Below, in pieces: positions 1-64,000 of a stretch of DNA of 64,000 nucleotides. The translations under genes and the position numbers were made by a program. Within the stretch, counting starts at the first letter, position 1. Each line of letters begins with the position of its first letter. Source of the stretch: an uncultured Bacteroidota bacterium (GTDB lineage: Bacteria > Bacteroidota > Bacteroidia > B-17B0 > Aurantibacillaceae); assembly GCA_937873155.1 (NCBI GenBank), contig CALMVZ010000004.1, positions 1-64,000 of the forward strand. Reading direction: 5' to 3'. The notes under the pieces were generated by a model. The model was not told the origin of the DNA. It saw only the letters and a list, made by a program, of their open reading frames with translations, and searched no databases.

Positions 1-18
1 AGGTTTTATTACACCAAG

Positions 19-135
19 ATATCCCGTAGGGATATGATATCGGTAACAAATCCAATCAAAAAAATCTAATAATCCCGTAGGGATTTAATACCGGTAACAT
101 AAAACAACAACAGACAAAAAAATCCCGTAGGGATT
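19..135. repeat. three spaced ATCCC-GTA-GGGAT hairpin repeats
   Basis: Three copies of a short inverted repeat with core ATCCCGTAGGGAT lie at 19-35, 71-85 and 121-135, about 50 bp apart. The stems are 6-7 bp with a GTA loop. The first two copies are followed by a conserved tail (TCGGTAAC at 39-46, CCGGTAAC at 91-98); the third lacks it and runs straight into the promoter region of the first gene. The array may continue to the left of the window. It looks like a dispersed palindromic (REP-like) element of Bacteroidota; the spacers are A-rich and simple, not CRISPR-like. Confidence 0.7.
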
Positions 136-153
136 AAACCTGCATTTTATTCT

Positions 154-161
154 TACCTTTG
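154..161 (+). promoter_or_regulatory. candidate Bacteroidota -7 box
   Basis: TACCTTTG matches the Bacteroidota -7 consensus TAnnTTTG exactly and lies just upstream of the acyltransferase start. No good TTG -33 element is visible at 19-21 bp upstream; the hairpin repeat occupies that place. Confidence 0.4.
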
Positions 162-170
162 ATATCCTTT

Positions 171-923
171 GTGAAAGAAACCATACGTCTCATATTTACC
201 CCTATCTGGAAAACCTGGTTTGCGCTTTGTTTTGCGCTGCCTTTTTTGGTATTGTATCCTTTTTTTGCCCTTACGATCTACACAGGAAACATCCGTGCTG
301 CTTATGGTTTGAAAAAAGTGTGGGCTTTTTTGATCTGTTTATTTGCGGGAATAATTCCTGCGATCACTTATAAGAAAAAATTCAAATGGCCGAAGGTGTG
401 CGTGGTGGCTTCTAACCATACTTCATATCTTGATATTTGTTTAAGTGTTTTTTATATGAAACATACTGCTTTGTACATGGCTAAAGTAGAATTAATGAAA
501 GCGCCTTTGTTCAAGATCTTTTTTAAAGCGATGGATATCCCGGTGAATCGCAAAAGTAAAATGGGTTCGCATAAAGCATTTGTGGATGCCGGCCACAAAA
601 TTGACCAGGGTTATAGCATGTGTATCTACCCGGAAGGAACTATTTCGAATGAAGGTGCGTTGAGACCTTTTAAAAATGGCGCTTTCAAATTAGCGATTGA
701 AAAACAGGTGCCTATTATTCCGGTCGCTAATCTTAATAACTGGAAATTATTGCAGAACGGCGGCTTTTTTAAAAGTTATGGCCGTCCCGGATTAGCGAAA
801 ATTGTTGTTGGTGAGCCTATTTCAACAAAAGGGATGACTGAGGAAAATTTAGTAGATTTGCGTAACCAGGTTCATGCTTTTATACAAAGTGAATTAGATA
901 AATACAATGGCACAAAAAATTGA
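171..923 (+). CDS. plsC: 1-acyl-sn-glycerol-3-phosphate acyltransferase (PlsC/LPLAT family)
   Basis: Predicted to acylate lysophosphatidic acid to phosphatidic acid at the inner membrane face. The N-terminal 65 residues hold two hydrophobic segments. The acyltransferase signature follows: block I NHTSYLD with His and Asp near residues 83 and 88, and block III YPEGT near residue 154. I chose the GTG at 171 (250 aa) because the upstream TTG at 159 lies inside the probable -7 box; there is no ATG near the N-terminus. It overlaps gatC by 17 nt, so the two are translationally coupled. Substrate (glycerophospholipid or ornithine lipid) cannot be decided from sequence. Confidence 0.85.
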   Translation: MKETIRLIFTPIWKTWFALCFALPFLVLYPFFALTIYTGNIRAAYGLKKVWAFLICLFAGIIPAITYKKKFKWPKVCVVASNHTSYLDICLSVFYMKHTALYMAKVELMKAPLFKIFFKAMDIPVNRKSKMGSHKAFVDAGHKIDQGYSMCIYPEGTISNEGALRPFKNGAFKLAIEKQVPIIPVANLNNWKLLQNGGFFKSYGRPGLAKIVVGEPISTKGMTEENLVDLRNQVHAFIQSELDKYNGTKN

Positions 924-1206
924 TATTAAAACAGTGGATGAGATCGCGCATTTGGCGAGACTTGAATTCAATGATGAAGCGAAAGGCGAGATCCTTAATG
1001 ACATGAACCGTATGCTTGCTTTTGTAGATAAACTGAATGAATTGAACACTGATAATGTTGAACCTTTAATTTATATGACCGAAGAGCGCAGCGTTTTGCG
1101 TGAAGACGAAGTGAAAGTTACGGTTACTCAACAAGAGGCATTGAAGAATGCCCCTAAAAAAGATTCTGATTACTTTAAAGTGCCTAAGGTGATCGACCAG
1201 CCTTAA
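907..1206 (+). CDS. gatC: Asp-tRNA(Asn)/Glu-tRNA(Gln) amidotransferase subunit C
   Basis: A 99-residue protein of typical GatC length. It starts with the family pattern 'vdeIAHLARLEF', followed by a helix with 'ilnDMNRMLAFVDKLNELNTD' and a C-terminal 'DYFKVPKVI' segment that matches the GatC tail wrapping GatA/GatB. It stabilises the GatAB amidotransferase that converts misacylated Glu-tRNA(Gln) or Asp-tRNA(Asn). gatA and gatB are not in the window. It overlaps plsC by 17 nt and is followed after 5 nt by a thioesterase, forming a three-gene operon. Confidence 0.93.
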   Translation: MAQKIDIKTVDEIAHLARLEFNDEAKGEILNDMNRMLAFVDKLNELNTDNVEPLIYMTEERSVLREDEVKVTVTQQEALKNAPKKDSDYFKVPKVIDQP

Positions 1207-1211
1207 TTTCC

Positions 1212-1631
1212 ATGCTTAAAAATACTATTGAGATCCCGGTACGTTTCAGCGAAGTTGACTCGCTGCGTGTGGTTTGGCACGGACATTATGTAAAATATTT
1301 TGAGGATGGCCGCGAGAGTTTCGGGAAACAATATGGTTTAGGTTACCTGGATATTTATGATGCGGAAGGATTGGCTGTACCAATTGTTGATCTGCAATTA
1401 CAATATAAACGACCGTTGGAATATGGTGATACTGCAATAGTCGAAACCACATTCATCAATTCTCCGGCCGCTAAAATAATTTTCGATTTTAAAATTTTCT
1501 CTGCCAGGCATAAACATTTGGTTTGTGAAGGAAGAAGCATCCAGGTTTTCATGAGTCCTCAGAAACAGGAATTATTTATTGTCAATCCTCCATTCTTTGA
1601 GGCGTGGAAGAAGAAACATAAATTAATGTAA
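1212..1631 (+). CDS. YbgC/FadM-type acyl-CoA thioesterase (4HBT hot-dog fold)
   Basis: A 139-residue single hot-dog domain. The N-terminus 'vRFSEVDSLRVVWHGHYVKYFEDGRE' matches the 4HBT thioesterase signature, with the candidate catalytic Asp at residue 16 and the H-x2-Y-x3-F-E pattern of YbgC/FadM relatives. It probably hydrolyses an acyl-CoA or acyl-ACP in the cytoplasm. Its position 5 nt after gatC and near plsC fits a lipid-metabolism role. Specificity is unknown. No terminator hairpin is evident in the 100 nt downstream. Confidence 0.85.
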   Translation: MLKNTIEIPVRFSEVDSLRVVWHGHYVKYFEDGRESFGKQYGLGYLDIYDAEGLAVPIVDLQLQYKRPLEYGDTAIVETTFINSPAAKIIFDFKIFSARHKHLVCEGRSIQVFMSPQKQELFIVNPPFFEAWKKKHKLM

Positions 1632-1712
1632 GATATTCTCCTCCCCTTATTCCTTTTAACTATTCATTCTCCCTGTTTACCTTATTTTTCTAAGTAAAGA
1701 GCTGCTCCAACC

Positions 1713-1720
1713 TATTTTTG
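1713..1720 (+). promoter_or_regulatory. candidate Bacteroidota -7 box
   Basis: TATTTTTG fits TAnnTTTG and sits 22 nt before the ATG of the phospholipase D gene at 1743. A matching -33 TTG was not found, so this is a moderate call. Confidence 0.35.
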
Positions 1721-1742
1721 GGTATGGTCAATGTGTATGCTT

Positions 1743-3218
1743 ATGAATAAGCTCTGCTCAATTCTGCTTTTTATTTTCTTTTCATTTGCGTTAGCTGCTA
1801 AAGACCAGCCTGAAAGTTTTAGCAAAGTACTTTCTTACTCAAAAGAAGATCTCAAAACAAAAACCGCTGTTTATACTTTAGAAGGCGGCGGTGAAAGTTT
1901 ACTCGCGAGATTATGGTTCATTGAACATGCGCAAAATTCTATCGACATTCAATATTACAGTTTCGCAAAAGACATTACAGGAATTATTGCGACGGATAAG
2001 ATCATTGTTGCAGCTGAAAGGGGAGTTAAAGTAAGATTACTCATTGATGATGCAGCTGCGAGAATGTATAGTTATGATATCCGTATGCTGGATATGCACG
2101 ATAATATTGAAATAAGGGTGTATAATGCCGGTGTGATGTTAGGCAGGCCTGACCGCAGAGCTAAGTTTTTTTTAAAGAACTACAAACGGCTTCTCCGACG
2201 CATGCACAATAAGACTTTTACTGTAGATAAAGAAGCTTCTATAATGGGAGGAAGGAATATTGCAGATCGTTATTTTGATTACGACAAGAACTATAATTTC
2301 CGTGACAGGGATGTTCTGTTAATGGGAAAAGCAGTCAATCAAATAAATGAGTCTTTTGAAAAATTCTGGAATGATCCTTTGACCGTGACTTATACTGAAC
2401 TTTCCGGGCGCAAAAAAAAGAACGAAAAGAATCACAGATATTATGTCAATTTGCATGAACGTTCTTTGAATACAAAGAAATTTTCCGTTGTGATGCGGAA
2501 TAAAATAAATACCTATAACGATACACTTAAAAAAGCTGAACGCACAGGGTTGTTGGTATGGACCACAGAAACAACATTTATATCTGATAACCCTGGTAAG
2601 AATGAAGACAAGAAAGATTGGGTTGGCGGCATTTGTGCGGATTCAATGTTAAGTTTAATAAAGAATGCAAAGTTTTCCATCGATATTCAAAGTCCTTATT
2701 TTATAATTACGAAAGAGAAGATCGGGATAATCAAGGATGCAATTAAAAGAGGAATAAAGATCCGGTTATTAACGAACAGCCTTTCTTCAACTGATAATTT
2801 CATGGCCTTTAGTGCTTATCAGCGGGACCGTGAAGAGATCCTGAAAACAGGGGTCATCATTTATGAGTTCAAACCGAATGCAAAAGTGCGTTACAAATTA
2901 ATGGTGCCGGAAGTGCAATCGAAATTACATTACAGGACAGTTTACGGTTTTCATTCTAAAACTATTGTGATCGACAACTCGGTTTCAATAATTGGTTCTT
3001 ATAATTTAGATCCGCGCAGTGCGAATTATAATACAGAATGTATTTCAGTGTTCAGATCAAAACAAGTTTCAGAAAACCTGATGAAGATCATTGAAGAAGA
3101 ATTCCTGCCTGAAAATGCATGGCCTGTTTCAGAAGATCGTAATCCGGATCACAAAGCTAAATTCATAAAAAAAATGAAAGCCTTTTTCTGCAGGATAGTT
3201 CCGAAAAAATACCTTTGA
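1743..3218 (+). CDS. secreted phospholipase D family protein (cardiolipin-synthase-like)
   Basis: Two HKD catalytic motifs are present: H-N-K-x4-D-x6-GGRN around residues 155-170, and H-S-K-x4-D-x6-GSYN around residues 404-420. Together they form the bilobed PLD active site used for phosphodiester transfer or hydrolysis. The N-terminus (MNKLCSILLFIFFSFALAA) is a signal peptide, so the protein probably acts in the periplasm or envelope, as in the YjhR/ClsC-like secreted PLD group. Three in-frame ATGs (1731, 1737, 1743) are possible; 1743 gives the most typical signal peptide. Its stop abuts, base to base, the stop of the convergent M23 gene. Confidence 0.85.
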   Translation: MNKLCSILLFIFFSFALAAKDQPESFSKVLSYSKEDLKTKTAVYTLEGGGESLLARLWFIEHAQNSIDIQYYSFAKDITGIIATDKIIVAAERGVKVRLLIDDAAARMYSYDIRMLDMHDNIEIRVYNAGVMLGRPDRRAKFFLKNYKRLLRRMHNKTFTVDKEASIMGGRNIADRYFDYDKNYNFRDRDVLLMGKAVNQINESFEKFWNDPLTVTYTELSGRKKKNEKNHRYYVNLHERSLNTKKFSVVMRNKINTYNDTLKKAERTGLLVWTTETTFISDNPGKNEDKKDWVGGICADSMLSLIKNAKFSIDIQSPYFIITKEKIGIIKDAIKRGIKIRLLTNSLSSTDNFMAFSAYQRDREEILKTGVIIYEFKPNAKVRYKLMVPEVQSKLHYRTVYGFHSKTIVIDNSVSIIGSYNLDPRSANYNTECISVFRSKQVSENLMKIIEEEFLPENAWPVSEDRNPDHKAKFIKKMKAFFCRIVPKKYL

Positions 3219-4091
3219 TTAAAACACAATAAACTCTTCCGGATTTATCGGCAAACCATTATGCCATAATTCAAAATGTAAATGGGGGCCTTTACTTGTT
3301 TCGCCGGAATTACCAATGATCGCAACAGCTTCGCCCGATTTTACTTTGTCGCCCATTTTTTTCAAGACACTCGAGTTGTGTTTGTAGATGCTTATTAAAT
3401 TATTGTCGTGCTGGATCTGTACAATATAACCTTCGGTAGGAGTAAACCCCGAATAAATAACAGTTCCATCTAATGTCGATTTTATCATGGCATCTTTTTT
3501 GGCTACAACATCAACTCCGAAATGTTCTTCACTTACATTGAATGATTCAGTCACCAAACCTTTCACCGGACTAAAAAATAAATAATTCGCCAGGACGCTC
3601 TTTTTAAAGCCGGAACCTTCAAATTTTATATTCGCAGGTTCGTTCTCAACATCTTTTCTGAACTGAATATCATTCTCACTCGGTTTTGTATTTACTTTTT
3701 GAAATTTGCCGCTGGTATCTTTTGCGGGTTTATCGGTTTTTCCTTCCGTTTTTCCTTCAAACACATTTACCAGGTTCTTCATGTACCAATCACGCGCTTT
3801 CAGGATCTGTTCTAAAGAATCAGTTTTTACTGTAAGATTTAAAATGTCTTTACGTTCTGTTACATCACCATAACCTGGAATATATTCACGCAATGTTGTA
3901 AAAGCCACAAGGCTTATAACTAAGGTTGTCATGGCAATTGTAATTGCACTGATCGCAATAATTAACCCCAAAGGCGATAAACGGAAAGCGAACTTTTCGG
4001 CAAAAGTGTCGTCATTTAATATAACCAGCCTGTACTTATTCCTAAGTTGGTCGGTTAACAGTTTCCATCTATTATTTTTATTTTCAGCCAT
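3219..4091 (-). CDS. M23 family metallopeptidase (membrane-anchored)
   Basis: LytM/M23 endopeptidase. Zinc ligands and catalytic residues are visible: HFGVD (His190, Asp194), a YKH (His237) and HLH (His270, His272). The N-terminal 40 residues are cytoplasmic, one membrane helix spans about 41-66, and a linker precedes the peptidase domain at about 165-290. All zinc ligands are intact, so it is likely an active peptidoglycan hydrolase or a divisome/elongasome-associated LytM protein. It is transcribed divergently from the tetR-type gene; the 127-nt gap holds the tetR promoter. It is convergent with the PLD gene with no gap. Confidence 0.9.
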   Translation of the reverse strand: MAENKNNRWKLLTDQLRNKYRLVILNDDTFAEKFAFRLSPLGLIIAISAITIAMTTLVISLVAFTTLREYIPGYGDVTERKDILNLTVKTDSLEQILKARDWYMKNLVNVFEGKTEGKTDKPAKDTSGKFQKVNTKPSENDIQFRKDVENEPANIKFEGSGFKKSVLANYLFFSPVKGLVTESFNVSEEHFGVDVVAKKDAMIKSTLDGTVIYSGFTPTEGYIVQIQHDNNLISIYKHNSSVLKKMGDKVKSGEAVAIIGNSGETSKGPHLHFELWHNGLPINPEEFIVF

Positions 4092-4155
4092 TTACGGGTT
4101 TTTCAGAAACCTGATAGTGTACAAATATCCGAAAAATATATTTGTTATAAGAAAC

Positions 4156-4186
4156 TTGCAAGACTATAAAAGTTTCCATAGTTTTG
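4156..4186 (+). promoter_or_regulatory. Bacteroidota promoter of the tetR-efflux operon
   Basis: TTG at 4156-4158 is followed by 20 nt and then TAGTTTTG at 4179-4186. This matches the -33/-7 architecture (TTG, 19-20 nt, TAnnTTTG) closely. It lies 33 nt upstream of the first plausible tetR start and directly precedes a palindrome. Confidence 0.7.
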
Positions 4187-4192
4187 TTCCCG

Positions 4193-4210
4193 TTCCGATA
4201 ACTATCGGAA
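4193..4210. promoter_or_regulatory. operator-like perfect palindrome at the tetR start site
   Basis: TTCCGATA-AC-TATCGGAA is a perfect inverted repeat with 8-bp arms and a 2-nt centre. It begins 7 nt after the -7 box, so it should overlap the transcription start, as expected for an autoregulatory TetR operator. The alternative is a dispersed CCGATA-type repeat; a genome-wide count would separate the two. Confidence 0.55.
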
Positions 4211-4218
4211 TTGGAAAC

Positions 4219-4854
4219 ATGGAAACTATAACAGAGAAAATGACAACAGAAGAGAAAATATTGATGGGGGCTGAAGAGCTGTTTTTTAAATATGGAATCC
4301 GCGGTGTTACTATGGATGATATTGCCAGGCATTTAGGCATGTCGAAAAAAACGATCTACCAGTATTACAAAGAGAAAGATGAGATCATTCATAAATTGAT
4401 GCAGTCGCAAATTAAAAAGCACGAGACGACTTTTACTGAATCGTACGAAAAAGCGGCGAACATTGTGGACGAAGTGTTTTGCATCATGAAGAATATCCAG
4501 GATATTTTCAGTAAAATAAATCCTCAATTCATTTATGAACTTCAAAAATATTATTCGCAATCCTGGAAGCTGTTCAAGGATTTTAAGGAAGGTTTTATCC
4601 TGAAAATGGTTGAGAAATCGCTGGATAAAGGAAAAAGAGAAGGCCATGTTCGCGATGATGTGAATGTAAAGATACTTGCGCGCCTGAGAATGGAACAAAT
4701 TGAATGGGCCATGAATCCCGGCGTTTTTCATCCTGATAAATATAAGATATTGGATGTGCATTTAGTACTCGCTGAACATTTCCTTTATGGCATCTGTACT
4801 TTAAAAGGCCATAAACTTATTAATAAATACAAAGAAATTACTGAAGAAGAATAA
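4219..4854 (+). CDS. TetR/AcrR family transcriptional regulator
   Basis: The N-terminal TetR DNA-binding domain is clear: 'EEKILMGAEELFFKYGIRGVTMDDIARHLGMSKKTIYQYY', with the helix-turn-helix at about residues 30-50. The remaining 150 residues are the variable ligand/dimer domain. The start is set at the ATG at 4219 (211 aa); an ATG at 4240 is also possible. The open frame extends much further upstream, but that part overlaps the divergent M23 gene and promoter. It precedes the tolC-type gene by 7 nt, so it is the local repressor of the efflux operon and probably of itself. Confidence 0.9.
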   Translation: METITEKMTTEEKILMGAEELFFKYGIRGVTMDDIARHLGMSKKTIYQYYKEKDEIIHKLMQSQIKKHETTFTESYEKAANIVDEVFCIMKNIQDIFSKINPQFIYELQKYYSQSWKLFKDFKEGFILKMVEKSLDKGKREGHVRDDVNVKILARLRMEQIEWAMNPGVFHPDKYKILDVHLVLAEHFLYGICTLKGHKLINKYKEITEEE

Positions 4855-4861
4855 GATTTAT

Positions 4862-6211
4862 ATGAGAACAATAAAATTACTAACCCTTGTTGCTTTTGTG
4901 TACGGTGCTGTTACTGCGAAAGCACAAAGCACAAATCAGTCAGCCGATTTTTCGTTGCAAGCGGCTATTGATTACGCTATCAAACATAACGCAACATATT
5001 TAAATGCGGAATTAGATGTGAAGATCGCCAGGTATAATAATAAAGAGTTCTTAGCGATCGGATTTCCACAGATCGGAGCCAGCGTTGATTTCAAAGATTA
5101 TTTCGAGATCCCGACTTCATTATTACCGGGACAATTTTTCGGAGCGCCTCCGGGAACCTTCATTCCTGTAAAATTCGGAACGCAATACCAGACCATGGCC
5201 GGTGTTTCTGTTTCGCAATTGGTTTTTAGCAGCGATTATTTTGTTGGTGTTAAAGCCGCCAAGGAATTAAGGATATTATCAGAAAAATCTTTAGCGCGTA
5301 CTAAAACAGAAACTATCGTTACGATCACCAAAGCTTATTATATGGCTTTGATAAATAAAGAACGGATAAAAACGCTGGATGCAAATATTGTACGGATCAA
5401 AAAATTATTTGATGATACAAAGGCACTGAACCAAAGCGGATTTGTTGAGAAGATCGATGTTGACCGTTTAGAGTTAACGTATAATAACCTGGTAATTGAA
5501 AAAGAAAAGATCGCAAGATTGGTTGGCATTGCTGAAACATTATTAAAATTCCAGATGGGTTATGATCTTAAACAACCGATCAACTTAACGGATGAGATCA
5601 AAGCAGAGCAATTACAGGATATTGATCTTTTAGCTGAATCAAAAACAAATTATGAAGCACGTCACGAATATCAATTACTTCAGTCACAATTGAAATTGAA
5701 CAACATTGAATTGAAGCGTTACAAATACCAATACTTACCGTCTTTAGTAGCTTACGCTTCTTATAACCAACAGGCACAACGTACCGAATTCGATATTTTC
5801 GATACAGATAAAAAATGGTATCCGATCGGGATCTTCGGTGCAACTTTAAATTTCCCGATCTTCACGGGCGGACAAAGATATTACAAGATCAAAAAGGCAA
5901 AGGTGAATGTCATGAAGACCGAAAATTCCATTACACAGGCAAGATCTTTCATTGATATGGAGATCACTTCGAGTTCCATTGCTTATAAGAATGCTTATGC
6001 TTCGATGCAGGTGCAAAAGAAGAATAAAGATCTTGCAATGAACATTTTCGAAACTTCAAAAAAGAAGTATGAAGCAGGTGTCGGTTCTAATTTAGAATTA
6101 GTAACTGCAGAAACGGCATTAAAAGAATCAGAAACGAATTACTTAAATGCAGTTTATGAGTTGATCATTGCAAAAACTGATCTCGATAAAGCAACAGGAA
6201 TCATTAAATAA
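4862..6211 (+). CDS. TolC family outer-membrane efflux protein
   Basis: 449 residues with a signal peptide (MRTIKLLTLVAFVYGAVTAKAQ). The sequence shows the TolC pattern of two repeated long-helix halves: 'SLQAAIDYAIKHNATYLNAELDVKIARY' near the N-terminus, and later 'FPIFTGGQRYYKIKKAKVNVMKTE', the typical strand-then-helix element. It should form the trimeric outer-membrane duct for the adaptor and RND pump downstream. It is the second gene of the TetR-controlled operon (7 nt after tetR, 21 nt before the adaptor gene). Confidence 0.92.
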   Translation: MRTIKLLTLVAFVYGAVTAKAQSTNQSADFSLQAAIDYAIKHNATYLNAELDVKIARYNNKEFLAIGFPQIGASVDFKDYFEIPTSLLPGQFFGAPPGTFIPVKFGTQYQTMAGVSVSQLVFSSDYFVGVKAAKELRILSEKSLARTKTETIVTITKAYYMALINKERIKTLDANIVRIKKLFDDTKALNQSGFVEKIDVDRLELTYNNLVIEKEKIARLVGIAETLLKFQMGYDLKQPINLTDEIKAEQLQDIDLLAESKTNYEARHEYQLLQSQLKLNNIELKRYKYQYLPSLVAYASYNQQAQRTEFDIFDTDKKWYPIGIFGATLNFPIFTGGQRYYKIKKAKVNVMKTENSITQARSFIDMEITSSSIAYKNAYASMQVQKKNKDLAMNIFETSKKKYEAGVGSNLELVTAETALKESETNYLNAVYELIIAKTDLDKATGIIK

Positions 6212-6232
6212 CGAATTACAATATAATAGATT

Positions 6233-7342
6233 ATGAAAACAACAAAATTAATTTTTCTTTCAGCCCTGACTTCAATATTGCTTGTTTCTTGCGGCGAGAA
6301 AACAAAAAACCTGGAAGAATTAAAACAAAAACAAGCTGAGTTAAAAACCGAACTGGCCACTGTTTCGGCAGAGATCTCTAAATTAGAAGGTGATTCGGCC
6401 AACAAATTTGTGTTGGTGGATGCTGCACCGGTTACACCACAGATCTTTAAAACATATATTAATGTTCAGGGCAGAGTGGATGCAGATGAGAATGTTTCAT
6501 TATCATCTGAAATGCCGGGTACTATCACAAAAATTAATGTGAAAGCCGGTGACGAAGTTCACAAAGGACAGATCTTAGCAGAAACAGATGCACGTGCTAT
6601 CCAGCAAAGTATTTCTGATCTTCAAACTAACGCTGATCTTGTAAATCAACTTTACGAAAAACAAAAATCGTTATGGGATCAAAAGATAGGAACTGAAGTA
6701 CAATTCCTCCAGGCGAAAACACAAAAAGAAAGTATGGAGAAAAAGATGTCGGCCTTACAAGAGCAATTACGTATGTCGAAAATAATTTCTCCTATCGACG
6801 GAACTGTTGATGCAGTGGATATTAAATTAGGCCAGCTAACTGCACCGGGCATGCCTGCTATCCGTGTGATCAATTTCAGCAACTTAAAAGTGAAAGCTGA
6901 ATTGGCAGAAAGCTATGCATCTAAAGTTCATAAAGGTGATGAGGTAATTATTAAATTCCCGGACTCAAATGATACGATCACTTCTAAAGTGAGTCATTCA
7001 GCACGCGCTATCAGTGCTTTGAACAGAACATTTGGCGTAGAGATCATTTTAGATAACAAGAAAGATTATCACCCGAATCAGATCGCTATTTTAAATATTA
7101 ATGATTACAAGTCTGAGAAACCCGTAATGGCTGTTGCTTTGAATTATGTTCAGAAAGATCTGAAAGGACAAACTTATGTTTTGGTTGCTGACGGAAACAA
7201 AGCGGCAAAACGTAATGTGACATTAGGAAAACAATATAACGGAACCGTTGAAATTACAAGCGGCTTAAGCGAAAGCGATCTTTTGATCACTTCAGGTTAT
7301 GATGGATTGAACGAAGGCGACGCGATCAAAGTAAAAAAATAA
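6233..7342 (+). CDS. RND efflux periplasmic adaptor (HlyD/MFP family), lipoprotein
   Basis: The N-terminus MKTTKLIFLSALTSILLVSCGEK ends in a lipobox (LVSC), giving a lipid anchor at Cys20. A short coiled coil (residues 24-50) follows. The adaptor core comes next: 'SSEMPGTITKINVKAGDEVHKGQILAE' (first lipoyl half), a helical hairpin, and 'ISPIDGTVDAVDIKLGQLTAPG' (second lipoyl half), then beta-barrel and membrane-proximal domains. It links the RND pump to TolC. Acidic or Lys-rich linkers but no metal-binding His/Met clusters are seen, so drugs, lipids or bile-like compounds are more likely than metals. Confidence 0.93.
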   Translation: MKTTKLIFLSALTSILLVSCGEKTKNLEELKQKQAELKTELATVSAEISKLEGDSANKFVLVDAAPVTPQIFKTYINVQGRVDADENVSLSSEMPGTITKINVKAGDEVHKGQILAETDARAIQQSISDLQTNADLVNQLYEKQKSLWDQKIGTEVQFLQAKTQKESMEKKMSALQEQLRMSKIISPIDGTVDAVDIKLGQLTAPGMPAIRVINFSNLKVKAELAESYASKVHKGDEVIIKFPDSNDTITSKVSHSARAISALNRTFGVEIILDNKKDYHPNQIAILNINDYKSEKPVMAVALNYVQKDLKGQTYVLVADGNKAAKRNVTLGKQYNGTVEITSGLSESDLLITSGYDGLNEGDAIKVKK

Positions 7343-7404
7343 ATATTAATAGGTGAAACGATAATTGAACCATTCTCGAATTACCGAATTGACAAATTAG
7401 CATT

Positions 7405-10400
7405 ATGGATTTTAAACAATTTAAACCAAGTAGCTGGGCCATCGATAATAAAACGGCGGTTTACATCCTGACTATTATTATCACCTTCTGGGGAATTTCT
7501 TCTTATAACAAATTACCAAAAGAAAGTTTCCCTGATATCGTTGTTCCGAAATTTTTCGTGAGCACTGTTTATCCCGGTAACTCACCAAGTAATATAGAGA
7601 ATACCATTACAAAACCATTAGAGAAGAAATTAAAATCAATTCCGGGTGTAAAAAAACTCATTAGTAACTCGATGCAGGATGTGTCGTTGATCACTGTTGA
7701 ATTCGGGACGGAAGTTAATATTGATAAAGCGCGCCAGTCGGTAAAAGATAAAGTAGACGAAGCGAAATCAGATCTTCCTGCAGGCTTGCAGAGGCCGCCA
7801 TTCGTTAAAGAATTGGCATTCTCTGAATTCCCTATCATGTATATCAATATAGCCGGTGACATGGATCTGAATAAACTGAAAGAGTATGCAGATGATCTTA
7901 AAGACAGGATCGAAGGATTAAAGGAAATTACGGAAGTAAAAATGGTAGGTGCTCCCGACCGTGAGATCCAGATCAACTTAGACATGTATAAAATGCAGGC
8001 GATGCAAATGGGCATGGGCGATCTTGAACGGGCGATCGGTTCAGAGAACATTACTATCAGCGGCGGACAAATTCCTATGGAAGGAACTAAACGTACAATA
8101 AGCATTAAGAATGAATTTAAAACCGTAGAGGAGATCAAAAATATTGTTGTTGGGTCGCAATCAGGAGCACAATTGTATATTAAAGATTTCGCGGATGTTG
8201 TAGATACAGTACGTGAAGCCGAAAGTTTCGCGCGTCTGGAAGGAAAGAACGTGATCACATTGAACGTTATTAAACGTGCCGGTGAGAACTTAATTGTTGC
8301 TTCTGATAAGATCAAAGAAACCATTGAGGATCTTAAGAAAACGCAATTTCCTTCAAATATTGATATCAAGATCACCGCAGATCAATCAGATCAGACAAAG
8401 TTAACATTACATGATCTGATCAATACGATCATCATCGGTTTTATTTTAGTGACTTTAATTTTAATGTTCTTCATGGGTGTAACGAATGCATTGTTCGTTG
8501 CCTTATCGGTTCCATTATCTATGTTCATCGCCTTCATCTTCATGCCGAGCATTGGATTTACTATGAATATGATCGTTCTATTTGCTTTCTTACTCGCATT
8601 GGGTATAGTTGTGGATGACGCGATCGTTGTAATTGAGAATACACACCGTTTGTTCGGGAATGGAAAACGTGATATTAAAACTGCTGCAAAAATGGCGGCA
8701 GGAGAAGTATTCTTACCGGTATTAAGCGGAACGATCACAACATTAGCACCTTTTATTCCACTGGCTTTCTGGAGCGGTGTTATTGGTAAATTCATGTTCT
8801 TCCTTCCGATCACTTTGATCATAACATTACTCGCTTCCTTATTGGTGGCCTATATCATTAACCCTGTGTTTGCTGTTGATTTCATGAAACCTCATGAAGT
8901 AGAGAAACAGAATTACGGCCGCATTAACCGTAAAGGCTGGCTGCGTTTATTGGTATATGGATTGGTCGCTTTAGTATTTTACGGACAAGGAAATATTGCC
9001 ATTGGTAATTTGATGATCTTCTTTGCATTATTCATGATCATTCACCGTTTGTTCTTATATAAAGTGATCGAGAATTTCCAGACAAAAACATGGCCTGCAT
9101 TCCAACGTGGTTATACAAATTTGTTAGTATGGGGATTAAAGCGTCCATGGCAATTATTAGTAATGACACTTGGGTTATTTATTTTCTCAATTGTTTTAAT
9201 GGGTATCCGTAGCCCGAATGTGGTATTCTTCCCGTCAGGTGATCCGAATAATATTTTCGTTTACGTGAAATTACCGGAAGGAACAGATCCGGCGAAAACG
9301 AATGAGGTAATGAAGTTGGTCGAGAAAAAAGTAAATGGAGTTATTGGCGAGAATAATGATATTGTTTCATCGATCATTACCAACGTTACCATTGGAGTAA
9401 CCGATCCTCAGGACGAAGATCAAAACTCTTATTCCAACCGTGGAAAGATCGCTATTAACTTTGTGAAATTTGCTGATCGTAACGGAAAAAGCACAATGGA
9501 TTATTTAAAAGCGTTGCAAGCCATGGAGTGGAACATCGCGGGTGCTGATATTACTTGTAACAAAGAACAGGCCGGCCCTCCGGTCTCAAAACCTATCAGT
9601 ATTGAAATTAAAGGTGATAAGTTTGAAGAATTGGTTAATAATGCAAGAGACCTTAAGCGTTTTATTGAAGAGGCCGGCGTACCGGGTGTAGCTGATCTGA
9701 AAACGGATTTCGTGGATAACAAACCTGAAATTGTTTTTGATATCGACCGTGAACGCGCGAACCGTGAAGGAATTTCAAGCGCACAATTAGCCATGGAGAT
9801 CCGTAAAGCAGTTTTCGGTATCGATAACCCAAGTAAATTCCGTGATGCGAATGATGAATATCCGATCCAGTTGCGTTACAAATACGAGCAACGTACAAAT
9901 GTGGAATCGTTAAAGAATTTAAAGATCACGTTCCGTGATATGAACATGGGCGGCATGCTGCGTTCGGTTCCTTTATCATCTTTCTGTGATATCCGTTATG
10001 AAAATACTTACGGCGGTATCAAACGTAAACAAAACAAACGCGTGATCACTTTATCTTCTGATGTGTTGGAAGGATTTAATCCGAATAATGTAGTTGCACA
10101 AGTTCAGGAAGTCGCAAAGGGTTTCCGCCCAACAGGAGCTGTTGATGTTAAATTCGGTGGGGAAATGGAAGAGCAGGCTGAAACGGCCGATTTTTTACAA
10201 GGCGCTATGAAAACATCGATCGGTTTAATTTTATTCGTATTGGTGCTTCAGTTCAATTCTATAGGTAAATCAGTGATCATTTTATCCGAGATATTATTAA
10301 GCGTGATCGGTGTTTTATTAGGCACTGCGATCTTTAAAATGGATATGAGTATTGTTATGACCGGTATTGGAATTGTCGCGCTCGCCGGTATAGTCGTCCG

Positions 10401-10866
10401 GAACGGTATTCTCCTCGTAGAATTTGCGGAAGAAGCACGGCACAAAGGAGCGAGTTTGTGGGATGCAACTGTTGATGCAGGCCGTACACGTGTAACGCCG
10501 GTAATTTTAACAGCAACAGCCGCGATCTTAGGTTTAATTCCTTTAGCAGTTGGATTGAATATTGATTTTGAAGGATTATTAACCAGTTTCTCTCCTAATA
10601 TTCACTTTGGCGGAGATAACGTGGTGTTCTGGGGTCCTTTAAGCTGGACGATGATCTTTGGTTTAGGATTTGCAACATTCTTAACATTATTATTGGTTCC
10701 TGCAATGTATCTGATCGCGGAACGATTAAAACGTAAAGCAGTTATCATTTTGAATTACTACGATCTTCCAAAGGCATTAATGTATGTGCCGTTCTTCATA
10801 TTGGGTTGCCGCATCTTATTGGGCATTACCCGCAAGAAGTTGGATTACGGTAATTTAGACTACTAG
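7405..10866 (+). CDS. RND family efflux permease
   Basis: 1153 residues. Typical RND landmarks: N-terminal helix, porter domains, 'GIVVDDAIVVIENTHRLF' with the DD pair of TM4, and 'GIVVRNGILLVEFAEEARHKGAS' in TM10. The position of the AcrB proton-relay Lys940 carries Arg. The central region between the halves (about residues 510-560) contains two extra hydrophobic stretches, so the protein is longer than the usual 1020-1050 and may have additional helices. It is an inner-membrane, proton-driven trimer expected to work with the adaptor and TolC upstream. It is last in the operon and followed by a strong hairpin. Confidence 0.93.
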   Translation: MDFKQFKPSSWAIDNKTAVYILTIIITFWGISSYNKLPKESFPDIVVPKFFVSTVYPGNSPSNIENTITKPLEKKLKSIPGVKKLISNSMQDVSLITVEFGTEVNIDKARQSVKDKVDEAKSDLPAGLQRPPFVKELAFSEFPIMYINIAGDMDLNKLKEYADDLKDRIEGLKEITEVKMVGAPDREIQINLDMYKMQAMQMGMGDLERAIGSENITISGGQIPMEGTKRTISIKNEFKTVEEIKNIVVGSQSGAQLYIKDFADVVDTVREAESFARLEGKNVITLNVIKRAGENLIVASDKIKETIEDLKKTQFPSNIDIKITADQSDQTKLTLHDLINTIIIGFILVTLILMFFMGVTNALFVALSVPLSMFIAFIFMPSIGFTMNMIVLFAFLLALGIVVDDAIVVIENTHRLFGNGKRDIKTAAKMAAGEVFLPVLSGTITTLAPFIPLAFWSGVIGKFMFFLPITLIITLLASLLVAYIINPVFAVDFMKPHEVEKQNYGRINRKGWLRLLVYGLVALVFYGQGNIAIGNLMIFFALFMIIHRLFLYKVIENFQTKTWPAFQRGYTNLLVWGLKRPWQLLVMTLGLFIFSIVLMGIRSPNVVFFPSGDPNNIFVYVKLPEGTDPAKTNEVMKLVEKKVNGVIGENNDIVSSIITNVTIGVTDPQDEDQNSYSNRGKIAINFVKFADRNGKSTMDYLKALQAMEWNIAGADITCNKEQAGPPVSKPISIEIKGDKFEELVNNARDLKRFIEEAGVPGVADLKTDFVDNKPEIVFDIDRERANREGISSAQLAMEIRKAVFGIDNPSKFRDANDEYPIQLRYKYEQRTNVESLKNLKITFRDMNMGGMLRSVPLSSFCDIRYENTYGGIKRKQNKRVITLSSDVLEGFNPNNVVAQVQEVAKGFRPTGAVDVKFGGEMEEQAETADFLQGAMKTSIGLILFVLVLQFNSIGKSVIILSEILLSVIGVLLGTAIFKMDMSIVMTGIGIVALAGIVVRNGILLVEFAEEARHKGASLWDATVDAGRTRVTPVILTATAAILGLIPLAVGLNIDFEGLLTSFSPNIHFGGDNVVFWGPLSWTMIFGLGFATFLTLLLVPAMYLIAERLKRKAVIILNYYDLPKALMYVPFFILGCRILLGITRKKLDYGNLDY

Positions 10867-10884
10867 TAGTTTAGTTCTGTTTCT

Positions 10885-10928
10885 AAAAGCGTGTAGTCCC
10901 GAGAGCTCTCGGGACTACACGCTTTTTT
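10885..10928 (+). terminator. 42-bp perfect palindrome plus T-run
   Basis: The arms 10885-10905 and 10906-10926 are exact reverse complements (21 bp each, no spacer, centre GAGAG|CTCTC) and run into TTTTTT. It lies 18 nt after the RND stop. Rho-independent terminator for the efflux operon is the simplest reading; the matching A-run on the left arm could let it work on both strands. Confidence 0.85.
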
Positions 10929-10952
10929 ATTTTAAGGCACTACTAAATTTTG

Positions 10953-10960
10953 TAGCTTTG
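10953..10960 (+). promoter_or_regulatory. candidate Bacteroidota -7 box
   Basis: TAGCTTTG fits TAnnTTTG and lies 16 nt before the ATG of the L,D-transpeptidase gene, directly after the terminator. No TTG was found at the right distance upstream (TTTAAG instead). Confidence 0.45.
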
Positions 10961-10976
10961 TTCTTTAATCCGCGGA

Positions 10977-12674
10977 ATGCATAAGTCCCCTTTTAGTCTT
11001 CTTAAATTTCTGATCAGCGTTGGTTTTCTTCTGCTGGTATCTTGCAATCATGATGAAGAAAAAGTAGAGCAGAAGGTTGTTAAGGTAAGAGCTCCTCAGG
11101 ACGTAGACGCTTCAGTAAAAAAAGAGATAGAAAGTCTTTTATCAAAACGGATCAATTACACAACACTTTTATTGTTTGAAGATACGATCCGGACCTTAGA
11201 ATTTTTTAAACCTGTTGCTGAAAGGGAATCGCCTTATTTTACGCATAATGGAAAATTAAAACCATTAGCGGACACATTGATCTCTATTTTTAAGGATGCG
11301 AGGTTTTATGGTTTGATCCCTGATGACTATCATTACTCAAAAATAAAGGCCCTGCAGGAAAAATTCTTTAATATAAAAGATAGCTTGTTCGATGCCTTCG
11401 CTATTGCACAAAGTGAGATATTACTATTTGATGGACTTTACAAATTCGGTGCGCATTTAAATAAAGGGCGTTTTTATCCTGACAGTTTACTGTTGGAATG
11501 GAATCCAAAAAAACTGGATACGAATTGGGTCGATATCATTGGCTATGGTTTAGCAACAGGAAATATCCGTGCAGCATTTGATTCTTTGGAACCTGTGCAT
11601 GAAGGTTACAAATTTTTAAAATTGGAATTGAGAAAATACATTGCTGAAAACGAAAAAATACTTTGGGATTCTGTTTCGTTCATTAATGTAAAAGATACGC
11701 CTCTTGTTCTGAGCCAGGTGAAACGCCGTTTAATGATCACCGGCGAGTATGACAGTACTGTAAAAGGAAATGACAGCGTAAAACTTGCTAAAGCAATTAA
11801 AAGATTCCAGCCGAAATTTAACCTGGAGCCTGATGGAAAACTAGGGAAGTACACCAAACAGGCTTTAGGTTACGATAAAGAAAAAGTGATCCGCCAGATG
11901 GAAATGGCTTTAGAACGCTGGCGTTGGGAGCCGAGAGAATTTCCGAAAAGATATTTTTGGGTGAATATTCCAAGCGCTGATCTTCATGTTTGGGAATATG
12001 ATAAAAAAGAAAAGAAAGATACCTTGGTTTTATTTTCGAGAGTTGTTGTTGGAAAACCGGAAACACCTTCGCCTCATTCGGTAAAAAGTAAGATCAATTA
12101 CATGCTGGTGTATCCGTATTGGAATGTGCCGTACAGTATTGCGTGGAAAGAAATCCTCCCCGCTGTTAAGCGCGATACAAGCTATTTGAGAAGAAAAGGT
12201 TTTGAAGTTGTTGATTATCACGGAAAGGTTCTGGATATCTCTAAGTTGCATTGGAAACGTTACAACAAAGATTATTTACCGTTCAAATTCCGTCAGCGTA
12301 TTGGCGGCGATAATAGTTTAGGTATTTGTAAATTCAATTTCCATAATAAATATGGCATTTATATGCACGATACCAACAGTAAAAAATATTTTAAGACTTT
12401 CTATCGTTACCAAAGTCACGGTTGCATTCGTTTAGAAAAATTCGTTGAAGCTGCCAGGTTCCTGATACGTGATGATACATTAAAATTGCCTTACGATACG
12501 TTAATGAGTTATTTCGCCACACCGATCCAAAGGCAGATCAATATGAAAAAACCATTCCAGATGTACGTAAAGTATTATACTATGCGTGCGGATGATTCCA
12601 CAGGACTTCATATGTACATCGATATTTACCGTCGTGATGAGAAGATGATGAAGATGGTTTATAAGGGGAAATAG
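10977..12674 (+). CDS. YcbB-like L,D-transpeptidase lipoprotein
   Basis: A cell-wall cross-linking enzyme candidate of 565 residues. The signal peptide ends in a lipobox (LLLVSC, Cys23). A substrate/scaffold region follows (about 60-240), then a peptidoglycan-binding type 1 domain ('VKLAKAIKRFQPKFNLEPDGKLGKYTKQAL', about 262-292) and the YkuD catalytic domain (about 320-510). The catalytic motif is complete: an upstream His in MHDTN near 463 and SHGCIRL near 480 with the nucleophilic Cys. The order PG-binding then YkuD and the length match the YcbB/LdtD group. It is monocistronic, between the efflux terminator and the 21-bp array. Confidence 0.92.
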   Translation: MHKSPFSLLKFLISVGFLLLVSCNHDEEKVEQKVVKVRAPQDVDASVKKEIESLLSKRINYTTLLLFEDTIRTLEFFKPVAERESPYFTHNGKLKPLADTLISIFKDARFYGLIPDDYHYSKIKALQEKFFNIKDSLFDAFAIAQSEILLFDGLYKFGAHLNKGRFYPDSLLLEWNPKKLDTNWVDIIGYGLATGNIRAAFDSLEPVHEGYKFLKLELRKYIAENEKILWDSVSFINVKDTPLVLSQVKRRLMITGEYDSTVKGNDSVKLAKAIKRFQPKFNLEPDGKLGKYTKQALGYDKEKVIRQMEMALERWRWEPREFPKRYFWVNIPSADLHVWEYDKKEKKDTLVLFSRVVVGKPETPSPHSVKSKINYMLVYPYWNVPYSIAWKEILPAVKRDTSYLRRKGFEVVDYHGKVLDISKLHWKRYNKDYLPFKFRQRIGGDNSLGICKFNFHNKYGIYMHDTNSKKYFKTFYRYQSHGCIRLEKFVEAARFLIRDDTLKLPYDTLMSYFATPIQRQINMKKPFQMYVKYYTMRADDSTGLHMYIDIYRRDEKMMKMVYKGK

Positions 12675-12696
12675 GGAATTGCGCGGATTTTTTTTG

Positions 12697-12948
12697 GCTC
12701 CAGTAGCAGCGCCAGGCGCTCCGGCGCTTTTATTACCGGCTCCGGTATAAAAAGTAACGGCTCCTCCGGAACTGTTAATGGCTCACGAAACTCTTTTATA
12801 CGCTCCAATAAAATTAGTATCCGCTCCTGCAATTATCCCGGGTGCTCCTGAGGTCTAAGTATTCGCTTCTATAATAATAGCATCGGCTACCGCGTTTGTT
12901 TTATTAGCTTCAGCTGTATTTTTACAGGCTCCCATGTTCATTCTATTT
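12697..12948. repeat. 12-unit imperfect tandem array with an exact 21-bp period
   Basis: Every 21 bp from 12697 to 12928 the + strand reads GCT (12 of 12 units), and eight of these read GCTCC. Eight of the eleven junctions have TA five bases before it, giving a semi-conserved block TA-n3-GCTCC with about 11 variable bases between blocks. Neither strand is open in the repeat frame: the + frame (the same frame as the upstream L,D-transpeptidase) has one TGA, and the minus frame (Gly-Ala-x5 heptads) has TAG and TGA. This 411-nt intergenic space holds nothing else I can name. It may be a decayed heptad-repeat gene, or phased protein-binding sites, since 21 bp is two helical turns. Confidence 0.75.
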
Positions 12949-13085
12949 TTTATCACACTTAAACTATTTGAAATCTGTGTGCTTTTAGATAACCGGATAT
13001 AAAGCGTGAGAGCATATTAACGTTTTTTCACGGAGCGAATCCAGCTTTTGGCAAATCACTTACGTTATAGTACTAAAAAGAATCC

Positions 13086-13817
13086 ATGTCAAGCAGAAGT
13101 GAAATAGGGCATAACCAGAATGTGGCGAACTTTGAGGATCTGATAAGCCGGTGTTCGGGATTTGGCGCTAATTATAATCCGAATTTCAATGCTATTAAGT
13201 TAGGAAATTTGAATACACTCCGGGCCAATGCGTTAAATACTCTTTCGGCTACCTCCGCCGCAAAAATGGCTTACGAAAGCGCGGTGAACGATCGCGAAAT
13301 TGTTTTTAAACCACTGAAGAAACTAGCTACCCGTATTATGAATGCTTTAAAAGCTTCGGGGGTAAGCGAACTTGTAATAAAGGATGCCCGGTCGATCAAT
13401 TATAAAATTCAAGGCGTAAGGGTAAAAGCAATTTCTGAAAACGAAACCGAAGCAGAAAAAGCAAAGCATATTTCTGTTTCAAGACAAAGTTTTGACAGCA
13501 TGATGGAACATTATAGCAGACTTATTGATCTGCTAGGTTCAATTCCGGATTACCAGCCTAATGAAGCTGAGTTAAGTGTAACGGGTTTAAATACGCTACT
13601 CTCGAATATGAAAGCTTCGAATACTGCTGTAATTAACACTACTACAACTATGCTGAACGCGATCATTGAACGAAATCTTTTGCTTTACAATAAAGAAAAC
13701 GGGCTGGTACTTATAGCCAACGAAGTAAAGTTTTATGTGAAATCGGTTTTCGGGACAACGAGCCAGGAGTATAAAGAGGTTAGAACTATTAAATTTACAA
13801 GAAGAAAGATCAATTAA
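13086..13817 (+). CDS. hypothetical protein, Bacteroidota-specific family
   Basis: 243 residues, predicted helical and soluble; no signal peptide or membrane helix. Visible features are the N-terminal 'NFEDLISRCSGFGANYNP', a central 'PLKKLATRIMNALKASGVSE', and a C-terminal 'KFYVKSVFGTTSQEYKEV' segment. I recall similar unnamed proteins in Bacteroidota with the same C-terminal 'YVKSVFG..S..YK.V' ending, but no function. The gene follows the 21-bp array by 137 nt and is convergent with the haem-c lipoprotein gene. It is clearly coding: long, and free of stops in a region of ordinary composition. Confidence 0.7.
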   Translation: MSSRSEIGHNQNVANFEDLISRCSGFGANYNPNFNAIKLGNLNTLRANALNTLSATSAAKMAYESAVNDREIVFKPLKKLATRIMNALKASGVSELVIKDARSINYKIQGVRVKAISENETEAEKAKHISVSRQSFDSMMEHYSRLIDLLGSIPDYQPNEAELSVTGLNTLLSNMKASNTAVINTTTTMLNAIIERNLLLYNKENGLVLIANEVKFYVKSVFGTTSQEYKEVRTIKFTRRKIN

Positions 13818-13844
13818 GTTAAGACCATAGTTAATATTTTCTCT

Positions 13845-15410
13845 CTATTTCTTTTTACCCTTTTCATCACATAACAATAATGGATGTGTATAATCGGGAA
13901 TTATCCATTGAAAATCGGTACGCATGTAATTTTTAAAACATGAACTGCTATCGTAAAGTTTACGCAACATGTCGTAACATAATTTATTTTGATAACCGGC
14001 TTGTGTAGAATCACCTGTAACTCCAATTTCAGGATAACCGGCGCGTATGTGGCAATTGTTACAATTGGTTTGCATCGGGTGTATTACTAATTCTATATAA
14101 GGATTGGAAGCCATTGGTAATTCCGAACCTCCGGGAGCAGAAGGTAAACCATAAGCATCTACTAAATTATAATGCTGCCACGGGCCTTGTGCATTCGGTA
14201 AAGCCGGGCGATTTTTAGAATAAGGCCCTACGTTAGGTTGATCAGTCCACCACGCACTTTGCATGGTCCAACTGTATAATTCTTTTGTGTTAATGTGTGA
14301 AGCAATTGTTACCAAATAATCTCCAACACCAATTGGTTTGTTATAGGCCCAATAGCTACTTGCCATTAAAATGGCTTTATCACTTGCGTCAAATGAATCC
14401 CAATCGGCTTGAGTTATCTGGTGGTAGTAAAATTCATTAATGCTATGGCGGCTGTAATTACCGGGTTTTGCCATAACAGGACCAATTTGCTTGGTATTGT
14501 CAAAATTATATACGTTGTACAAATATGCGAGCGGCGTAATAATTTGTTGTGTAAGTCCTCCGGGATCTACGGCTACAAAGTGTTTCCACATTTCGTATCC
14601 TGCATAACCTGTATAGGCAGGGTTATAATCTCCGGGATACCATACAGGCACCAAATTAAGCTGACCTTTAAGTACAGGCCAGTACATGTGTTTGGTGACA
14701 ACATAATTGGATGGTGCTTCTAAACCTGAACCTTTTTTAGCAGAGTATAAGGAATCCATTACATGCTTGTTATAAAAACCATTATTATTAATCCAGTTAT
14801 ACGCGCCTTCACTAAGTGATTCGGTTGGTATCATAATATCACCATTAAACAAAAAGTGTTTGCCGGGTATAATTGCAGTGTGACTAGCGTTAGTAAACAC
14901 ATTAAGATTTTCAAATTGATCAATAACCGGTTGGGGCATTGGGTAATTAGGCGTATGAAGGGTATCTAAAATAGCTTTACTGGCAACATGAAGCCTGTTA
15001 CGTTGTATCAGAGATAAACTATGGAATTCTTTTGCGCCTAAATTATGTACACCTGTATCACCCTGGCAGAATATATCTTTTATTCTCAAGGCCTCAACCG
15101 AATTAGGCCATGTATACCAAACCGGCCAGCCTACATTATTTTTAGCAGGTTGCATCATACCGGCAAACAATGACCATGCGTGATGACGAAGCGTAGTATC
15201 ATTAACGGCACTCAATGCTGCATTTAAGGTGGTAGTATTTGCAGGATAATCAAATCCTGCAGGAATAGGCTGATAACCCGGCCAGCTAACAGAAACTGTT
15301 TCTTTTGGAGTTTCATTTACAGTTTCATTGGAGGCTTTATCACCTGTACAGGTAATCGCTAATAGTATAATTACAACTGTAACAGATACCGCAACAATTT
15401 TTATTTTCAT
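13845..15410 (-). CDS. putative c-type cytochrome lipoprotein (single CxxCH)
   Basis: 521 residues. The N-terminal membrane segment ends in 'LLAITCTGD', a probable lipobox. One haem-c attachment motif is seen (N-C-N-N-C-H, about residue 450), followed by 'IRAGYPEIGV'; the rest has no second CxxCH. A long Trp/Tyr/Pro-rich body ('WPVWYTWPN', 'MYWPVLKGQ', 'VPVWYPGDY') precedes it. This layout resembles uncharacterised cytochrome-like proteins in which a large domain carries one C-terminal haem. An envelope redox role is inferred; the partner is unknown. It lies 96 nt downstream of the SprB-repeat gene on the same strand. Confidence 0.6.
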   Translation of the reverse strand: MKIKIVAVSVTVVIILLAITCTGDKASNETVNETPKETVSVSWPGYQPIPAGFDYPANTTTLNAALSAVNDTTLRHHAWSLFAGMMQPAKNNVGWPVWYTWPNSVEALRIKDIFCQGDTGVHNLGAKEFHSLSLIQRNRLHVASKAILDTLHTPNYPMPQPVIDQFENLNVFTNASHTAIIPGKHFLFNGDIMIPTESLSEGAYNWINNNGFYNKHVMDSLYSAKKGSGLEAPSNYVVTKHMYWPVLKGQLNLVPVWYPGDYNPAYTGYAGYEMWKHFVAVDPGGLTQQIITPLAYLYNVYNFDNTKQIGPVMAKPGNYSRHSINEFYYHQITQADWDSFDASDKAILMASSYWAYNKPIGVGDYLVTIASHINTKELYSWTMQSAWWTDQPNVGPYSKNRPALPNAQGPWQHYNLVDAYGLPSAPGGSELPMASNPYIELVIHPMQTNCNNCHIRAGYPEIGVTGDSTQAGYQNKLCYDMLRKLYDSSSCFKNYMRTDFQWIIPDYTHPLLLCDEKGKKK

Positions 15411-15506
15411 ATGTTTAATTCTATTAACCTACTCTTTATTGGATTTTCGGTGAACTCCTTTTAAATCGTCATAATGAATGTTAGTACCAGCAAGAGTAAG
15501 TTCCGG

Positions 15507-18500
15507 TTATTCTTTAATGATCTTTACAACCTTGTTTTGCGAATTATTCCTGAGCTGTACAAAATAAACGCCATCATTTAGTTCACGAATATCGAGCAAA
15601 GTTTTTTCGCCGGTTATTTCCTGTTTTATAACTGTTTGTCCGATCAAATTGATCACAGAAACAGTTGTGTTGGTTGAAACGTTTTGGATCTCCAGTGTAA
15701 ACAAACCGTTATTAGGATTAGGGTACACTACGATCTCTGAACTCCAAACTCCCAACGGCTGCAAGCCTGTGCAAGCAGAAACGTTTTGTGTGAATGTGGT
15801 TGAGTCTGTACAGCCGGCAGCACTTGTACCTGTTACGGTATAGGTTGTTGATACCGTTGGGGAAACGGAAATGCTGGTACCCGGGCCTCCCGGGTTCCAC
15901 ACGTAATTAACAGCGCCATTAGCTGTAAGGGTGGCTGATTGCCCAACACAAATCAGGGTGTTGGATGTACTTGCGGTAACCGTTGGGTTAGGGCTAATAT
16001 TTAAACAAACCGTTGCAGTATTTTTGCAACCATTAGCATCTGTACCAGTCACTGTATAAGCACAACTGCAAGCTGTATTAAATGGAAAACATGGTGATTG
16101 CTGAGTAGAAATAAAAGCGCATGGGCCAGTCCAGGTATAAGTATTGGCGCCGGATGAGGATAAGCAACCTGTGTTACCATTACACGCCGCAGAGAATGAA
16201 TTTGCCGTTACAGTTGGTAATGGAAAGGCGGTTAAAGTATAGGATTGTGAAGTTGTACAATTGCTGGCATCAGTAACTGTAGCATTATACACTCCTGCTC
16301 CTAAACTTGCGGCGAGGGAGTTTGTACTAACTGACGGTGACCACGAGTAGGTATAACCCGGTGTGCCGCCGCTAACATTTAAAGTAATACTGCCGTTTGT
16401 TTGTCCGGCGCATCCTGCATTGGAAGTTGTTGCGCTTACAGATGGAGAATTGGGATTAGATAAACTTTGGGAAATATTAATTGAGCAATTATTTGCATCT
16501 TTTACTGTGCAGGTATAGGAGCCTGCACCAATACCGGTGGCTGTAGAAGTTGTGCCGCCTAAAGGAGACCATGAATAGGTTAAGCTGCCGGTTCCTCCAC
16601 TTGCAGAAATTGTGATTGCTCCGTTGGTTAATCCACAACCCGGAGACGCTGTTGATACAACAGAAGCTGTAATTGCAAGAGGTTGTGTTATTGTAAACGT
16701 TTTAATTATCGAGCAAGAATTAGCATCGGTAATTGTACATGTAAAGCTGCCATTTGAAAGACCGGTTGCAGTGGCTGCTGTACCACCGGCAGGAGACCAT
16801 GAATAGGTTAAGCTGCCTGTTCCGCCGGAAGCGCTAACACTTGCCATACCATTAGACGCACCGTTGCAGGTAATGTTTGTTTGAGATTGAGTTGCGGTAA
16901 TTGCAGTTGGCTGTGTAACATTTACAGAATTTACACTGGTACAACCATTCGCATCAGTAACGGTTACAGTTTTTACACCAGCATTTTGTCCGGTAATAAC
17001 AGAAGTAGTTGCGCTTGTTGACCAGGAGTATGTGTATCCTGCTGTACCACCGCTTGCGGTTACTGTAGCCGAACCATTGGAACCACCATTACATAAAATG
17101 TTTGTAACCGCAGTGGCTGAATTTACTGCAGATCCGGGCTGAGAAATATTTACCGATTTAACCGAAGTGCATCCGTTGGCATCGGTAACTGTTACAGTTT
17201 TTACACCGGAGGTTTGTCCGGTGATAACAGAAGTAGTTGCACTTGTTGACCATAAGTATGTGTATCCCGCTGTACCACCGCTTGCTGTTACAGTTGCAGA
17301 ACCAGTTGAATTGCCAAAGCATAAAACATTTGTTACGGCAGTTGAGGTAACGAGAGCTGAAGGCTGGTTGATGTTCACTGAATTTACATTGGTACAACCA
17401 TTGGCATCGGTAACTGTTACAGTTTTTACACCGGAGGTTTGCCCGGTGATAACAGAAGTAGTTGCGCTTGTTGACCAGGAGTATGTGTATCCTGCTGTAC
17501 CACCGCTTGCGGTTACAGTTGCAGAACCTGTACTGCCACCATTACATAAAATGTTTGTAACCGCAGTGGCTGAATTTACTGCAGATCCGGGTTGAGAAAT
17601 ATTTACAGATTTAACCGAAGTGCAACCGTTCGCGTCGGTGACAGTAACGGTCCGCACCCCTGCGTTTAAGCCGGTAATAACCGAAGTTGTTTGTGCGCTT
17701 GACCATAAGTATGTGTAACCCGGAGTACCGCCGCTTGCTGTTACAGTTGCAGAACCCGTTGAGCCACCAAAACACAAAACATTAGTAACCGCGGTTGAAG
17801 TATTAAGCGCTGAAGCGGGTTGTGATATAGTAATTGATTTAATACTTGTACATCCATTCGCATCTGTTACAGTTACTGTTCTTACTCCTGAGTTTAATCC
17901 GGTAATAACCGAAGTTGTTTGAGCTGTTGACCACAGGTAAGTATAACCCGGTGTTCCGCCTGAAGCTGTTACTGTAGCCGAGCCGGTTGATCCTCCAAAA
18001 CACGCAACATTTGTTACAGCCGTTGATGTATTAAGTGCTGAGGCGGGTTGAGTTATAGAAACTGTTCTTGACGCTGTTGAACCGCAACTGTTAGTAGTAA
18101 CACAAGTATATGTTCCTGCACTTAAACCGGAGGCGGTTGCTGCATTACCTCCGCTTGGACTCCATGTATAAGTAAACGGTCCGCCACCAGAGGCGCTTAC
18201 GGTTGCAGAGCCTGTACTTCCTCCAAAACACGCAACGTTAGTTTGACCTGATAAATTCAAAGTAGGAGTAGGGCAAGGCTGAGTTACACAAAATATAGGA
18301 TTAACACCCGGGAAATAAGTTCCTCCCGGATCAATATTATAAGTTGTTGTCTCGTTTGTTAACCAGTTTGCCTGGCTGCAAATAGCGCTTAGTACTGTGT
18401 TTTGTGTTCCGCACTTAATACCGGTGTAAACATTATTATCACCGTGATAGCCGCCTAAACTTGCATCATAATTAAGAGCAATTGCAGTTAAACCAAGAGT

Positions 18501-19103
18501 CAGACCCGGAGGAATATAAGAGTTACCATTGTTAGGAGCGCCTGAACCAGGTTGAAGAAATTGACCTGCAACTTGCGGCACAGCATTGTGTGTGGTGGCA
18601 AATGGATTTGTCCACCCGAATACCCAGTTTGATACTGTGGTAGCGTTTGGCCCCTGGAAAATAAACCAATTGTCACCTCCTGCCGGTGAAGGACAAGTTC
18701 CCGGAGCTGTATTAGTCCAGCCTGTAACTACAACTGTTCCCGGTAAACCACTTACAGATGGACCTGTTGCAACTGTTATGGTCATTTTAATTACAGTGTT
18801 AGCCGCTATACTACCTGTGGTAGTCCAGGCAATAGAGCCCTCGGCGGTGTTGGTTAAAGAAACGGCGGCAAAACCGCTTAAAGCAGAATCATATCCATAA
18901 TCGGTTATCCTTATAGTAGTGCCCGCGCTTATATTTACAAATGTTACCATGGTTAATTCGTAAGGGACAACATCATAATTAATTCCAATAATAGCCATGT
19001 CGCCGGGAGCCAAAGTCGTTTGGGCTTTTGATCCCTGGAAAATCAGAAATGCTAATAATGTAAAAAACAGATTTTTTAATTTTTTGCCTTGTCTCTTAAT
19101 CAT
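15507..19103 (-). CDS. SprB-repeat surface protein with T9SS type A sorting domain
   Basis: 1198 residues in four parts. (1) A signal peptide ending QGSKAQ. (2) An unrecognised N-terminal beta-rich domain, about 30-265, beginning 'LAPGDMAIIGINYD'. (3) About nine SprB-type repeats of roughly 75 residues (pattern 'CFGGSTGSATVTASGGTPGYTYLWS...TVTDANGCTS...QP'), then two diverged Cys-rich repeats. (4) A C-terminal T9SS type A domain ('VYPNPNNGLFTLEI...GVYFVQLRNNSQNKVVKIIKE'). It should be exported by the type IX system and fixed to, or released from, the surface; SprB repeats are known from gliding adhesins. A TATATTTG box on the minus strand (19154-19161) could be its -7 element. Confidence 0.9.
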   Translation of the reverse strand: MIKRQGKKLKNLFFTLLAFLIFQGSKAQTTLAPGDMAIIGINYDVVPYELTMVTFVNISAGTTIRITDYGYDSALSGFAAVSLTNTAEGSIAWTTTGSIAANTVIKMTITVATGPSVSGLPGTVVVTGWTNTAPGTCPSPAGGDNWFIFQGPNATTVSNWVFGWTNPFATTHNAVPQVAGQFLQPGSGAPNNGNSYIPPGLTLGLTAIALNYDASLGGYHGDNNVYTGIKCGTQNTVLSAICSQANWLTNETTTYNIDPGGTYFPGVNPIFCVTQPCPTPTLNLSGQTNVACFGGSTGSATVSASGGGPFTYTWSPSGGNAATASGLSAGTYTCVTTNSCGSTASRTVSITQPASALNTSTAVTNVACFGGSTGSATVTASGGTPGYTYLWSTAQTTSVITGLNSGVRTVTVTDANGCTSIKSITISQPASALNTSTAVTNVLCFGGSTGSATVTASGGTPGYTYLWSSAQTTSVITGLNAGVRTVTVTDANGCTSVKSVNISQPGSAVNSATAVTNILCNGGSTGSATVTASGGTAGYTYSWSTSATTSVITGQTSGVKTVTVTDANGCTNVNSVNINQPSALVTSTAVTNVLCFGNSTGSATVTASGGTAGYTYLWSTSATTSVITGQTSGVKTVTVTDANGCTSVKSVNISQPGSAVNSATAVTNILCNGGSNGSATVTASGGTAGYTYSWSTSATTSVITGQNAGVKTVTVTDANGCTSVNSVNVTQPTAITATQSQTNITCNGASNGMASVSASGGTGSLTYSWSPAGGTAATATGLSNGSFTCTITDANSCSIIKTFTITQPLAITASVVSTASPGCGLTNGAITISASGGTGSLTYSWSPLGGTTSTATGIGAGSYTCTVKDANNCSINISQSLSNPNSPSVSATTSNAGCAGQTNGSITLNVSGGTPGYTYSWSPSVSTNSLAASLGAGVYNATVTDASNCTTSQSYTLTAFPLPTVTANSFSAACNGNTGCLSSSGANTYTWTGPCAFISTQQSPCFPFNTACSCAYTVTGTDANGCKNTATVCLNISPNPTVTASTSNTLICVGQSATLTANGAVNYVWNPGGPGTSISVSPTVSTTYTVTGTSAAGCTDSTTFTQNVSACTGLQPLGVWSSEIVVYPNPNNGLFTLEIQNVSTNTTVSVINLIGQTVIKQEITGEKTLLDIRELNDGVYFVQLRNNSQNKVVKIIKE
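16908..18046 (-). repeat. five near-identical SprB repeat units in DNA (225-228 bp period)
   Basis: Repeats 2 to 6 of the SprB protein are so alike in DNA that the same phrases recur at fixed distances. For example 'accaggagta' at 17021 and 17474 is 453 bp apart, with the related unit at 17249 between them (228 and 225 bp). Third-position identity shows recent duplication or conversion, and the array should be prone to copy-number change and to assembly collapse. Confidence 0.8.
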
Positions 19104-19254
19104 GATGGTAAATTTTTTTGATAATGAATTTCTTGAATATATTTGAATAGAATCAAATATAATATTTTTAGTTTTAATTACTAAAATCTAAATTTTTAAG
19201 ACTTTAATAATTTTAAATAAGTGCAGTGTTTTCAACATTAATAAAAAAATAAAT

Positions 19255-19284
19255 AAGACTGACTTTATCTTAAAAGTCAGTCTT
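19255..19284 (-). terminator. terminator hairpin downstream of the second tail-collar gene
   Basis: AAGACTGACTTT (19255-19266) pairs with AAAGTCAGTCTT (19273-19284) across a 6-nt loop. On the minus strand it is followed by a T-rich run. It lies 22 nt beyond the stop of the gene ending at 19307 and separates it from the SprB-repeat gene. Confidence 0.8.
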
Positions 19285-19306
19285 ACTAAACATAATTTCA
19301 ATTTAG

Positions 19307-19927
19307 TTAAGGCTTTGTAGGATACATGCCATTCACACAAATAATATAATTAAGTCCTAAGTACGGTTGCATATTTGAAAATGGCTGGCTTGACCCTGTG
19401 TTACCAATTTGCAAACCGGATGCGTTTACAGTTAACCCGCTTGAGTTAACACTTATAGCGCCAGTGTTAAGGGTGGTGTTATCTGTGTTGTTTGCGTATA
19501 ATCCGCCGCCGCCGCCTTCAATACCAAGATATTGTCCTGAAGGGTTGCTGCCATTTTGCACGGTATTATTAACTTTCATTGTAGCTGTAATATTCCCGGA
19601 AACAGCCACAGTGTTTTGACCAACTAGCGGATGGTTGTGAGCCGGAAGTTGATTCAGGGCAAGGGTTGTCATTTCATTTCCGCCGCGTACGCCTAATGAA
19701 TAATTAGTGCCTGATACAGGTGAAACACCAGGATTAACAGGTACGATGCCTCTTAGGTCGGGTAAATTAAAGCTAACATTCACAGTTCCACCATAGGTGG
19801 TGCCCAAAAGCGAATATAGAGCTTGATACTGATTCACCGGTAAAAGTCTGCCATCGCAAAACATCCAGTTCATTGGTGCAAAATTGCCTGCGAATAAAAT
19901 AATTTGTGCTAAATAACCGTCATCCAT
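19307..19927 (-). CDS. phage tail-collar domain protein (MdpB/microcystin-dependent-type), copy 2
   Basis: 206 residues. The N-terminus has the collar signature 'GYLAQIILFAGNFAPMNWMFCDGRLLPVNQYQALYSLLGTTYGG', then 'FNLPDLRG' and 'LPAHNHP'. The C-terminal half is a Gly/Asn/Thr-rich region. Single-gene relatives are widespread in bacteria outside prophages, with unknown function. No other phage genes are nearby, so this is not a prophage fragment. It is a tandem paralogue of the gene at 19975-20595 and shares an exactly identical 104-bp block with it. Confidence 0.85.
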   Translation of the reverse strand: MDDGYLAQIILFAGNFAPMNWMFCDGRLLPVNQYQALYSLLGTTYGGTVNVSFNLPDLRGIVPVNPGVSPVSGTNYSLGVRGGNEMTTLALNQLPAHNHPLVGQNTVAVSGNITATMKVNNTVQNGSNPSGQYLGIEGGGGGLYANNTDNTTLNTGAISVNSSGLTVNASGLQIGNTGSSQPFSNMQPYLGLNYIICVNGMYPTKP

Positions 19928-19974
19928 AATTTTTAGTTTTTAGTTTATAAATAATTGAATTGTTTTAAATTTTA

Positions 19975-20595
19975 TTATTGCTGTGAAGGATATTGCCCAT
20001 CTACACAAATCAGATAGTTAAGTCCTAAGTACGGTTGCATATTTGAAAAGGGTTGATTTGATCCTGCAATGCCAACCTGCAAACCTGAGGCATTTACAGT
20101 TAAGCCACTTGAGTTAACATTTATGGCGCCTGTATTTAATGTTGTATTGTCGGTAGTATTAGCATACAGTCCGCCGCCGCCGCCTTCAATACCAAGATAT
20201 TGTCCTGAAGGGTTGCTGCCATTTTGCACGGTATTATTAACTTTCATTGTAGCTGTAATATTCCCGGAAACAGACATAGTGTTTTGACCAATTAGCGGAT
20301 GGTTGTGAGCCGGAATCTGATTCAGAGCAAGGGTTGTCATTTCATTTCCGCCGCGGGCACCTAGTGTATAGGTACGGCCTGATACAGGCGAAACGCCGGT
20401 ACAAACCGGTACTATGCCCCTTAAGTCGGGTAGATTAAATGTAGCCCCCGATACTCCTCCGTATATGTTTCCTAAAAGCGAATACAGAGACTGATACTCA
20501 ACTACAAGAAGGGTTTGACCATTGCAAAACCTCCAGCTTTTCGGTTCAAAATTTCCTGCGAATAAAATAAGTTGTCCTAAATAACCTTCATTCAT
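19975..20595 (-). CDS. phage tail-collar domain protein (MdpB/microcystin-dependent-type), copy 1
   Basis: 206 residues, the same length and layout as its neighbour: 'GYLGQLILFAGNFEPKSWRFCNGQTLLVVEYQSLYSLLGNIYGG', 'FNLPDLRG', 'IPAHNHP', and a Gly-rich middle. The N-terminal third differs clearly from copy 2, whereas the segment coding for 'SGNITATMKVNNTVQNG' through 'GIEGGGGGLYAN' is nearly or fully identical. It is 47 nt upstream of copy 2 and co-oriented, so the two are likely co-transcribed. No signal peptide is evident. Confidence 0.85.
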   Translation of the reverse strand: MNEGYLGQLILFAGNFEPKSWRFCNGQTLLVVEYQSLYSLLGNIYGGVSGATFNLPDLRGIVPVCTGVSPVSGRTYTLGARGGNEMTTLALNQIPAHNHPLIGQNTMSVSGNITATMKVNNTVQNGSNPSGQYLGIEGGGGGLYANTTDNTTLNTGAINVNSSGLTVNASGLQVGIAGSNQPFSNMQPYLGLNYLICVDGQYPSQQ

Positions 20596-20690
20596 AATGT
20601 TTAGTTTTTATCTAATAAGTATTGAAATTAGGACCTAATTCAGAACGGGCAGGAAAAATGATTTGAAATGCAAGACTTTGTATTTGAATG

Positions 20691-20718
20691 AAAAAGACAC
20701 TAGGTATTTTTACCTAGT
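20691..20718 (-). terminator. terminator downstream of the LytTR regulator
   Basis: Arms ACTAGGTA (20699-20706) and TACCTAGT (20711-20718) with a 4-nt loop. On the minus strand the stem is followed by GTC and TTTTT. It lies 24 nt after the response-regulator stop, so it probably ends the kinase/regulator transcript. Confidence 0.75.
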
Positions 20719-20742
20719 ATAACTAAGGCTTAAAGCAGGAAA

Positions 20743-21444
20743 TCAAAAGCGGGCGCGATAATTCATAATCATTTCAAACTGATCGGCAATGTTGCGGGAA
20801 ACGGGCAATGTGTTTCCATTGATCTCAACATCTTTTTTAGAATATCTGTAAGCTTTCGACATATTTATAATATAAGAACGATGGATCCTGAAAAAGAGGT
20901 CTTTATCAAGTTGCTCCATCATACTATCGAGGCTTTGGCGGCTTACCACTTTTTTATCCTCACAAAAAATATTGATATAATTCCCTTCGCCTTCTATGTA
21001 AAAAATCATATTAAATGGAATGATCACCGTTTCGTAGCCATCTTTAATATGGAGGTTATTATTCCGGTTTTGATCTATTTTCGCTGCAATAAGGTTCAAA
21101 CTGGCATAAAGATCTGATTTTTTAAATGGTTTGGTAATATAGGCTGCGGGTTTGGTTTTCACGATCTCTTTGATCATGGCCATGTCGGAGTGGGCTGTGA
21201 TATATATAAATGGTATTTTAAGATTGGCATTAATGTATTCGCCAAGTTCAAGACCGTCAAGCTCTTTTTCCATTCTTATATCAAGAAGGGCCACATTTGG
21301 TTTTTTTTCATGAAGAAGTTTAATCGCTTCTTTTTTTGAATGTGCAAGATGAATTTCTTTGCAGCCAAAGTCACCGAGTACATCCTTGAGGTCTTCAGCT
21401 ATTAGAACTTCGTCATCAACAATTAATGCTTTAAGATTTTTCAT
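20743..21444 (-). CDS. LytTR family response regulator
   Basis: 233 residues. The receiver domain (1-120) has the acidic pair 'VDDE' at 9-12, the phospho-acceptor Asp55 in 'ALLDIRM', and the Lys in 'TKPF' near 105. A LytTR DNA-binding domain occupies about 130-233, with 'LHIKDGYETVIIPFNMIFYIEGEGNYINIFCED' and 'FFRIHRSYIINM'. It is the output partner of the kinase whose 3' end overlaps its start by 14 nt. LytTR factors usually bind paired direct repeats; I could not find a clear target nearby. Confidence 0.93.
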   Translation of the reverse strand: MKNLKALIVDDEVLIAEDLKDVLGDFGCKEIHLAHSKKEAIKLLHEKKPNVALLDIRMEKELDGLELGEYINANLKIPFIYITAHSDMAMIKEIVKTKPAAYITKPFKKSDLYASLNLIAAKIDQNRNNNLHIKDGYETVIIPFNMIFYIEGEGNYINIFCEDKKVVSRQSLDSMMEQLDKDLFFRIHRSYIINMSKAYRYSKKDVEINGNTLPVSRNIADQFEMIMNYRARF

Positions 21445-23296
21445 TCCGGGTTGTGTTTTGAAATATTAAAGTGTAAACAAGTCCGTTAGCGTTTTTGAAA
21501 GTGTATTCGCCTTTTATTTGTCTCGAAAAAATATTTATCAGCCTCATTCCAAGTTTTTCGGGTGAGGATGATATCTTGTCCGGGATGCCTTTACCGTTAT
21601 CGTGTACAGAGAATGTGATTTTATCTTCATCGTTTTTATGAAGGTCTATTATGATCCGCGGTTCTTTAGTTCCTGAAAACGCATATTTTATGGAGTTGGA
21701 AACCAGTTCTGAGGTGATCATACCTATGGCAATGGCCTTTGGAGAATCAAACATCAACTCATCGCTATTAATTGAAAAGCTTATCGAAATATTTTTTGAA
21801 TTAACAATATCATTGATCGAGCTCACCAGTTCATTCAGGTATTTATTAATTTCTACACTGTCCATATTATCCTGGTTATATAACATTTCATGCACAAGTG
21901 CCATGGACCTGATCCTTCTTGAGGCGTCATTGAGGGAGTCTATTTCAGGTGTGCTTTTACTTGAGTGGATTTGCATGTTAATAAGCGAACTTACAAACTG
22001 CAGGTTGTTTTTTACCCTGTGGTGGATCTCCTGTATCAGTGTATCTTTTTCTTTGTTTTTTTGATTCAATATTTTATTGGTGTGGTAAATCCTCCTGGTT
22101 AGAAGAACGATAACGACCAACAAGGCAACAAGAACCGCCAGCAAAATATAAATAATCAGGTTCTCCCTTTTTTTCTGAACAAGATCTTTTTCTGTTTCTT
22201 TAAGTTCGCCGGAAACCAAAGTGATCTGTTGTTTATATTTTTCATTCTCATATTTCTCTTGAATGTTATTTACCTCTGCATCAAAGATCTTTTGATTTTT
22301 TTCCAGGATCGCTTTGTAATAATCCTGCCGAATGCGGAAACAATTAAGGCTATCACCCATAAAAAAATAACAATTGCTTAGTTCAAAATAAACCTGGTCG
22401 AGTGGATAATCTATATTTTTTTGCTTAACCATACGTATGATTTTTTCATAATAGGGGATGATCTGAAGCTTGGGAAAAGAATTATGCGACAAAAGCTGCG
22501 CCTGGTTAAATATTCCATGTATTGCATCAGCATCAGCTCCCGTTTCGGTCCACAACTCTACCGCTTTTTTATAGCACTTCATGGCAGAGTCAATCATCGA
22601 CCTGTTCTTTAATGAGAATCCTATTTCATTCAGAGAGACAGCTTCAGAGTTCTTGTCGTTAATCTGCCTTGCGAGTTCGAGCGATTTAAGTGAAAAAAAT
22701 ACAGACGAATCTAAGATGTTGTTTTCGTTCTCGATTGCTGCATACCGGTTATATATTCTGATGAGTTTTGGAATATCGTTTATTCCTGAATTATAATACA
22801 ACGTGATAGCTTTTCTGATGTAATTTGTTGCATCGTGATAATGACCAAGGCTTCTGTAGTATTCGGCAACATCCGTGTAACATTTTGCAAGATTTGATTT
22901 GTCATTTTCAGATTCGAAGAGTTCAATTGTTTTTAAGTAATATTGTAGAGATGTTGCAAGGTTACGGGAAAGTTTATAGGTATTAGCCATGTGATTATAA
23001 ACTTCACCAAGCAATTTTTTATTTTTTGGTATTTTAATTAAAGGAATAAGCGTAAAGAGTATCTTCTCTGATTTTACATAATGTGATTTTTTATTGTAAA
23101 GTGTTGTAAGGTAACATGAACTCCGGATATAACTCGCGGTATCGTGAATGGGGCCGGATAAACAATTTTCCAACTTTCGAATCGACGAATCAATGCTGGT
23201 GAATGATTTTAATGAATCGAGGCACGGTAGCTGGCCATAAACAAATGAACTGATCGCGATGGTTACAGCAACAAGAATATACAAAACTCTTTTCAC
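21431..23296 (-). CDS. TPR-containing sensor histidine kinase (HisKA_2)
   Basis: About 621 residues from a GTG at 23296. That start gives a proper signal peptide (VKRVLYILVAVTIAISSFVYGQ); the longer frame from 23392 has no signal and overlaps the Omp85 gene. The periplasmic part (about 55-340) consists of tetratricopeptide-like helix pairs ('YNHMANTYKLSRNLATSLQYYLKTIELFE', 'CYTDVAEYYRSLGHYHDATNYIRKAI'). A coiled coil, one membrane helix (about 380-400), the HisKA_2 box 'EIHHRVKNNLQ' (about 423-433) and a HATPase domain with 'DNGKGIP' follow. The signal sensed through the TPRs is unknown. Confidence 0.9.
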   Translation of the reverse strand: MKRVLYILVAVTIAISSFVYGQLPCLDSLKSFTSIDSSIRKLENCLSGPIHDTASYIRSSCYLTTLYNKKSHYVKSEKILFTLIPLIKIPKNKKLLGEVYNHMANTYKLSRNLATSLQYYLKTIELFESENDKSNLAKCYTDVAEYYRSLGHYHDATNYIRKAITLYYNSGINDIPKLIRIYNRYAAIENENNILDSSVFFSLKSLELARQINDKNSEAVSLNEIGFSLKNRSMIDSAMKCYKKAVELWTETGADADAIHGIFNQAQLLSHNSFPKLQIIPYYEKIIRMVKQKNIDYPLDQVYFELSNCYFFMGDSLNCFRIRQDYYKAILEKNQKIFDAEVNNIQEKYENEKYKQQITLVSGELKETEKDLVQKKRENLIIYILLAVLVALLVVIVLLTRRIYHTNKILNQKNKEKDTLIQEIHHRVKNNLQFVSSLINMQIHSSKSTPEIDSLNDASRRIRSMALVHEMLYNQDNMDSVEINKYLNELVSSINDIVNSKNISISFSINSDELMFDSPKAIAIGMITSELVSNSIKYAFSGTKEPRIIIDLHKNDEDKITFSVHDNGKGIPDKISSSPEKLGMRLINIFSRQIKGEYTFKNANGLVYTLIFQNTTRNEKS

Positions 23297-23382
23297 AGGC
23301 ACTAAAGTAATTAAACAATGGGAAAAAATAAGGCCGGTGTTATGAAATACTTTCTTTTGTATTTGAAATGTATAACCTGGTT

Positions 23383-24462
23383 TTAAAAACATTCTCCCAA
23401 AGTAAAATACAATCCGCTATTGTATTTGCTATAGTAACCATAATCTATTCTGACATTCAGGTTATCTTTTTTCAGCATGGATAAACGAATACCACCTCCG
23501 AAGCTGTAACGTAATTCATTTTTCGATAAAGGATTTTGCGGGCTATACACATTACCAACTCCGCCAAAAGCAACAAGGCTTAATCTCCAGATGATTGGAG
23601 CACGGTATTCTGCAATGAAGGTTGTCATGTTGCGGTCACGTAACCGTCCCTGGTAAAAGCCGCGCATGTTGTCTTGACCTCCGAAGCGAGCATAATTCCT
23701 CATAGGCGGTTCTCCGTACGTTGAATAATTGTACAACTGAAATGCAAGAACATGGTTCAAAATTATTTTTTGAAAAAGGCGGACATCGATCACCATCTTT
23801 GTAAAATCGTAATGGCTTCCGAGACCTTCATTATAACGGGTGACATGACTATTAAAGAAAAAACCTTTCGTAGGCCAAAACGCTTTATTGCGTGTGTCGT
23901 AACTTACACTTAAACCTAAACCTGAATTTGCATATGGTTTTTTTCCTGTGAAATTCAGGGTGTCAAATATCCCGCCATCCAGATATTCAATTTTAAATAC
24001 ATTTTGGAATTCGTAGATCAGTCCGGTGAAAAAATGATCGAACAGTTGTTTTTTAATATGCATGTAACAGCCATATTGTTCGTATTTGTAACGTTCCTGC
24101 CATTCGTCTTTTGTTTTCGGGCCTAAACCCCAGAAGAATTCAGGAAAATAAGAGTGGCCTATATCTGCATATAATATATATTTCTCTTTCGGGAAATAAA
24201 TGGTTGCATCTATGAATTGGAAATTTTGTCCGCGCTCTGTAAAAATAACAGCGGCATTTACTGATGAAGTCCTTGTAAGCGTATCTTTTCGTGTTGTTGT
24301 TTTGAAAGTGGCTGAACCAGAGGCGCCGTAACCCCAACCGGTTTCCGGTGTACGGAAAAGTGCCGGTAAAAATAAATAATTTACATTCTTAGTGCTATCC
24401 TGTTTGAATTGCGCCTGGAGCAGGGAAGAAACAAAAACAAATATGAGACTTATTTTTCGCAA
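23383..24462 (-). CDS. BamA/TamA (Omp85) family outer-membrane protein
   Basis: 359 residues with a signal peptide (ending LLQAQ) and a C-terminal beta barrel ending in Phe, as outer-membrane proteins do. The Omp85 barrel motif is present: 'RFGGQDNMRGFYQGRLRDRNM' contains the G-x-RG-F and GR-RD pattern. POTRA domains are missing; almost the whole protein is barrel, as in the short 'surface antigen' type. The start is TTG; no ATG is in range. It lies directly upstream of the TPR kinase gene (87 nt to the GTG start), so the barrel protein and the two-component system may be co-transcribed. Confidence 0.82.
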   Translation of the reverse strand: MRKISLIFVFVSSLLQAQFKQDSTKNVNYLFLPALFRTPETGWGYGASGSATFKTTTRKDTLTRTSSVNAAVIFTERGQNFQFIDATIYFPKEKYILYADIGHSYFPEFFWGLGPKTKDEWQERYKYEQYGCYMHIKKQLFDHFFTGLIYEFQNVFKIEYLDGGIFDTLNFTGKKPYANSGLGLSVSYDTRNKAFWPTKGFFFNSHVTRYNEGLGSHYDFTKMVIDVRLFQKIILNHVLAFQLYNYSTYGEPPMRNYARFGGQDNMRGFYQGRLRDRNMTTFIAEYRAPIIWRLSLVAFGGVGNVYSPQNPLSKNELRYSFGGGIRLSMLKKDNLNVRIDYGYYSKYNSGLYFTLGECF

Positions 24463-24509
24463 CGGGTTAAAGAGACTTAAGGGATTAAAGGGACAGAATA
24501 GATAAAAGG

Positions 24510-24556
24510 GATAAAAAAGAAAAAAGGGACAAATTGATCTATCTCTTTTGTCCCTT
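24510..24556 (-). terminator. terminator downstream of glyA
   Basis: AAGGGACAAA (24524-24533) pairs with TTTGTCCCTT (24547-24556). On the minus strand it is followed by two T-runs (complement of 24510-24523). It lies 30 nt beyond the glyA stop. The surrounding 24463-24590 is made of degenerate AAAGGGA / TCCCTT words that could fold into a longer imperfect hairpin. Confidence 0.75.
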
Positions 24557-24585
24557 CTGTCTCTTTAGTTCTCACTGTCCCTTCT

Positions 24586-25860
24586 TTAATCTTTGAACAA
24601 CGGACGTTTGCCCATCATCGCATTTACTTTCTTACGGATCTTCGCTAATTCTTTCGGATTATCTTTATTCATTAATGCTGCGTCGATCAATTCAACAACT
24701 TTCACACAATCTTTTTCTTTTAATCCGCGTGAAGTAATTGCAGGCGTTCCGATACGGATGCCTGAAGTTACAAATGGAGATTTATCATCGAACGGCACCA
24801 TGTTCTTATTTACAGTGATATCCGCTTCGCCTAAAGCTTTCTCGGCTTCTTTCCCGGTGATATTTTTATTTCTGAGATCGATCAGCATGCAATGGTTATC
24901 AGTTCCGCCGGAAATGATCTTGTAACCTTTCCCAACTAATTCTTTTGCCATTGTTTGTGCATTCTTGATCAGTTGAACGCAGTAGGTCATGTACTCATCA
25001 CTTAATGCTTCACCGTAAGCAACAGCTTTAGCAGCTATAACGTGCTCCAGGGGCCCACCTTGTGTTCCCGGGAAAACAGCCATATCCAAACAAGCGCTCA
25101 TCATTTTGGTCTCGCCCTTTGGTGTTTTTTCTCCCATCGGGTTTTCAAAATCTTTTCCCATCATGATCATACCGCCACGAGGGCCGCGTAATGTTTTGTG
25201 TGTTGTTGTTGTTACGATATGACAATGCGGCATCGGATCATTTAAAATTCCTTTTGCAATTAAACCCGAAGGATGCGAAATATCCGCCATTAATAGAGCG
25301 CCAACACTGTCAGCGATCTTACGTAAACGTTCGTAATCCCAATCGCGTGAATAAGCAGACGCGCCGCAAATAATTAATTTTGGTTTTTCTGTTTGTGCTG
25401 TGGTTTCAAGGGCCGCGTAATCGACACGGCCTGTACTTTCTTCAACACCGTAAAAAGTAGCGCGGTATAATTTTCCTGAGAAGTTCACCGGAGAACCATG
25501 TGTTAAATGTCCGCCATGTGATAAATTGAAACCTAAAATAGTATCACCGGGTTTCAAACAAGCTAACATAACTGCAGCATTGGCCTGTGCGCCGGAGTGA
25601 GGCTGAACATTTACCCATTCTGCACCGAATAATTGTTTCGCGCGGTCAATTGCTAATTGTTCCACTTTATCTACAACTTCACATCCCCCGTAATAACGTT
25701 TATTAGGTAAACCTTCCGCATATTTATTGGTAAGCACACTGCCCATAGCTTTCATCACCTGGTTGCTTACATAATTTTCGCTGGCAATTAATTCAAGTCC
25801 GCGGGTTTGACGTTCCGTTTCTTCCTTGATCAATTTAAAAATGGTGTTGTCCTTTTGCAT
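24586..25860 (-). CDS. glyA: serine hydroxymethyltransferase
   Basis: 424 residues, the usual length. It converts serine and tetrahydrofolate to glycine and methylene-THF. Landmarks: '[20 protein letters not shown]' and '[16 protein letters not shown]' at the N-terminus, '[17 protein letters not shown]', and the PLP-lysine motif '[13 protein letters not shown]' near residue 225. A large 70-nt gap separates it from the exosortase-companion gene, so it probably has its own promoter, though none is obvious by eye. Identification is firm. Confidence 0.98.
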
Positions 25861-25930
25861 AATTTTATTATTTTTTATAAAGCCTTTATTTAAATTTTAA
25901 CTCTTAATTTTTCGTTATTCACGCTCCTGG

Positions 25931-26413
25931 TCAATTCTTAATTTTTAATTCATCATTTAGTTTTGACGTGGCTATAAAAAACAAAGCCGGTAGCGGTGAT
26001 TCTGCTATGCTCATTAACCATCTGCTAAACGAGTATTCACTGCTCTCAAAATTAGTCCTGAAAAAATAGGTCCACAGCATTAAAACCGCGCTTAAAAGTA
26101 ATAATAGTAAATAAGAATACGTAAACCATTTCAATATTTTTTTATTGCCCGTAAATACTTTAACACTGAAATAAGAAAGTGTGAAGAATGCGGCAAAAAA
26201 GATGATAGTGAAAACGTATTTTAAATAATAAACGGCCTTATATGAAAGGTTTAAGAACATCTGAAAATCCGGTCTTACCGGTACGGTTGTATCGCCATTA
26301 TACATAAAATACATAGCGTTATTATAATTCCCGAAAAAGTACTCCCTGTAATAGCCGAGTAAACCAAAAGCGGCCACAAAAACGATGATAAGGAATGTCT
26401 TATTTTTTAGCAT
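25931..26413 (-). CDS. exosortase-associated membrane protein
   Basis: 160 residues with about four membrane helices (6-22, 60-82, 95-115, 133-150) and a small extracytoplasmic loop 'REYFFGNYNNAMYFMYNGDTTVPVRPDF'. It starts 14 nt before the exosortase stop, so the two are translationally coupled. Bacteroidota exosortases are commonly paired with a short polytopic companion like this. I assign it by context and topology; I could not confirm which subfamily (XrtF-associated or XrtX-associated) it belongs to. Confidence 0.65.
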   Translation of the reverse strand: MLKNKTFLIIVFVAAFGLLGYYREYFFGNYNNAMYFMYNGDTTVPVRPDFQMFLNLSYKAVYYLKYVFTIIFFAAFFTLSYFSVKVFTGNKKILKWFTYSYLLLLLLSAVLMLWTYFFRTNFESSEYSFSRWLMSIAESPLPALFFIATSKLNDELKIKN

Positions 26414-26939
26414 CAGTGGTTCTGTTCGAAAATTTATTTACCCAGGTCATCCAAAGAAAAAAAATGAAAGCATAAACAATAAATGTGAATGTGTAAGTGT
26501 GATTAAAATCAAGAATACCGGGATTATACAGGGAGAGAAGCGCTAAAGCAACAACCCTCAGAATATTTAAAATGTGAATAGCCAGAATTCCCAATGGTAT
26601 GAACCACCATTTGCTTTTTTGATGGCCCGGATAAGCAAAAACAAAAACCGCGAACAGGAAAAACAGTGTAAGTGCGTTGCAACTCGCGCCAACCCAAACG
26701 CCGTCTGAACCATCGATCCCGATACCGGGATAGTCTGTATCGCCTATACGGGTAAAAGTATCGTATCCTAACCAAATTAAAACTTTATCGGATGATAGAA
26801 TGATGTGCTTAATAAAATCATGATCGATATGCGTATGCTTCTTAATAATGAATTCATGAATAAGATAGAGCGACACATAAATTACAGAGGCGCTAACTAA
26901 AAATTTAAGAAACCGGTTTTGTTTTAGGGTATCCAGCAT
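26400..26939 (-). CDS. exosortase/archaeosortase family transpeptidase
   Basis: 179 residues, several membrane helices. The exosortase catalytic triad is complete and correctly ordered: Cys87 in 'GASCNALTLF', Arg128 in 'LNILRVVAL' and His147 in 'DFNHTYTF'. Such enzymes cleave a C-terminal sorting signal and join the protein to an extracellular glycan or other acceptor. It is coupled to the companion protein downstream and preceded by a small PID-CTERM protein, the likely substrate. It sits next to the exopolysaccharide kinase operon, consistent with the known link between exosortases and polysaccharide loci. Subtype XrtX is my best guess. Confidence 0.88.
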   Translation of the reverse strand: MLDTLKQNRFLKFLVSASVIYVSLYLIHEFIIKKHTHIDHDFIKHIILSSDKVLIWLGYDTFTRIGDTDYPGIGIDGSDGVWVGASCNALTLFFLFAVFVFAYPGHQKSKWWFIPLGILAIHILNILRVVALALLSLYNPGILDFNHTYTFTFIVYAFIFFLWMTWVNKFSNRTTDAKK

Positions 26940-26972
26940 GATGCGGTAAAGATAAGGCCCTAAAGCTTAGAC

Positions 26973-27191
26973 TTAAGCCAAATTTGAGCCTTTTTTCTTC
27001 TTATCGTAAAGCTTTTTCGCTCCATAAGCAGCGCCTGCAGCTATCAAAGCACTGATTCCTCCGTCAATAGGAACACAAGGAGGCGGCCAACAGGGAGGCT
27101 GAACGGATGGTGGTGGTGGTGGCGCGGCCAAAAGGGTTTGTGAGCTGACAACCACAAAGAAGAATAGTATAGTAAAGGCTAATCGTTTCAT
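26973..27191 (-). CDS. small PID-CTERM sorting-signal protein
   Basis: 72 residues from the ATG at 27191; the longer frame to 27239 overlaps the promoter. The parts are a signal peptide (MKRLAFTILFFFVVVSSQTLLAA), a 17-residue Pro/Cys-rich mature segment (Cys34 and Cys39), then Pro-Ile-Asp-Gly-Gly (41-45), a short Ala/Gly-rich hydrophobic helix and a basic tail (KKLYDKKKKGS). The last three are a classic tripartite C-terminal sorting signal. It is 33 nt upstream of the exosortase gene and is its predicted substrate. After cleavage only a tiny Pro-rich peptide would remain. Confidence 0.8.
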   Translation of the reverse strand: MKRLAFTILFFFVVVSSQTLLAAPPPPPSVQPPCWPPPCVPIDGGISALIAAGAAYGAKKLYDKKKKGSNLA

Positions 27192-27236
27192 TTTTAACAG
27201 AATGAGTGTAAATATAAGACTAAAATACCTCAATAC

Positions 27237-27244
27237 CAAAACTA
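27237..27244 (-). promoter_or_regulatory. candidate -7 box for the PID-CTERM/exosortase operon
   Basis: On the minus strand this reads TAGTTTTG, an exact TAnnTTTG match, 45 nt before the ATG at 27191. A TTG is present upstream but only 15 nt away, so the -33 element is unsure. It is back to back with the + strand box at 27264-27271. Confidence 0.4.
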
Positions 27245-27263
27245 TTTATCTTTTAAAATCAAC

Positions 27264-27271
27264 TATCTTTG
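27264..27271 (+). promoter_or_regulatory. candidate -7 box for the polysaccharide kinase gene
   Basis: TATCTTTG matches TAnnTTTG and lies 18 nt before the GTG start at 27290. No TTG was found 19-21 nt upstream. With the minus-strand box at 27237-27244 it makes a compact divergent promoter region of 98 nt. Confidence 0.45.
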
Positions 27272-27289
27272 TAGCTGCTTATACTATTC

Positions 27290-29692
27290 GTGGAAACCAA
27301 AAAACAAGCCATAATTACAGAGAAGGACCTTAATCTTTTATGGCGTGTTATTAAGTCTAATTGGCACATTCCTATCATTTTAGTTGCTGTATTTTATGCT
27401 TTGGGATCTTTTTACGCCTATAAGCAAGTGGATATTTCACAATCGGCCACACAGCTTTTACTGAACAAGAACGATGAATATTACGGTGGAAGTGTAGTAC
27501 AGGATGCCGGGGCTTATTATATTGATAACTCGAATGAAATGAAGGTGATCACTTCTTACGACTTAATGAAAGAAACCGTAAAGAAGTTATTAGGCCGCCT
27601 CCAGGTTTCTTATTATATCATCGGCCGTGTTAAAACAACAGAGCATTTTTCAGGTATTCCGTTTGAAATTAAGATCAATAAAATCAATCCTGAGTGGTAT
27701 GAAGCGGTAGTTGATTTTAAAGTTCTCGATTATAACAATTATCAGATGTCGATGCATAGCGGCGATCAAATAAAGACTTTCAAAGGACAATTTAATAAAG
27801 AATTAGTGAACCTTGAGTTTAACTTAATTGTGAACCGGACCCATGCATTAACAGAAAGCGCAACAGAATCGATCTCTAAATTAAATTACCAGGTGGTAAT
27901 TCACTCCTTAGATTATCTGATCGGTACGTTTCAGAGTAATATGATAGTTGAGAATCCTGAATACACTAATATTTTAAAAGTAAGTATTGATGATATTATA
28001 CCGGAAAGGGCAACACTTGTTTTAGATACTCTGAATAAAGTTTATATAGAGAATTCGGTGAGATCGAAGATAGAACTTAACGAAAAGACCATCACTTATA
28101 TCGACAGGCAGTTACATGAGATCACTGATACCTTGAAGAACATAGAAGATACCATGCAATTGTACAAAGAGAGCAGGAATATTTTAGATCTGAATTGGGA
28201 GCGGGATGATTATTTCGGTAAGCTTTCAGGCTATGATAATATGAAGTCAAGCTATCAGTTGCAGATCGAAGCGATGAATGATCTTGAGAATTACATCATT
28301 GAAGATAAAGATCCGCAATTCTTACCTCCGAGTGTGTTTGTTTTTGAAAAGGCAGGATTCCTGAATACAGCCAGCCAGGAACTATACGAAAAGCAATTGG
28401 CACTCAATAATATTTATTCTGTTGCAAAAGAGAATTATCCTGGTATAAGTGAATTAAGATCAACCATCAAAAAACTGAAACAAGACCTTTTGGTTTATAT
28501 CTCCAATACCAGAAAGGCTACTTATAAAACTATCGAGAATCTTAATGAGCAGATCAAAAAGTACATTACAAGCATAAAGACCCTTCCGGGAAAACAGCGT
28601 GACATCTTAAACATTCAACGGAAGGTGAATGTGAGTGAGAACTTATATAATTTCTTATTAGAGAAAAGAGCAAGTACACGTATTGCGAGGGCAAGTATCA
28701 TTCCGACAATAAAGATAATTGAACAGCCAAGGAATGTTGGTGTAGTTAAACCTGATAAAAATAAGATCATTAAAGATTTTATAGTAGCGGGTTTACTTAT
28801 CGCGATAACAATAATCATAATACGGGCATTCTTCTTTTCTAAGATCAAAACGGTTAATCATCTTAAAGAACTTACCGATCTCCCTATCATTGGCGTTTTA
28901 CCGCATTTAAAATTGTACAACAATAAAGGTATTGCAGTTGATGAAGAGCCGAATTCAAAGATCTCGGAAGCTTTCAGGAATTTGCGGACGAATTTGCAAT
29001 ATGCGAATATTGATGCCCAAGCACGTTCATTTCTTGTAACCTCATTCTCACCGGGTGAAGGAAAAACTTTTACTTCGATCAACCTGGCAACTATTTTAGC
29101 AAAAACCGGTAAACGTGTAGCTTTATTAGAGCTTGACTTACATAAACCGAGAGTTAGCCGTATCATGGGTGTACAGCCGCAGATCGGTATCAGTACTTAC
29201 CTGGCAGGTTTAAATACTTTAGAGGAAATAACGGAGAAAACCGTGATAGAGAATTTATTCTGTATCTATGCCGGTCCGATTCCACCAAACCCTTCTGAAT
29301 TAGTTCTGGCGGAAAAAATGAAGGAATTAATTATTACAGCTAAAAATAATTACGATTATGTAATTATCGATACGCCGCCGGCAGGTTTATTATCGGATGC
29401 AATTTACCTGATGCAATTCGTTGATGCTTCCATGTTCGTATTGAACACAAGAGTAGCTACTAAAAAAGTGGTTTCATTTGTCCAGGATCTTGTAATAAGC
29501 AACAACCTTAAAAACATGTTCCTCATTTTAAATGGTGTGAAGAGCTTGTCAGGTAAATATTACTATAAAGGATACGGTAACACTTACGGCTATGGTTACG
29601 GCTACGGCTATGGTTACGGCTATGGTTATGGCTACGGTAAAGGTTATGGTTACGGCAGCGGCAAATCAGGCTACACAAAAAATAAGTCTTAA
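27290..29692 (+). CDS. polysaccharide biosynthesis tyrosine autokinase (Wzc-like)
   Basis: 800 residues, GTG start. An N-terminal Wzz/GumC chain-length domain is flanked by membrane helices at about 28-44 and 497-515, with a long periplasmic coiled coil between. The C-terminal BY-kinase domain has Walker A (PGEGKT, 588-593), Walker A' (ALLELDLHKPR, 611-621) and Walker B (VIIDTPP, 690-696). The tail is a striking Tyr-Gly repeat: 16 tyrosines in the last 44 residues, nine of them in an uninterrupted YG series. These are the autophosphorylation cluster that controls export and chain length. hisH2 overlaps its stop by 1 nt. Confidence 0.95.
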   Translation: METKKQAIITEKDLNLLWRVIKSNWHIPIILVAVFYALGSFYAYKQVDISQSATQLLLNKNDEYYGGSVVQDAGAYYIDNSNEMKVITSYDLMKETVKKLLGRLQVSYYIIGRVKTTEHFSGIPFEIKINKINPEWYEAVVDFKVLDYNNYQMSMHSGDQIKTFKGQFNKELVNLEFNLIVNRTHALTESATESISKLNYQVVIHSLDYLIGTFQSNMIVENPEYTNILKVSIDDIIPERATLVLDTLNKVYIENSVRSKIELNEKTITYIDRQLHEITDTLKNIEDTMQLYKESRNILDLNWERDDYFGKLSGYDNMKSSYQLQIEAMNDLENYIIEDKDPQFLPPSVFVFEKAGFLNTASQELYEKQLALNNIYSVAKENYPGISELRSTIKKLKQDLLVYISNTRKATYKTIENLNEQIKKYITSIKTLPGKQRDILNIQRKVNVSENLYNFLLEKRASTRIARASIIPTIKIIEQPRNVGVVKPDKNKIIKDFIVAGLLIAITIIIIRAFFFSKIKTVNHLKELTDLPIIGVLPHLKLYNNKGIAVDEEPNSKISEAFRNLRTNLQYANIDAQARSFLVTSFSPGEGKTFTSINLATILAKTGKRVALLELDLHKPRVSRIMGVQPQIGISTYLAGLNTLEEITEKTVIENLFCIYAGPIPPNPSELVLAEKMKELIITAKNNYDYVIIDTPPAGLLSDAIYLMQFVDASMFVLNTRVATKKVVSFVQDLVISNNLKNMFLILNGVKSLSGKYYYKGYGNTYGYGYGYGYGYGYGYGYGKGYGYGSGKSGYTKNKS

Positions 29693-30297
29693 TGATCACC
29701 ATTATTGATTATGGCCTTGGCAATCTGGTTTCAGTAAAGAACATGCTGAAAAAATTGGGGACCGATTCGATCATCACGGATGAAATTTCAGAAATAGAGA
29801 ACGCAAAAAAAATTATTTTGCCGGGGGTAGGTGCGTTCGATAACGGCATGACGCTCATAAAACAAAAGGGCCTGCTTGATGTTCTGAATAAAAAAGCCAC
29901 TGAGGAAAAGATCCCGGTACTTGGTATTTGTTTAGGGATGCAATTACTCACCAAACAGAGTGAAGAAGGCATAGAAAAAGGTTTGGGATGGGTAGACGCA
30001 CAAACTATTAAATTCAATTTCGCAGACAAAACACTTAAAATTCCGCATATGGGATGGAGTTACATTGATGTGAAGAAAGAGAACAAGCTGATCAAAAAAG
30101 AAGATAAGCACCGTTTTTATTTTGTCCACTCTTATTATGTAAAATGTAATGACAAGGAGGATATTGTTGCAACTTGTAATTACGGAACAGAATTCACCTG
30201 CATATTCAACCACGGAAATATTTATGGCGCACAATTCCACCCGGAGAAAAGTTTAAAATTCGGTATGGAACTTCTAAGTAACTTTAACAAACTCTAA
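29692..30297 (+). CDS. HisH2/WbuY-type glutamine amidotransferase for sugar amidination
   Basis: A class I glutaminase of 201 residues with a complete triad: Cys80 in 'LGICLGMQLL', and His183 and Glu185 in 'FHPEKS'. By sequence alone it would be called imidazole glycerol phosphate synthase HisH. Context argues otherwise: it sits between a Wzc-like kinase and a HisF2-type partner in a glycan locus, and the locus has an N-acetyl sugar amidotransferase (47660-48823). In Pseudomonas aeruginosa O5 and Campylobacter such HisH2/HisF2 pairs feed ammonia to WbpG/PseA-type enzymes for acetamidino sugars. It overlaps the kinase stop by 1 nt. Confidence 0.85.
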   Translation: MITIIDYGLGNLVSVKNMLKKLGTDSIITDEISEIENAKKIILPGVGAFDNGMTLIKQKGLLDVLNKKATEEKIPVLGICLGMQLLTKQSEEGIEKGLGWVDAQTIKFNFADKTLKIPHMGWSYIDVKKENKLIKKEDKHRFYFVHSYYVKCNDKEDIVATCNYGTEFTCIFNHGNIYGAQFHPEKSLKFGMELLSNFNKL

Positions 30298-30336
30298 TTA
30301 CTAAATCCTAACCCTTATATCCCTAACTTCTATTAA

Positions 30337-31092
30337 ATGGCACTGAAACGCATAATGCCTTGTTTGCTTTACGATGGTAAAGGTTTAGTGAAGACGGTGA
30401 AATTTAAAAATCCTTCTTATATCGGAGATCCTATTAATGCGATCAAGATCTATAATGAAAAAGAGGTGGATGAATTGGTCCTGATCGATATAAATGCCAC
30501 AAAAGAAAAACGGAAAATAAATATTTCACGCATTGCGGATTTTGCAGGCGAGTGTTTCATGCCGTTTGCTTATGGCGGAGGAGTGAAGACCGTTGATGAG
30601 TTCTATCAGCTTTTTAAGAACGGGGTTGAGAAAGTAGTGGTGAATTCTTTGATCTTTGAGAATCCTTCAGTAATTAAAGAAGCAGTTTCAAAATACGGAT
30701 CGCAAGCTGTTGTGGCCTGTGTGGATTATAAGAAGAACATGTTTGGTAAAAAGAATGTGTATTCGTTCGCCGGACATTCTGTAAAATATTCTGCATCGGA
30801 TTATATAAAATACCTTGAACAGGATCTTGGTGTTGGAGAATTATTCTTACAAAGTGTAGATGCCGAAGGAACCTGGGAAGGATTCGATAACGAGTTCACA
30901 AAGCAAATAACAGATCTTACATCTTTACCGGTTATAGCTTGCGGGGGTGCCGGCAGTATCGATCACTTAAAAGAGGTTCTCTATACCTCAAATGCCAATG
31001 CGGCAGCTATCGGAAGCATGGCAGTTTACTCAAAAAAAGGTATGGGAGTCCTTATCAACTTCCCGAAGCGTTCCGACGTTATAATTGAGTAG
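30337..31092 (+). CDS. HisF2/WbuZ-type cyclase-like partner for sugar amidination
   Basis: 251 residues, a (beta-alpha)8 barrel of the HisF family. The start 'LKRIMPCLLYDGKGLVKTVKFKNPSYIGDPINAIKIYNEKEVDELVLIDI' matches the O-antigen HisF2/WbuZ group rather than histidine HisF. At the position of the HisF catalytic Asp11 ('CLD' in true HisF) there is Leu11. Asp in 'ACVDYKK' corresponds to the second catalytic Asp. It probably acts as the ammonia-channel partner of HisH2 and the amidotransferase downstream. It is 39 nt after hisH2, and 106 nt before the next promoter-driven unit. Confidence 0.85.
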   Translation: MALKRIMPCLLYDGKGLVKTVKFKNPSYIGDPINAIKIYNEKEVDELVLIDINATKEKRKINISRIADFAGECFMPFAYGGGVKTVDEFYQLFKNGVEKVVVNSLIFENPSVIKEAVSKYGSQAVVACVDYKKNMFGKKNVYSFAGHSVKYSASDYIKYLEQDLGVGELFLQSVDAEGTWEGFDNEFTKQITDLTSLPVIACGGAGSIDHLKEVLYTSNANAAAIGSMAVYSKKGMGVLINFPKRSDVIIE

Positions 31093-31158
31093 CATTATAA
31101 TATACTGAATATCAATATTTTATTTTATTATAGTGACCTAAAAAAGACCCTGATTCGC

Positions 31159-31188
31159 TTGTTTTTTAGTGTAAAACGAGTAACTTTG
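31159..31188 (+). promoter_or_regulatory. Bacteroidota promoter of the antiterminator/glycan operon
   Basis: TTG at 31159-31161, 19 nt, then TAACTTTG at 31181-31188: the best -33/-7 match in the window. It lies 10 nt before the ATG of the winged-helix gene and is the likely start of the main glycan transcript. Confidence 0.75.
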
Positions 31189-31194
31189 TTACTC
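31178..31194. promoter_or_regulatory. palindromic operator overlapping the -7 box
   Basis: GAGTAAC-TTT-GTTACTC, a perfect inverted repeat with 7-bp arms, covers the -7 element and the start region. A dimeric repressor binding here would block the promoter; the winged-helix protein encoded 5 nt downstream is the obvious candidate. It could instead form a hairpin at the very 5' end of the transcript. Confidence 0.55.
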
Positions 31195-31198
31195 AATA

Positions 31199-31732
31199 AT
31201 GATTGATACACTTATATCGTCGAAAACGCGTATCAAACTGTTACTGAAGTTCTTTCTGAACAGTAACACTACAGCTTATTTGCGTAGCCTTGAAGAAGAA
31301 TTCGGGGAATCCACAAATGGTATCCGCATTGAATTGAACAAATTCGAAAAAGCCGGTTTCCTGGATTCTTTCCTGAGTGGTAATAAAAAAATGTTCACCG
31401 CTAACACGAAGCATCCTTTATTTAAAGAGCTCAATAAGATCATTTTAAAGATGGTAGGGGTGGAATACGTTGTGGATTATATCTTACAGCGCATCGGTGA
31501 TCTTGAAAAAGTATACCTCGTAGGTAAATTATCTACAGGACAAGATTCAGAGATCATAGATCTTGTTCTCGTTGGGAACGATATTAACAAAACCTTCTTG
31601 ATAGAACAGATCGAAAAAGCAGAGAAAAAGATTGGTAAAAAAATCAGATATGTGCATTTTAGGGTTGATGAATTTGATCTGAACAAGATCAAAGAACCCG
31701 GCGCAAATCCGCTCCTGTTATGGAGCAGGTAA
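31199..31732 (+). CDS. winged-helix regulator with nucleotidyltransferase-like C-terminus
   Basis: 177 residues. The N-terminal 70 residues form a winged helix ('SSKTRIKLLLKFFLNSNTTAYLRSLEEEFGESTNGIRIELNKFEKAGFL'). The C-terminal half ('DLEKVYLVGKLSTGQDSEIIDLVLVGNDINKTFLIEQIEKAEKKIGKKIRYVHFRVDEF') resembles the minimal nucleotidyltransferase fold but lacks the G-S-x10-D-x-D catalytic pattern (only a 'DSEIIDLVLVG' relic). Genes of this type commonly precede UpxY/NusG-like genes in Bacteroidota glycan loci. Likely an autoregulator of this operon through the palindrome at 31178-31194. Inferred, not proven. Confidence 0.7.
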   Translation: MIDTLISSKTRIKLLLKFFLNSNTTAYLRSLEEEFGESTNGIRIELNKFEKAGFLDSFLSGNKKMFTANTKHPLFKELNKIILKMVGVEYVVDYILQRIGDLEKVYLVGKLSTGQDSEIIDLVLVGNDINKTFLIEQIEKAEKKIGKKIRYVHFRVDEFDLNKIKEPGANPLLLWSR

Positions 31733-31737
31733 ATCAC

Positions 31738-31756
31738 TGCATCACTTGATGATGCA
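31738..31756 (+). promoter_or_regulatory. leader hairpin upstream of the UpxY-like gene
   Basis: TGCATCA-CTTGA-TGATGCA is a perfect 7-bp stem with a 5-nt loop in the 87-nt gap between the winged-helix gene and the antiterminator gene. It has no T-run, so it is not a normal terminator. It could be an RNA/DNA recruitment signal for the NusG-type antiterminator (ops-like) or a pause hairpin. Confidence 0.4.
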
Positions 31757-31819
31757 AGCGGAATTGTATGGCTTTCTTAGTTCACGGCATGTGACTGAGG
31801 AGGCGAAGCTTTGAGAGGA

Positions 31820-32332
31820 ATGGCAGAAAAAGAAAAGAATTGGCACGCTTTGTATGTTGCTTCACGGCAGGAGAAAAAAGTATTTGAAAAACTTCAACAG
31901 AAAAATATTGAAGCCTACCTGCCTATTGTAAAAACCATGCGCCAGTGGAGCGACAGAAAAAAAATGGTAGAGATGCCATTGCTGAACGGATATATATTTG
32001 TGAAAATTGATGCAACTCAAAACGAAAGAACGTTACAAACCGCAGGCGTTGTGAATTTTGTAAGAGCTGAAGGAAAGATCGCAAAAGTGAGAGAAATGGA
32101 AATTGACCGCCTGAAACAGTTGATAGAATTAGGTTACCAAATGGAAGCAAATGGTATAAAACGTAATTATAAAGAAGGCGATAAAATCAAGATCACTTCC
32201 GGCGCTTTAAAGAATATTGAAGGTTTTGTAGTTGAAAATAAAGAAGGGCGGTACATTGATGTATTACTTGAAAGTATAGGGCAAAGCATCCGTGTAAAAT
32301 TACCGCAGGAAATTTTAATACCAATAAATTAA
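31820..32332 (+). CDS. UpxY-like NusG-family transcription antiterminator
   Basis: 170 residues from the ATG at 31820, which follows a purine-rich AGAGG; a TTG at 31811 is less likely. NusG N-terminal domain: 'NWHALYVASRQEKKVFEKLQQKNIEAYLPIVKTMRQWSDRKKMVEMPLLNGYIFVKI'. KOW domain: 'YKEGDKIKITSGALKNIEGFVVEN'. It is a specialised NusG paralogue, like RfaH or Bacteroides UpxY, which enables RNA polymerase to read through a long glycan operon of which it is itself an early gene. It overlaps the wzm stop/start by 1 nt and so sits at the head of a 32-kb gene string. Confidence 0.9.
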   Translation: MAEKEKNWHALYVASRQEKKVFEKLQQKNIEAYLPIVKTMRQWSDRKKMVEMPLLNGYIFVKIDATQNERTLQTAGVVNFVRAEGKIAKVREMEIDRLKQLIELGYQMEANGIKRNYKEGDKIKITSGALKNIEGFVVENKEGRYIDVLLESIGQSIRVKLPQEILIPIN

Positions 32333-33183
32333 TGGCAAACGAAAACGATTGGGACCTGATCATTGAACCAAAGAACAAATGGTATCAGCTGGACATTGCT
32401 GCACTCTGGAAATACAAAGATCTTTTAATGTTATTGGTGCGCCGCGATTTCGTTGCAGTGTATAAACAAACTATACTTGGCCCGGTATGGTTCTTTATCC
32501 AGCCGATCATTACTACCATTACGTTTACAATTATCTTCAGCAATATTGCAAACATCAGTACGAACGATGTTCCGCCATTGTTGTTCTATTTATCGGGTAT
32601 TACTCTTTGGACCTATTTTGCAGATTGTTTAAATAAAACATCAAATACTTTTGTGGCGAACGCTGCTGTATTCGGAAAAGTTTATTTCCCGAGATTGATC
32701 GTTCCGCTTTCCGTCCTTGTTTCTAATCTTATCAAATTGGCAATACAGTTATGTTTGTTCATCGCTTGCTGGATCTATTATCTTCTGGAATCAAACACCT
32801 TATCTCCGAATTATTCCTATTTAGTTCTGTTCCCATTCCTCATCCTTATCATGGCTGGTTTAGGTTTAGGTTTCGGAATCCTTATTTCTTCTCTTACCAC
32901 AAAGTACAGGGATTTTACTTTCCTTGTCGGCTTCGGTGTACAATTGCTGATGTACGCAAGCCCGATCGTTTATCCGCTTTCAATAGTTCCTGATAAATAC
33001 AAATGGATCGTATTAGCCAATCCTGTCAGTTCTGTTATTGAAACGTTTAAATATATTTTTCTTGGCGAAGGTCTTTTCAACTGGTTTTACCTGGGTTACA
33101 GTTTTGTATTTATGGTTGTGATCATTATCATTGGTATGCTTTCTTTCAGCCGTGTGGAAAAATCGTTTATGGATACAGTTTAA
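32332..33183 (+). CDS. wzm: ABC-2 type polysaccharide export permease (Wzm-like)
   Basis: 283 residues. An N-terminal amphipathic region ('LWKYKDLLMLLVRRDFVAVYKQTILGPVWFFIQPIITTI') is typical of Wzm/TagG permeases, followed by six membrane helices. Together with the Wzt ATPase downstream it exports a lipid-linked glycan completed in the cytoplasm to the periplasmic side. The exporter type implies synthesis by the ABC-transporter pathway, not Wzx/Wzy, although a Wzc-like co-polymerase is also present upstream. The start codon overlaps the antiterminator stop. Confidence 0.93.
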   Translation: MANENDWDLIIEPKNKWYQLDIAALWKYKDLLMLLVRRDFVAVYKQTILGPVWFFIQPIITTITFTIIFSNIANISTNDVPPLLFYLSGITLWTYFADCLNKTSNTFVANAAVFGKVYFPRLIVPLSVLVSNLIKLAIQLCLFIACWIYYLLESNTLSPNYSYLVLFPFLILIMAGLGLGFGILISSLTTKYRDFTFLVGFGVQLLMYASPIVYPLSIVPDKYKWIVLANPVSSVIETFKYIFLGEGLFNWFYLGYSFVFMVVIIIIGMLSFSRVEKSFMDTV

Positions 33184-33191
33184 TTTTGTTT

Positions 33192-34490
33192 ATGTCGCAA
33201 ACAGTAATAAAAGTAGAGAATTTAGGAAAACAGTATCACCTCGGACAAGTTGGTACCGGCACTATGATGCATGATGTTAACCGCTGGTGGTTCAAGATCA
33301 GAGGAAAAGAAGATCCGTATTTAAAGATCGGGGATGTAAATGACCGTGCAACAAAAGGAGACAGTGAATACGTCTGGTCGTTACGCGATATTAATTTCGA
33401 AGTGAAGCAAGGGGAAGTTCTTGGTATCATTGGCAAGAACGGAGCCGGGAAATCTACATTATTGAAAATTTTATCCCGTGTAACAAATCCAACGGTTGGA
33501 AATGTAAAAATAAAGGGACGTGTTGCAAGTTTACTGGAAGTTGGGACTGGTTTTCATCCTGAACTTACAGGTCGCGAAAACATTTTCCTGAATGGAGCAA
33601 TTCTTGGAATGAGCAAACAGGAGATCAGAAGTAAGTTTGATGAGATGTTAGATTTTAGTGGTGTTGAAAGATATATAGATACACCAGTAAAACGTTATAG
33701 TAGTGGAATGTATGTTCGTTTAGCTTTTGCCGTTGCTGCACATTTGGAACCCGAAATTTTAATTGTAGATGAGGTATTAGCAGTAGGTGATGCCGAATTC
33801 CAGAAAAAATGTTTGGGAAAAATGAAAGACGTGAGCGGACAAGGACGTACGGTATTATTTGTGAGTCATCAGTTAGGAATGATAAATTACCTATGTACAA
33901 GAGGAATTGTTCTTTCAAAAGGTTCAATAGTTTTTGAAGGTGGGGCAAGAGAATCGACTGAAACTTATTTGAAATCGGTTTATGAGCAGCATAACACAAA
34001 AACAAATATCGCTTTCTCGGCAAATGAATCATTACCTGTTCAAATTCTAAGTTGTAGGATAATGAATAAACAAAATCAGGAAACGTTGAATTTCGATGTG
34101 TTCGAAAATGTTTATTTAGAAATGGAATATATTGTTCGACAAAAGGTTAATTCGATTAACCTGAGTTGGGTCATTGAAAAGAATGGAGAATTCATTACTT
34201 GCTCTTTTGATACTGATAATTCGCCTGAATTATTAGAAGAGAGAAAACCAGGAATCTATAAAGTAAAGACTTTTATTCCGGCTCCTATTAAAGGAGGCCG
34301 TTACAATATTTCCAGTGTTGGTGTTGGAATTGCTAATGTAGAAAGTCTTAGTGTTGAAAGAAGCCTTTTCACTTTTGATGTAGAAGAGAGTTCTTATGAT
34401 CCAACTTACAAATCCTATTCTATAAACAGAGGTGGATACATGGTATCAAACGTAAAGTGGGAAATAACAGATTTTAAAGAATTAAAGTAA
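33192..34490 (+). CDS. wzt: ABC polysaccharide export ATPase with carbohydrate-binding C-domain (Wzt-like)
   Basis: 432 residues from the ATG at 33192 (TTG at 33186 possible). The ATPase domain occupies residues 1-250 with Walker A (GKNGAGKS, 81-88), the signature 'YSSGMYVRLAFA' and Walker B 'ILIVDEVLAVGD'. A C-terminal beta-sandwich domain (about 265-432) is typical of Wzt proteins that recognise the capped end of the glycan before export. The cap is often a modified sugar, methyl or Kdo-like residue. That fits the nonulosonate and methyltransferase genes downstream. Paired with wzm 8 nt upstream. Confidence 0.93.
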   Translation: MSQTVIKVENLGKQYHLGQVGTGTMMHDVNRWWFKIRGKEDPYLKIGDVNDRATKGDSEYVWSLRDINFEVKQGEVLGIIGKNGAGKSTLLKILSRVTNPTVGNVKIKGRVASLLEVGTGFHPELTGRENIFLNGAILGMSKQEIRSKFDEMLDFSGVERYIDTPVKRYSSGMYVRLAFAVAAHLEPEILIVDEVLAVGDAEFQKKCLGKMKDVSGQGRTVLFVSHQLGMINYLCTRGIVLSKGSIVFEGGARESTETYLKSVYEQHNTKTNIAFSANESLPVQILSCRIMNKQNQETLNFDVFENVYLEMEYIVRQKVNSINLSWVIEKNGEFITCSFDTDNSPELLEERKPGIYKVKTFIPAPIKGGRYNISSVGVGIANVESLSVERSLFTFDVEESSYDPTYKSYSINRGGYMVSNVKWEITDFKELK

Positions 34491-34496
34491 GCTAAT

Positions 34497-35480
34497 ATGA
34501 AAGTTTTAGTAACAGGCGCTGATGGTTTTATTGGCAGTCACCTTGTAGAACACCTGGTTGAGAAAGGGTATAAAGTACGCGCATTCGTTCTTTATAACTC
34601 ATTCGGTTCAAATGGCTGGCTTGATACTCTGCCAAAAGATGTATTCTCAAAGATCGAAATTTTTGCAGGAGACATCCGTGATCCTAACGGAACCCGTCTT
34701 GCAATGGAAGGCATTGATGTTGTTTATCATTTGGCAGCATTAATTGCAATTCCATACAGTTATCATTCCCCGGATAATTATGTTGATGTGAATATCAAAG
34801 GAACATTGAATGTATTGCAGGCCGCACGACAATTAAAAACAAAGAGAATACTTGTAACATCTACATCTGAAGTTTATGGAACCGCTAAATATGTTCCTAT
34901 AGATGAACTTCATTCTTTCCAGGGACAATCGCCATACAGTGCTACAAAGATCGGAGCTGATAGAATTGCAGAATCGTTTTACCGTTCCTTCGGTATGCCG
35001 ATCACAATAGTCCGTCCTTTTAATACATATGGCCCCCGTCAGTCGGCAAGAGCTGTTATCCCGACTATCATCACACAATTATTGAATGGTAAGACTGACA
35101 TTAAATTGGGTGCCTTGCATCCTACACGTGATCTGTTATACGTAAAAGATACCGTAAGGGCTTTTGTGGAAATCGCAAAATGTGATAAACTGATCGGGGA
35201 AGAAGTGAATATTGCTACACAAACTGAAATTTCAATCAGAGATCTTGCTCAATCAATGATCAATATCATTAATCCTACAGCTAAGATCATAAGCGAGGAT
35301 GTGCGTTTCCGTCCGGAAAAAAGCGAAGTGGAAAGATTATTAGGCTCGAATGAAAAATTAAGAAAATTCACCAATTGGAAACCTGAAGTGGAATTGAAAG
35401 ACGGTTTGTCGAAAACGATAGAGTGGTTCAGAAACCCTCAGCACCTCAGTCAATACAAAGCGGATATTTACAATGTATAG
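34497..35480 (+). CDS. legB: NAD-dependent 4,6-dehydratase LegB
   Basis: An extended SDR of 327 residues. NAD-binding 'VTGADGFIGSHL', active-site 'TSTSEVYG' and 'YSATK' (Tyr/Lys pair), and the LegB-typical strings 'AFVLYNSFGSNGWLD', 'GDIRDPNGTRLAME' and 'IAIPYSYHSPDNYVD' are visible. LegB removes water from GDP- or UDP-GlcNAc to give the 4-keto-6-deoxy sugar, the first committed step toward legionaminic acid. It overlaps legC by 8 nt. Related dehydratases that make other 6-deoxy sugars are possible, but the LegC neighbour makes LegB the best call. Confidence 0.88.
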   Translation: MKVLVTGADGFIGSHLVEHLVEKGYKVRAFVLYNSFGSNGWLDTLPKDVFSKIEIFAGDIRDPNGTRLAMEGIDVVYHLAALIAIPYSYHSPDNYVDVNIKGTLNVLQAARQLKTKRILVTSTSEVYGTAKYVPIDELHSFQGQSPYSATKIGADRIAESFYRSFGMPITIVRPFNTYGPRQSARAVIPTIITQLLNGKTDIKLGALHPTRDLLYVKDTVRAFVEIAKCDKLIGEEVNIATQTEISIRDLAQSMINIINPTAKIISEDVRFRPEKSEVERLLGSNEKLRKFTNWKPEVELKDGLSKTIEWFRNPQHLSQYKADIYNV

Positions 35481-36615
35481 TAAGATCATTGACTATATTA
35501 AATCAGTTTACCCGGGGCAGGAGTTTATTCCATTACACGAGCCGCGTTTTATTGGTAATGACCGTAAGTATGTTCTGGATGCGATCGATTCTACTTATGT
35601 TTCTTCTGTAGGAAAATATGTTGATCATTTTGAAGAGATGATGCGCGAGTATACAGGAGCGAAATACGCAATTGCAATTGTAAACGGAACAGCAGCATTG
35701 CACATGGCATTGATATTAGCGGACGTTAAACGCGATGAATTAGTTATTACGCAACCTTTGTCTTTCATTGCTACATGTAATGCGATAAGTTATATAGGAG
35801 CAGAGCCTTTATTTGTTGACGTGGATAAGAACACATTGGGATTATCACCGGAAAAATTGAAACACTTTTTAGAAACAGCATGTGAAGTTAAGAACAACAA
35901 TTGTTACCATAGGTCTGGAAAAAGAATTGCCGCATGTGTGCCCATGCATACTTTCGGCCATCCGGTAGAAATTGATAAAATAATTGAGCTTTGTACGAAA
36001 TTCAAAATTGCAGTCATTGAGGACGCTGCGGAATCATTAGGCAGTACATATAAAAATAAACAAACAGGTACATTCGGAACAATGGGCACTTACAGTTTTA
36101 ACGGAAACAAAACTGTAACCTGTGGCGGCGGCGGTGCTATAGTTACTAATGATGAAAAGATAGGAAAGTTAGCAAAGCATTTAACGACCCAGGCAAAAGT
36201 TCCCCACAAATGGGAATTCAATCACGATCAGGTTGGATACAATTACCGCATGCCGAATTTGAATGCGGCACTGGCTTGTGCTCAATTAGAAAAATTGGAT
36301 GAGTTCATCAATGATAAAAGAGTACTTGCATCAGAATATCAAGATTTCTTTTCAGGGATTAAAGAATGTGAATTTGTAAAGGAACCGGTTAACGCAAGAT
36401 CGAACTATTGGTTGAATGCAGTGCTATTACCGGGTTTAACAGAAAGAAACGAGTTCCTGAAATTCACCAATGAAAATGGAGTAATGACCAGGCCGGTGTG
36501 GACATTAATGACAGAATTGCCAATGTTTAAAAATTGTATCTCAACTGATATTTCTTCAGCCAAATTTATTGCAGACCGTTTGGTAAACATTCCCAGCAGT
36601 TCAAGATTAAAATGA
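35473..36615 (+). CDS. legC: LegC family PLP aminotransferase
   Basis: 380 residues of the DegT/DnrJ/EryC1/StrS fold. The N-terminus 'IPLHEPRFIGNDRKYVLDAIDSTYVSSVGKYVDHFE' is characteristic of LegC-type 4-aminotransferases. The PLP lysine lies in 'YSFNGNKTVTCGGGG' and the aspartate in 'IEDAAESLG'. It aminates C4 of the 4-keto-6-deoxy GlcNAc nucleotide made by LegB, with glutamate as donor. It overlaps legB (8 nt) and the acetyltransferase (4 nt), a tight coupled trio. Confidence 0.88.
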   Translation: MYSKIIDYIKSVYPGQEFIPLHEPRFIGNDRKYVLDAIDSTYVSSVGKYVDHFEEMMREYTGAKYAIAIVNGTAALHMALILADVKRDELVITQPLSFIATCNAISYIGAEPLFVDVDKNTLGLSPEKLKHFLETACEVKNNNCYHRSGKRIAACVPMHTFGHPVEIDKIIELCTKFKIAVIEDAAESLGSTYKNKQTGTFGTMGTYSFNGNKTVTCGGGGAIVTNDEKIGKLAKHLTTQAKVPHKWEFNHDQVGYNYRMPNLNAALACAQLEKLDEFINDKRVLASEYQDFFSGIKECEFVKEPVNARSNYWLNAVLLPGLTERNEFLKFTNENGVMTRPVWTLMTELPMFKNCISTDISSAKFIADRLVNIPSSSRLK

Positions 36616-37250
36616 GTATAGAAAAAATAATATTAGTAGGCGGTGGCGGACATTGTAAGTCGGTTATCGATGTTATCGAGTCAGAAGGTAAATATGAGAT
36701 TGCGGGTATCATTGATGTAAAAGAAAAGATAGGATCAGATATTTTAGGATACAAGATCATTGCGACCGATGATCAATTATCCGACCTAGTAAAACAGTTT
36801 AGAAATTTTCATATCACCCTCGGACATATAAAATCTAATGCAGTACGTGTTAAATTGTTCAACGATTTAAAAAGTAAGGGAGCTCATTTTCCTGTAATAA
36901 AATCTCCGACTGCACATGTTTCAAAGCATACAGATTGCGGACAAGGAACAATCATCATGCATTATGCTGTTGTAAATGCCGGAACGGTTATAGGCGAGAA
37001 TTGTATTATTAATTCAAGGGCTTTGATAGAGCATGATGCTGTAATTGCAAATCATGTACATATTTCTACAGGGGCGATCATTAACGGTGATTGCCGGGTG
37101 TGTCAGAATGTATTTGTTGGAAGCGGATCGGTTATTTCAAATTGTATTTGCATTATTGATGATTGTATTATCGGTGCAGGAAGCGTTGTTATTAAAGATA
37201 TTCTTAAAGCAGGTACTTACGTGGGAAATCCTGTATCAATAAAAAAATAG
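36612..37250 (+). CDS. NeuD/PglD-type sugar N-acetyltransferase (probable LegH)
   Basis: 212 residues. The N-terminal PglD-like nucleotide-sugar domain carries 'LVGGGGHCKSVIDVIE'; a left-handed beta-helix of hexapeptide repeats follows from about residue 95 ('HTDCGQGTIIMHYAVVNAGTVIGENCIINS...'). The helix has a His in 'LIEHDAVI' at the place of the catalytic base. It probably acetylates the 4-amino group made by LegC. The overlap with legC (ATGA) supports LegH. A NeuD-like O-acetyltransferase role cannot be excluded. Confidence 0.8.
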   Translation: MSIEKIILVGGGGHCKSVIDVIESEGKYEIAGIIDVKEKIGSDILGYKIIATDDQLSDLVKQFRNFHITLGHIKSNAVRVKLFNDLKSKGAHFPVIKSPTAHVSKHTDCGQGTIIMHYAVVNAGTVIGENCIINSRALIEHDAVIANHVHISTGAIINGDCRVCQNVFVGSGSVISNCICIIDDCIIGAGSVVIKDILKAGTYVGNPVSIKK

Positions 37251-38107
37251 TGAAAAGAGTTTGTGTTTTTGGTGTAATTTTTCCTGCTAATCTAAAGTAC
37301 TTTAACGATTTTTTAATGTCTCTTAAAGAACAAACTTATAAAGATTTTGAGATCGTATTATTAAATGACGGTGTTGAAAAACTGGATCAATACATTAAAA
37401 CATTTAGTGATCTGAAATTTGTAACTTATAATGTTACGGGTACTCCTGCTGAAATTAGGGAAAAAGGAATGAAAATTTTGATTAGTTCAAATTATGAAAA
37501 GATCATTTTTTGCGATACAGACGATTATTTCTCAGCAAATAGGATATCGCTGAGTCTTGATCTGTTAGAAAAGTATAATGTTGTTGTCAATGACGTTACA
37601 CTGGTAAACAGTAACAAAGAATTGCTTTCTAAACTATATTTTTCAAATAGAGTTAACGATGGTTTTGTATTTAACTACAAGTTTATTACTGACAAAAATC
37701 TTATCGGGTTTAGTAATACTTCAGTCAATAAGCAGATACTTTTCGAAGTAAAACTTAATGCTGAGATTCTAGCTGTAGATTGGTATTTTTTTTCTTCAAT
37801 TACCGTGGAAAAGAATGTTGATATCGTTTTTACAAATCAGGCAGAAACGTTTTACAGGCAACATTCGAAAAATGCTGTAGGTGTTGGCGCTGTAACGGAA
37901 GAAGGAATAGTCAAAGCGGTAAGAGTGAAATCACTTCATTATGAGCTTCTGTCAAGCAGAAACGATCTTTATAAGGAGCTTGCAGTAGGATTCAAAAACC
38001 TAAGTAGAAAGCTTAGGGATAATGATTATAAAAACAAGTATATAAACTACGTGAAAGGATCAAATTTGAAATATCCTTTATGGTGGGAAGAAGCAAAAAC
38101 ATATTAG
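37250..38107 (+). CDS. family 2-like glycosyltransferase
   Basis: 285 residues, GTG start overlapping the upstream stop by 1 nt. A GT-A layout is visible: 'LKEQTYKDFEIVLLNDGVEKLDQYI' near the N-terminus and 'IIFCDTDDYFSANRI' holding the metal-binding D-x-D near residue 90. The C-terminal part is diverged and Lys-rich and shows no membrane helix. Placed between legH and legI, it may transfer a sugar of this glycan; donor and acceptor are unknown. From here to about 47.6 kb the DNA looks more AT-rich than its surroundings. Confidence 0.75.
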   Translation: MKRVCVFGVIFPANLKYFNDFLMSLKEQTYKDFEIVLLNDGVEKLDQYIKTFSDLKFVTYNVTGTPAEIREKGMKILISSNYEKIIFCDTDDYFSANRISLSLDLLEKYNVVVNDVTLVNSNKELLSKLYFSNRVNDGFVFNYKFITDKNLIGFSNTSVNKQILFEVKLNAEILAVDWYFFSSITVEKNVDIVFTNQAETFYRQHSKNAVGVGAVTEEGIVKAVRVKSLHYELLSSRNDLYKELAVGFKNLSRKLRDNDYKNKYINYVKGSNLKYPLWWEEAKTY

Positions 38108-38108
38108 T

Positions 38109-39164
38109 ATGAAAATAAAAATCACAACTAAAAAAGAAGTCAGTAATTTTTGCGAGCCTTATATTATTGCAGAAATTGGTTCAAATCACAATGGAGATAT
38201 GGCGTTGGCCAAAGAACTGATCCAGAAAGCAAAGGAGGCTGGAGCAGATTGTGTAAAATTCCAGAGCTGGTCTAAAGAAACTATATTCTCAAAAAAAGTA
38301 TATGACGATAATTATTTTCTAAAGGATGATTACAGGAACAGGACTGATTATACTTTAGAAGGCATAGTTGAAGCGTTTTCTATTTCTGAGAATGAGTTGT
38401 TGGAGATGAAAAAGATCGCAGATGAAGTAGGCATTGATGTTAGTTCAACACCGTTCTCGCATAAAGAAGTTGATTTTCTTATTGATAAATTAGAAAGTCC
38501 ATTCATCAAGATAGCTTCAATGGATCTGAATAATTATCCATTCCTTAAGTATGTTGCGAAAAAGAAAAGACCTATCATAATTTCAACGGGTTTAAGTACG
38601 TTGAGTGAGATCGATAAAGCTATTTCGGTTATTGAGGGAGAAGGAAATAATGAAATCGTGATCTTACATTGTATTTCTATTTATCCTCCAAAAGATGAGC
38701 AAGTGAATCTCAATAATATCGACACGCTGCAAAAATTATATCCTTACCCGATTGGATTCTCTGATCATACAATAGGGACAAGTATTCCATTAGCTTCAGT
38801 TGCAAAAGGGGCGTGTATCATCGAGAAGCACTTTACTCTCGACAAATCAATGTTTGGGTGGGATCATAAAGTTTCAGCTGATGCCGCGGAATTAAAAGTT
38901 ATTTGTGAAGATAGTAGGCGAATCAGTAAAGCTTTGGGAACAACCCGAATTGTTTCCTTGGAAGATGAAGACAGAAAAAATGCATTCAGAAGAAGTGTGG
39001 TTGCGGCTAATGACATTCCTGAAGGGGCAGTGATTCAAGAAACAGACCTGGATTATAAAAGACCGGGATCTGGACTATCACCTGAAGTAAGTAGATTTAT
39101 CATTGGCAAAAAGGCAAAAAGAAAGATAAGTAAAGATGAAATAATAAAATTCGAAGATTTTTAG
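38109..39164 (+). CDS. legI: nonulosonic acid synthase (NeuB/LegI family)
   Basis: 351 residues. A NeuB-type TIM barrel with 'YIIAEIGSNHNGDMALAKELIQKAKEAGADCVKFQ', 'STPFSHKEVDFL', 'IKIASMDLNNYPFLKYV' and 'IGFSDHTIG', plus a C-terminal SAF antifreeze-like domain from about 290 ('RRSVVAANDIPEGAVIQETDL'). It condenses phosphoenolpyruvate with a 6-carbon amino sugar to a 9-carbon acid. With LegB/LegC upstream, legionaminic acid synthase is the likeliest role. The family also includes sialic and pseudaminic acid synthases, so the exact product is inferred from context. Confidence 0.85.
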   Translation: MKIKITTKKEVSNFCEPYIIAEIGSNHNGDMALAKELIQKAKEAGADCVKFQSWSKETIFSKKVYDDNYFLKDDYRNRTDYTLEGIVEAFSISENELLEMKKIADEVGIDVSSTPFSHKEVDFLIDKLESPFIKIASMDLNNYPFLKYVAKKKRPIIISTGLSTLSEIDKAISVIEGEGNNEIVILHCISIYPPKDEQVNLNNIDTLQKLYPYPIGFSDHTIGTSIPLASVAKGACIIEKHFTLDKSMFGWDHKVSADAAELKVICEDSRRISKALGTTRIVSLEDEDRKNAFRRSVVAANDIPEGAVIQETDLDYKRPGSGLSPEVSRFIIGKKAKRKISKDEIIKFEDF

Positions 39165-39167
39165 AGC

Positions 39168-40208
39168 ATGTTTATACCCGGAATACAGTTAGTTTATAAA
39201 AGCAATACCTCCTTTAATGAGATAGTCGAAAAGCTTGACAAGGGAGGAACCGGATTCGTTTTGATAGTTGATGAAAATGAAAGTCTGATAGGTATTGTAA
39301 CTGACGGTGATGTGAGAAAGGCAGTTCTTTCAAATAATCATGATGCTAAGTCTATAATCAATTTCAATCCTCACTTTAAATATGAAAAAGATAAGGCGTC
39401 TTCATATTTGTATATGCGCCTTAATCGGATTCGTCACCTTCCTATAGTTGATGAAGCTAAGAAAATAGTTGAAGTCTGTTTTCAGAGTGACACGGATTAT
39501 CTTAATACTAATGTTCCTGTTGTTTTGATGGCAGGAGGTATGGGTGTGAGATTAAGGCCACTAACTGAAAAAACGCCTAAGCCAATGTTGCCAGTTGGAG
39601 AGAAACCAATTTTGTTGTGGTTAATAGAACAGCTAAAATCATACGGTTTTAATGAATTCTATATTAGTGTGAATTACCTGGCTGATTGTATCACAGAGTA
39701 TTTTGGTGACGGCAAAAAGTTCGGAGTTAAAATAAATTATATAAAGGAAACTCAAAGATTAGGAACTTGCGGTGCTTTGTTTTATTTAAAGGACAAATTA
39801 AAAACTACTTTTTTAGTAATGAATAGCGATCTGATCACCGAATTGAATTTCAAGGATTTTCTGGAAGATCATTTGCAACACAGGGCAACAGCGACCATTT
39901 GCACAAAAAAACAAATTTATCGGGTACCATTTGGATTGATTGAAAGCGATGAGGACAATGGAATTCTAGCAATACGCGAAAAGCCTGTATTTACTTATGA
40001 TGTTAATGCGGGCATATATTTATTTCAGCCTGAAGTTTTAGAATTGTTCGAGAAAGAAGGTTATTTTGATATGAATCAGCTTATTGATAAGATACAATCG
40101 GTTAACAAGAAGCTTAGAAAGTATTCGATCAAACAATTTTGGTCGGATATTGGTACGGTGGAAGAATATAATAGGATCATTAATACAGTTAATGGACAGG
40201 GCAGATAA
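39168..40208 (+). CDS. CBS-domain sugar-1-phosphate nucleotidyltransferase (PtmE-like)
   Basis: 346 residues. Two CBS motifs (about 1-120, with 'GTGFVLIVDENESLIGIVTDGDVRKA') precede a nucleotidyltransferase domain whose signature is 'VVLMAGGMGVRLRPLTEKTPKPMLPVGEKPIL' and whose acidic metal site is 'FLVMNSDLITE'. The same fusion is found in Campylobacter PtmE, which makes GDP-glucosamine for legionaminic acid. It starts 3 nt after legI. GDP-sugar formation at the head of the pathway is the inferred role. The CBS pair may sense a nucleotide. Confidence 0.82.
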   Translation: MFIPGIQLVYKSNTSFNEIVEKLDKGGTGFVLIVDENESLIGIVTDGDVRKAVLSNNHDAKSIINFNPHFKYEKDKASSYLYMRLNRIRHLPIVDEAKKIVEVCFQSDTDYLNTNVPVVLMAGGMGVRLRPLTEKTPKPMLPVGEKPILLWLIEQLKSYGFNEFYISVNYLADCITEYFGDGKKFGVKINYIKETQRLGTCGALFYLKDKLKTTFLVMNSDLITELNFKDFLEDHLQHRATATICTKKQIYRVPFGLIESDEDNGILAIREKPVFTYDVNAGIYLFQPEVLELFEKEGYFDMNQLIDKIQSVNKKLRKYSIKQFWSDIGTVEEYNRIINTVNGQGR

Positions 40209-41293
40209 TGCAGGGTGAAATAAATAAAAGTAACCGGGTTTCTTCTCTTGATTATTTAAGAGGTATTGCCGCATGCGGTATAATGGTGTATCATTATTTC
40301 AGTTGGAATTTCAGGATCTATAACGCAGATGATTTTTTAGGGCGTGTTGGAATTTATGGCGTTTCCGTTTTTTATGTATTAAGTGGATTGACTCTTTTCT
40401 TAGTGTATGCCCCAACTTTTAAAGAACCTGCATCAGCAACAAAAGCATTCTATATAAAACGTTTGTTCCGAATATTCCCATTGATGTGGTTGGCTACAAT
40501 ATTTTCAATCATTCTTTTTAAAATAGATTATTCTACGGAGGTTTTAGTGAATAATTTTACCGGGGCATTTAGTATTTACAAGATCGATACTTACATAGCA
40601 ACAGGAGCATGGTCAATAGGAAATGAAATAGCCTTCTATTTATTCTTCCCGATTTTAATGTTTGCCTATGGCAAGAACGATAAATTAATGGTTATATTAT
40701 CTGTTTTGCTCATTTTGCTGAGTCTGGCTTTTGCTTTTATATATGTAGACAAAACAAAATTGATCAAAGATGAATGGCATGATTATATTAATCCGGTAAA
40801 TCAGGGATGCCTGTTTGTTGGAGGAATGTTGATAGGTTATTTTTTTTGTGATTCAAGGCCTTCGGTATGGTTATTAAGAATTATAGGCTTTCTGGCATTA
40901 ATTACATTTGTAATTTACCCTGTTTCGGGAGATAGAATAATGTTGATCGAAGGTTTTACCCGTGTTGTTTTCGTATTGCTTTCATTCATGGTTGTGATAT
41001 GGTTCTTTAAAGAACCACTGTTCTTATTAGGCAGGAATTTAATATCCCGTTTTTTTAGTTTTTTAGGAGAAACGAGTTATTCGATCTATTTAATTCATCC
41101 GATCATTTATGGTTTTTTGCAATATATGGCTATTTATACTTCTATAGGAAATGTTTGGGTAAGAATCTTTATTTCTGCTTTAGTGACCCTTCTAATAAGT
41201 TACCTGACTTTTAGGTTCTTTGAAAAGCCGTTTATCAGATGGGGAGCTCGATTTTCTTCATACGTAAACAAGAATAAGTCAATTCACGTATAA
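40208..41293 (+). CDS. acyltransferase 3 family membrane O-acyltransferase
   Basis: 361 residues, about ten membrane helices. The family start 'SLDYLRGIAACGIMVYHYF' holds the conserved Arg and His. Later 'FLGETSYSIYLIHPIIYGFL' is the typical near-C-terminal motif. These enzymes (OafA/WecH type) move acetyl or other acyl groups from the cytoplasm to sugars during assembly. Here it probably O-acetylates the nonulosonate or another residue. It overlaps the nucleotidyltransferase stop by 1 nt. Confidence 0.88.
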   Translation: MQGEINKSNRVSSLDYLRGIAACGIMVYHYFSWNFRIYNADDFLGRVGIYGVSVFYVLSGLTLFLVYAPTFKEPASATKAFYIKRLFRIFPLMWLATIFSIILFKIDYSTEVLVNNFTGAFSIYKIDTYIATGAWSIGNEIAFYLFFPILMFAYGKNDKLMVILSVLLILLSLAFAFIYVDKTKLIKDEWHDYINPVNQGCLFVGGMLIGYFFCDSRPSVWLLRIIGFLALITFVIYPVSGDRIMLIEGFTRVVFVLLSFMVVIWFFKEPLFLLGRNLISRFFSFLGETSYSIYLIHPIIYGFLQYMAIYTSIGNVWVRIFISALVTLLISYLTFRFFEKPFIRWGARFSSYVNKNKSIHV

Positions 41294-41305
41294 TTCTATT
41301 AAATT

Positions 41306-42292
41306 ATGAAATTTTTACAGATAGGTTGTGGTTCAATGGGAAAACGAAGAATAAGAAATCTTCAATTCCTTGGACAGAACAATATTGTTTGCTACGATAA
41401 AAGAAGGGACAGATTGGAGGAAGCAAAAAAGCTTTATAACGTTCAAACTGTAGAGAATCTTGAAAGTGTTAATTGGGACGAGATAACACATGTTATAATT
41501 TCAACTCCTCCTGATATTCATCATCAATATGTACTTTTAGCAGTTTCAAAAGATAAACACGTTTTCATTGAGGCGAGTGTAGTTGATGATGGGTACGAAG
41601 AAATTTACGAAATAATGAAGGATAAAAGCTGTGTGGTCGCACCTTCATGTACTATGCGTTTTGACCCATTGATCGTTAAAGCAAAAGAGATCCTAGATTC
41701 AAATAATATTGGGGAGGTTCTATTTGTAAATCACTATTTCGGGCAGTATTTACCGGATTGGCATAAATATGAAAGTATAAAGGATTTTTATGTTTCTAAT
41801 AAATCTACAGGTGCAGCACGTGAAATTGTGCCATTCGATATGGTTTATATTAATTGGCTCTTTGGAAGTCCCGTTAAAACAACTTCTTTAATTAAAAATA
41901 CAAGGACTTTAGGGATTGATATTGATGACATTTATTCGTTGTTGTATGTTACTACTAAGAATATTCAGGTAAGCTTTACTATTGACGTTGTTTCCAGGGC
42001 AAGTTATCGTGAGACTAAGGTTATTGGAACCAAAGGAAACATAGAGATCAATAACGTTAAAGGAATGTTGTCGGTGTATTCTTTAGAAAATTCTGAATGG
42101 ATAAATTATACCAGAACAGAACTGAGTACTACAACTTCAAATGAAGAAATGTATGTGAAGGAAATGGACTGTTTTTTAAATTCTACAAACGACGGCCCTG
42201 CTTTTCCATTTTCAATTAAAGATGATCATAAAGTATTATTGGCACTTTATAAGGCTGAAAAATCTTTTCAGGAAAGTAAGATCATTGAATAA
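41306..42292 (+). CDS. Gfo/Idh/MocA family oxidoreductase
   Basis: 328 residues. The N-terminal Rossmann domain reads 'FLQIGCGSMGKRRIRNLQFLG' (G-x-G-x-x-G) with 'HVIISTPPDIHHQYVLLAVSKDKHVFIEASV'; in most family members this last motif is 'EKP', here 'EAS'. The dinucleotide site is present, while the usual catalytic Lys of the EKP motif is missing. It probably oxidises or epimerises a sugar in the nonulosonate branch. It lies between an acyltransferase and the SpsF-like gene, which it overlaps by 1 nt (TAATG). Confidence 0.82.
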   Translation: MKFLQIGCGSMGKRRIRNLQFLGQNNIVCYDKRRDRLEEAKKLYNVQTVENLESVNWDEITHVIISTPPDIHHQYVLLAVSKDKHVFIEASVVDDGYEEIYEIMKDKSCVVAPSCTMRFDPLIVKAKEILDSNNIGEVLFVNHYFGQYLPDWHKYESIKDFYVSNKSTGAAREIVPFDMVYINWLFGSPVKTTSLIKNTRTLGIDIDDIYSLLYVTTKNIQVSFTIDVVSRASYRETKVIGTKGNIEINNVKGMLSVYSLENSEWINYTRTELSTTTSNEEMYVKEMDCFLNSTNDGPAFPFSIKDDHKVLLALYKAEKSFQESKIIE

Positions 42293-43032
42293 TGATTGAC
42301 TACGCAGTTATCATTCAGGCAAGAATGGGATCTACCCGTTATTCGGGAAAAATAGCCTATGAAATTTCCGGTAAACCAATGCTGTGGCATCAGTTGCAAA
42401 GGTTGAAGCAGGGAGGAATAGAGAATATTTTTGTCGCCACAACTTTAAACGATAATGATGATATAACTGTTGCTATTTCTCACGAATGTGGTATTGAATG
42501 TTTTAGGGGAGACGAGAATGATGTTATGAAACGGTACATTGATGCCGCGGAATTTTTTCGCGTCAGAAATGTAATTCGCGTAGGAGGTGATGATCCATTA
42601 ATTGATCCGAAGTGTATAACAGAATTAATAGAAGTGCATAGAAGGAATCCTGTTGATCTGGTTTATGCTTCACATAAATTCGGCTGGATTTATGGAACGG
42701 CCGGAGAGCTAGTTAAGCTTGAAGCTTTAAAAAGAGCTCATGCTCTTACTCAAAGCGCCTCTGATAGGGAGCATGTAATTAGTTTTGTGAAGAATTCAGA
42801 TAGGTTCTCTAAAATAAAAGCTCAACCATCAGATCCAAGAGAAGTACGTCCGGACATTTTTTTATCGGTTGATTATAAAGAAGACATAGAACTGGTTGAG
42901 AGTATAATAAAAGAATTTGTAACAAAACAGAATAAAGTTTTTTTTACTCAGAGAGATGTTATTGATCTGTATGATAGTGGTAAGGTCAATATCAAGAATA
43001 AACATTTACACACAGGATTTGAAATAAATTAA
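42292..43032 (+). CDS. SpsF-like cytidylyltransferase family protein
   Basis: 246 residues. The start 'YAVIIQARMGSTRYSGKIAYEISGKPMLWHQLQRL' is the SpsF/KdsB-like nucleotide-binding motif, followed by 'FRGDENDVMKRYIDAAEFF' and 'VIRVGGDDPLIDP' (metal-binding D-D-P). Such proteins replace NeuA/LegF in several glycan loci and are thought to activate a keto-acid sugar with CMP. No canonical NeuA/LegF gene is in the window, so this is the best candidate for nonulosonate activation. Biochemistry of the family is thin. Confidence 0.78.
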   Translation: MIDYAVIIQARMGSTRYSGKIAYEISGKPMLWHQLQRLKQGGIENIFVATTLNDNDDITVAISHECGIECFRGDENDVMKRYIDAAEFFRVRNVIRVGGDDPLIDPKCITELIEVHRRNPVDLVYASHKFGWIYGTAGELVKLEALKRAHALTQSASDREHVISFVKNSDRFSKIKAQPSDPREVRPDIFLSVDYKEDIELVESIIKEFVTKQNKVFFTQRDVIDLYDSGKVNIKNKHLHTGFEIN

Positions 43033-43035
43033 AAC

Positions 43036-44355
43036 ATGAAACAAAAGAGCGCACGCGAAATGCAAAAACGTCTGCATGAATTGATTCCTGCAGGGGGCCA
43101 TACTTATAGTAAAGGCGATGATCAGTTTCCGGAAATAGCTCCGGGCTTAATGGTGAAAGCTAAAGGGGCTTATTGCTGGGATGCAGACGGAAATAAATTT
43201 TTAGATTATGGCATGGGCTTAAGAGCCGTTGCTGTTGGTCATGCAAATGATGAGATAAACGAGGCAGTTTGTAAGCAGATAGCGTTAGGAACAAATTATA
43301 CGCGACCTTCATTGATAGAATTGGAACTGGCTGAAACTATAGTAGATCTTATTCCTTCAGTGGAAATGGTTAAGTTCGCCAAGAACGGATCAGATGTTAC
43401 TTCAGGTGCAATCCGGTTAGCACGAGCCTATACTGGTAAAAAATTTATTGCTGTTTGCGCAGAACACCCATTCTACAGTTTTAATGATTGGTTTATTGGC
43501 TCAACAGCATGTAATTCGGGAATCCCCGACGAGATATCTTCTTTAACATTAAAATTTAATTATAATAATCTTCAAAGCGTTGAAGACCTGTTTGCTAAAT
43601 ATTCGAATCAGATAGCGGCATTTATTTTGGAACCGGCGAAAGCAGTTGAGCCTGCAATGTTTGGTGATAAAAATTTTCTTCAAAAGCTAAAAGAGCTTTG
43701 CGATAAGAATGGTTCATTGTTGATTCTGGATGAGATGATAAGTGGTTTTAGATTTGATTTAAAAGGTGCGCAGCACATTTATAATGTTGATCCACACTTA
43801 ACAACTTTTGGTAAGGCTACCGCAAATGGTTTTTCATTTGCGTTCTTAGCCGGAAAGAAAGAAATAATGGAGTTAGGCGGAATTTACCATGATAAACCAA
43901 GAGTCTTTTTACTTTCTGGAACACACGGAGCTGAATCAACGGGATTAATAGCAGCGATTAAGAATATAGAGATCTTTAAGCGTGATAATGTGGTTAAACA
44001 TCATTGGGATTATGGAAAAAAATTCAAGGATGGTATAAATGCTATTGCAAAGCAAAAAGGAATAGATAAAAACTTTGCTATAACTGGTTTCGACTGTAGT
44101 CCGGTTGTTGAAGCAAGAAACACGGAAGGCGCGATTGATCTTTCATTTTTGACTTTATTCTCTCAGGAGATGATTCGGGGAGGGGTTTTAATCCCGTGGA
44201 TTGCATTTTCAAAATCACATTCTGATGAAGAACTGAAGATCACACTAGAGGCAGCGGAAAATGCTTTAACAGTGTATAAAGTTGCACTTGAAAATGGTGT
44301 TCAAAAAAGCCTTATAGGAAATGCGGTTAAGCCGGTATTTAGAAAATTTAATTAG
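43036..44355 (+). CDS. class III aminotransferase, glutamate-1-semialdehyde aminomutase-like
   Basis: 439 residues. PLP-dependent fold type I, ombd class III: 'IPAGGHTYSKGDDQFPEIAPGLMVKAKGAYCWDADGNKFLDYGMGL' and 'VKFAKNGSDVTSGAIRLARAYTGK' resemble GSA aminomutase. The PLP lysine is in 'TTFGKATANGFSF' and the aspartate in 'LLILDEMISGFR'. It is not the haem-pathway enzyme: the locus is a glycan operon and the sequence is diverged. It likely moves or adds an amino group on a sugar or keto-acid next to the SpsF-like and NeuB genes, an association seen in other surface-glycan loci. Confidence 0.8.
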   Translation: MKQKSAREMQKRLHELIPAGGHTYSKGDDQFPEIAPGLMVKAKGAYCWDADGNKFLDYGMGLRAVAVGHANDEINEAVCKQIALGTNYTRPSLIELELAETIVDLIPSVEMVKFAKNGSDVTSGAIRLARAYTGKKFIAVCAEHPFYSFNDWFIGSTACNSGIPDEISSLTLKFNYNNLQSVEDLFAKYSNQIAAFILEPAKAVEPAMFGDKNFLQKLKELCDKNGSLLILDEMISGFRFDLKGAQHIYNVDPHLTTFGKATANGFSFAFLAGKKEIMELGGIYHDKPRVFLLSGTHGAESTGLIAAIKNIEIFKRDNVVKHHWDYGKKFKDGINAIAKQKGIDKNFAITGFDCSPVVEARNTEGAIDLSFLTLFSQEMIRGGVLIPWIAFSKSHSDEELKITLEAAENALTVYKVALENGVQKSLIGNAVKPVFRKFN

Positions 44356-44363
44356 TTAGGAAA

Positions 44364-45113
44364 ATGAAAAATAAGAACGAAGACTATATCAAAGCCTATC
44401 AGATTGATAGTGAAAATTCAAAGAACTATTATCAAAAGTTTTTGAATCAGAAATCTGAGCAGCAAAAGTTTCTTGAGGAAATATTGGGGGAAGACGATAA
44501 ATCTAATTTTAAGATCTGTGATATTGCATGTGGTAGTGGGACATTGACTCATCATTTGCTTCAAAAATTTCCTAATGCGGATTTCTTTCTTGCTGATATT
44601 AATGATACAGCCCTGACTTTAGCAAAAGAGAATCTTGATACTAAGAGGAATATTGAGTTTTTAAATTCATCCGTATTCGCCTTGGATTATAAAAGTGAAA
44701 CTTTTGACAGAGTATTTTGCTGGCAAACTTTATTGGCACTTGATAAGCCACAGGATGCCTTGAACGAATTGATACGGATTTGTAAGCCCGGAGGAAAAGT
44801 AATATTAAGTTCATTATTTAATATTCATCACGATGTTGATATATATACCAGCTTTATTGATCATACTTTAGCATCATCAAAAGAGAATATTTATATGCAA
44901 TATAATACTATTAGTGCTTTTACACTCAAAAAGTGGCTTGATGGTAAAGCTGCCAGTCACAAGCTTTATGAATTTATTCCTAAAGTAGATTTCAAAAACA
45001 GTTCAACGAATCCAAGAGGCACAGGAAGTTTTACATTAGACACACCTGATAAGAAAATCCAGGTTACTGGTGGAATGTTAATGAATTGGGCTATTCTTGA
45101 GATAACTAAATAA
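44364..45113 (+). CDS. class I SAM-dependent methyltransferase
   Basis: 249 residues. Motif I 'KICDIACGSGTLTHHLLQKFPNADFFLADIN' (SAM binding) and motif post-I/II 'ETFDRVFCWQTLLALDKPQDALNELIRICKPGGKVILSSLF' are clear. The target is probably a sugar hydroxyl or amino group of this glycan. A terminal methyl group is a known chain-end cap recognised by Wzt C-domains, and Campylobacter legionaminic loci also carry a methyltransferase. N-, O- or amidino-methylation cannot be told apart here. Confidence 0.82.
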   Translation: MKNKNEDYIKAYQIDSENSKNYYQKFLNQKSEQQKFLEEILGEDDKSNFKICDIACGSGTLTHHLLQKFPNADFFLADINDTALTLAKENLDTKRNIEFLNSSVFALDYKSETFDRVFCWQTLLALDKPQDALNELIRICKPGGKVILSSLFNIHHDVDIYTSFIDHTLASSKENIYMQYNTISAFTLKKWLDGKAASHKLYEFIPKVDFKNSSTNPRGTGSFTLDTPDKKIQVTGGMLMNWAILEITK

Positions 45114-45119
45114 TTAATA

Positions 45120-45854
45120 ATGTTGGATAAAAAAGTTATAGTAGTTACAGGTGGAAGTGGTCTACTTGGTAAGTCGATCATTGCGGACATTAGGTCAAAG
45201 AACGGAATTGCGGTTAATGCAGAAATCAAGGTAAAAAGTGACAAAACCAATCAAACCGTTTATTGTGATATTACAAATGAAGATTCGATAACAGAAATGT
45301 TTCAATTTGTGTTGGAAAATTTTGGCAGAATAGATGGTATAGTAAATAATGCATACCCTTATACTTCTGATTGGGGTACAAAATTCGAAGACGTGCCTCT
45401 TGATTCGTGGAGAAAGAACGTAGACATGCAACTTAACAGTTGTTTCGTAATTTGTAAAATGGGATTGGAAATAATGAGGATGCAAAAAAGTGGTGCGATT
45501 GTAAATATTGCTTCTATATATGGTGTTGTAGGAAATGATTTCACGGTTTATGAAAATACTGCCCTTACTTCACCTGCAGCATATGCAGCAATAAAAGGTG
45601 GCGTCATCAATTTTTCACGTTATTTAGCTTCTTATTATGGTCCGCATGGTATAAGAGTTAATTGCGTGTCTCCAGGTGGAATTTTTAATGATCAGAATCC
45701 TGTTTTTGTTAAACAATATGAGAACAAAGTTCCATTAAAGCGTATGGCAAAACCGGAGGATATTTCACCATCAGTAAGTTTTTTGTTGTCAGAAGAGGCT
45801 AAATATATAACCGGGCATAACTTAATCGTAGATGGGGGCTGGACAGCCATATAA
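45120..45854 (+). CDS. short-chain dehydrogenase/reductase (PtmA-like)
   Basis: 244 residues, a classical SDR: 'VVTGGSGLLGKSIIADI' (cofactor), 'GIVNNAYPY', catalytic Ser in 'VNIASIYGVVG', the Tyr/Lys pair in 'YAAIKGG', and 'VNCVSPGGIF'. Campylobacter legionaminic/pseudaminic loci hold a similar SDR (PtmA), so this may belong to nonulosonate supply. The exact reaction is not known. Its 3' end overlaps the next gene by 23 nt. Confidence 0.82.
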   Translation: MLDKKVIVVTGGSGLLGKSIIADIRSKNGIAVNAEIKVKSDKTNQTVYCDITNEDSITEMFQFVLENFGRIDGIVNNAYPYTSDWGTKFEDVPLDSWRKNVDMQLNSCFVICKMGLEIMRMQKSGAIVNIASIYGVVGNDFTVYENTALTSPAAYAAIKGGVINFSRYLASYYGPHGIRVNCVSPGGIFNDQNPVFVKQYENKVPLKRMAKPEDISPSVSFLLSEEAKYITGHNLIVDGGWTAI

Positions 45855-47667
45855 GACATTGGTTGTAAATTTATGCTTCAGGTTCGAAGAATTTGAATCT
45901 GCATTCAGTAAATATACAGAAAAGGATTCAAGTGATCTGATTTTCTTGGATTGTATGGGTGTTCTTGAGGATAAAGAACAATACAATAAGAATTTTCACA
46001 AGCTTTACCTGTATGATGAAGATTTCAGGTTTCGTAAAAAGGCAGTTGAGAGATTTGTAGAGTATACATCTAATCTTAGTGATTTTAAATTTAATAACGG
46101 AAAACACGTACGGTCGTTTACAATAAATAAACTTCCTGTTTATTGGGTAACAGATATTTCTGAAAAACATCCGCTTCATCATATTCTTTTTAATGTTTTT
46201 TATTTAGACGAGTTGTTGGACAAGATTACAAAAAAAGTTAAAACCCAACGTATAGTGTTTATTTTGCCATCTGATAGATTTTTTTATCGGGAGTCTTTAA
46301 TGTCATATTTTCAGAAAAAGTATAGTGAATTAAGATTTGAAGCAATCTCAACAGGAATATATATTCCATCGATAAGGCAAGCCGTGAGTTTTGTAAAGCA
46401 GAATTTAAGTGAGCATACTGCTTTTCTAAGAAAGTTCAAAGCGAATCAGTTTAAAATTGGCTCAAGTAACGATAAGAACATAATCTTGACCTTTTTAAAT
46501 GCAACCTGGATAAAAGGGAAAAGAATAGATTTTGTGATGGAGGGAATAAGAAAAGTGAATTCGGGAAAGGGTACTTATGTTCCGCTGATCTATAATTGGT
46601 CTGATATATTCACATGGGATGAGGAATGGGATGGAAGATATCTTAAAGCAATGCCAGGAAAAGCAAAATGGTTCGGTTTCTTATCTGAGTATTTTTTAAC
46701 ACTGAGAACAATACATAGAATAGAAAATAATAATGACTTGATAAAAGAAGGTCCTGTTAGTGCATATGCACTAAAAATGGAAATGTTACACGCATTGGCA
46801 AATAAGTTTTATGTATTCAAAAATTACATTTGGTTAAAAAGTTACTTTAAAAAGCTTCAAGATTGTAATGTTTTTTATCAAGATGAGTTTTACAATTTTG
46901 GCAGGGTCATATCTCAAGCTGTGATGATATCCGGCAAAAATAGATCTGTTGGATTTCAGCACGGTATGATCAGGGAGGATCATACAGTATATGCTTTAAC
47001 TGAAGTTGAGTTAAATGGTCAGAACCCAATGCCATCACCTGAGAGTTTTGTGGCATGGGGAAATTATTTTAAAAGTTTGATATCTAAGCGTGCTGGGTCG
47101 TACAAGTCAAAAATTATTGTCGCAGCCAATCCCAACTTATTTAATTCAAATGCCGGCAACAAAAAAAGAGCCGGTAAGGTTTCTGAATGTGTAATACTGT
47201 GGTGTACAGGAATTCTTTCTGAACTAATTGAAGAATTTGAACTGATTGGCGAAATTCTGTTGAGTAATAAGGAGATTAAAGTTGTAATAAGAATGCATCC
47301 GATTCATGATTTGCGAAATGAATTGACTAAACGGTTGAATGCTATTGGATTTTCTAATTATGTTTTTTCAAATAATTCAGAACTGAGGGAAGATATTTTA
47401 AATTCTGACATTTTATTATCTACTTCTGCTTCAACAGTTATTCTGGAAGGTTTGGCATTAGAGAGACATGTGATTGCTATTAGTTTAGGAAGATATCTAT
47501 CTCTTGATATACAAAGTGATATGTTTAAGGAAGTTGGTTCAAAAGAAGACTTGGTCTCGGCACTAAAAAATAATCTTTTAAGTCTGGAAAAAAGTTCATC
47601 TAAGTTTCCGGAGGATCTTTTATCAAGAGATGTAGAAAAATGGAAGGAGATATTAAGTAATGAATAG
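45832..47667 (+). CDS. uncharacterised probable GT-B glycosyltransferase (surface carbohydrate type)
   Basis: 611 residues; no membrane helix or signal peptide. The N-terminal 220 residues are unrecognised. The C-terminal half has a GT-B/CDP-glycerol-transferase-like look: 'SVGFQHGMIREDHTVYA' (QHG motif), 'VVIRMHPIHDLRNEL' (R-x-HP) and 'DILLSTSASTVILEGLALERHVIAI', the donor-site pattern shared with transferases of Kdo, sialic acid and polyol phosphates. A nonulosonate transferase is plausible given the neighbours. The annotated ATG overlaps the SDR gene by 23 nt; a TTG at 45859 would avoid this. It is the most AT-rich gene of the locus by eye. Confidence 0.6.
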   Translation: MGAGQPYKTLVVNLCFRFEEFESAFSKYTEKDSSDLIFLDCMGVLEDKEQYNKNFHKLYLYDEDFRFRKKAVERFVEYTSNLSDFKFNNGKHVRSFTINKLPVYWVTDISEKHPLHHILFNVFYLDELLDKITKKVKTQRIVFILPSDRFFYRESLMSYFQKKYSELRFEAISTGIYIPSIRQAVSFVKQNLSEHTAFLRKFKANQFKIGSSNDKNIILTFLNATWIKGKRIDFVMEGIRKVNSGKGTYVPLIYNWSDIFTWDEEWDGRYLKAMPGKAKWFGFLSEYFLTLRTIHRIENNNDLIKEGPVSAYALKMEMLHALANKFYVFKNYIWLKSYFKKLQDCNVFYQDEFYNFGRVISQAVMISGKNRSVGFQHGMIREDHTVYALTEVELNGQNPMPSPESFVAWGNYFKSLISKRAGSYKSKIIVAANPNLFNSNAGNKKRAGKVSECVILWCTGILSELIEEFELIGEILLSNKEIKVVIRMHPIHDLRNELTKRLNAIGFSNYVFSNNSELREDILNSDILLSTSASTVILEGLALERHVIAISLGRYLSLDIQSDMFKEVGSKEDLVSALKNNLLSLEKSSSKFPEDLLSRDVEKWKEILSNE

Positions 47668-48823
47668 CACTGAACACAAAATTTGCACCCGTTGTATAAT
47701 GGATACAACCACGAAGTTGATCAAGTTCGACGAGAAAGGGGTTTGTAATTTCTGTAAGCAGTATGATGAGTATTACGCAGCGTATCTGGATAAAACCCCT
47801 GAACAACTAAAAAGGGAACTAGATGCTGTTGTCAAAAAAATGAAGGATGATGGCAAGGGCAGAAAATACGATTGTATTGTGGGTTTAAGCGGAGGCGTGG
47901 ATAGTTCATATATTGCCCTGTTGTGTAAAGATTACGGTTTGCGTCCGCTAATTTTTCATTTTGATAACGGATGGAACAGTGAACTCGCTGTACAAAACAT
48001 CACTAACATTTGCGAAAAATTGAATTTCGATCTGAATACGTATGTGATCGATTGGGATACTTTTAAAGATGTGCAATTGTCATATATAAAAGCAGGAGTG
48101 TTGGATTGGGAAGTACCGACGGATCAAATGATCTTTGCTTCACTTTATGAAACAGCACAAAAACACAATATACAAAATGTGATCTCCGGAAATAATGTGC
48201 GTACTGAATTTACGATCCCGGGCGATTGGATCTTCGGTGATAAATTGGATAATATCAATCTGCAGAACATTCAGAAAAAATTTGGCACATGCGATATTAA
48301 AAAGTTGCCAAAAATTCCCGTTAAGGGAAAGGAATTCTTTTACGGGAAGCTTGATCACAAACCGGTTCATTTACTATCGTACATTATTTTCAATAAGCAA
48401 CATGCTTTAAAACGTTTGGTGGAGGAAGTTGGTTATCGCCCTTATCCAAATAAACATTATGAATCAGTTTATACTCGTTTTTACCAAGGATATGTTTTAC
48501 CAACACGTTTAGGAATTGATAAACGTAAAGCACATCTTTCAAGCCTTGTGCAATCAGGAATGTTGACACGTGATGAAGCAATAAAGGAATTAGAAAATCC
48601 AATATACGATCCGACATTACTAAAAGATGATTTCGATTATGTACTAAAGAAATTTGAATTAACACGTGAGCAATTCGATGCATATATGGCGCTGCCTTTA
48701 GTTTCACATGAATCTTATGGTACAGATTGGGATGAACGTTATAAAAAATTGTCTGTTAAGATCAAATTGTTCTGGAAGTACAGGATCGCTCCTATATTCA
48801 AACCAAAGAAGGAAACAGCGTGA
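47660..48823 (+). CDS. N-acetyl sugar amidotransferase (WbpG/PseA/PtmG family)
   Basis: 387 residues. PP-loop ATPase motif SGGVDSS at 77-83 and paired cysteines CxxC at 9-12 and 29-32, a probable zinc site. This family, with HisH2 and HisF2, turns an N-acetyl group into an acetamidino group. Its partners are at 29692-31092 in the same locus. Two substrates are possible here: legionaminic acid (as for Campylobacter PtmG and Legionella) or a 2,3-diacetamido uronic acid (as for Pseudomonas WbpG), since both pathways are encoded. It overlaps its neighbours by 8 and 4 nt. Confidence 0.92.
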   Translation: MNSTEHKICTRCIMDTTTKLIKFDEKGVCNFCKQYDEYYAAYLDKTPEQLKRELDAVVKKMKDDGKGRKYDCIVGLSGGVDSSYIALLCKDYGLRPLIFHFDNGWNSELAVQNITNICEKLNFDLNTYVIDWDTFKDVQLSYIKAGVLDWEVPTDQMIFASLYETAQKHNIQNVISGNNVRTEFTIPGDWIFGDKLDNINLQNIQKKFGTCDIKKLPKIPVKGKEFFYGKLDHKPVHLLSYIIFNKQHALKRLVEEVGYRPYPNKHYESVYTRFYQGYVLPTRLGIDKRKAHLSSLVQSGMLTRDEAIKELENPIYDPTLLKDDFDYVLKKFELTREQFDAYMALPLVSHESYGTDWDERYKKLSVKIKLFWKYRIAPIFKPKKETA

Positions 48824-50028
48824 AACGCGTAGCATTTTTTGCATATGGGATCGGGGATATTAGCGGGGGAGGAGGATATGAACGGTTTTTCAGTGATTTC
48901 TTCACAGATTACAGCAAGGACAAAAACAAAAAGTACGACCTGTTACTTATTACCGATAATCTGGACGCCTTTAAAAGGGAAGGAAAATTAATGGAAAATT
49001 ATAGTAACGTTATTCAATTTAAAGATTACCGCTACAAATTGTATTACGACCTCACTGATAAATTTCCTTTAATAAAAGCCCTTTTCAGATGGTACCGCAC
49101 ATTATATACGCAAAAAGCTTTCTTGAGACAATTGAAGGAGAATAAGGTTGATATTTTGCATTTGCCCAATTATCTTAAAAGTTATTTTTTTTTAATCTCT
49201 TATATTTCAAAAGCTAAAGGGATCAAAACAGCAGTCACAGTTGTAGATTGCCGTATTCCTTACATGTATGACTCAAATGATGAGTATTACGTTACTGCAG
49301 GTGCAACATCTCACACGTTCAAACCTTTATTCGAAAAAGTAAAACCGGATGGGATCTTTACCTGGTATAAGTCATTTAAAGAATTTGTTACTAAGAATAA
49401 ATTGGTGAATTCTTCAACTGTTGTTTATCCGGTAAAGTCAAGGTATGTGAATTATTCAGGTCAAGTGCCTGCATTTTCAGAGAAGAAGAACGAGATTATT
49501 TTTGCAGGCCGTCTTGATGGCCAAAAACGCCCAATGTTATTTGCGAAAGCCGTGAATATCGCCTTAAAAAAGGAGCCCGTATTATTAGCTGATTGGAAGT
49601 TCAGGATTTTTGGTAAAGGTGTCCTGGAAAATGAAGTGGAAAGTTTTATCAATGAGAATAAGTTGCAACGTCATTTGGAATTATCCTTCTCACCGGATAT
49701 GAAAAGTATTTTGAAAGGATCGAAATGTTTGGTCTCAACACAAGCTTATGAAAATTTCCCTTCTCTTTCAGTTTATGAAGCGATGGTTACCGGCAACGCG
49801 GTCATTGCCTGTAATGTTGGTCAGACCGCAGAATTCATTAAAGATAATGTGAACGGTATCCTTGTTGAAAACGAGGCAGAGGAGGATTTAGCGGATGCAA
49901 TTATAAAGTACGTTTCAAAGCCTGGTACGCATGAGCAGTTCTATAAAAATAATATAAAACTTTGTTCCGAAGAACATACATATCCTGCTTTTAAAAATCA
50001 GATCGAAGAATTCTGGGATAGTTTATAG
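48820..50028 (+). CDS. GT4-family glycosyltransferase (pair A, first)
   Basis: 402 residues, GTG start overlapping the amidotransferase by 4 nt. A GT-B retaining glycosyltransferase: 'GIGDISGGGGYERFFSDFF' near the N-terminus (acceptor loop), 'EIIFAGRLDGQKRPMLFAKAV', and the donor site 'STQAYENFPSLSVYEAMVTGNAVIACNVGQTAEFI' with the E-x7-E pattern. It is a clear paralogue of the gene at 53070-54227, with the same 'DISGGGGxERFF' start. Sugar specificity is unknown. Confidence 0.88.
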   Translation: MKRVAFFAYGIGDISGGGGYERFFSDFFTDYSKDKNKKYDLLLITDNLDAFKREGKLMENYSNVIQFKDYRYKLYYDLTDKFPLIKALFRWYRTLYTQKAFLRQLKENKVDILHLPNYLKSYFFLISYISKAKGIKTAVTVVDCRIPYMYDSNDEYYVTAGATSHTFKPLFEKVKPDGIFTWYKSFKEFVTKNKLVNSSTVVYPVKSRYVNYSGQVPAFSEKKNEIIFAGRLDGQKRPMLFAKAVNIALKKEPVLLADWKFRIFGKGVLENEVESFINENKLQRHLELSFSPDMKSILKGSKCLVSTQAYENFPSLSVYEAMVTGNAVIACNVGQTAEFIKDNVNGILVENEAEEDLADAIIKYVSKPGTHEQFYKNNIKLCSEEHTYPAFKNQIEEFWDSL

Positions 50029-51242
50029 TGAAAAAGGAAAATCTGATCTTATTTACGAATGGCTTCCCTTGTGTAAAAGAGGGAGAAGAATTCTTAGAAG
50101 ATGAACTTAAATTATTATCAGCTGAATTCAGATCGATAATTATTTATGTGCTAGGTGAAGGAGAGATCTGCCGGGCAATTCCGGCCAATGCAAAGGTTAA
50201 ATTCCTGAAAGCAGATCCGTCTTTAAAAGTGAGAAATGTGATCTTAAAACAAGGGCTCACACTTTTGAATATTCAAAAGGAAGATAAAAAAGATCCGGTA
50301 GCAAAAGCAGCAATAAATAAGAATAAAACTTTCTATAAGAATGTGCTCATAGGAAATTTCCTGTTAAAGCAAACTTTGGAAAACGAATTAAAGACAACTG
50401 ATCTCAAACAAACCAAATTATACAGTTATTGGTGCGGACCATGGTTCGATATTTTAATGTTATTGGATAAAAGTATAACTGATAATATTACTTTTCGCGC
50501 CCATGGTTACGATTATGATGTGGAACAGCGCCCTGAGAAATATATCCCTTATCGTAATTATCTGATGAAGAAAGAACCTTTTATTTCGTTCATCTCACAA
50601 TTCGGGTACGATACTTATAATAAAAAATATCCGACCTTCACGAATAAGAAAATGAACAGACTGGGAGTTGTTGAACAAAATATGAACCCTCAAAATGGGA
50701 GAAAAGAAGTAACTATCGTTTCCTGTTCAAGTTTAATACCATTGAAAAGAGTTCATCTTATTATAGACATCCTAAAGAATTTGCCTCTTGATATAAAGTG
50801 GGTTCATTTCGGGGACGGGCCATTAATGAATGAGATAAAGGAAAAAGCTAAAACTTTTGGACTAAACATTAGTACCGAATTCAAAGGTTATGTGTCTCAC
50901 CAGGAAGTAATGAATTATTATAAGAGCAACCATGTTGATCTTGTAATGAATGTCAGTGAATTGGAAGGTATTCCTGTTTCATTGATGGAAGCGATCAGTT
51001 TTGGAATTCCTGTTACAGGTTGTAAAATATGTGGTGTTCCTGAAATTGTAACTAATGAAACAGGCTTTTTATGGGAAAAGGATTTTGATACTAAGGCAGC
51101 GGCAAAACAATTGGCAGAATATTTTCAAAGATCTCCTGAACAAAAGCAAAAATTCCGTGAAGATGTAAAGAACTTCTGGAACGGGAGATTTAATGCAGAG
51201 AAAAATTACAGAACATTTATAAAAGAGTGCTTATTGAGTTAA
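50028..51242 (+). CDS. GT4-family glycosyltransferase (pair A, second)
   Basis: 404 residues, GTG start overlapping the upstream stop by 1 nt. GT-B landmarks: 'TFRAHGYDYDVEQRPEKYIPYRNYLM', 'VVSCSSLIPLKRVHLIIDIL'-like strand (here 'TIVSCSSLIPLKRVH'), 'WVHFGDGPLMNEIKEKA' and the donor loop 'NVSELEGIPVSLMEAISFGIPVTGCKICGVPEIV'. It resembles the gene at 55971-57191 along its length, including the 'KYIPYR' / 'KYIPFR' segment, so these two form the other half of an apparent duplicated pair. Confidence 0.88.
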   Translation: MKKENLILFTNGFPCVKEGEEFLEDELKLLSAEFRSIIIYVLGEGEICRAIPANAKVKFLKADPSLKVRNVILKQGLTLLNIQKEDKKDPVAKAAINKNKTFYKNVLIGNFLLKQTLENELKTTDLKQTKLYSYWCGPWFDILMLLDKSITDNITFRAHGYDYDVEQRPEKYIPYRNYLMKKEPFISFISQFGYDTYNKKYPTFTNKKMNRLGVVEQNMNPQNGRKEVTIVSCSSLIPLKRVHLIIDILKNLPLDIKWVHFGDGPLMNEIKEKAKTFGLNISTEFKGYVSHQEVMNYYKSNHVDLVMNVSELEGIPVSLMEAISFGIPVTGCKICGVPEIVTNETGFLWEKDFDTKAAAKQLAEYFQRSPEQKQKFREDVKNFWNGRFNAEKNYRTFIKECLLS

Positions 51243-51243
51243 G

Positions 51244-53070
51244 ATGTGCGGAATTGCCGGTATAGTATCTTTTAAAAATGCAGTGGATAATATCCGCCTG
51301 AAAAAAATGACGGATATTATTGTGCATCGGGGTCCGGATGGCGAAGGACATTGGATAAATGCAGAAGGAAAAGTTGGTTTAGGTCACAGACGTTTATCCA
51401 TTATTGACCTAAGCGATAATGCGAAACAACCCATGCATTATGCAGAAGGACGTTACACAATTACTTTCAACGGCGAGATCTATAATTATATTGAGATAAA
51501 AAACGAACTTGTTACTAAAGGTTATAGATTCAGATCGGAATCAGATACTGAAGTGTTAATGGCGCTTTATGATCTTAAAAAGCAAAGATGTCTTGATGAC
51601 CTGGATGGCATGTTTGCTTTCGCGATCTGGGATGAAAAAGAGCAAACCTTATTTTGCGCCCGCGACCGTTTCGGCGAAAAACCATTTTATTATTATAAGA
51701 ATGAGAATGAATTTGTATTTGGTTCTGAACTAAAACAATTTTTCGCGACCGGAATTTCTAAAACACTAAATGAACAAGTAGCATACCACTATATAAATAG
51801 CGGCATCGAAGGCAACCCTTATAAGCCGGAGGAAACTTTTTACAAGGACATATTTCAGTTAATGCCTGCTTCATATTTAACTTTAATCAAAGGCAGCATT
51901 CAAATAAAAAAATATTGGGATCTGGACACCAAACAAATTTCCAGGCTTTCATTTACCGATTCCGTTGAAAAATTCACTGAATTATTCAATACTTCTCTTA
52001 AACGGAGGATGCGCTCGGACGTTCCTGTTGGTTCTTGTTTGTCCGGCGGTTTGGATTCTTCCTCTATTGTTTTATCGATAGATAAGATAAAAGCAGAAGG
52101 ACAAATTCAAAAAACATTCTCTGCCCGTTTTAAAGATTTTGAAAAAGATGAAGGAAAGTATATGGCAATGGTCGTTAACAAATCTCGGAACATTCAAAAC
52201 TTTGATGTCTGGTTAACAGAAAGCGATTTTTTGAGTGACTTCAATGCTATTTCAAAGCATCAGGATGAACCCTATGGAGGAACAAGTGTTGTCGCACAAT
52301 ATAACGTCATGAAACTGGCAAAGAAGAATGAGATAACTGTCTTAATTGACGGGCAAGGCGCAGATGAATATCTCGCGGGTTATGTTCCGTTCTTTGTTAC
52401 TTATCTGAATCAATTGTATGGCCCATCTCCTCAAAAATATTCTATTGAAAAGGAAAAAATGCGGGAGTATCATGGCTTGCAGCATCAATTAAGTTTCAAT
52501 GGGAAAATGCAATTGAAATACCCGGGCTTGTTTTCTACACTAAGCAAAACGAAAAGAGTATTTTCCTCTTCTTCCCAAAAGGAAACGGGAGTGAATTATA
52601 TGCATGCTGAGATCACTCAACAGGTAAAGATCAATTCTCCGAAAGGAAAGGATAACAATAATTTACGCAAGAGCGTTTACGAAACAATTAATGGCATTGC
52701 ATTTAATAATTTGTTACGTTACGCCGATAGAAATGCAATGGCGCATTCAGTAGAAGTTCGTTTACCGTTTTTGTCGCATGAATTGGTTGAGTTTGCGAAT
52801 GGTTTACCGGATGAATACAAAATTCATGAAGGTTGGTCGAAATACATTTTGCGGAAAAGTATGGAACCGATCTTACCCAATGAAATTGCCTGGCGGAAAG
52901 ATAAAATTGGTTTTGCAGCGCCTCAGGAAAAGTGGATGCAGAATAATACTATTAAAGGATATGTCTCCGACGCTAAAGATCATCTGGTTAAGAATTCAAT
53001 TATTTCGAAAGAGCAAAAGGATAATTGTGATAAATGGAGAAGTTTAATGCTTTATAAGATGCTGCAGTAA
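51244..53070 (+). CDS. asnB: AsnB-like glutamine-dependent amidotransferase of a glycan locus
   Basis: 608 residues. N-terminal Ntn glutaminase with Cys2 (MCGIAGIV) and 'VHRGPDGEGHW'; C-terminal asparagine synthetase domain with PP-loop 'SCLSGGLDSSSIVLS'. All catalytic parts are present. It may make asparagine, but AsnB paralogues inside O-antigen loci (such as Pseudomonas WbpS) are thought to amidate the carboxylate of uronic acid sugars. The diamino-uronate genes downstream make that role attractive here. It lies 1 nt after the GT4 gene and overlaps the next GT4 by 1 nt. Confidence 0.9.
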   Translation: MCGIAGIVSFKNAVDNIRLKKMTDIIVHRGPDGEGHWINAEGKVGLGHRRLSIIDLSDNAKQPMHYAEGRYTITFNGEIYNYIEIKNELVTKGYRFRSESDTEVLMALYDLKKQRCLDDLDGMFAFAIWDEKEQTLFCARDRFGEKPFYYYKNENEFVFGSELKQFFATGISKTLNEQVAYHYINSGIEGNPYKPEETFYKDIFQLMPASYLTLIKGSIQIKKYWDLDTKQISRLSFTDSVEKFTELFNTSLKRRMRSDVPVGSCLSGGLDSSSIVLSIDKIKAEGQIQKTFSARFKDFEKDEGKYMAMVVNKSRNIQNFDVWLTESDFLSDFNAISKHQDEPYGGTSVVAQYNVMKLAKKNEITVLIDGQGADEYLAGYVPFFVTYLNQLYGPSPQKYSIEKEKMREYHGLQHQLSFNGKMQLKYPGLFSTLSKTKRVFSSSSQKETGVNYMHAEITQQVKINSPKGKDNNNLRKSVYETINGIAFNNLLRYADRNAMAHSVEVRLPFLSHELVEFANGLPDEYKIHEGWSKYILRKSMEPILPNEIAWRKDKIGFAAPQEKWMQNNTIKGYVSDAKDHLVKNSIISKEQKDNCDKWRSLMLYKMLQ

Positions 53071-54227
53071 TGGCAAACATCGCATTCTTGTTCATAGGTG
53101 TAAGTGATATTTCCGGGGGGGGTGGAGCAGAACGGTTCTTTGCAGATTTCTTAAAAGATTACCAGGAAGCGAACGGAACACATAAACTCTTTATGATCAC
53201 GGACGAAATCTCGAAGCAAAATTTCAATAAAGTGGATAAATTGAAGGATTGCAAGAATGTCCTCTCATTCAAGATCATGAACAACCGGTTCAAAGACCGA
53301 TTAGAATACTGGCAGCTGGCTAAGCTTATAATAAAGAATAAGATCAAAGTATTGCAGATCCCATTGTATGGTATTCAATATTACGAAGTGGTGAAGCGCA
53401 TCGATAAGTTACCGGCAATCTTCCGTCCTAAGATCGTTATAACTATTACCGACAGTTTCCTCTCTTATTATTACTTCGATAACGAAGATAGAATATACAA
53501 TTACCGGAAAATGTTTGGTCCGCTTTTCGATAATGTAAGGATCGATGCTATCATCAGCTGGTACAAATTATTTAAGGAGTGGGCCATAGAAAAAAAAGTG
53601 GTAAAGAGCGGTCCGGAGATCTATGTGATCAATTCAAGGTATACAGGCAAAAAATTCCCAGAAGCTTTCAGTAAAAAGAACCGGATCGTTTATGCTTCAA
53701 GGTTAACGCGTGCAAAAAAACCATTAATGCTTGTGGAAGCCATACATATTTTAAAACAGAAACAATTTGATTTCAGTGAATGGAAATTCATTATTTACGG
53801 TAAGGGAGAATTAGAGAACGATATTAAAACAAAACTGAAAGAATATGATCTTAATGAATTGGTTGAATTAACGCATCACCACGATCTTACAAATGCTTTT
53901 AGTGAATCAAAATGTTTTGTTTCCACTCAGGATTTTGAGAATTTCCCTTCTTTGGCAATGAATGAAGCAATGGCTGCAGGAAATGCGATCATAGCAAGAA
54001 ATGTAGGACAAACAGATTTGTTTGTTAAGGATGGTGTGAATGGATTGCTTTTAAAGGAGGATAACGCCAATGGTCTTGCGCATGCGATCAGTACTTTTAT
54101 TTCTGACCAAAACTTGCATGAGAGCATGGGTGCGGAAAGTATTAAACTAACTAAGGAAGTGCACACCTTCGCGAACTTTAAAGTACAAATGGATAATTTC
54201 TGGAATAACATAATTAATAAAAACTAA
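53070..54227 (+). CDS. GT4-family glycosyltransferase (pair B, first)
   Basis: 385 residues, a GT-B transferase. 'GVSDISGGGGAERFFADFL', 'RIVYASRLTRAKKPLMLVEAI' and 'STQDFENFPSLAMNEAMAAGNAIIARNVGQTDLFV' mirror, almost phrase by phrase, the gene at 48820-50028. It therefore probably recognises a similar acceptor or donor. It follows asnB with a 1-nt overlap and precedes a PIG-L deacetylase by 1 nt. Confidence 0.88.
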   Translation: MANIAFLFIGVSDISGGGGAERFFADFLKDYQEANGTHKLFMITDEISKQNFNKVDKLKDCKNVLSFKIMNNRFKDRLEYWQLAKLIIKNKIKVLQIPLYGIQYYEVVKRIDKLPAIFRPKIVITITDSFLSYYYFDNEDRIYNYRKMFGPLFDNVRIDAIISWYKLFKEWAIEKKVVKSGPEIYVINSRYTGKKFPEAFSKKNRIVYASRLTRAKKPLMLVEAIHILKQKQFDFSEWKFIIYGKGELENDIKTKLKEYDLNELVELTHHHDLTNAFSESKCFVSTQDFENFPSLAMNEAMAAGNAIIARNVGQTDLFVKDGVNGLLLKEDNANGLAHAISTFISDQNLHESMGAESIKLTKEVHTFANFKVQMDNFWNNIINKN

Positions 54228-54228
54228 T

Positions 54229-54867
54229 ATGTTGAATTTTGAAAAAAAGAAAGTACTGGTATTGGCACCGCATACAGATGACGGCGAGTTAGGATGTGGC
54301 GGTACAATAGCTAAATTAATAGAGAACGGCAATGATGTATATTGTGCTGCATTCTCTGCTTGTCAGCAATCGGTATTGAAAGATTTTCCTTCGGACATCT
54401 TAATTACGGAGGTAAAAGCGGCTGCAAAGATCTTAGGGATCAAACCTGAGAATCTTTTTCTGTATGATTTCCAGGTGAGAACCTTTGGTTACAAACGCCA
54501 GGAGATCCTTGATAAATTAATTGAGTTGAAGAATAAATTAAATCCCGATGTTGTTTTTATTCCTTCTGCAAGTGATCTGCACCAGGATCATTCAACCATT
54601 GCAAACGAAGGTTTGAGGGCTTTTAAACAATGCACAGTTTTAAGTTACGAGATCCCCTGGAATAATATTTCTTTTAATACAAGTTGTTTTGTACAGTTAG
54701 AACAACGGCATCTGGATGCTAAAGTAAGGGCTATACTTGAGTATAAGTCACAGGCACACCGCAGTTATGTGAATGGTGATTTCATTAAATCGTTAGCTTC
54801 CGTAAGAGGCGTGCAGGTGGGTGTTACTTACGCCGAAACATTTGATGTGGTTCGTCTCATCCTCTAA
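54229..54867 (+). CDS. PIG-L family deacetylase
   Basis: 212 residues. The zinc motif 'VLAPHTDDGELGCGGTIAKL' corresponds to the family's P-H-x-D-D, with Thr instead of the common Pro. A second metal ligand region 'IPSASDLHQDHSTIANEG' supplies H-x2-H. PIG-L enzymes remove N-acetyl groups from GlcNAc-type sugars, free or lipid- or nucleotide-linked. In this locus it may free an amino group that the adjacent GNAT enzyme then re-acylates. Confidence 0.9.
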   Translation: MLNFEKKKVLVLAPHTDDGELGCGGTIAKLIENGNDVYCAAFSACQQSVLKDFPSDILITEVKAAAKILGIKPENLFLYDFQVRTFGYKRQEILDKLIELKNKLNPDVVFIPSASDLHQDHSTIANEGLRAFKQCTVLSYEIPWNNISFNTSCFVQLEQRHLDAKVRAILEYKSQAHRSYVNGDFIKSLASVRGVQVGVTYAETFDVVRLIL

Positions 54868-55280
54868 TGGAATTGCTGACTAAAAATATTATTTCGCAAT
54901 ATATTAATGATATGATCAGTATGTCGAAACAATTGCAAGGGGATTATTGGACTCTGGAACATTATCAGTCTGACATGAACAGAAAATGGGAACTCAGCTA
55001 TTGCGAAATAAAAGATAAACAGTTACTGGCATTTATGATCGTTTCCGATAAAGGGATCTCTCATCATTTACACCGGATAGTAGTTCATGAAAATTTTAAA
55101 GGAAAAGGAGTTGGGAAAAAATTAATACAAACTTTCATGACCAATGCAAAAAAAGAGGAAAGGCAGGCAACATTAAAAGTTCACCCAAGTAATAAGCAGG
55201 CTATTGATGTTTACGAACATTATGGTTTTGTTAAAGAAGGAAGTGATAAAGAAAATCTAACATATAGTCTGAAATTCTAA
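54867..55280 (+). CDS. GNAT family N-acetyltransferase
   Basis: 137 residues. The acetyl-CoA binding motif A is 'LHRIVVHENFKGKGVGKKLIQTFM' (V-x-x-x-x-K-G-x-G-x-G/K). The C-terminal 'NKQAIDVYEHYGFVKEGS' is typical. It overlaps the deacetylase stop by 1 nt. The pairing suggests exchange of the acyl group on an amino sugar (deacetylation then new acylation), which is an inference from order only. Confidence 0.85.
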   Translation: MELLTKNIISQYINDMISMSKQLQGDYWTLEHYQSDMNRKWELSYCEIKDKQLLAFMIVSDKGISHHLHRIVVHENFKGKGVGKKLIQTFMTNAKKEERQATLKVHPSNKQAIDVYEHYGFVKEGSDKENLTYSLKF

Positions 55281-55281
55281 A

Positions 55282-55971
55282 ATGATCATCGCCATTCATC
55301 AGCCTAATTTTATTCCCTGGATCGGCTATTTTTTTAAGATCAGCCGGTGCGATGTGTTCGTGTTGCTGGATAATGTGCAGTACACTAAGAATGGGTTCAT
55401 CAACAGGAACAGGATCAAAACACCTCAGGGCGAGAATTGGTTAACGCTGCCTGTTATTCAGTCAGGAAAATTCGGACAAGACATAAAAGATACACAGATC
55501 GTAAATAAAGATTATACAGTTAAAAAAACACTTGCCAGTATTACAGCGAATTACAAAAAAGCTAAATATTACGATAAATACTTTAACGAATTCTCAAATG
55601 TATTGAATACAAGTGATGATAATTTATGCAATTTGAATTCTTCAATTATAAAATGGATTGCCGCAGATCTGGACATAAAAACAAAAATGATTTATGCTTC
55701 AGAACTCAATGGGATAACAGGCGAAAGCACTGAACGTCTTGTTTCTATATGTAAAAAACTGAATGGAACAGATTACCTGGCAGGATTAGGCGCAAAAAAG
55801 TACCAGGAGGATCATTTATTCAATTCAGAGAATATTAACGTGATCAATACACCATTCAAACATCCGGTTTATCCTCAATTGTGGAAAGAATTCTTGCCGA
55901 GTATGTCGATAATGGATCTTTTATTCAATTGCGGGCCGGAAAGTAAAATCATTCTTAATAATTCAGTTTAG
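55282..55971 (+). CDS. WbqC family protein
   Basis: 229 residues. The family hallmark start 'AIHQPNFIPWIGYFFKISRCDVFVLLDNVQYTKNGFINRNRIKTPQG' is complete. WbqC-like proteins recur in O-antigen and glycopeptide-like loci beside aminotransferases; acyl or amide transfer to amino sugars has been suggested, but the reaction is not established. It lies 1 nt after the GNAT gene and overlaps the next GT4 by 1 nt, so it likely belongs with the deacetylase/GNAT step. Confidence 0.9.
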   Translation: MIIAIHQPNFIPWIGYFFKISRCDVFVLLDNVQYTKNGFINRNRIKTPQGENWLTLPVIQSGKFGQDIKDTQIVNKDYTVKKTLASITANYKKAKYYDKYFNEFSNVLNTSDDNLCNLNSSIIKWIAADLDIKTKMIYASELNGITGESTERLVSICKKLNGTDYLAGLGAKKYQEDHLFNSENINVINTPFKHPVYPQLWKEFLPSMSIMDLLFNCGPESKIILNNSV

Positions 55972-57191
55972 TGAAGTTCAATAAACATTTGTATTTTTTC
56001 ACGCACACATTCCCTTTTGGCGGAGAATCATTTGTGGGTAATGAAATTGAAGCGAGTTCTGCTTATTATAAGAAGATCATAGTTTTTCCGTCGAAAAATG
56101 GCGAAAATGCAAATGTAAAATTGCCTTCGAATGTGGAAGTTGAAGTTTTAAATAAAAATGCAGGATCGAAATGGAAGTTACTATTAAGTAATTTTGGATT
56201 GATCTGTACAGTATTTTACCTCGATCTTGTAAAGAATTCAGATAAAGCGGGAGTCCTGAAAAGATTCAGGTATAATTTGAGTCTGTTATTGCAAACACTA
56301 GCTCTGAGCGAGTTGCTTGAGAAAAAGATCAAAGAAGATAAAGAAGAAAAGCAGTTTGTTTCCTTCTGGATGGATGAATGGGCTTTATGTCTTTCTATTC
56401 TGAAGTATAAAAAAAAAATAAGGAGTTTTGTGTTCCGTGTTCATCAGCATGATCTTTATAATGAAAGTGATCCTTCAAAATATATTCCGTTCAGGTTTTT
56501 TAATATAAAAATGACTTCAGCGGTCTTTCCTGATTCTAACAGAGGTGTGAATTTTCTGAAAGCTTTAAATTATTATCCTGAAAAAATGAAAGTGGGGCAT
56601 TTAGGTGTTACCGACAAAGGAACAAATCCTTTTGATCCTTCAGTTTATACAATAGTATCATGTTCAGGTCTTGTCGCACGTAAAAGGGTTCAGCTTATCG
56701 CAGACTCATTGATGCTTGTGGACGTCCCTTTGAAATGGATCCACTTCGGAAAATATGGCGATTCACCGCAAAGTTTTGAAGAACTGAAAGCAAAATGTGA
56801 AAAACTACCTCCCAATATCACATACGAGTTGAAGGGGGATGTGCCCTATAATGAACTGATCCGTTTTTACCAAAGTACGCCGGTAAGTTTGTTCATGACC
56901 TTGACAAGAGCAGAAGGATTACCGGTTTCTATAATAGAAGCGACAAGTTTTGGAGTACCAGTTCTGGCAACCGATGTTATGGGAATTCCTGATGTTGTGA
57001 GTAAGGATTCCGGAATTTTGATTGAACCTGAGACGAAAAAAGAGGATATAGCAACTATTATAAAAGCTTTTAAAAACAGTGAGAAAAACACACCCGGATA
57101 CAGGAAAAAAGTTAAAGAATTTTGGTCGAAAAGCTTCAATTCAGAGACAAATTATTTTAACTTTAACACTTATATAAACAGTCTGAATTAA
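55971..57191 (+). CDS. GT4-family glycosyltransferase (pair B, second)
   Basis: 406 residues, GTG start. GT-B features: 'THTFPFGGESFVGNEIEASSAYYKKIIVFPS' (N-domain), 'TIVSCSGLVARKRVQLIADSL', 'WIHFGKYGDSPQSFEELKAKC' and the donor loop 'LTRAEGLPVSIIEATSFGVPVLATDVMGIPDVV'. It is a paralogue of 50028-51242. With 53070-54227 it repeats the gene order seen at 48820-51242, the four being separated by asnB and the small modifying enzymes. Confidence 0.87.
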   Translation: MKFNKHLYFFTHTFPFGGESFVGNEIEASSAYYKKIIVFPSKNGENANVKLPSNVEVEVLNKNAGSKWKLLLSNFGLICTVFYLDLVKNSDKAGVLKRFRYNLSLLLQTLALSELLEKKIKEDKEEKQFVSFWMDEWALCLSILKYKKKIRSFVFRVHQHDLYNESDPSKYIPFRFFNIKMTSAVFPDSNRGVNFLKALNYYPEKMKVGHLGVTDKGTNPFDPSVYTIVSCSGLVARKRVQLIADSLMLVDVPLKWIHFGKYGDSPQSFEELKAKCEKLPPNITYELKGDVPYNELIRFYQSTPVSLFMTLTRAEGLPVSIIEATSFGVPVLATDVMGIPDVVSKDSGILIEPETKKEDIATIIKAFKNSEKNTPGYRKKVKEFWSKSFNSETNYFNFNTYINSLN

Positions 57192-57212
57192 CAGCAAACC
57201 GCAGGTAAATTT

Positions 57213-58217
57213 ATGGTAAAAGTAGGTATAATAGGATATGGTTACTGGGGCCCGAACCTGGTAAGGAATTTTTCTGCAGTTAATGATTGCACTGTTGCAG
57301 CTGTTTCTGATTTCAGGAAAGAACGTCTTGCGCTTGTTTCAAAAGCGTACCCTTCCGTTAAAACAACTTCTGACCCGGATGAGATACTTTTATCAAAAGA
57401 TGTGGATGCTGTTGTAATAGCAACTCCGGTATTTGCACATTTTCCTCTTGCAAAAAAAGCACTTGAGAATGGAAAGCATGTTCTTTTGGAAAAACCAATG
57501 ACCTCTACAGTTAAAGAAGCTGAAGAGTTAATGGGTATTGCCAAGCAGAAAGGTCTGTTAATAATGGTCGATCATACTTTTTTATATACTGGCGCTGTCC
57601 GTAAAATAAAAACTTTGGTGGACGACGGTACTATTGGTGAAATGCAATACTTCGATTCATCACGGATCAATTTAGGATTATTCCAGCCTGATGTGAATGT
57701 GTTATGGGATCTTGCGCCGCACGACATTTCAATCCTTCTTTATTTGATCAGTAAAAAACCAACCAGTGTTAATGCGACAGGTGTTTCACATACTAAAAAC
57801 GGAATTGAGAATGTAGCTTATCTGACGGTAAATTTTAAAGAAGATCTGATTGCACATTTCAGTTGTTCATGGACCTCGCCGGTTAAGCTTAGAACTTTAT
57901 TGATAGGCGGTGATAAAAAGATGTTAATGTTCAATGATCTTGAGCCAACAGAAAAGATCAAGATATACGATACAGGATATAATCACAAAACAGACGAAGA
58001 GAAGCAACGCGTGCTTGTAGATTACAGGACCGGCGATATTTTCATTCCTAAAGTGGAAATGAAAGAAGCGCTTTATGCGATGGCGGATGATTTTGTCAGC
58101 TGTATCATCAATAAAAAAGAACCGGTGTCGAATGCAACTATAGGATTAGAAGTGATCAAGATCCTTGAAGCATCGCAGCACTCAATAAAAAATAACGGTA
58201 AAGAAGTAGTATTATAG
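57213..58217 (+). CDS. Gfo/Idh/MocA sugar 3-dehydrogenase (WlbA/WbpB-like)
   Basis: 334 residues. 'VGIIGYGYWGPNLVRNFSAVNDCTVAAVSD' (cofactor) and 'HVLLEKPMTSTVKEAEELMGIAKQKGLLIMVDHTFLYTGAVRKIK' (EKP catalytic motif intact) resemble WlbA/WbpB. That enzyme oxidises C3 of UDP-GlcNAc uronic acid, giving the 3-keto sugar for transamination. An acetyltransferase of the WlbB type follows after 1 nt, and a DegT aminotransferase of the WlbC/WbpE type two genes on. Together they fit a 2,3-diacetamido-2,3-dideoxy uronic acid pathway. Confidence 0.83.
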   Translation: MVKVGIIGYGYWGPNLVRNFSAVNDCTVAAVSDFRKERLALVSKAYPSVKTTSDPDEILLSKDVDAVVIATPVFAHFPLAKKALENGKHVLLEKPMTSTVKEAEELMGIAKQKGLLIMVDHTFLYTGAVRKIKTLVDDGTIGEMQYFDSSRINLGLFQPDVNVLWDLAPHDISILLYLISKKPTSVNATGVSHTKNGIENVAYLTVNFKEDLIAHFSCSWTSPVKLRTLLIGGDKKMLMFNDLEPTEKIKIYDTGYNHKTDEEKQRVLVDYRTGDIFIPKVEMKEALYAMADDFVSCIINKKEPVSNATIGLEVIKILEASQHSIKNNGKEVVL

Positions 58218-58218
58218 T

Positions 58219-58707
58219 ATGGAAGTATTGAATGTAGACGAGCCGCGTAAAAGTCTCGTAAATGTTAAAGTAGGAAAAGATGTCCGCATTTTCAATTTTG
58301 TGAATGCGTATGGTTGCAGTATTGATGATAACAGTAAAGTAGGTGCCTTTGTTGAAATTCAAAAAGGAGCGACAATCGGGAAAAATTGTAAGATCTCAAG
58401 TCATACTTTCATTTGCGAAGGTGTGCATATAGAAGATAATTGTTTTATTGGGCACGGTGTGATGTTCACGAATGATCTTTTTCCAAGAGCTACAAATCCG
58501 GATGGAAGTCAGCAAACAGACGCAGATTGGACACTTGTAGAAACTTTTATTAAAAAAGGCGCTTCTATTGGAAGCAACGCAACAATTCTTTGCGGAATAA
58601 CAGTTGGAGAAAATGCTTTGATCGGTGCGGGTGCTGTTGTTACAAAAGATGTACCTGCTAATACTGTTGTGGCGGGTAATCCTGCTAAAAAAATCAAGAC
58701 GATCTAA
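58219..58707 (+). CDS. LbH acetyltransferase (WlbB/WbpD-like)
   Basis: 162 residues of left-handed beta-helix hexapeptide repeats ('VKVGKDVRIFNFVNAYGCSIDDNSKVGAFVEIQKGATIGKNCKISSHTFICEGVHIEDNCFIGHGVMFTNDLFPRA'). The end 'ALIGAGAVVTKDVPANTVVAGNPAKKI' is the usual trimer cap. The 'MFTNDLFPRA' string is characteristic of WlbB/QdtC/FdtC-type acetyltransferases acting on 3-amino sugars. It is 1 nt after the dehydrogenase gene and abuts the flavin-reductase-fold gene. Confidence 0.85.
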   Translation: MEVLNVDEPRKSLVNVKVGKDVRIFNFVNAYGCSIDDNSKVGAFVEIQKGATIGKNCKISSHTFICEGVHIEDNCFIGHGVMFTNDLFPRATNPDGSQQTDADWTLVETFIKKGASIGSNATILCGITVGENALIGAGAVVTKDVPANTVVAGNPAKKIKTI

Positions 58708-60120
58708 GTGAAGAGCAAACTCGACAAATATTTATACACCTGGCCGCATGAAGAATTAAATGCTCAGTCAGGCTGGAAAAAAAGTCAGCACAAAGGCTTT
58801 ATTGAACATCCAATGCCGGAGTCGGAAGAGAAATTGGCAAATGACAGCCGTTGGCCGGGATTTTTTCCTTCAGCAATTTGTTTTGTAACTACTACCAATG
58901 GCAAACAAACTGCATTAGAAAAAGTTGTTGGAGCTACTATCGTGAACCGTTTCCCTTTTATCGTTGCTTTAAGCTTTTGTACTAAACCACTTTCAAAGCG
59001 GCATTATGTAAGAGAAGAGTTTATAAAAATGCTGGAAGAGGGTAGATCGGTAGCTGTTCAGTATTTTGAACCCGGGGAAAGTATTGATAAGTGTATGAAC
59101 GCGATCAATACAATTGATGATAATGAAATTGATAAACGTATCGGATCAACCGGATTAAAAACAATAAAAGCTCAGACTAACGATTGTAAAGTCTTTACGG
59201 ACGCTTACATGGTTTACGAAGCAAAATTAGTTAAGCCCGGAAAAGATTTTGAGGGACAAAAGATATTTGATAAGCCATATACAGATTTTGGAAGTCATAG
59301 AATTTATTATTTGGAAATAGAAGCTATTCAGCTTCGTGAAGATATATGTAAGGGAGAATCGCAGGTTCATTGGAGAAGTTTACCATTCTGGGATCCGAAG
59401 AATGAATTGCAACCAAAAGTAGAAGGCATTTCAAAACCATTAATGGATGTGAAGTATCAAAAAGGATACGCTTCCGATTATATGTTCCCGGCAAAGAACA
59501 CAACTGCTTTTTATTATGATAGAATAGAGAATGGCATGTGCATCAAACATCTTCCGCCTTTGCCTGAGGACCAGGTAGAAGTTGATAATGATAAGGCACG
59601 CTGGCCTTGTTTCTTCCCTTCATCAGTGGGAATGATCACAACGTATGCTGAAGATGGAACCCCGAATTTAATGCCATGCGGTTCTACTTCTATTCTCATC
59701 CGTCATCCTTTATGTATTGCTATTTGCGTGTCTTATGCGAAAGTGAATGTAAGATATGCGCCACGGGCGTCGCTTGATACTTTATTGAAGAATAAAAAAT
59801 TCATTTGCGGCGTTCCGTTTGTAAATGAAACAGTGATTGATGGTATCAAGTATTCTGGAAATATTTCTTCGGCGCAAGACAAGCATAAAATTTCGAATGC
59901 AGGTTTAGCGTTTATGAATGATGATGAAGGGCCTGTACTGAATGCCTTGCCGATACACTTCAAATGTAAAGTGGTAGAGATCGTGAGACTTGGCACACAC
60001 TTTCTTTTTCTTGGACAAACTGAGTCTATTTTGGTTAGAGAGGATGTATCTATTGAAAACAAATTAAAATGGTATTCATATCCTGATGTGGAAACTGCTA
60101 AAGCAGAAGTAAAAATTTAA
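58708..60120 (+). CDS. tandem-duplicated flavin-reductase-fold protein in a sugar pathway
   Basis: 470 residues, GTG start directly after the previous stop. Two related halves are visible: RWPGFFPSAICFVTTT at 48-63 with 'ATIVNRFPFIVALSFC', and RWPCFFPSSVGMITTY at 298-313 with 'STSILIRHPLCIAICVSY'. Each matches the FMN-binding split barrel of the flavin reductase/DIM6 group, normally a single 160-200-residue domain. Its partners in the operon are diamino-sugar enzymes, so an FMN-dependent step or a ligand-binding role in that pathway is suggested. I know no characterised member with this architecture in a glycan locus. Confidence 0.7.
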   Translation: MKSKLDKYLYTWPHEELNAQSGWKKSQHKGFIEHPMPESEEKLANDSRWPGFFPSAICFVTTTNGKQTALEKVVGATIVNRFPFIVALSFCTKPLSKRHYVREEFIKMLEEGRSVAVQYFEPGESIDKCMNAINTIDDNEIDKRIGSTGLKTIKAQTNDCKVFTDAYMVYEAKLVKPGKDFEGQKIFDKPYTDFGSHRIYYLEIEAIQLREDICKGESQVHWRSLPFWDPKNELQPKVEGISKPLMDVKYQKGYASDYMFPAKNTTAFYYDRIENGMCIKHLPPLPEDQVEVDNDKARWPCFFPSSVGMITTYAEDGTPNLMPCGSTSILIRHPLCIAICVSYAKVNVRYAPRASLDTLLKNKKFICGVPFVNETVIDGIKYSGNISSAQDKHKISNAGLAFMNDDEGPVLNALPIHFKCKVVEIVRLGTHFLFLGQTESILVREDVSIENKLKWYSYPDVETAKAEVKI

Positions 60121-60130
60121 ATCACGAAAC

Positions 60131-61255
60131 ATGAGTTCAATTACAATTGAAAAGTATCCGAAAAAAATTAACTGTCTTGATCTGAAAGGACAGCATCAGC
60201 AAATTAAAAAAGAGGTCTTTGAAGCTTTTGAAAAAGTGTATGAGAATACAGCTTTTTCAGGCGGTCCCTTTGTTGAGGAATTTGAAAAAGGCTTTGCAGC
60301 CTATACACAAACCAAACATGTTATTGGTGTGAATAATGGAACGTCTGCTCTTCATTTAGCGATGTTAGCTTTAGGGATCGGTGCGGGTGATGAAGTAATT
60401 GTTCCTGCAAATACATTTATCGCTACGGCATGGGGCGTTTCTTATTCTGGTGCAACGCCGGTGTTTGTGGATTGTGATAAGGACACATGGGAGATAGACG
60501 CTTCTAAAATTGAAAACAAGATCACCCCTAAAACAAAAGCTGTTATCGGTGTTCATTTATACGGAATGCCTTTTGATATTGATGCAGTAAAAGCAGTGTG
60601 TGATAAGCATAAGATCTTTTTGCTGGAAGATGCTGCTCAGGCACAAGGAGCACGCTATAATGGAAAAGCAATTGGTGGTTTCGGTGAAATGGCTTGCTTT
60701 AGTTTTTATCCCGGTAAGAATTTAGGTGCATGCGGTGAAGCAGGTGGCATCTCAACAAATAATGAAGCATACAAAAAACATTTACATAGTTTAAGGAATC
60801 ACGGAAGTACAGAAAGATACTATCATGATGAAGTAGGTTATAATATGCGCATGGGAGGTTTAGAAGGCGCTTCTTTAACGATCAAGTTAAAATACATTGA
60901 GGGCTGGAATAACCGCCGCCGTGCTATTGCAAAGCGGTATCAAAAGGAAATAAAGAACCAAAAGATCAAAATGCAAACGCAACCTGCAAACGCAGATTCT
61001 GTATTTCATTTATTTGTGGTGATACCTGATGATAAAAATAAGTTTGTAGCTTATTTGAATGAATGGAATATCAATCCCGGATTTCATTATCCGGTTCCAT
61101 GTCATTTACAAAAAGCTTACGCGAACTTAGGGTACAAACAAGGTGATTTTCCAAATTCGGAAAAGCTGGCTGCAAATTGTGTTTCGTTACCAATGTATAA
61201 CGAATTAACTGACGAAGAAGTGACGTACGTTATTAATATCATCAATAACTATTAA
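60131..61255 (+). CDS. DegT/DnrJ/EryC1 sugar aminotransferase (WlbC/WbpE-like)
   Basis: 374 residues. PLP site 'CFSFYPGKNLGACGEAGGIST' (Lys near 197), 'LLEDAAQAQGARYNGKAIGG', and 'DEVIVPANTFIATAWGVSYSGATPVFVD'. It is the type that aminates a 3-keto nucleotide sugar (WbpE/WlbC, also QdtB/FdtB). With the WlbA- and WlbB-like genes upstream it would add the 3-amino group before acetylation. A role with a 3-keto-6-deoxy sugar is the main alternative. Confidence 0.87.
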   Translation: MSSITIEKYPKKINCLDLKGQHQQIKKEVFEAFEKVYENTAFSGGPFVEEFEKGFAAYTQTKHVIGVNNGTSALHLAMLALGIGAGDEVIVPANTFIATAWGVSYSGATPVFVDCDKDTWEIDASKIENKITPKTKAVIGVHLYGMPFDIDAVKAVCDKHKIFLLEDAAQAQGARYNGKAIGGFGEMACFSFYPGKNLGACGEAGGISTNNEAYKKHLHSLRNHGSTERYYHDEVGYNMRMGGLEGASLTIKLKYIEGWNNRRRAIAKRYQKEIKNQKIKMQTQPANADSVFHLFVVIPDDKNKFVAYLNEWNINPGFHYPVPCHLQKAYANLGYKQGDFPNSEKLAANCVSLPMYNELTDEEVTYVINIINNY

Positions 61256-61878
61256 TGTCTAAAGAGTCCGTAATAATTTTAGGCTTCGGAGGTAACGCAG
61301 TTGATTTTTTTGAAACTGTTTCGTCAGCTTATTCTATTATCGGATTTGTGGATGATGAACCTTCAAAGCATACCTTGAGTTATAAAGGAATTAAAGTTCA
61401 CGGAAGGGAATTCCTGGATAAACATCCCGAAGCAAAAGTGATATCATTGATAGGTTCTGAAAAGACATTTCATATAAGAAATGAAATAATTAACAAGTTC
61501 AATATCAACCCTTCGCGCTTTGGAAAAGCAATTCACCCGAAAGCAGTTGTTTGCGAAGATGCTGTTATCGGTTATGATGTCGTGATAATGCCGGGTGTTG
61601 TGGTTACCTCCAATGCAAAGATCGGGAATCATATTTTTATACTGGCTAATTCAATCCTTCACCATGATGTTGAAGTGGCTGATCATACATTGATTGGTTC
61701 AAATGTTACTTTAGCAGGACATGTCAAGATAGGTAAAAGCTGTTTTATCGGAAGTGGTACAAGTATCATCAGTAATGTTTCTGTCGGGGAATTCTCTATG
61801 GTAGGAATGGCTTCCAATGTGATCAGGAATGTTTCACCGGGAGCGAAAGTAGTGGGTAATCCTGCAAGATCCATATGA
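61255..61878 (+). CDS. NeuD/PglD-type acetyltransferase (second copy)
   Basis: 207 residues. N-terminal nucleotide-sugar domain 'VIILGFGGNAVDFFETVSS', then hexapeptide repeats ('AVVCEDAVIGYDVVIMPGVVVTSNAKIGNHIFILANSILHHDVEVADHTLIGSNVTLAGHVKIG') with the catalytic-type His in 'LHHDVEVADH'. It is distinct from the LegH candidate at 36612. It overlaps both neighbours (1 nt and 4 nt), so it belongs to the diamino-sugar end of the locus; the target amino or hydroxyl group is unknown. Confidence 0.82.
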   Translation: MSKESVIILGFGGNAVDFFETVSSAYSIIGFVDDEPSKHTLSYKGIKVHGREFLDKHPEAKVISLIGSEKTFHIRNEIINKFNINPSRFGKAIHPKAVVCEDAVIGYDVVIMPGVVVTSNAKIGNHIFILANSILHHDVEVADHTLIGSNVTLAGHVKIGKSCFIGSGTSIISNVSVGEFSMVGMASNVIRNVSPGAKVVGNPARSI

Positions 61879-62810
61879 GTACAGATATTTCTATACTGAT
61901 CCCGTTCTTAAATGAATCACCTAATATTAAACATTTAGTTAGTGAGCTGAATGCATTCTGTGGTTCGAATCAGGATAAGACATTCGAGGTTATCTTTATT
62001 GATGATGGTTCCATTGATGATTCAGTTGAATTATTGAAAAATTCTTCCTGCAATTTTAAAAGCTCAATCATCAAATTATCAAAGAATTTCGGAGCGCACG
62101 CTGCATTAAGAGCAGGTATTTTAAAAGCAACGGGCAATTATATCACTTTCATGTACGCCGATCTTCAGGATCCTTTAGACCTGATCAATCGCCTTTATGA
62201 GAAATGTAAAAAGGAATCGAACGATGTATGCTGGGCTAGCCGTGAGAATTTCACTACAGGTATTTTCCAGCGTATGTTCAGTAAACGATATGCAGCGCTG
62301 ATCAAGAAACACGTGTCAAAAGATTTTCCTGAGAATGGATTTGACATCGTTATGTTTAACGGGAAAGTCAAAGAAGTACTGAATTCAAATATTGAAAGTA
62401 ATTCTTCGGTCTTCCTGCAGATCCTGACGCTTGGATTCAAGAGTACATCGATCCGCTATGAAAAAGTGGAAAGAAAAGCCGGTAAATCCAAATGGACATT
62501 TTCGAAGAGAGTAAAATTATTGATCGATTCCTTCGTTTCGTTCTCTTATGCTCCAATAAGATTTGTTACGATCGTTGGATTTGCATTATTTTTTCTCGGA
62601 CTTTTATTATCACTTTATTTAGTGATCCGAAAATTCATTTGGAATGATCTTGCAGAAGGCTGGCCAATGCTAATTTCGATCCTGATTCTGGGTTTTGGAA
62701 TAACAAACATTTCTCTCGGCATTATTGCCGAATATTTATGGCGCACATTAGACAGCAGTCGTAAACGTCCTGTATTTATTATTGATGAGATCATAGAAAT
62801 AAAAAAATGA
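61875..62810 (+). CDS. membrane-bound family 2 glycosyltransferase (GtrB/DPM1-like)
   Basis: 311 residues. GT-A domain: 'SILIPFLNESPNIKHLVSEL', 'FEVIFIDDGSIDDSVELL' and 'YITFMYADLQDPLDLINRL' (D-x-Q-D-P). 'RKAGKSKWTFSKRVKLLIDS' is the amphipathic lipid-facing helix, and two C-terminal membrane helices follow (about 232-252 and 265-288). Such enzymes put a sugar on polyprenyl phosphate for use on the periplasmic side. It overlaps both neighbouring genes by 4 nt. Confidence 0.9.
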   Translation: MSTDISILIPFLNESPNIKHLVSELNAFCGSNQDKTFEVIFIDDGSIDDSVELLKNSSCNFKSSIIKLSKNFGAHAALRAGILKATGNYITFMYADLQDPLDLINRLYEKCKKESNDVCWASRENFTTGIFQRMFSKRYAALIKKHVSKDFPENGFDIVMFNGKVKEVLNSNIESNSSVFLQILTLGFKSTSIRYEKVERKAGKSKWTFSKRVKLLIDSFVSFSYAPIRFVTIVGFALFFLGLLLSLYLVIRKFIWNDLAEGWPMLISILILGFGITNISLGIIAEYLWRTLDSSRKRPVFIIDEIIEIKK

Positions 62811-63796
62811 AATTGAATATTTTAGTCACCGGTGGCGCCGGCTTTATTGGCTCGCATTTAACTGATAAATTGGTATCGTTAGGTCATAATGTTTCTGTAT
62901 TGGATAATTTAGTGAATGGGAAAGAAGAAAATCTTGCAGAAGCAGCGAAGAACAGTTCATTCAAATTCATTAAAGGTGATATTTTAGATAAAGGGACTTG
63001 CGATAATGCATTAAAAGGAATTGATATTGTTTACCATCTCGCTTGCTTGGGTGTCCGTCATTCACTTCATAGTCCTTTCGAAAATCATCGTGTGAATGCA
63101 GAAGGTACTTTGAATGTATTGGAAGCTGCACATACACATAAAGCGAAGCGTTTCTTTTATATCTCCACCTCTGAAATTTACGGAGATATAAAACAGTTCC
63201 CGATCGATGAGAATGGCGTTCCGCTTCCGAAAACAGTTTACGGTTCAAGTAAATTGGCAGGAGAGAATTATGCGTATTCCTACAATAAATGTTTTGGAAT
63301 GGATGTGACCGTTTTGCGTATCTTTAATAATTACGGGCCGCGTGCCCATTATGAAGGTGATGCAGGAGAAATTATTCCACGTAGTATTGTAAACCTTTTA
63401 TACGGCAAAGCGCCAATTGTATTTGGTGACGGAAGTGTGACCCGTGATTTCTTCTATGTAAAAGATACAGCTGCTGCTTTAGCACAATTGTTAGATCAAA
63501 AAGGAATAACAGGAGAAATAATCAATATTGGTACAGGTGAAGAGATCACCATGAAAAATTTGTTGGAAGAGTTGATCCGCGCGATGAAATCTCCTCTGAA
63601 AATTGAGTACCATGAAGACCGTCCTGCTGACGTACCGCGTTTATGGGTGAATCCTTCAAAATTCAAAAGGATCACGGGTTTCAAGTCAGCATACACCTTT
63701 GAGGAAGGATTAAAAGAAACTGTAAAATTCTATACTGAATTGAAAAACAAAAAAGATCTTTTATCAGAAATAAAACTAAAAAATTGGGAGAAGTAA
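62807..63796 (+). CDS. NAD-dependent epimerase/dehydratase (extended SDR)
   Basis: 329 residues. 'ILVTGGAGFIGSHLTDKLV' (NAD binding), 'FYISTSEIYGD' and 'YGSSKLAGENYAYSYNK' (active-site Tyr/Lys), 'RDFFYVKDTAAAL'. It could be a UDP-sugar 4-epimerase or 4,6-dehydratase; the 'ACLGVRHSLHSPFENHRVNAEGTLNVLEAA' stretch is typical of uronate or GlcNAc epimerase-like proteins. ATGA overlap with the upstream glycosyltransferase. The DegT aminotransferase that follows by 2 nt suggests the product is then aminated. Confidence 0.83.
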   Translation: MKLNILVTGGAGFIGSHLTDKLVSLGHNVSVLDNLVNGKEENLAEAAKNSSFKFIKGDILDKGTCDNALKGIDIVYHLACLGVRHSLHSPFENHRVNAEGTLNVLEAAHTHKAKRFFYISTSEIYGDIKQFPIDENGVPLPKTVYGSSKLAGENYAYSYNKCFGMDVTVLRIFNNYGPRAHYEGDAGEIIPRSIVNLLYGKAPIVFGDGSVTRDFFYVKDTAAALAQLLDQKGITGEIINIGTGEEITMKNLLEELIRAMKSPLKIEYHEDRPADVPRLWVNPSKFKRITGFKSAYTFEEGLKETVKFYTELKNKKDLLSEIKLKNWEK

Positions 63797-63798
63797 TT

Positions 63799-64000
63799 AT
63801 GTCGAAATTACCAATAGCAAAACCTTATCTTACTGCTGATGAAGCACAGGGCGCTTATGATGTGATATTAACGAATTGGGTAACGCAGGGACCAAAAGTT
63901 CAGGAGTTCGAAGAAAAGTTTGCTGCGTATGTTGGTTCTAAATATGCAGTTGCTGTTTCTAACTGTACTACTGCCTTGCATTTAGCAATGATAGTTGCAG
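63799..64000 (+). CDS. DegT/DnrJ/EryC1/StrS aminotransferase, 5' part only
   Basis: The gene runs off the window; 67 codons are visible. The sequence begins MSKLPIAKPYLTADEAQGAYD, then 'SNWVTQGPKVQEFEEKF'-like text (here 'TNWVTQGPKVQEFEEKFAAYVG') and 'AVSNCTTALHLAMIVA', the standard N-terminus of sugar aminotransferases. It starts 2 nt after the epimerase gene and probably works with it. Confidence 0.85.
   Translation, partial: MSKLPIAKPYLTADEAQGAYDVILTNWVTQGPKVQEFEEKFAAYVGSKYAVAVSNCTTALHLAMIVA

Follow-up and report, generated by a model that had tools for sequence, protein, structure and literature searches.

Genes of the protein family represented by ORF243, in the window analysed here (a 64,000-nucleotide stretch of contig CALMVZ010000004.1 from an uncultured Bacteroidota bacterium), are nearly always accompanied by a non-coding array of tandem units that repeat at exactly 21 bp, number about a dozen, differ in sequence from locus to locus, and are conserved in step with the 10.5-bp pitch of the DNA helix. 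The array and the protein diverge together, and the gene and the array duplicate and move together. We favor, with moderate confidence, the reading that the two are components of one cassette: the protein, which is basic and predicted to consist of two helical domains, would attach to the array beside its gene along a single face of the DNA and build a phased nucleoprotein row there.

The window array (positions 12697 to 12948, forward strand) consists of 12 phased units of 21 bp with an approximate consensus of TA-n3-GCTCC. The earlier note on this DNA, which was made from the sequence alone, reported a GCT trinucleotide in perfect 21-bp phase, and this is indeed present in all 12 units, at positions 12697 + 21i (i = 0 to 11), the last at 12928, without a single slip. 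Among 20 first-order Markov sequences, and likewise when other periods were applied to the window, the best phased trinucleotide reaches only 5 to 7 of 12, and the mean unit identity of the array is 0.49 at period 21, compared with 0.38 or less in the rest of the window. The complete block TA-n3-GCTCC described in that note holds as a consensus, not as an invariant sequence: exact GCTCC occurs in 8 of the 12 units, the other four carrying GCTCA, GCTTC, GCTAC and GCTTC, and TA-n3-GCT likewise occurs in 8 of 12. As that note also maintained, the array is non-coding, with stop codons in all six frames. It is absent from the output of Tandem Repeats Finder because its units are too diverged. The 228-bp and 453-bp tandem repeats that the program found in the window come from the internal repeats of a large protein (15507 to 19103) that carries SprB repeats and a type IX secretion tail.

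The array is intergenic, flanked on one side by the gene of a YkuD L,D-transpeptidase (10977 to 12674) and on the other by ORF243 (13086 to 13817, forward strand), upstream of which it lies. The 137-bp spacer between the array and the ORF243 start (12949 to 13085) probably contains the promoter and the ribosome-binding site. The same arrangement, with the array 5' of the gene, is found for a paralogue on another contig of the host genome (C3), and both of these 5' arrays have a CTCC core that is oriented alike relative to the gene. The YkuD gene is also present in six congeners, but in none of them is it followed by the array or by ORF243, and the pair is thus an accessory feature of this locus.

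The key partner of the window array, ORF243, lies outside the segment covered by the earlier note, which overlooked it. It encodes a basic protein of 243 amino acids, apparently a tandem duplication of a helical domain (residues ~1-116 and 128-243). The AlphaFold2 model, built with 65 aligned relatives, is all-alpha (pLDDT 91) and predicts two similar halves, each of about four helices, connected by a flexible linker. The median net charge of the family proteins is +8, and no signal peptide is apparent in the ORF243 sequence; the protein is presumably cytoplasmic. No significant match to the family was found in Pfam (searched with ORF243 and four relatives), NCBIfam (two members, at the cut-off), PHROGs, the PADLOC defense models (best E-value 0.027, in one of five family members) or the PDB sequences, nor was there any match in the phage and plasmid collections. 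Foldseek searches of the PDB likewise produced nothing significant (best E-value 0.18), and the best VIA-align score (Z 9.8 to a LemA protein, rmsd 3.2 over 122 residues) is in the range of generic helical bundles. The PDB and the viral fold libraries yielded only generic helical-bundle matches and no significant match to a known DNA-binding fold, which is not evidence that the fold is new. Homologues of ORF243 are present in 17 of the 60 genomes searched, counting the host genome, with a patchy distribution among relatives. A third homologue in the host (C10:568005-568566), truncated by the contig end, is followed on its 3' side by a weak period-21 array.

A scan of GTDB species genomes produced 253 relatives of ORF243, and the best 80 of these, in named genomes mostly of Bacteroidota, were analyzed. 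A period-21 array lies within 1.2 kb of the gene in 76 of the 80 loci, and 21 is the best-scoring period of the range 12 to 45 in 76 of the 80; in the background control, taken from these loci at a greater distance from the gene, comparable scores are reached in 1 of 74. The first 30 loci scanned agree with this picture: most contain an array of period 21, whose motif differs from one locus to the next. The gene is also combined with an array in further family copies, which come from ten genomes and from two contigs predicted to be viral. Among the few family genes near which no array was found are L072, L088 and L099. Under a stricter threshold, 74 of the 80 loci retain an array, which follows the gene in 73 cases and precedes it in one; the distance between gene and array has a median of 72 bp. 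The number of units varies little (median 11, interquartile range 10-12). Not one indel was detected at the 684 unit junctions of the strict arrays, a count to be read with the caveat that the profile extension penalizes shifts, of which up to 3 bp were allowed. The proposal, made for the window array, that selection acts against insertions and deletions and leaves the sequence free thus extends to the whole family, with locus-specific sequences in constant phase. Near-perfect arrays are seen at L121 (Kaistella gelatinilytica) and L104 (Flavobacterium aquatile).

Beneath this diversity, there is a faint common motif, approximately GCAwttAgAAwTcTagCatcc, in 97 circularly aligned array consensuses (score 2.45 compared with ~1.1 in column-shuffled controls); 82 of 90 3' arrays carry it on the sense strand of the gene. 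No cluster of neighboring genes is present in more than 12 of the 80 loci, and the cluster that reaches this number consists of large surface-type proteins. In three loci (L063, L090 and L094), restriction-modification-like genes are located upstream of the cassette, possibly a defense-island context.

Conservation within the unit follows the pitch of the helix. We computed, for each array, the Fourier transform of the information content over the 21 columns, a procedure that needs no alignment across loci. Power is highest at 10.5 bp, where the 74 strict arrays exceed column-permuted controls by z = 11.3, and the peak persists when arrays are thinned by protein identity, with z = 10.0, 10.4, 9.9 and 7.1 for 80, 59, 37 and 15 arrays, the smallest set comprising proteins less than 50% identical to each other. 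No other period approaches this power; base composition, measured as GC content, is not periodic at 10.5 bp (z = -3.9), and simulated neutral arrays give z = -1.2. For the window array by itself, the peak is not significant (p = 0.22). As the constrained positions recur once per helical turn, the simplest reading is that a protein reads one face of double-stranded DNA. The suggestion of the earlier note that the window contains an array of binding sites on the same face of the helix is thereby supported indirectly, by the exact 21-bp period at unrelated loci, the differing motifs and the conserved columns 10.5 bp apart, the sites themselves being putative. Units within an array also resemble their second neighbors more than their immediate ones (p = 2e-5), perhaps through duplication by pairs.

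In the mechanism that we propose, an array of roughly 10 to 13 exact 21-bp units would be bound as double-stranded DNA by the ORF243-family protein. Each unit would offer a pair of conserved patches separated by one turn of the helix and, with units following every two turns, all sites would lie on one face. About one protein molecule per 21 bp would produce a row or filament of about a dozen copies over ~250 bp, and the two similar halves of the protein might match the two patches of each unit, although this last step is a guess. Because the array sequence drifts together with its own protein, array and protein would be cognate to each other within each cassette. By analogy with the design of iteron and centromere-like arrays, the likeliest uses of such a structure would be self-maintenance of the cassette or the pairing, condensing, anchoring or local organization of the carrier DNA. 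More tentatively, and with less than even confidence, these might be a phylum-wide, hitherto undescribed class of mobile gene-array cassettes, with dispersed orphan arrays, whose protein, of a new helical family, polymerizes on one face of the DNA as a pitch-locked but sequence-flexible nucleoprotein organizer of the chromosome or a selfish centromere-like element.

Array distance correlates with protein distance (Mantel r = 0.54, p < 0.0005), a correlation also expected from mere linkage. The gene and the array duplicate and transfer as a cassette of ~1.3 kb: two pairs of duplicates within one genome (L102/L105 and L060/L061) have the gene and the array in common and nothing further on either side, with margins of ~75-90 bp upstream of the ATG and 145-220 bp beyond the array, and a 1467-bp copy is 98% identical between Flavobacterium croceum and Epilithonimonas tenax, members of different genera. 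F. croceum has 11 matches, the highest count obtained per genome. Near the cassette end in L060 and L061 (~5230-5260), there is a ACGTTAGC-like sequence that resembles an integron attC core and, judging from this resemblance, some copies may move as integron cassettes.

These observations also fit an account that agrees with ours on binding and differs on purpose, which we regard as unlikely but the most serious of the rivals: the cassette would be a selfish dispersing element, its array the site at which the element is recognized, paired or copied, and its protein an accessory factor. The tight bounds of the recent duplicates, the near-identical intergeneric copy, the multiplicity in some genomes and the presence in 17 of 60 genomes are all compatible with dispersal of this kind. 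However, the family protein matches no transposase or nuclease and has no counterpart in the phage and plasmid collections, no terminal inverted repeats were noticed by eye at the two boundary pairs inspected, and ordinary homologous or integron-type recombination could account for the movement.

Another account moves the action from DNA to RNA: the array would be transcribed, and the protein would bind the resulting repeated RNA, which would act as a scaffold or as small RNAs. The position of most arrays just 3' of the gene and the strand-specificity of the common motif are in line with this, and, of the 73 intervals that separate gene and array, an automatic terminator search assigned a hairpin to only 18, so that transcription could read through into the array. 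Yet, 10.5 bp is the pitch of B-DNA and is not expected for single-stranded RNA, and Rfam contains no match for the window array. A search for palindromic units or RNA hairpins revealed nothing locus-specific beyond shuffled sequences, 58 of 97 arrays scoring above their own shuffle mean. We consider this account improbable.

Arrays of the same period also occur apart from the gene. Within the 1.155 Mb of the host genome that were scanned for arrays (24%), there are seven period-21 arrays of 10-12 units, compared with four at all other periods from 12 to 42 taken together, counting those outside long open frames. Only two of the seven adjoin a family gene, and therefore arrays can exist without the gene. 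Of the remaining five, three (C10:201222-201452, C10:375743-375994 and C12:118241-118492) have no adjacent ORF243 homologue, and two others (C12:264359-264567 and C12:376702-376932), also orphans, share a unit in opposite orientations, of which a five-unit relative is found at C12:39412. Kaistella gelatinilytica, which has one family gene, contains a gene-linked array and an orphan array with a common unit, and this unit is confined to the two arrays, no isolated single sites in trans being detected with up to 3 mismatches. Taken as a set, seven orphan arrays show no 10.5-bp signature (p = 0.57), and among random sets of seven gene-linked arrays, a signal that low appears in 0.9% of the draws. 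The absence of the signature from arrays without the gene speaks for the reading that we favor. The orphan arrays may be relics or may serve other proteins. A second helical-looking protein encoded beside an orphan array in K. gelatinilytica has no relatives among 19 other genomes. In genome G060, a six-unit period-21 array (C2:42378-42503) lies 5' of the gene of a 236-amino acid orphan protein without Pfam matches that was not found in 19 other genomes. Two orphan arrays in distant genomes, one at locus L134 (3308-3580, on contig C2 of G060) and the other the host array at C12:118241-118492 (L049), are each within about 1 kb of sucD, which we take to encode the succinyl-CoA ligase alpha subunit; this proximity is possibly a coincidence.

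The orphan arrays, with period 21 and no 10.5-bp signal, and the turnover of tandem arrays by duplication, as in L102/L105, might be taken to indicate a neutral minisatellite that hitch-hikes with the gene. A minisatellite of this kind, however, would be expected to vary in period and length, whereas the arrays keep period 21 and a narrow range of lengths with highly diverged sequences, and the conservation of gene-linked arrays tracks the helix; we rate this explanation slightly below the RNA account and find it quite improbable. The weakest alternative, a decayed or cryptic coding sequence for heptad repeats (Gly-Ala-x5 on the minus strand), which the earlier note had entertained and which could draw on the equivalence of 21 bp and seven codons, on GCN on the minus strand in 12 of 12 window units and on an open frame in 41 of 60 arrays compared with 28.4 +/- 3.5 after column permutation (an excess that the shared ancestral motif can explain), is contradicted by the lack of a consistently open frame among 80 arrays, the best frame being open in 35 and all six frames closed in 25, and by the lack of a 3-bp period in conservation (z ~ -2.5 at 3.0 bp), and is rejected as very improbable.

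The favored reading, a protein bound along one face of its own array, has several parallels. Plasmid iterons are direct repeats of about two helical turns located beside the gene of the Rep initiator, and the cassettes resemble them in having two-turn direct repeats next to the gene of a putative binding protein. They differ in that the family has no Rep match in Pfam and none in the plasmid collection, and in that the cassettes are chromosomal, with ~11 units, usually 3' of the gene. In the parC/ParR, tubC/TubR and stbDR/StbA systems, a small DNA-binding protein acts on an array in cis with repeats of roughly one turn; the combination of a small protein with phased direct repeats in cis and the nucleoprotein row expected from it are similar here. 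In contrast to the ParR and TubR systems, there is no partition NTPase or other conserved neighbor in the 80 loci, and, in contrast to all three, the protein is all-helical with duplicated halves and matches no family. CRISPR also places a regular array beside a protein gene, but the units described here are contiguous and diverged, with no spacers and no cas genes. Within the phylum, the closest element on record is BrickBuilt, a minisatellite-MITE of Porphyromonas gingivalis with a 23-nt unit of one sequence, terminal inverted repeats and no protein (PMC4596501). Both are dispersed, intergenic, spacer-free tandem arrays in Bacteroidota, but the cassettes have locus-specific 21-bp units and a partner gene, occur in many genera, and duplicate as a segment that includes the gene.

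No description of the gene-array pair was found in the open-access literature and, as far as we can tell from the libraries and open-access papers searched, the cassette is new by its membership. Should binding be confirmed, its mode of action would follow an established design, that of a protein with a repeat array in cis. What it adds is a gene family without known relatives that is tied, across the phylum, to an array of free sequence and fixed pitch. The model predicts cognate binding, about one protein molecule per 21 bp and cooperativity that is lost upon half-turn insertions, and the roughly one hundred natural protein-array pairs might reveal a recognition code. Such cassettes would also account for intergenic tandem repeats that are too diverged for repeat finders.
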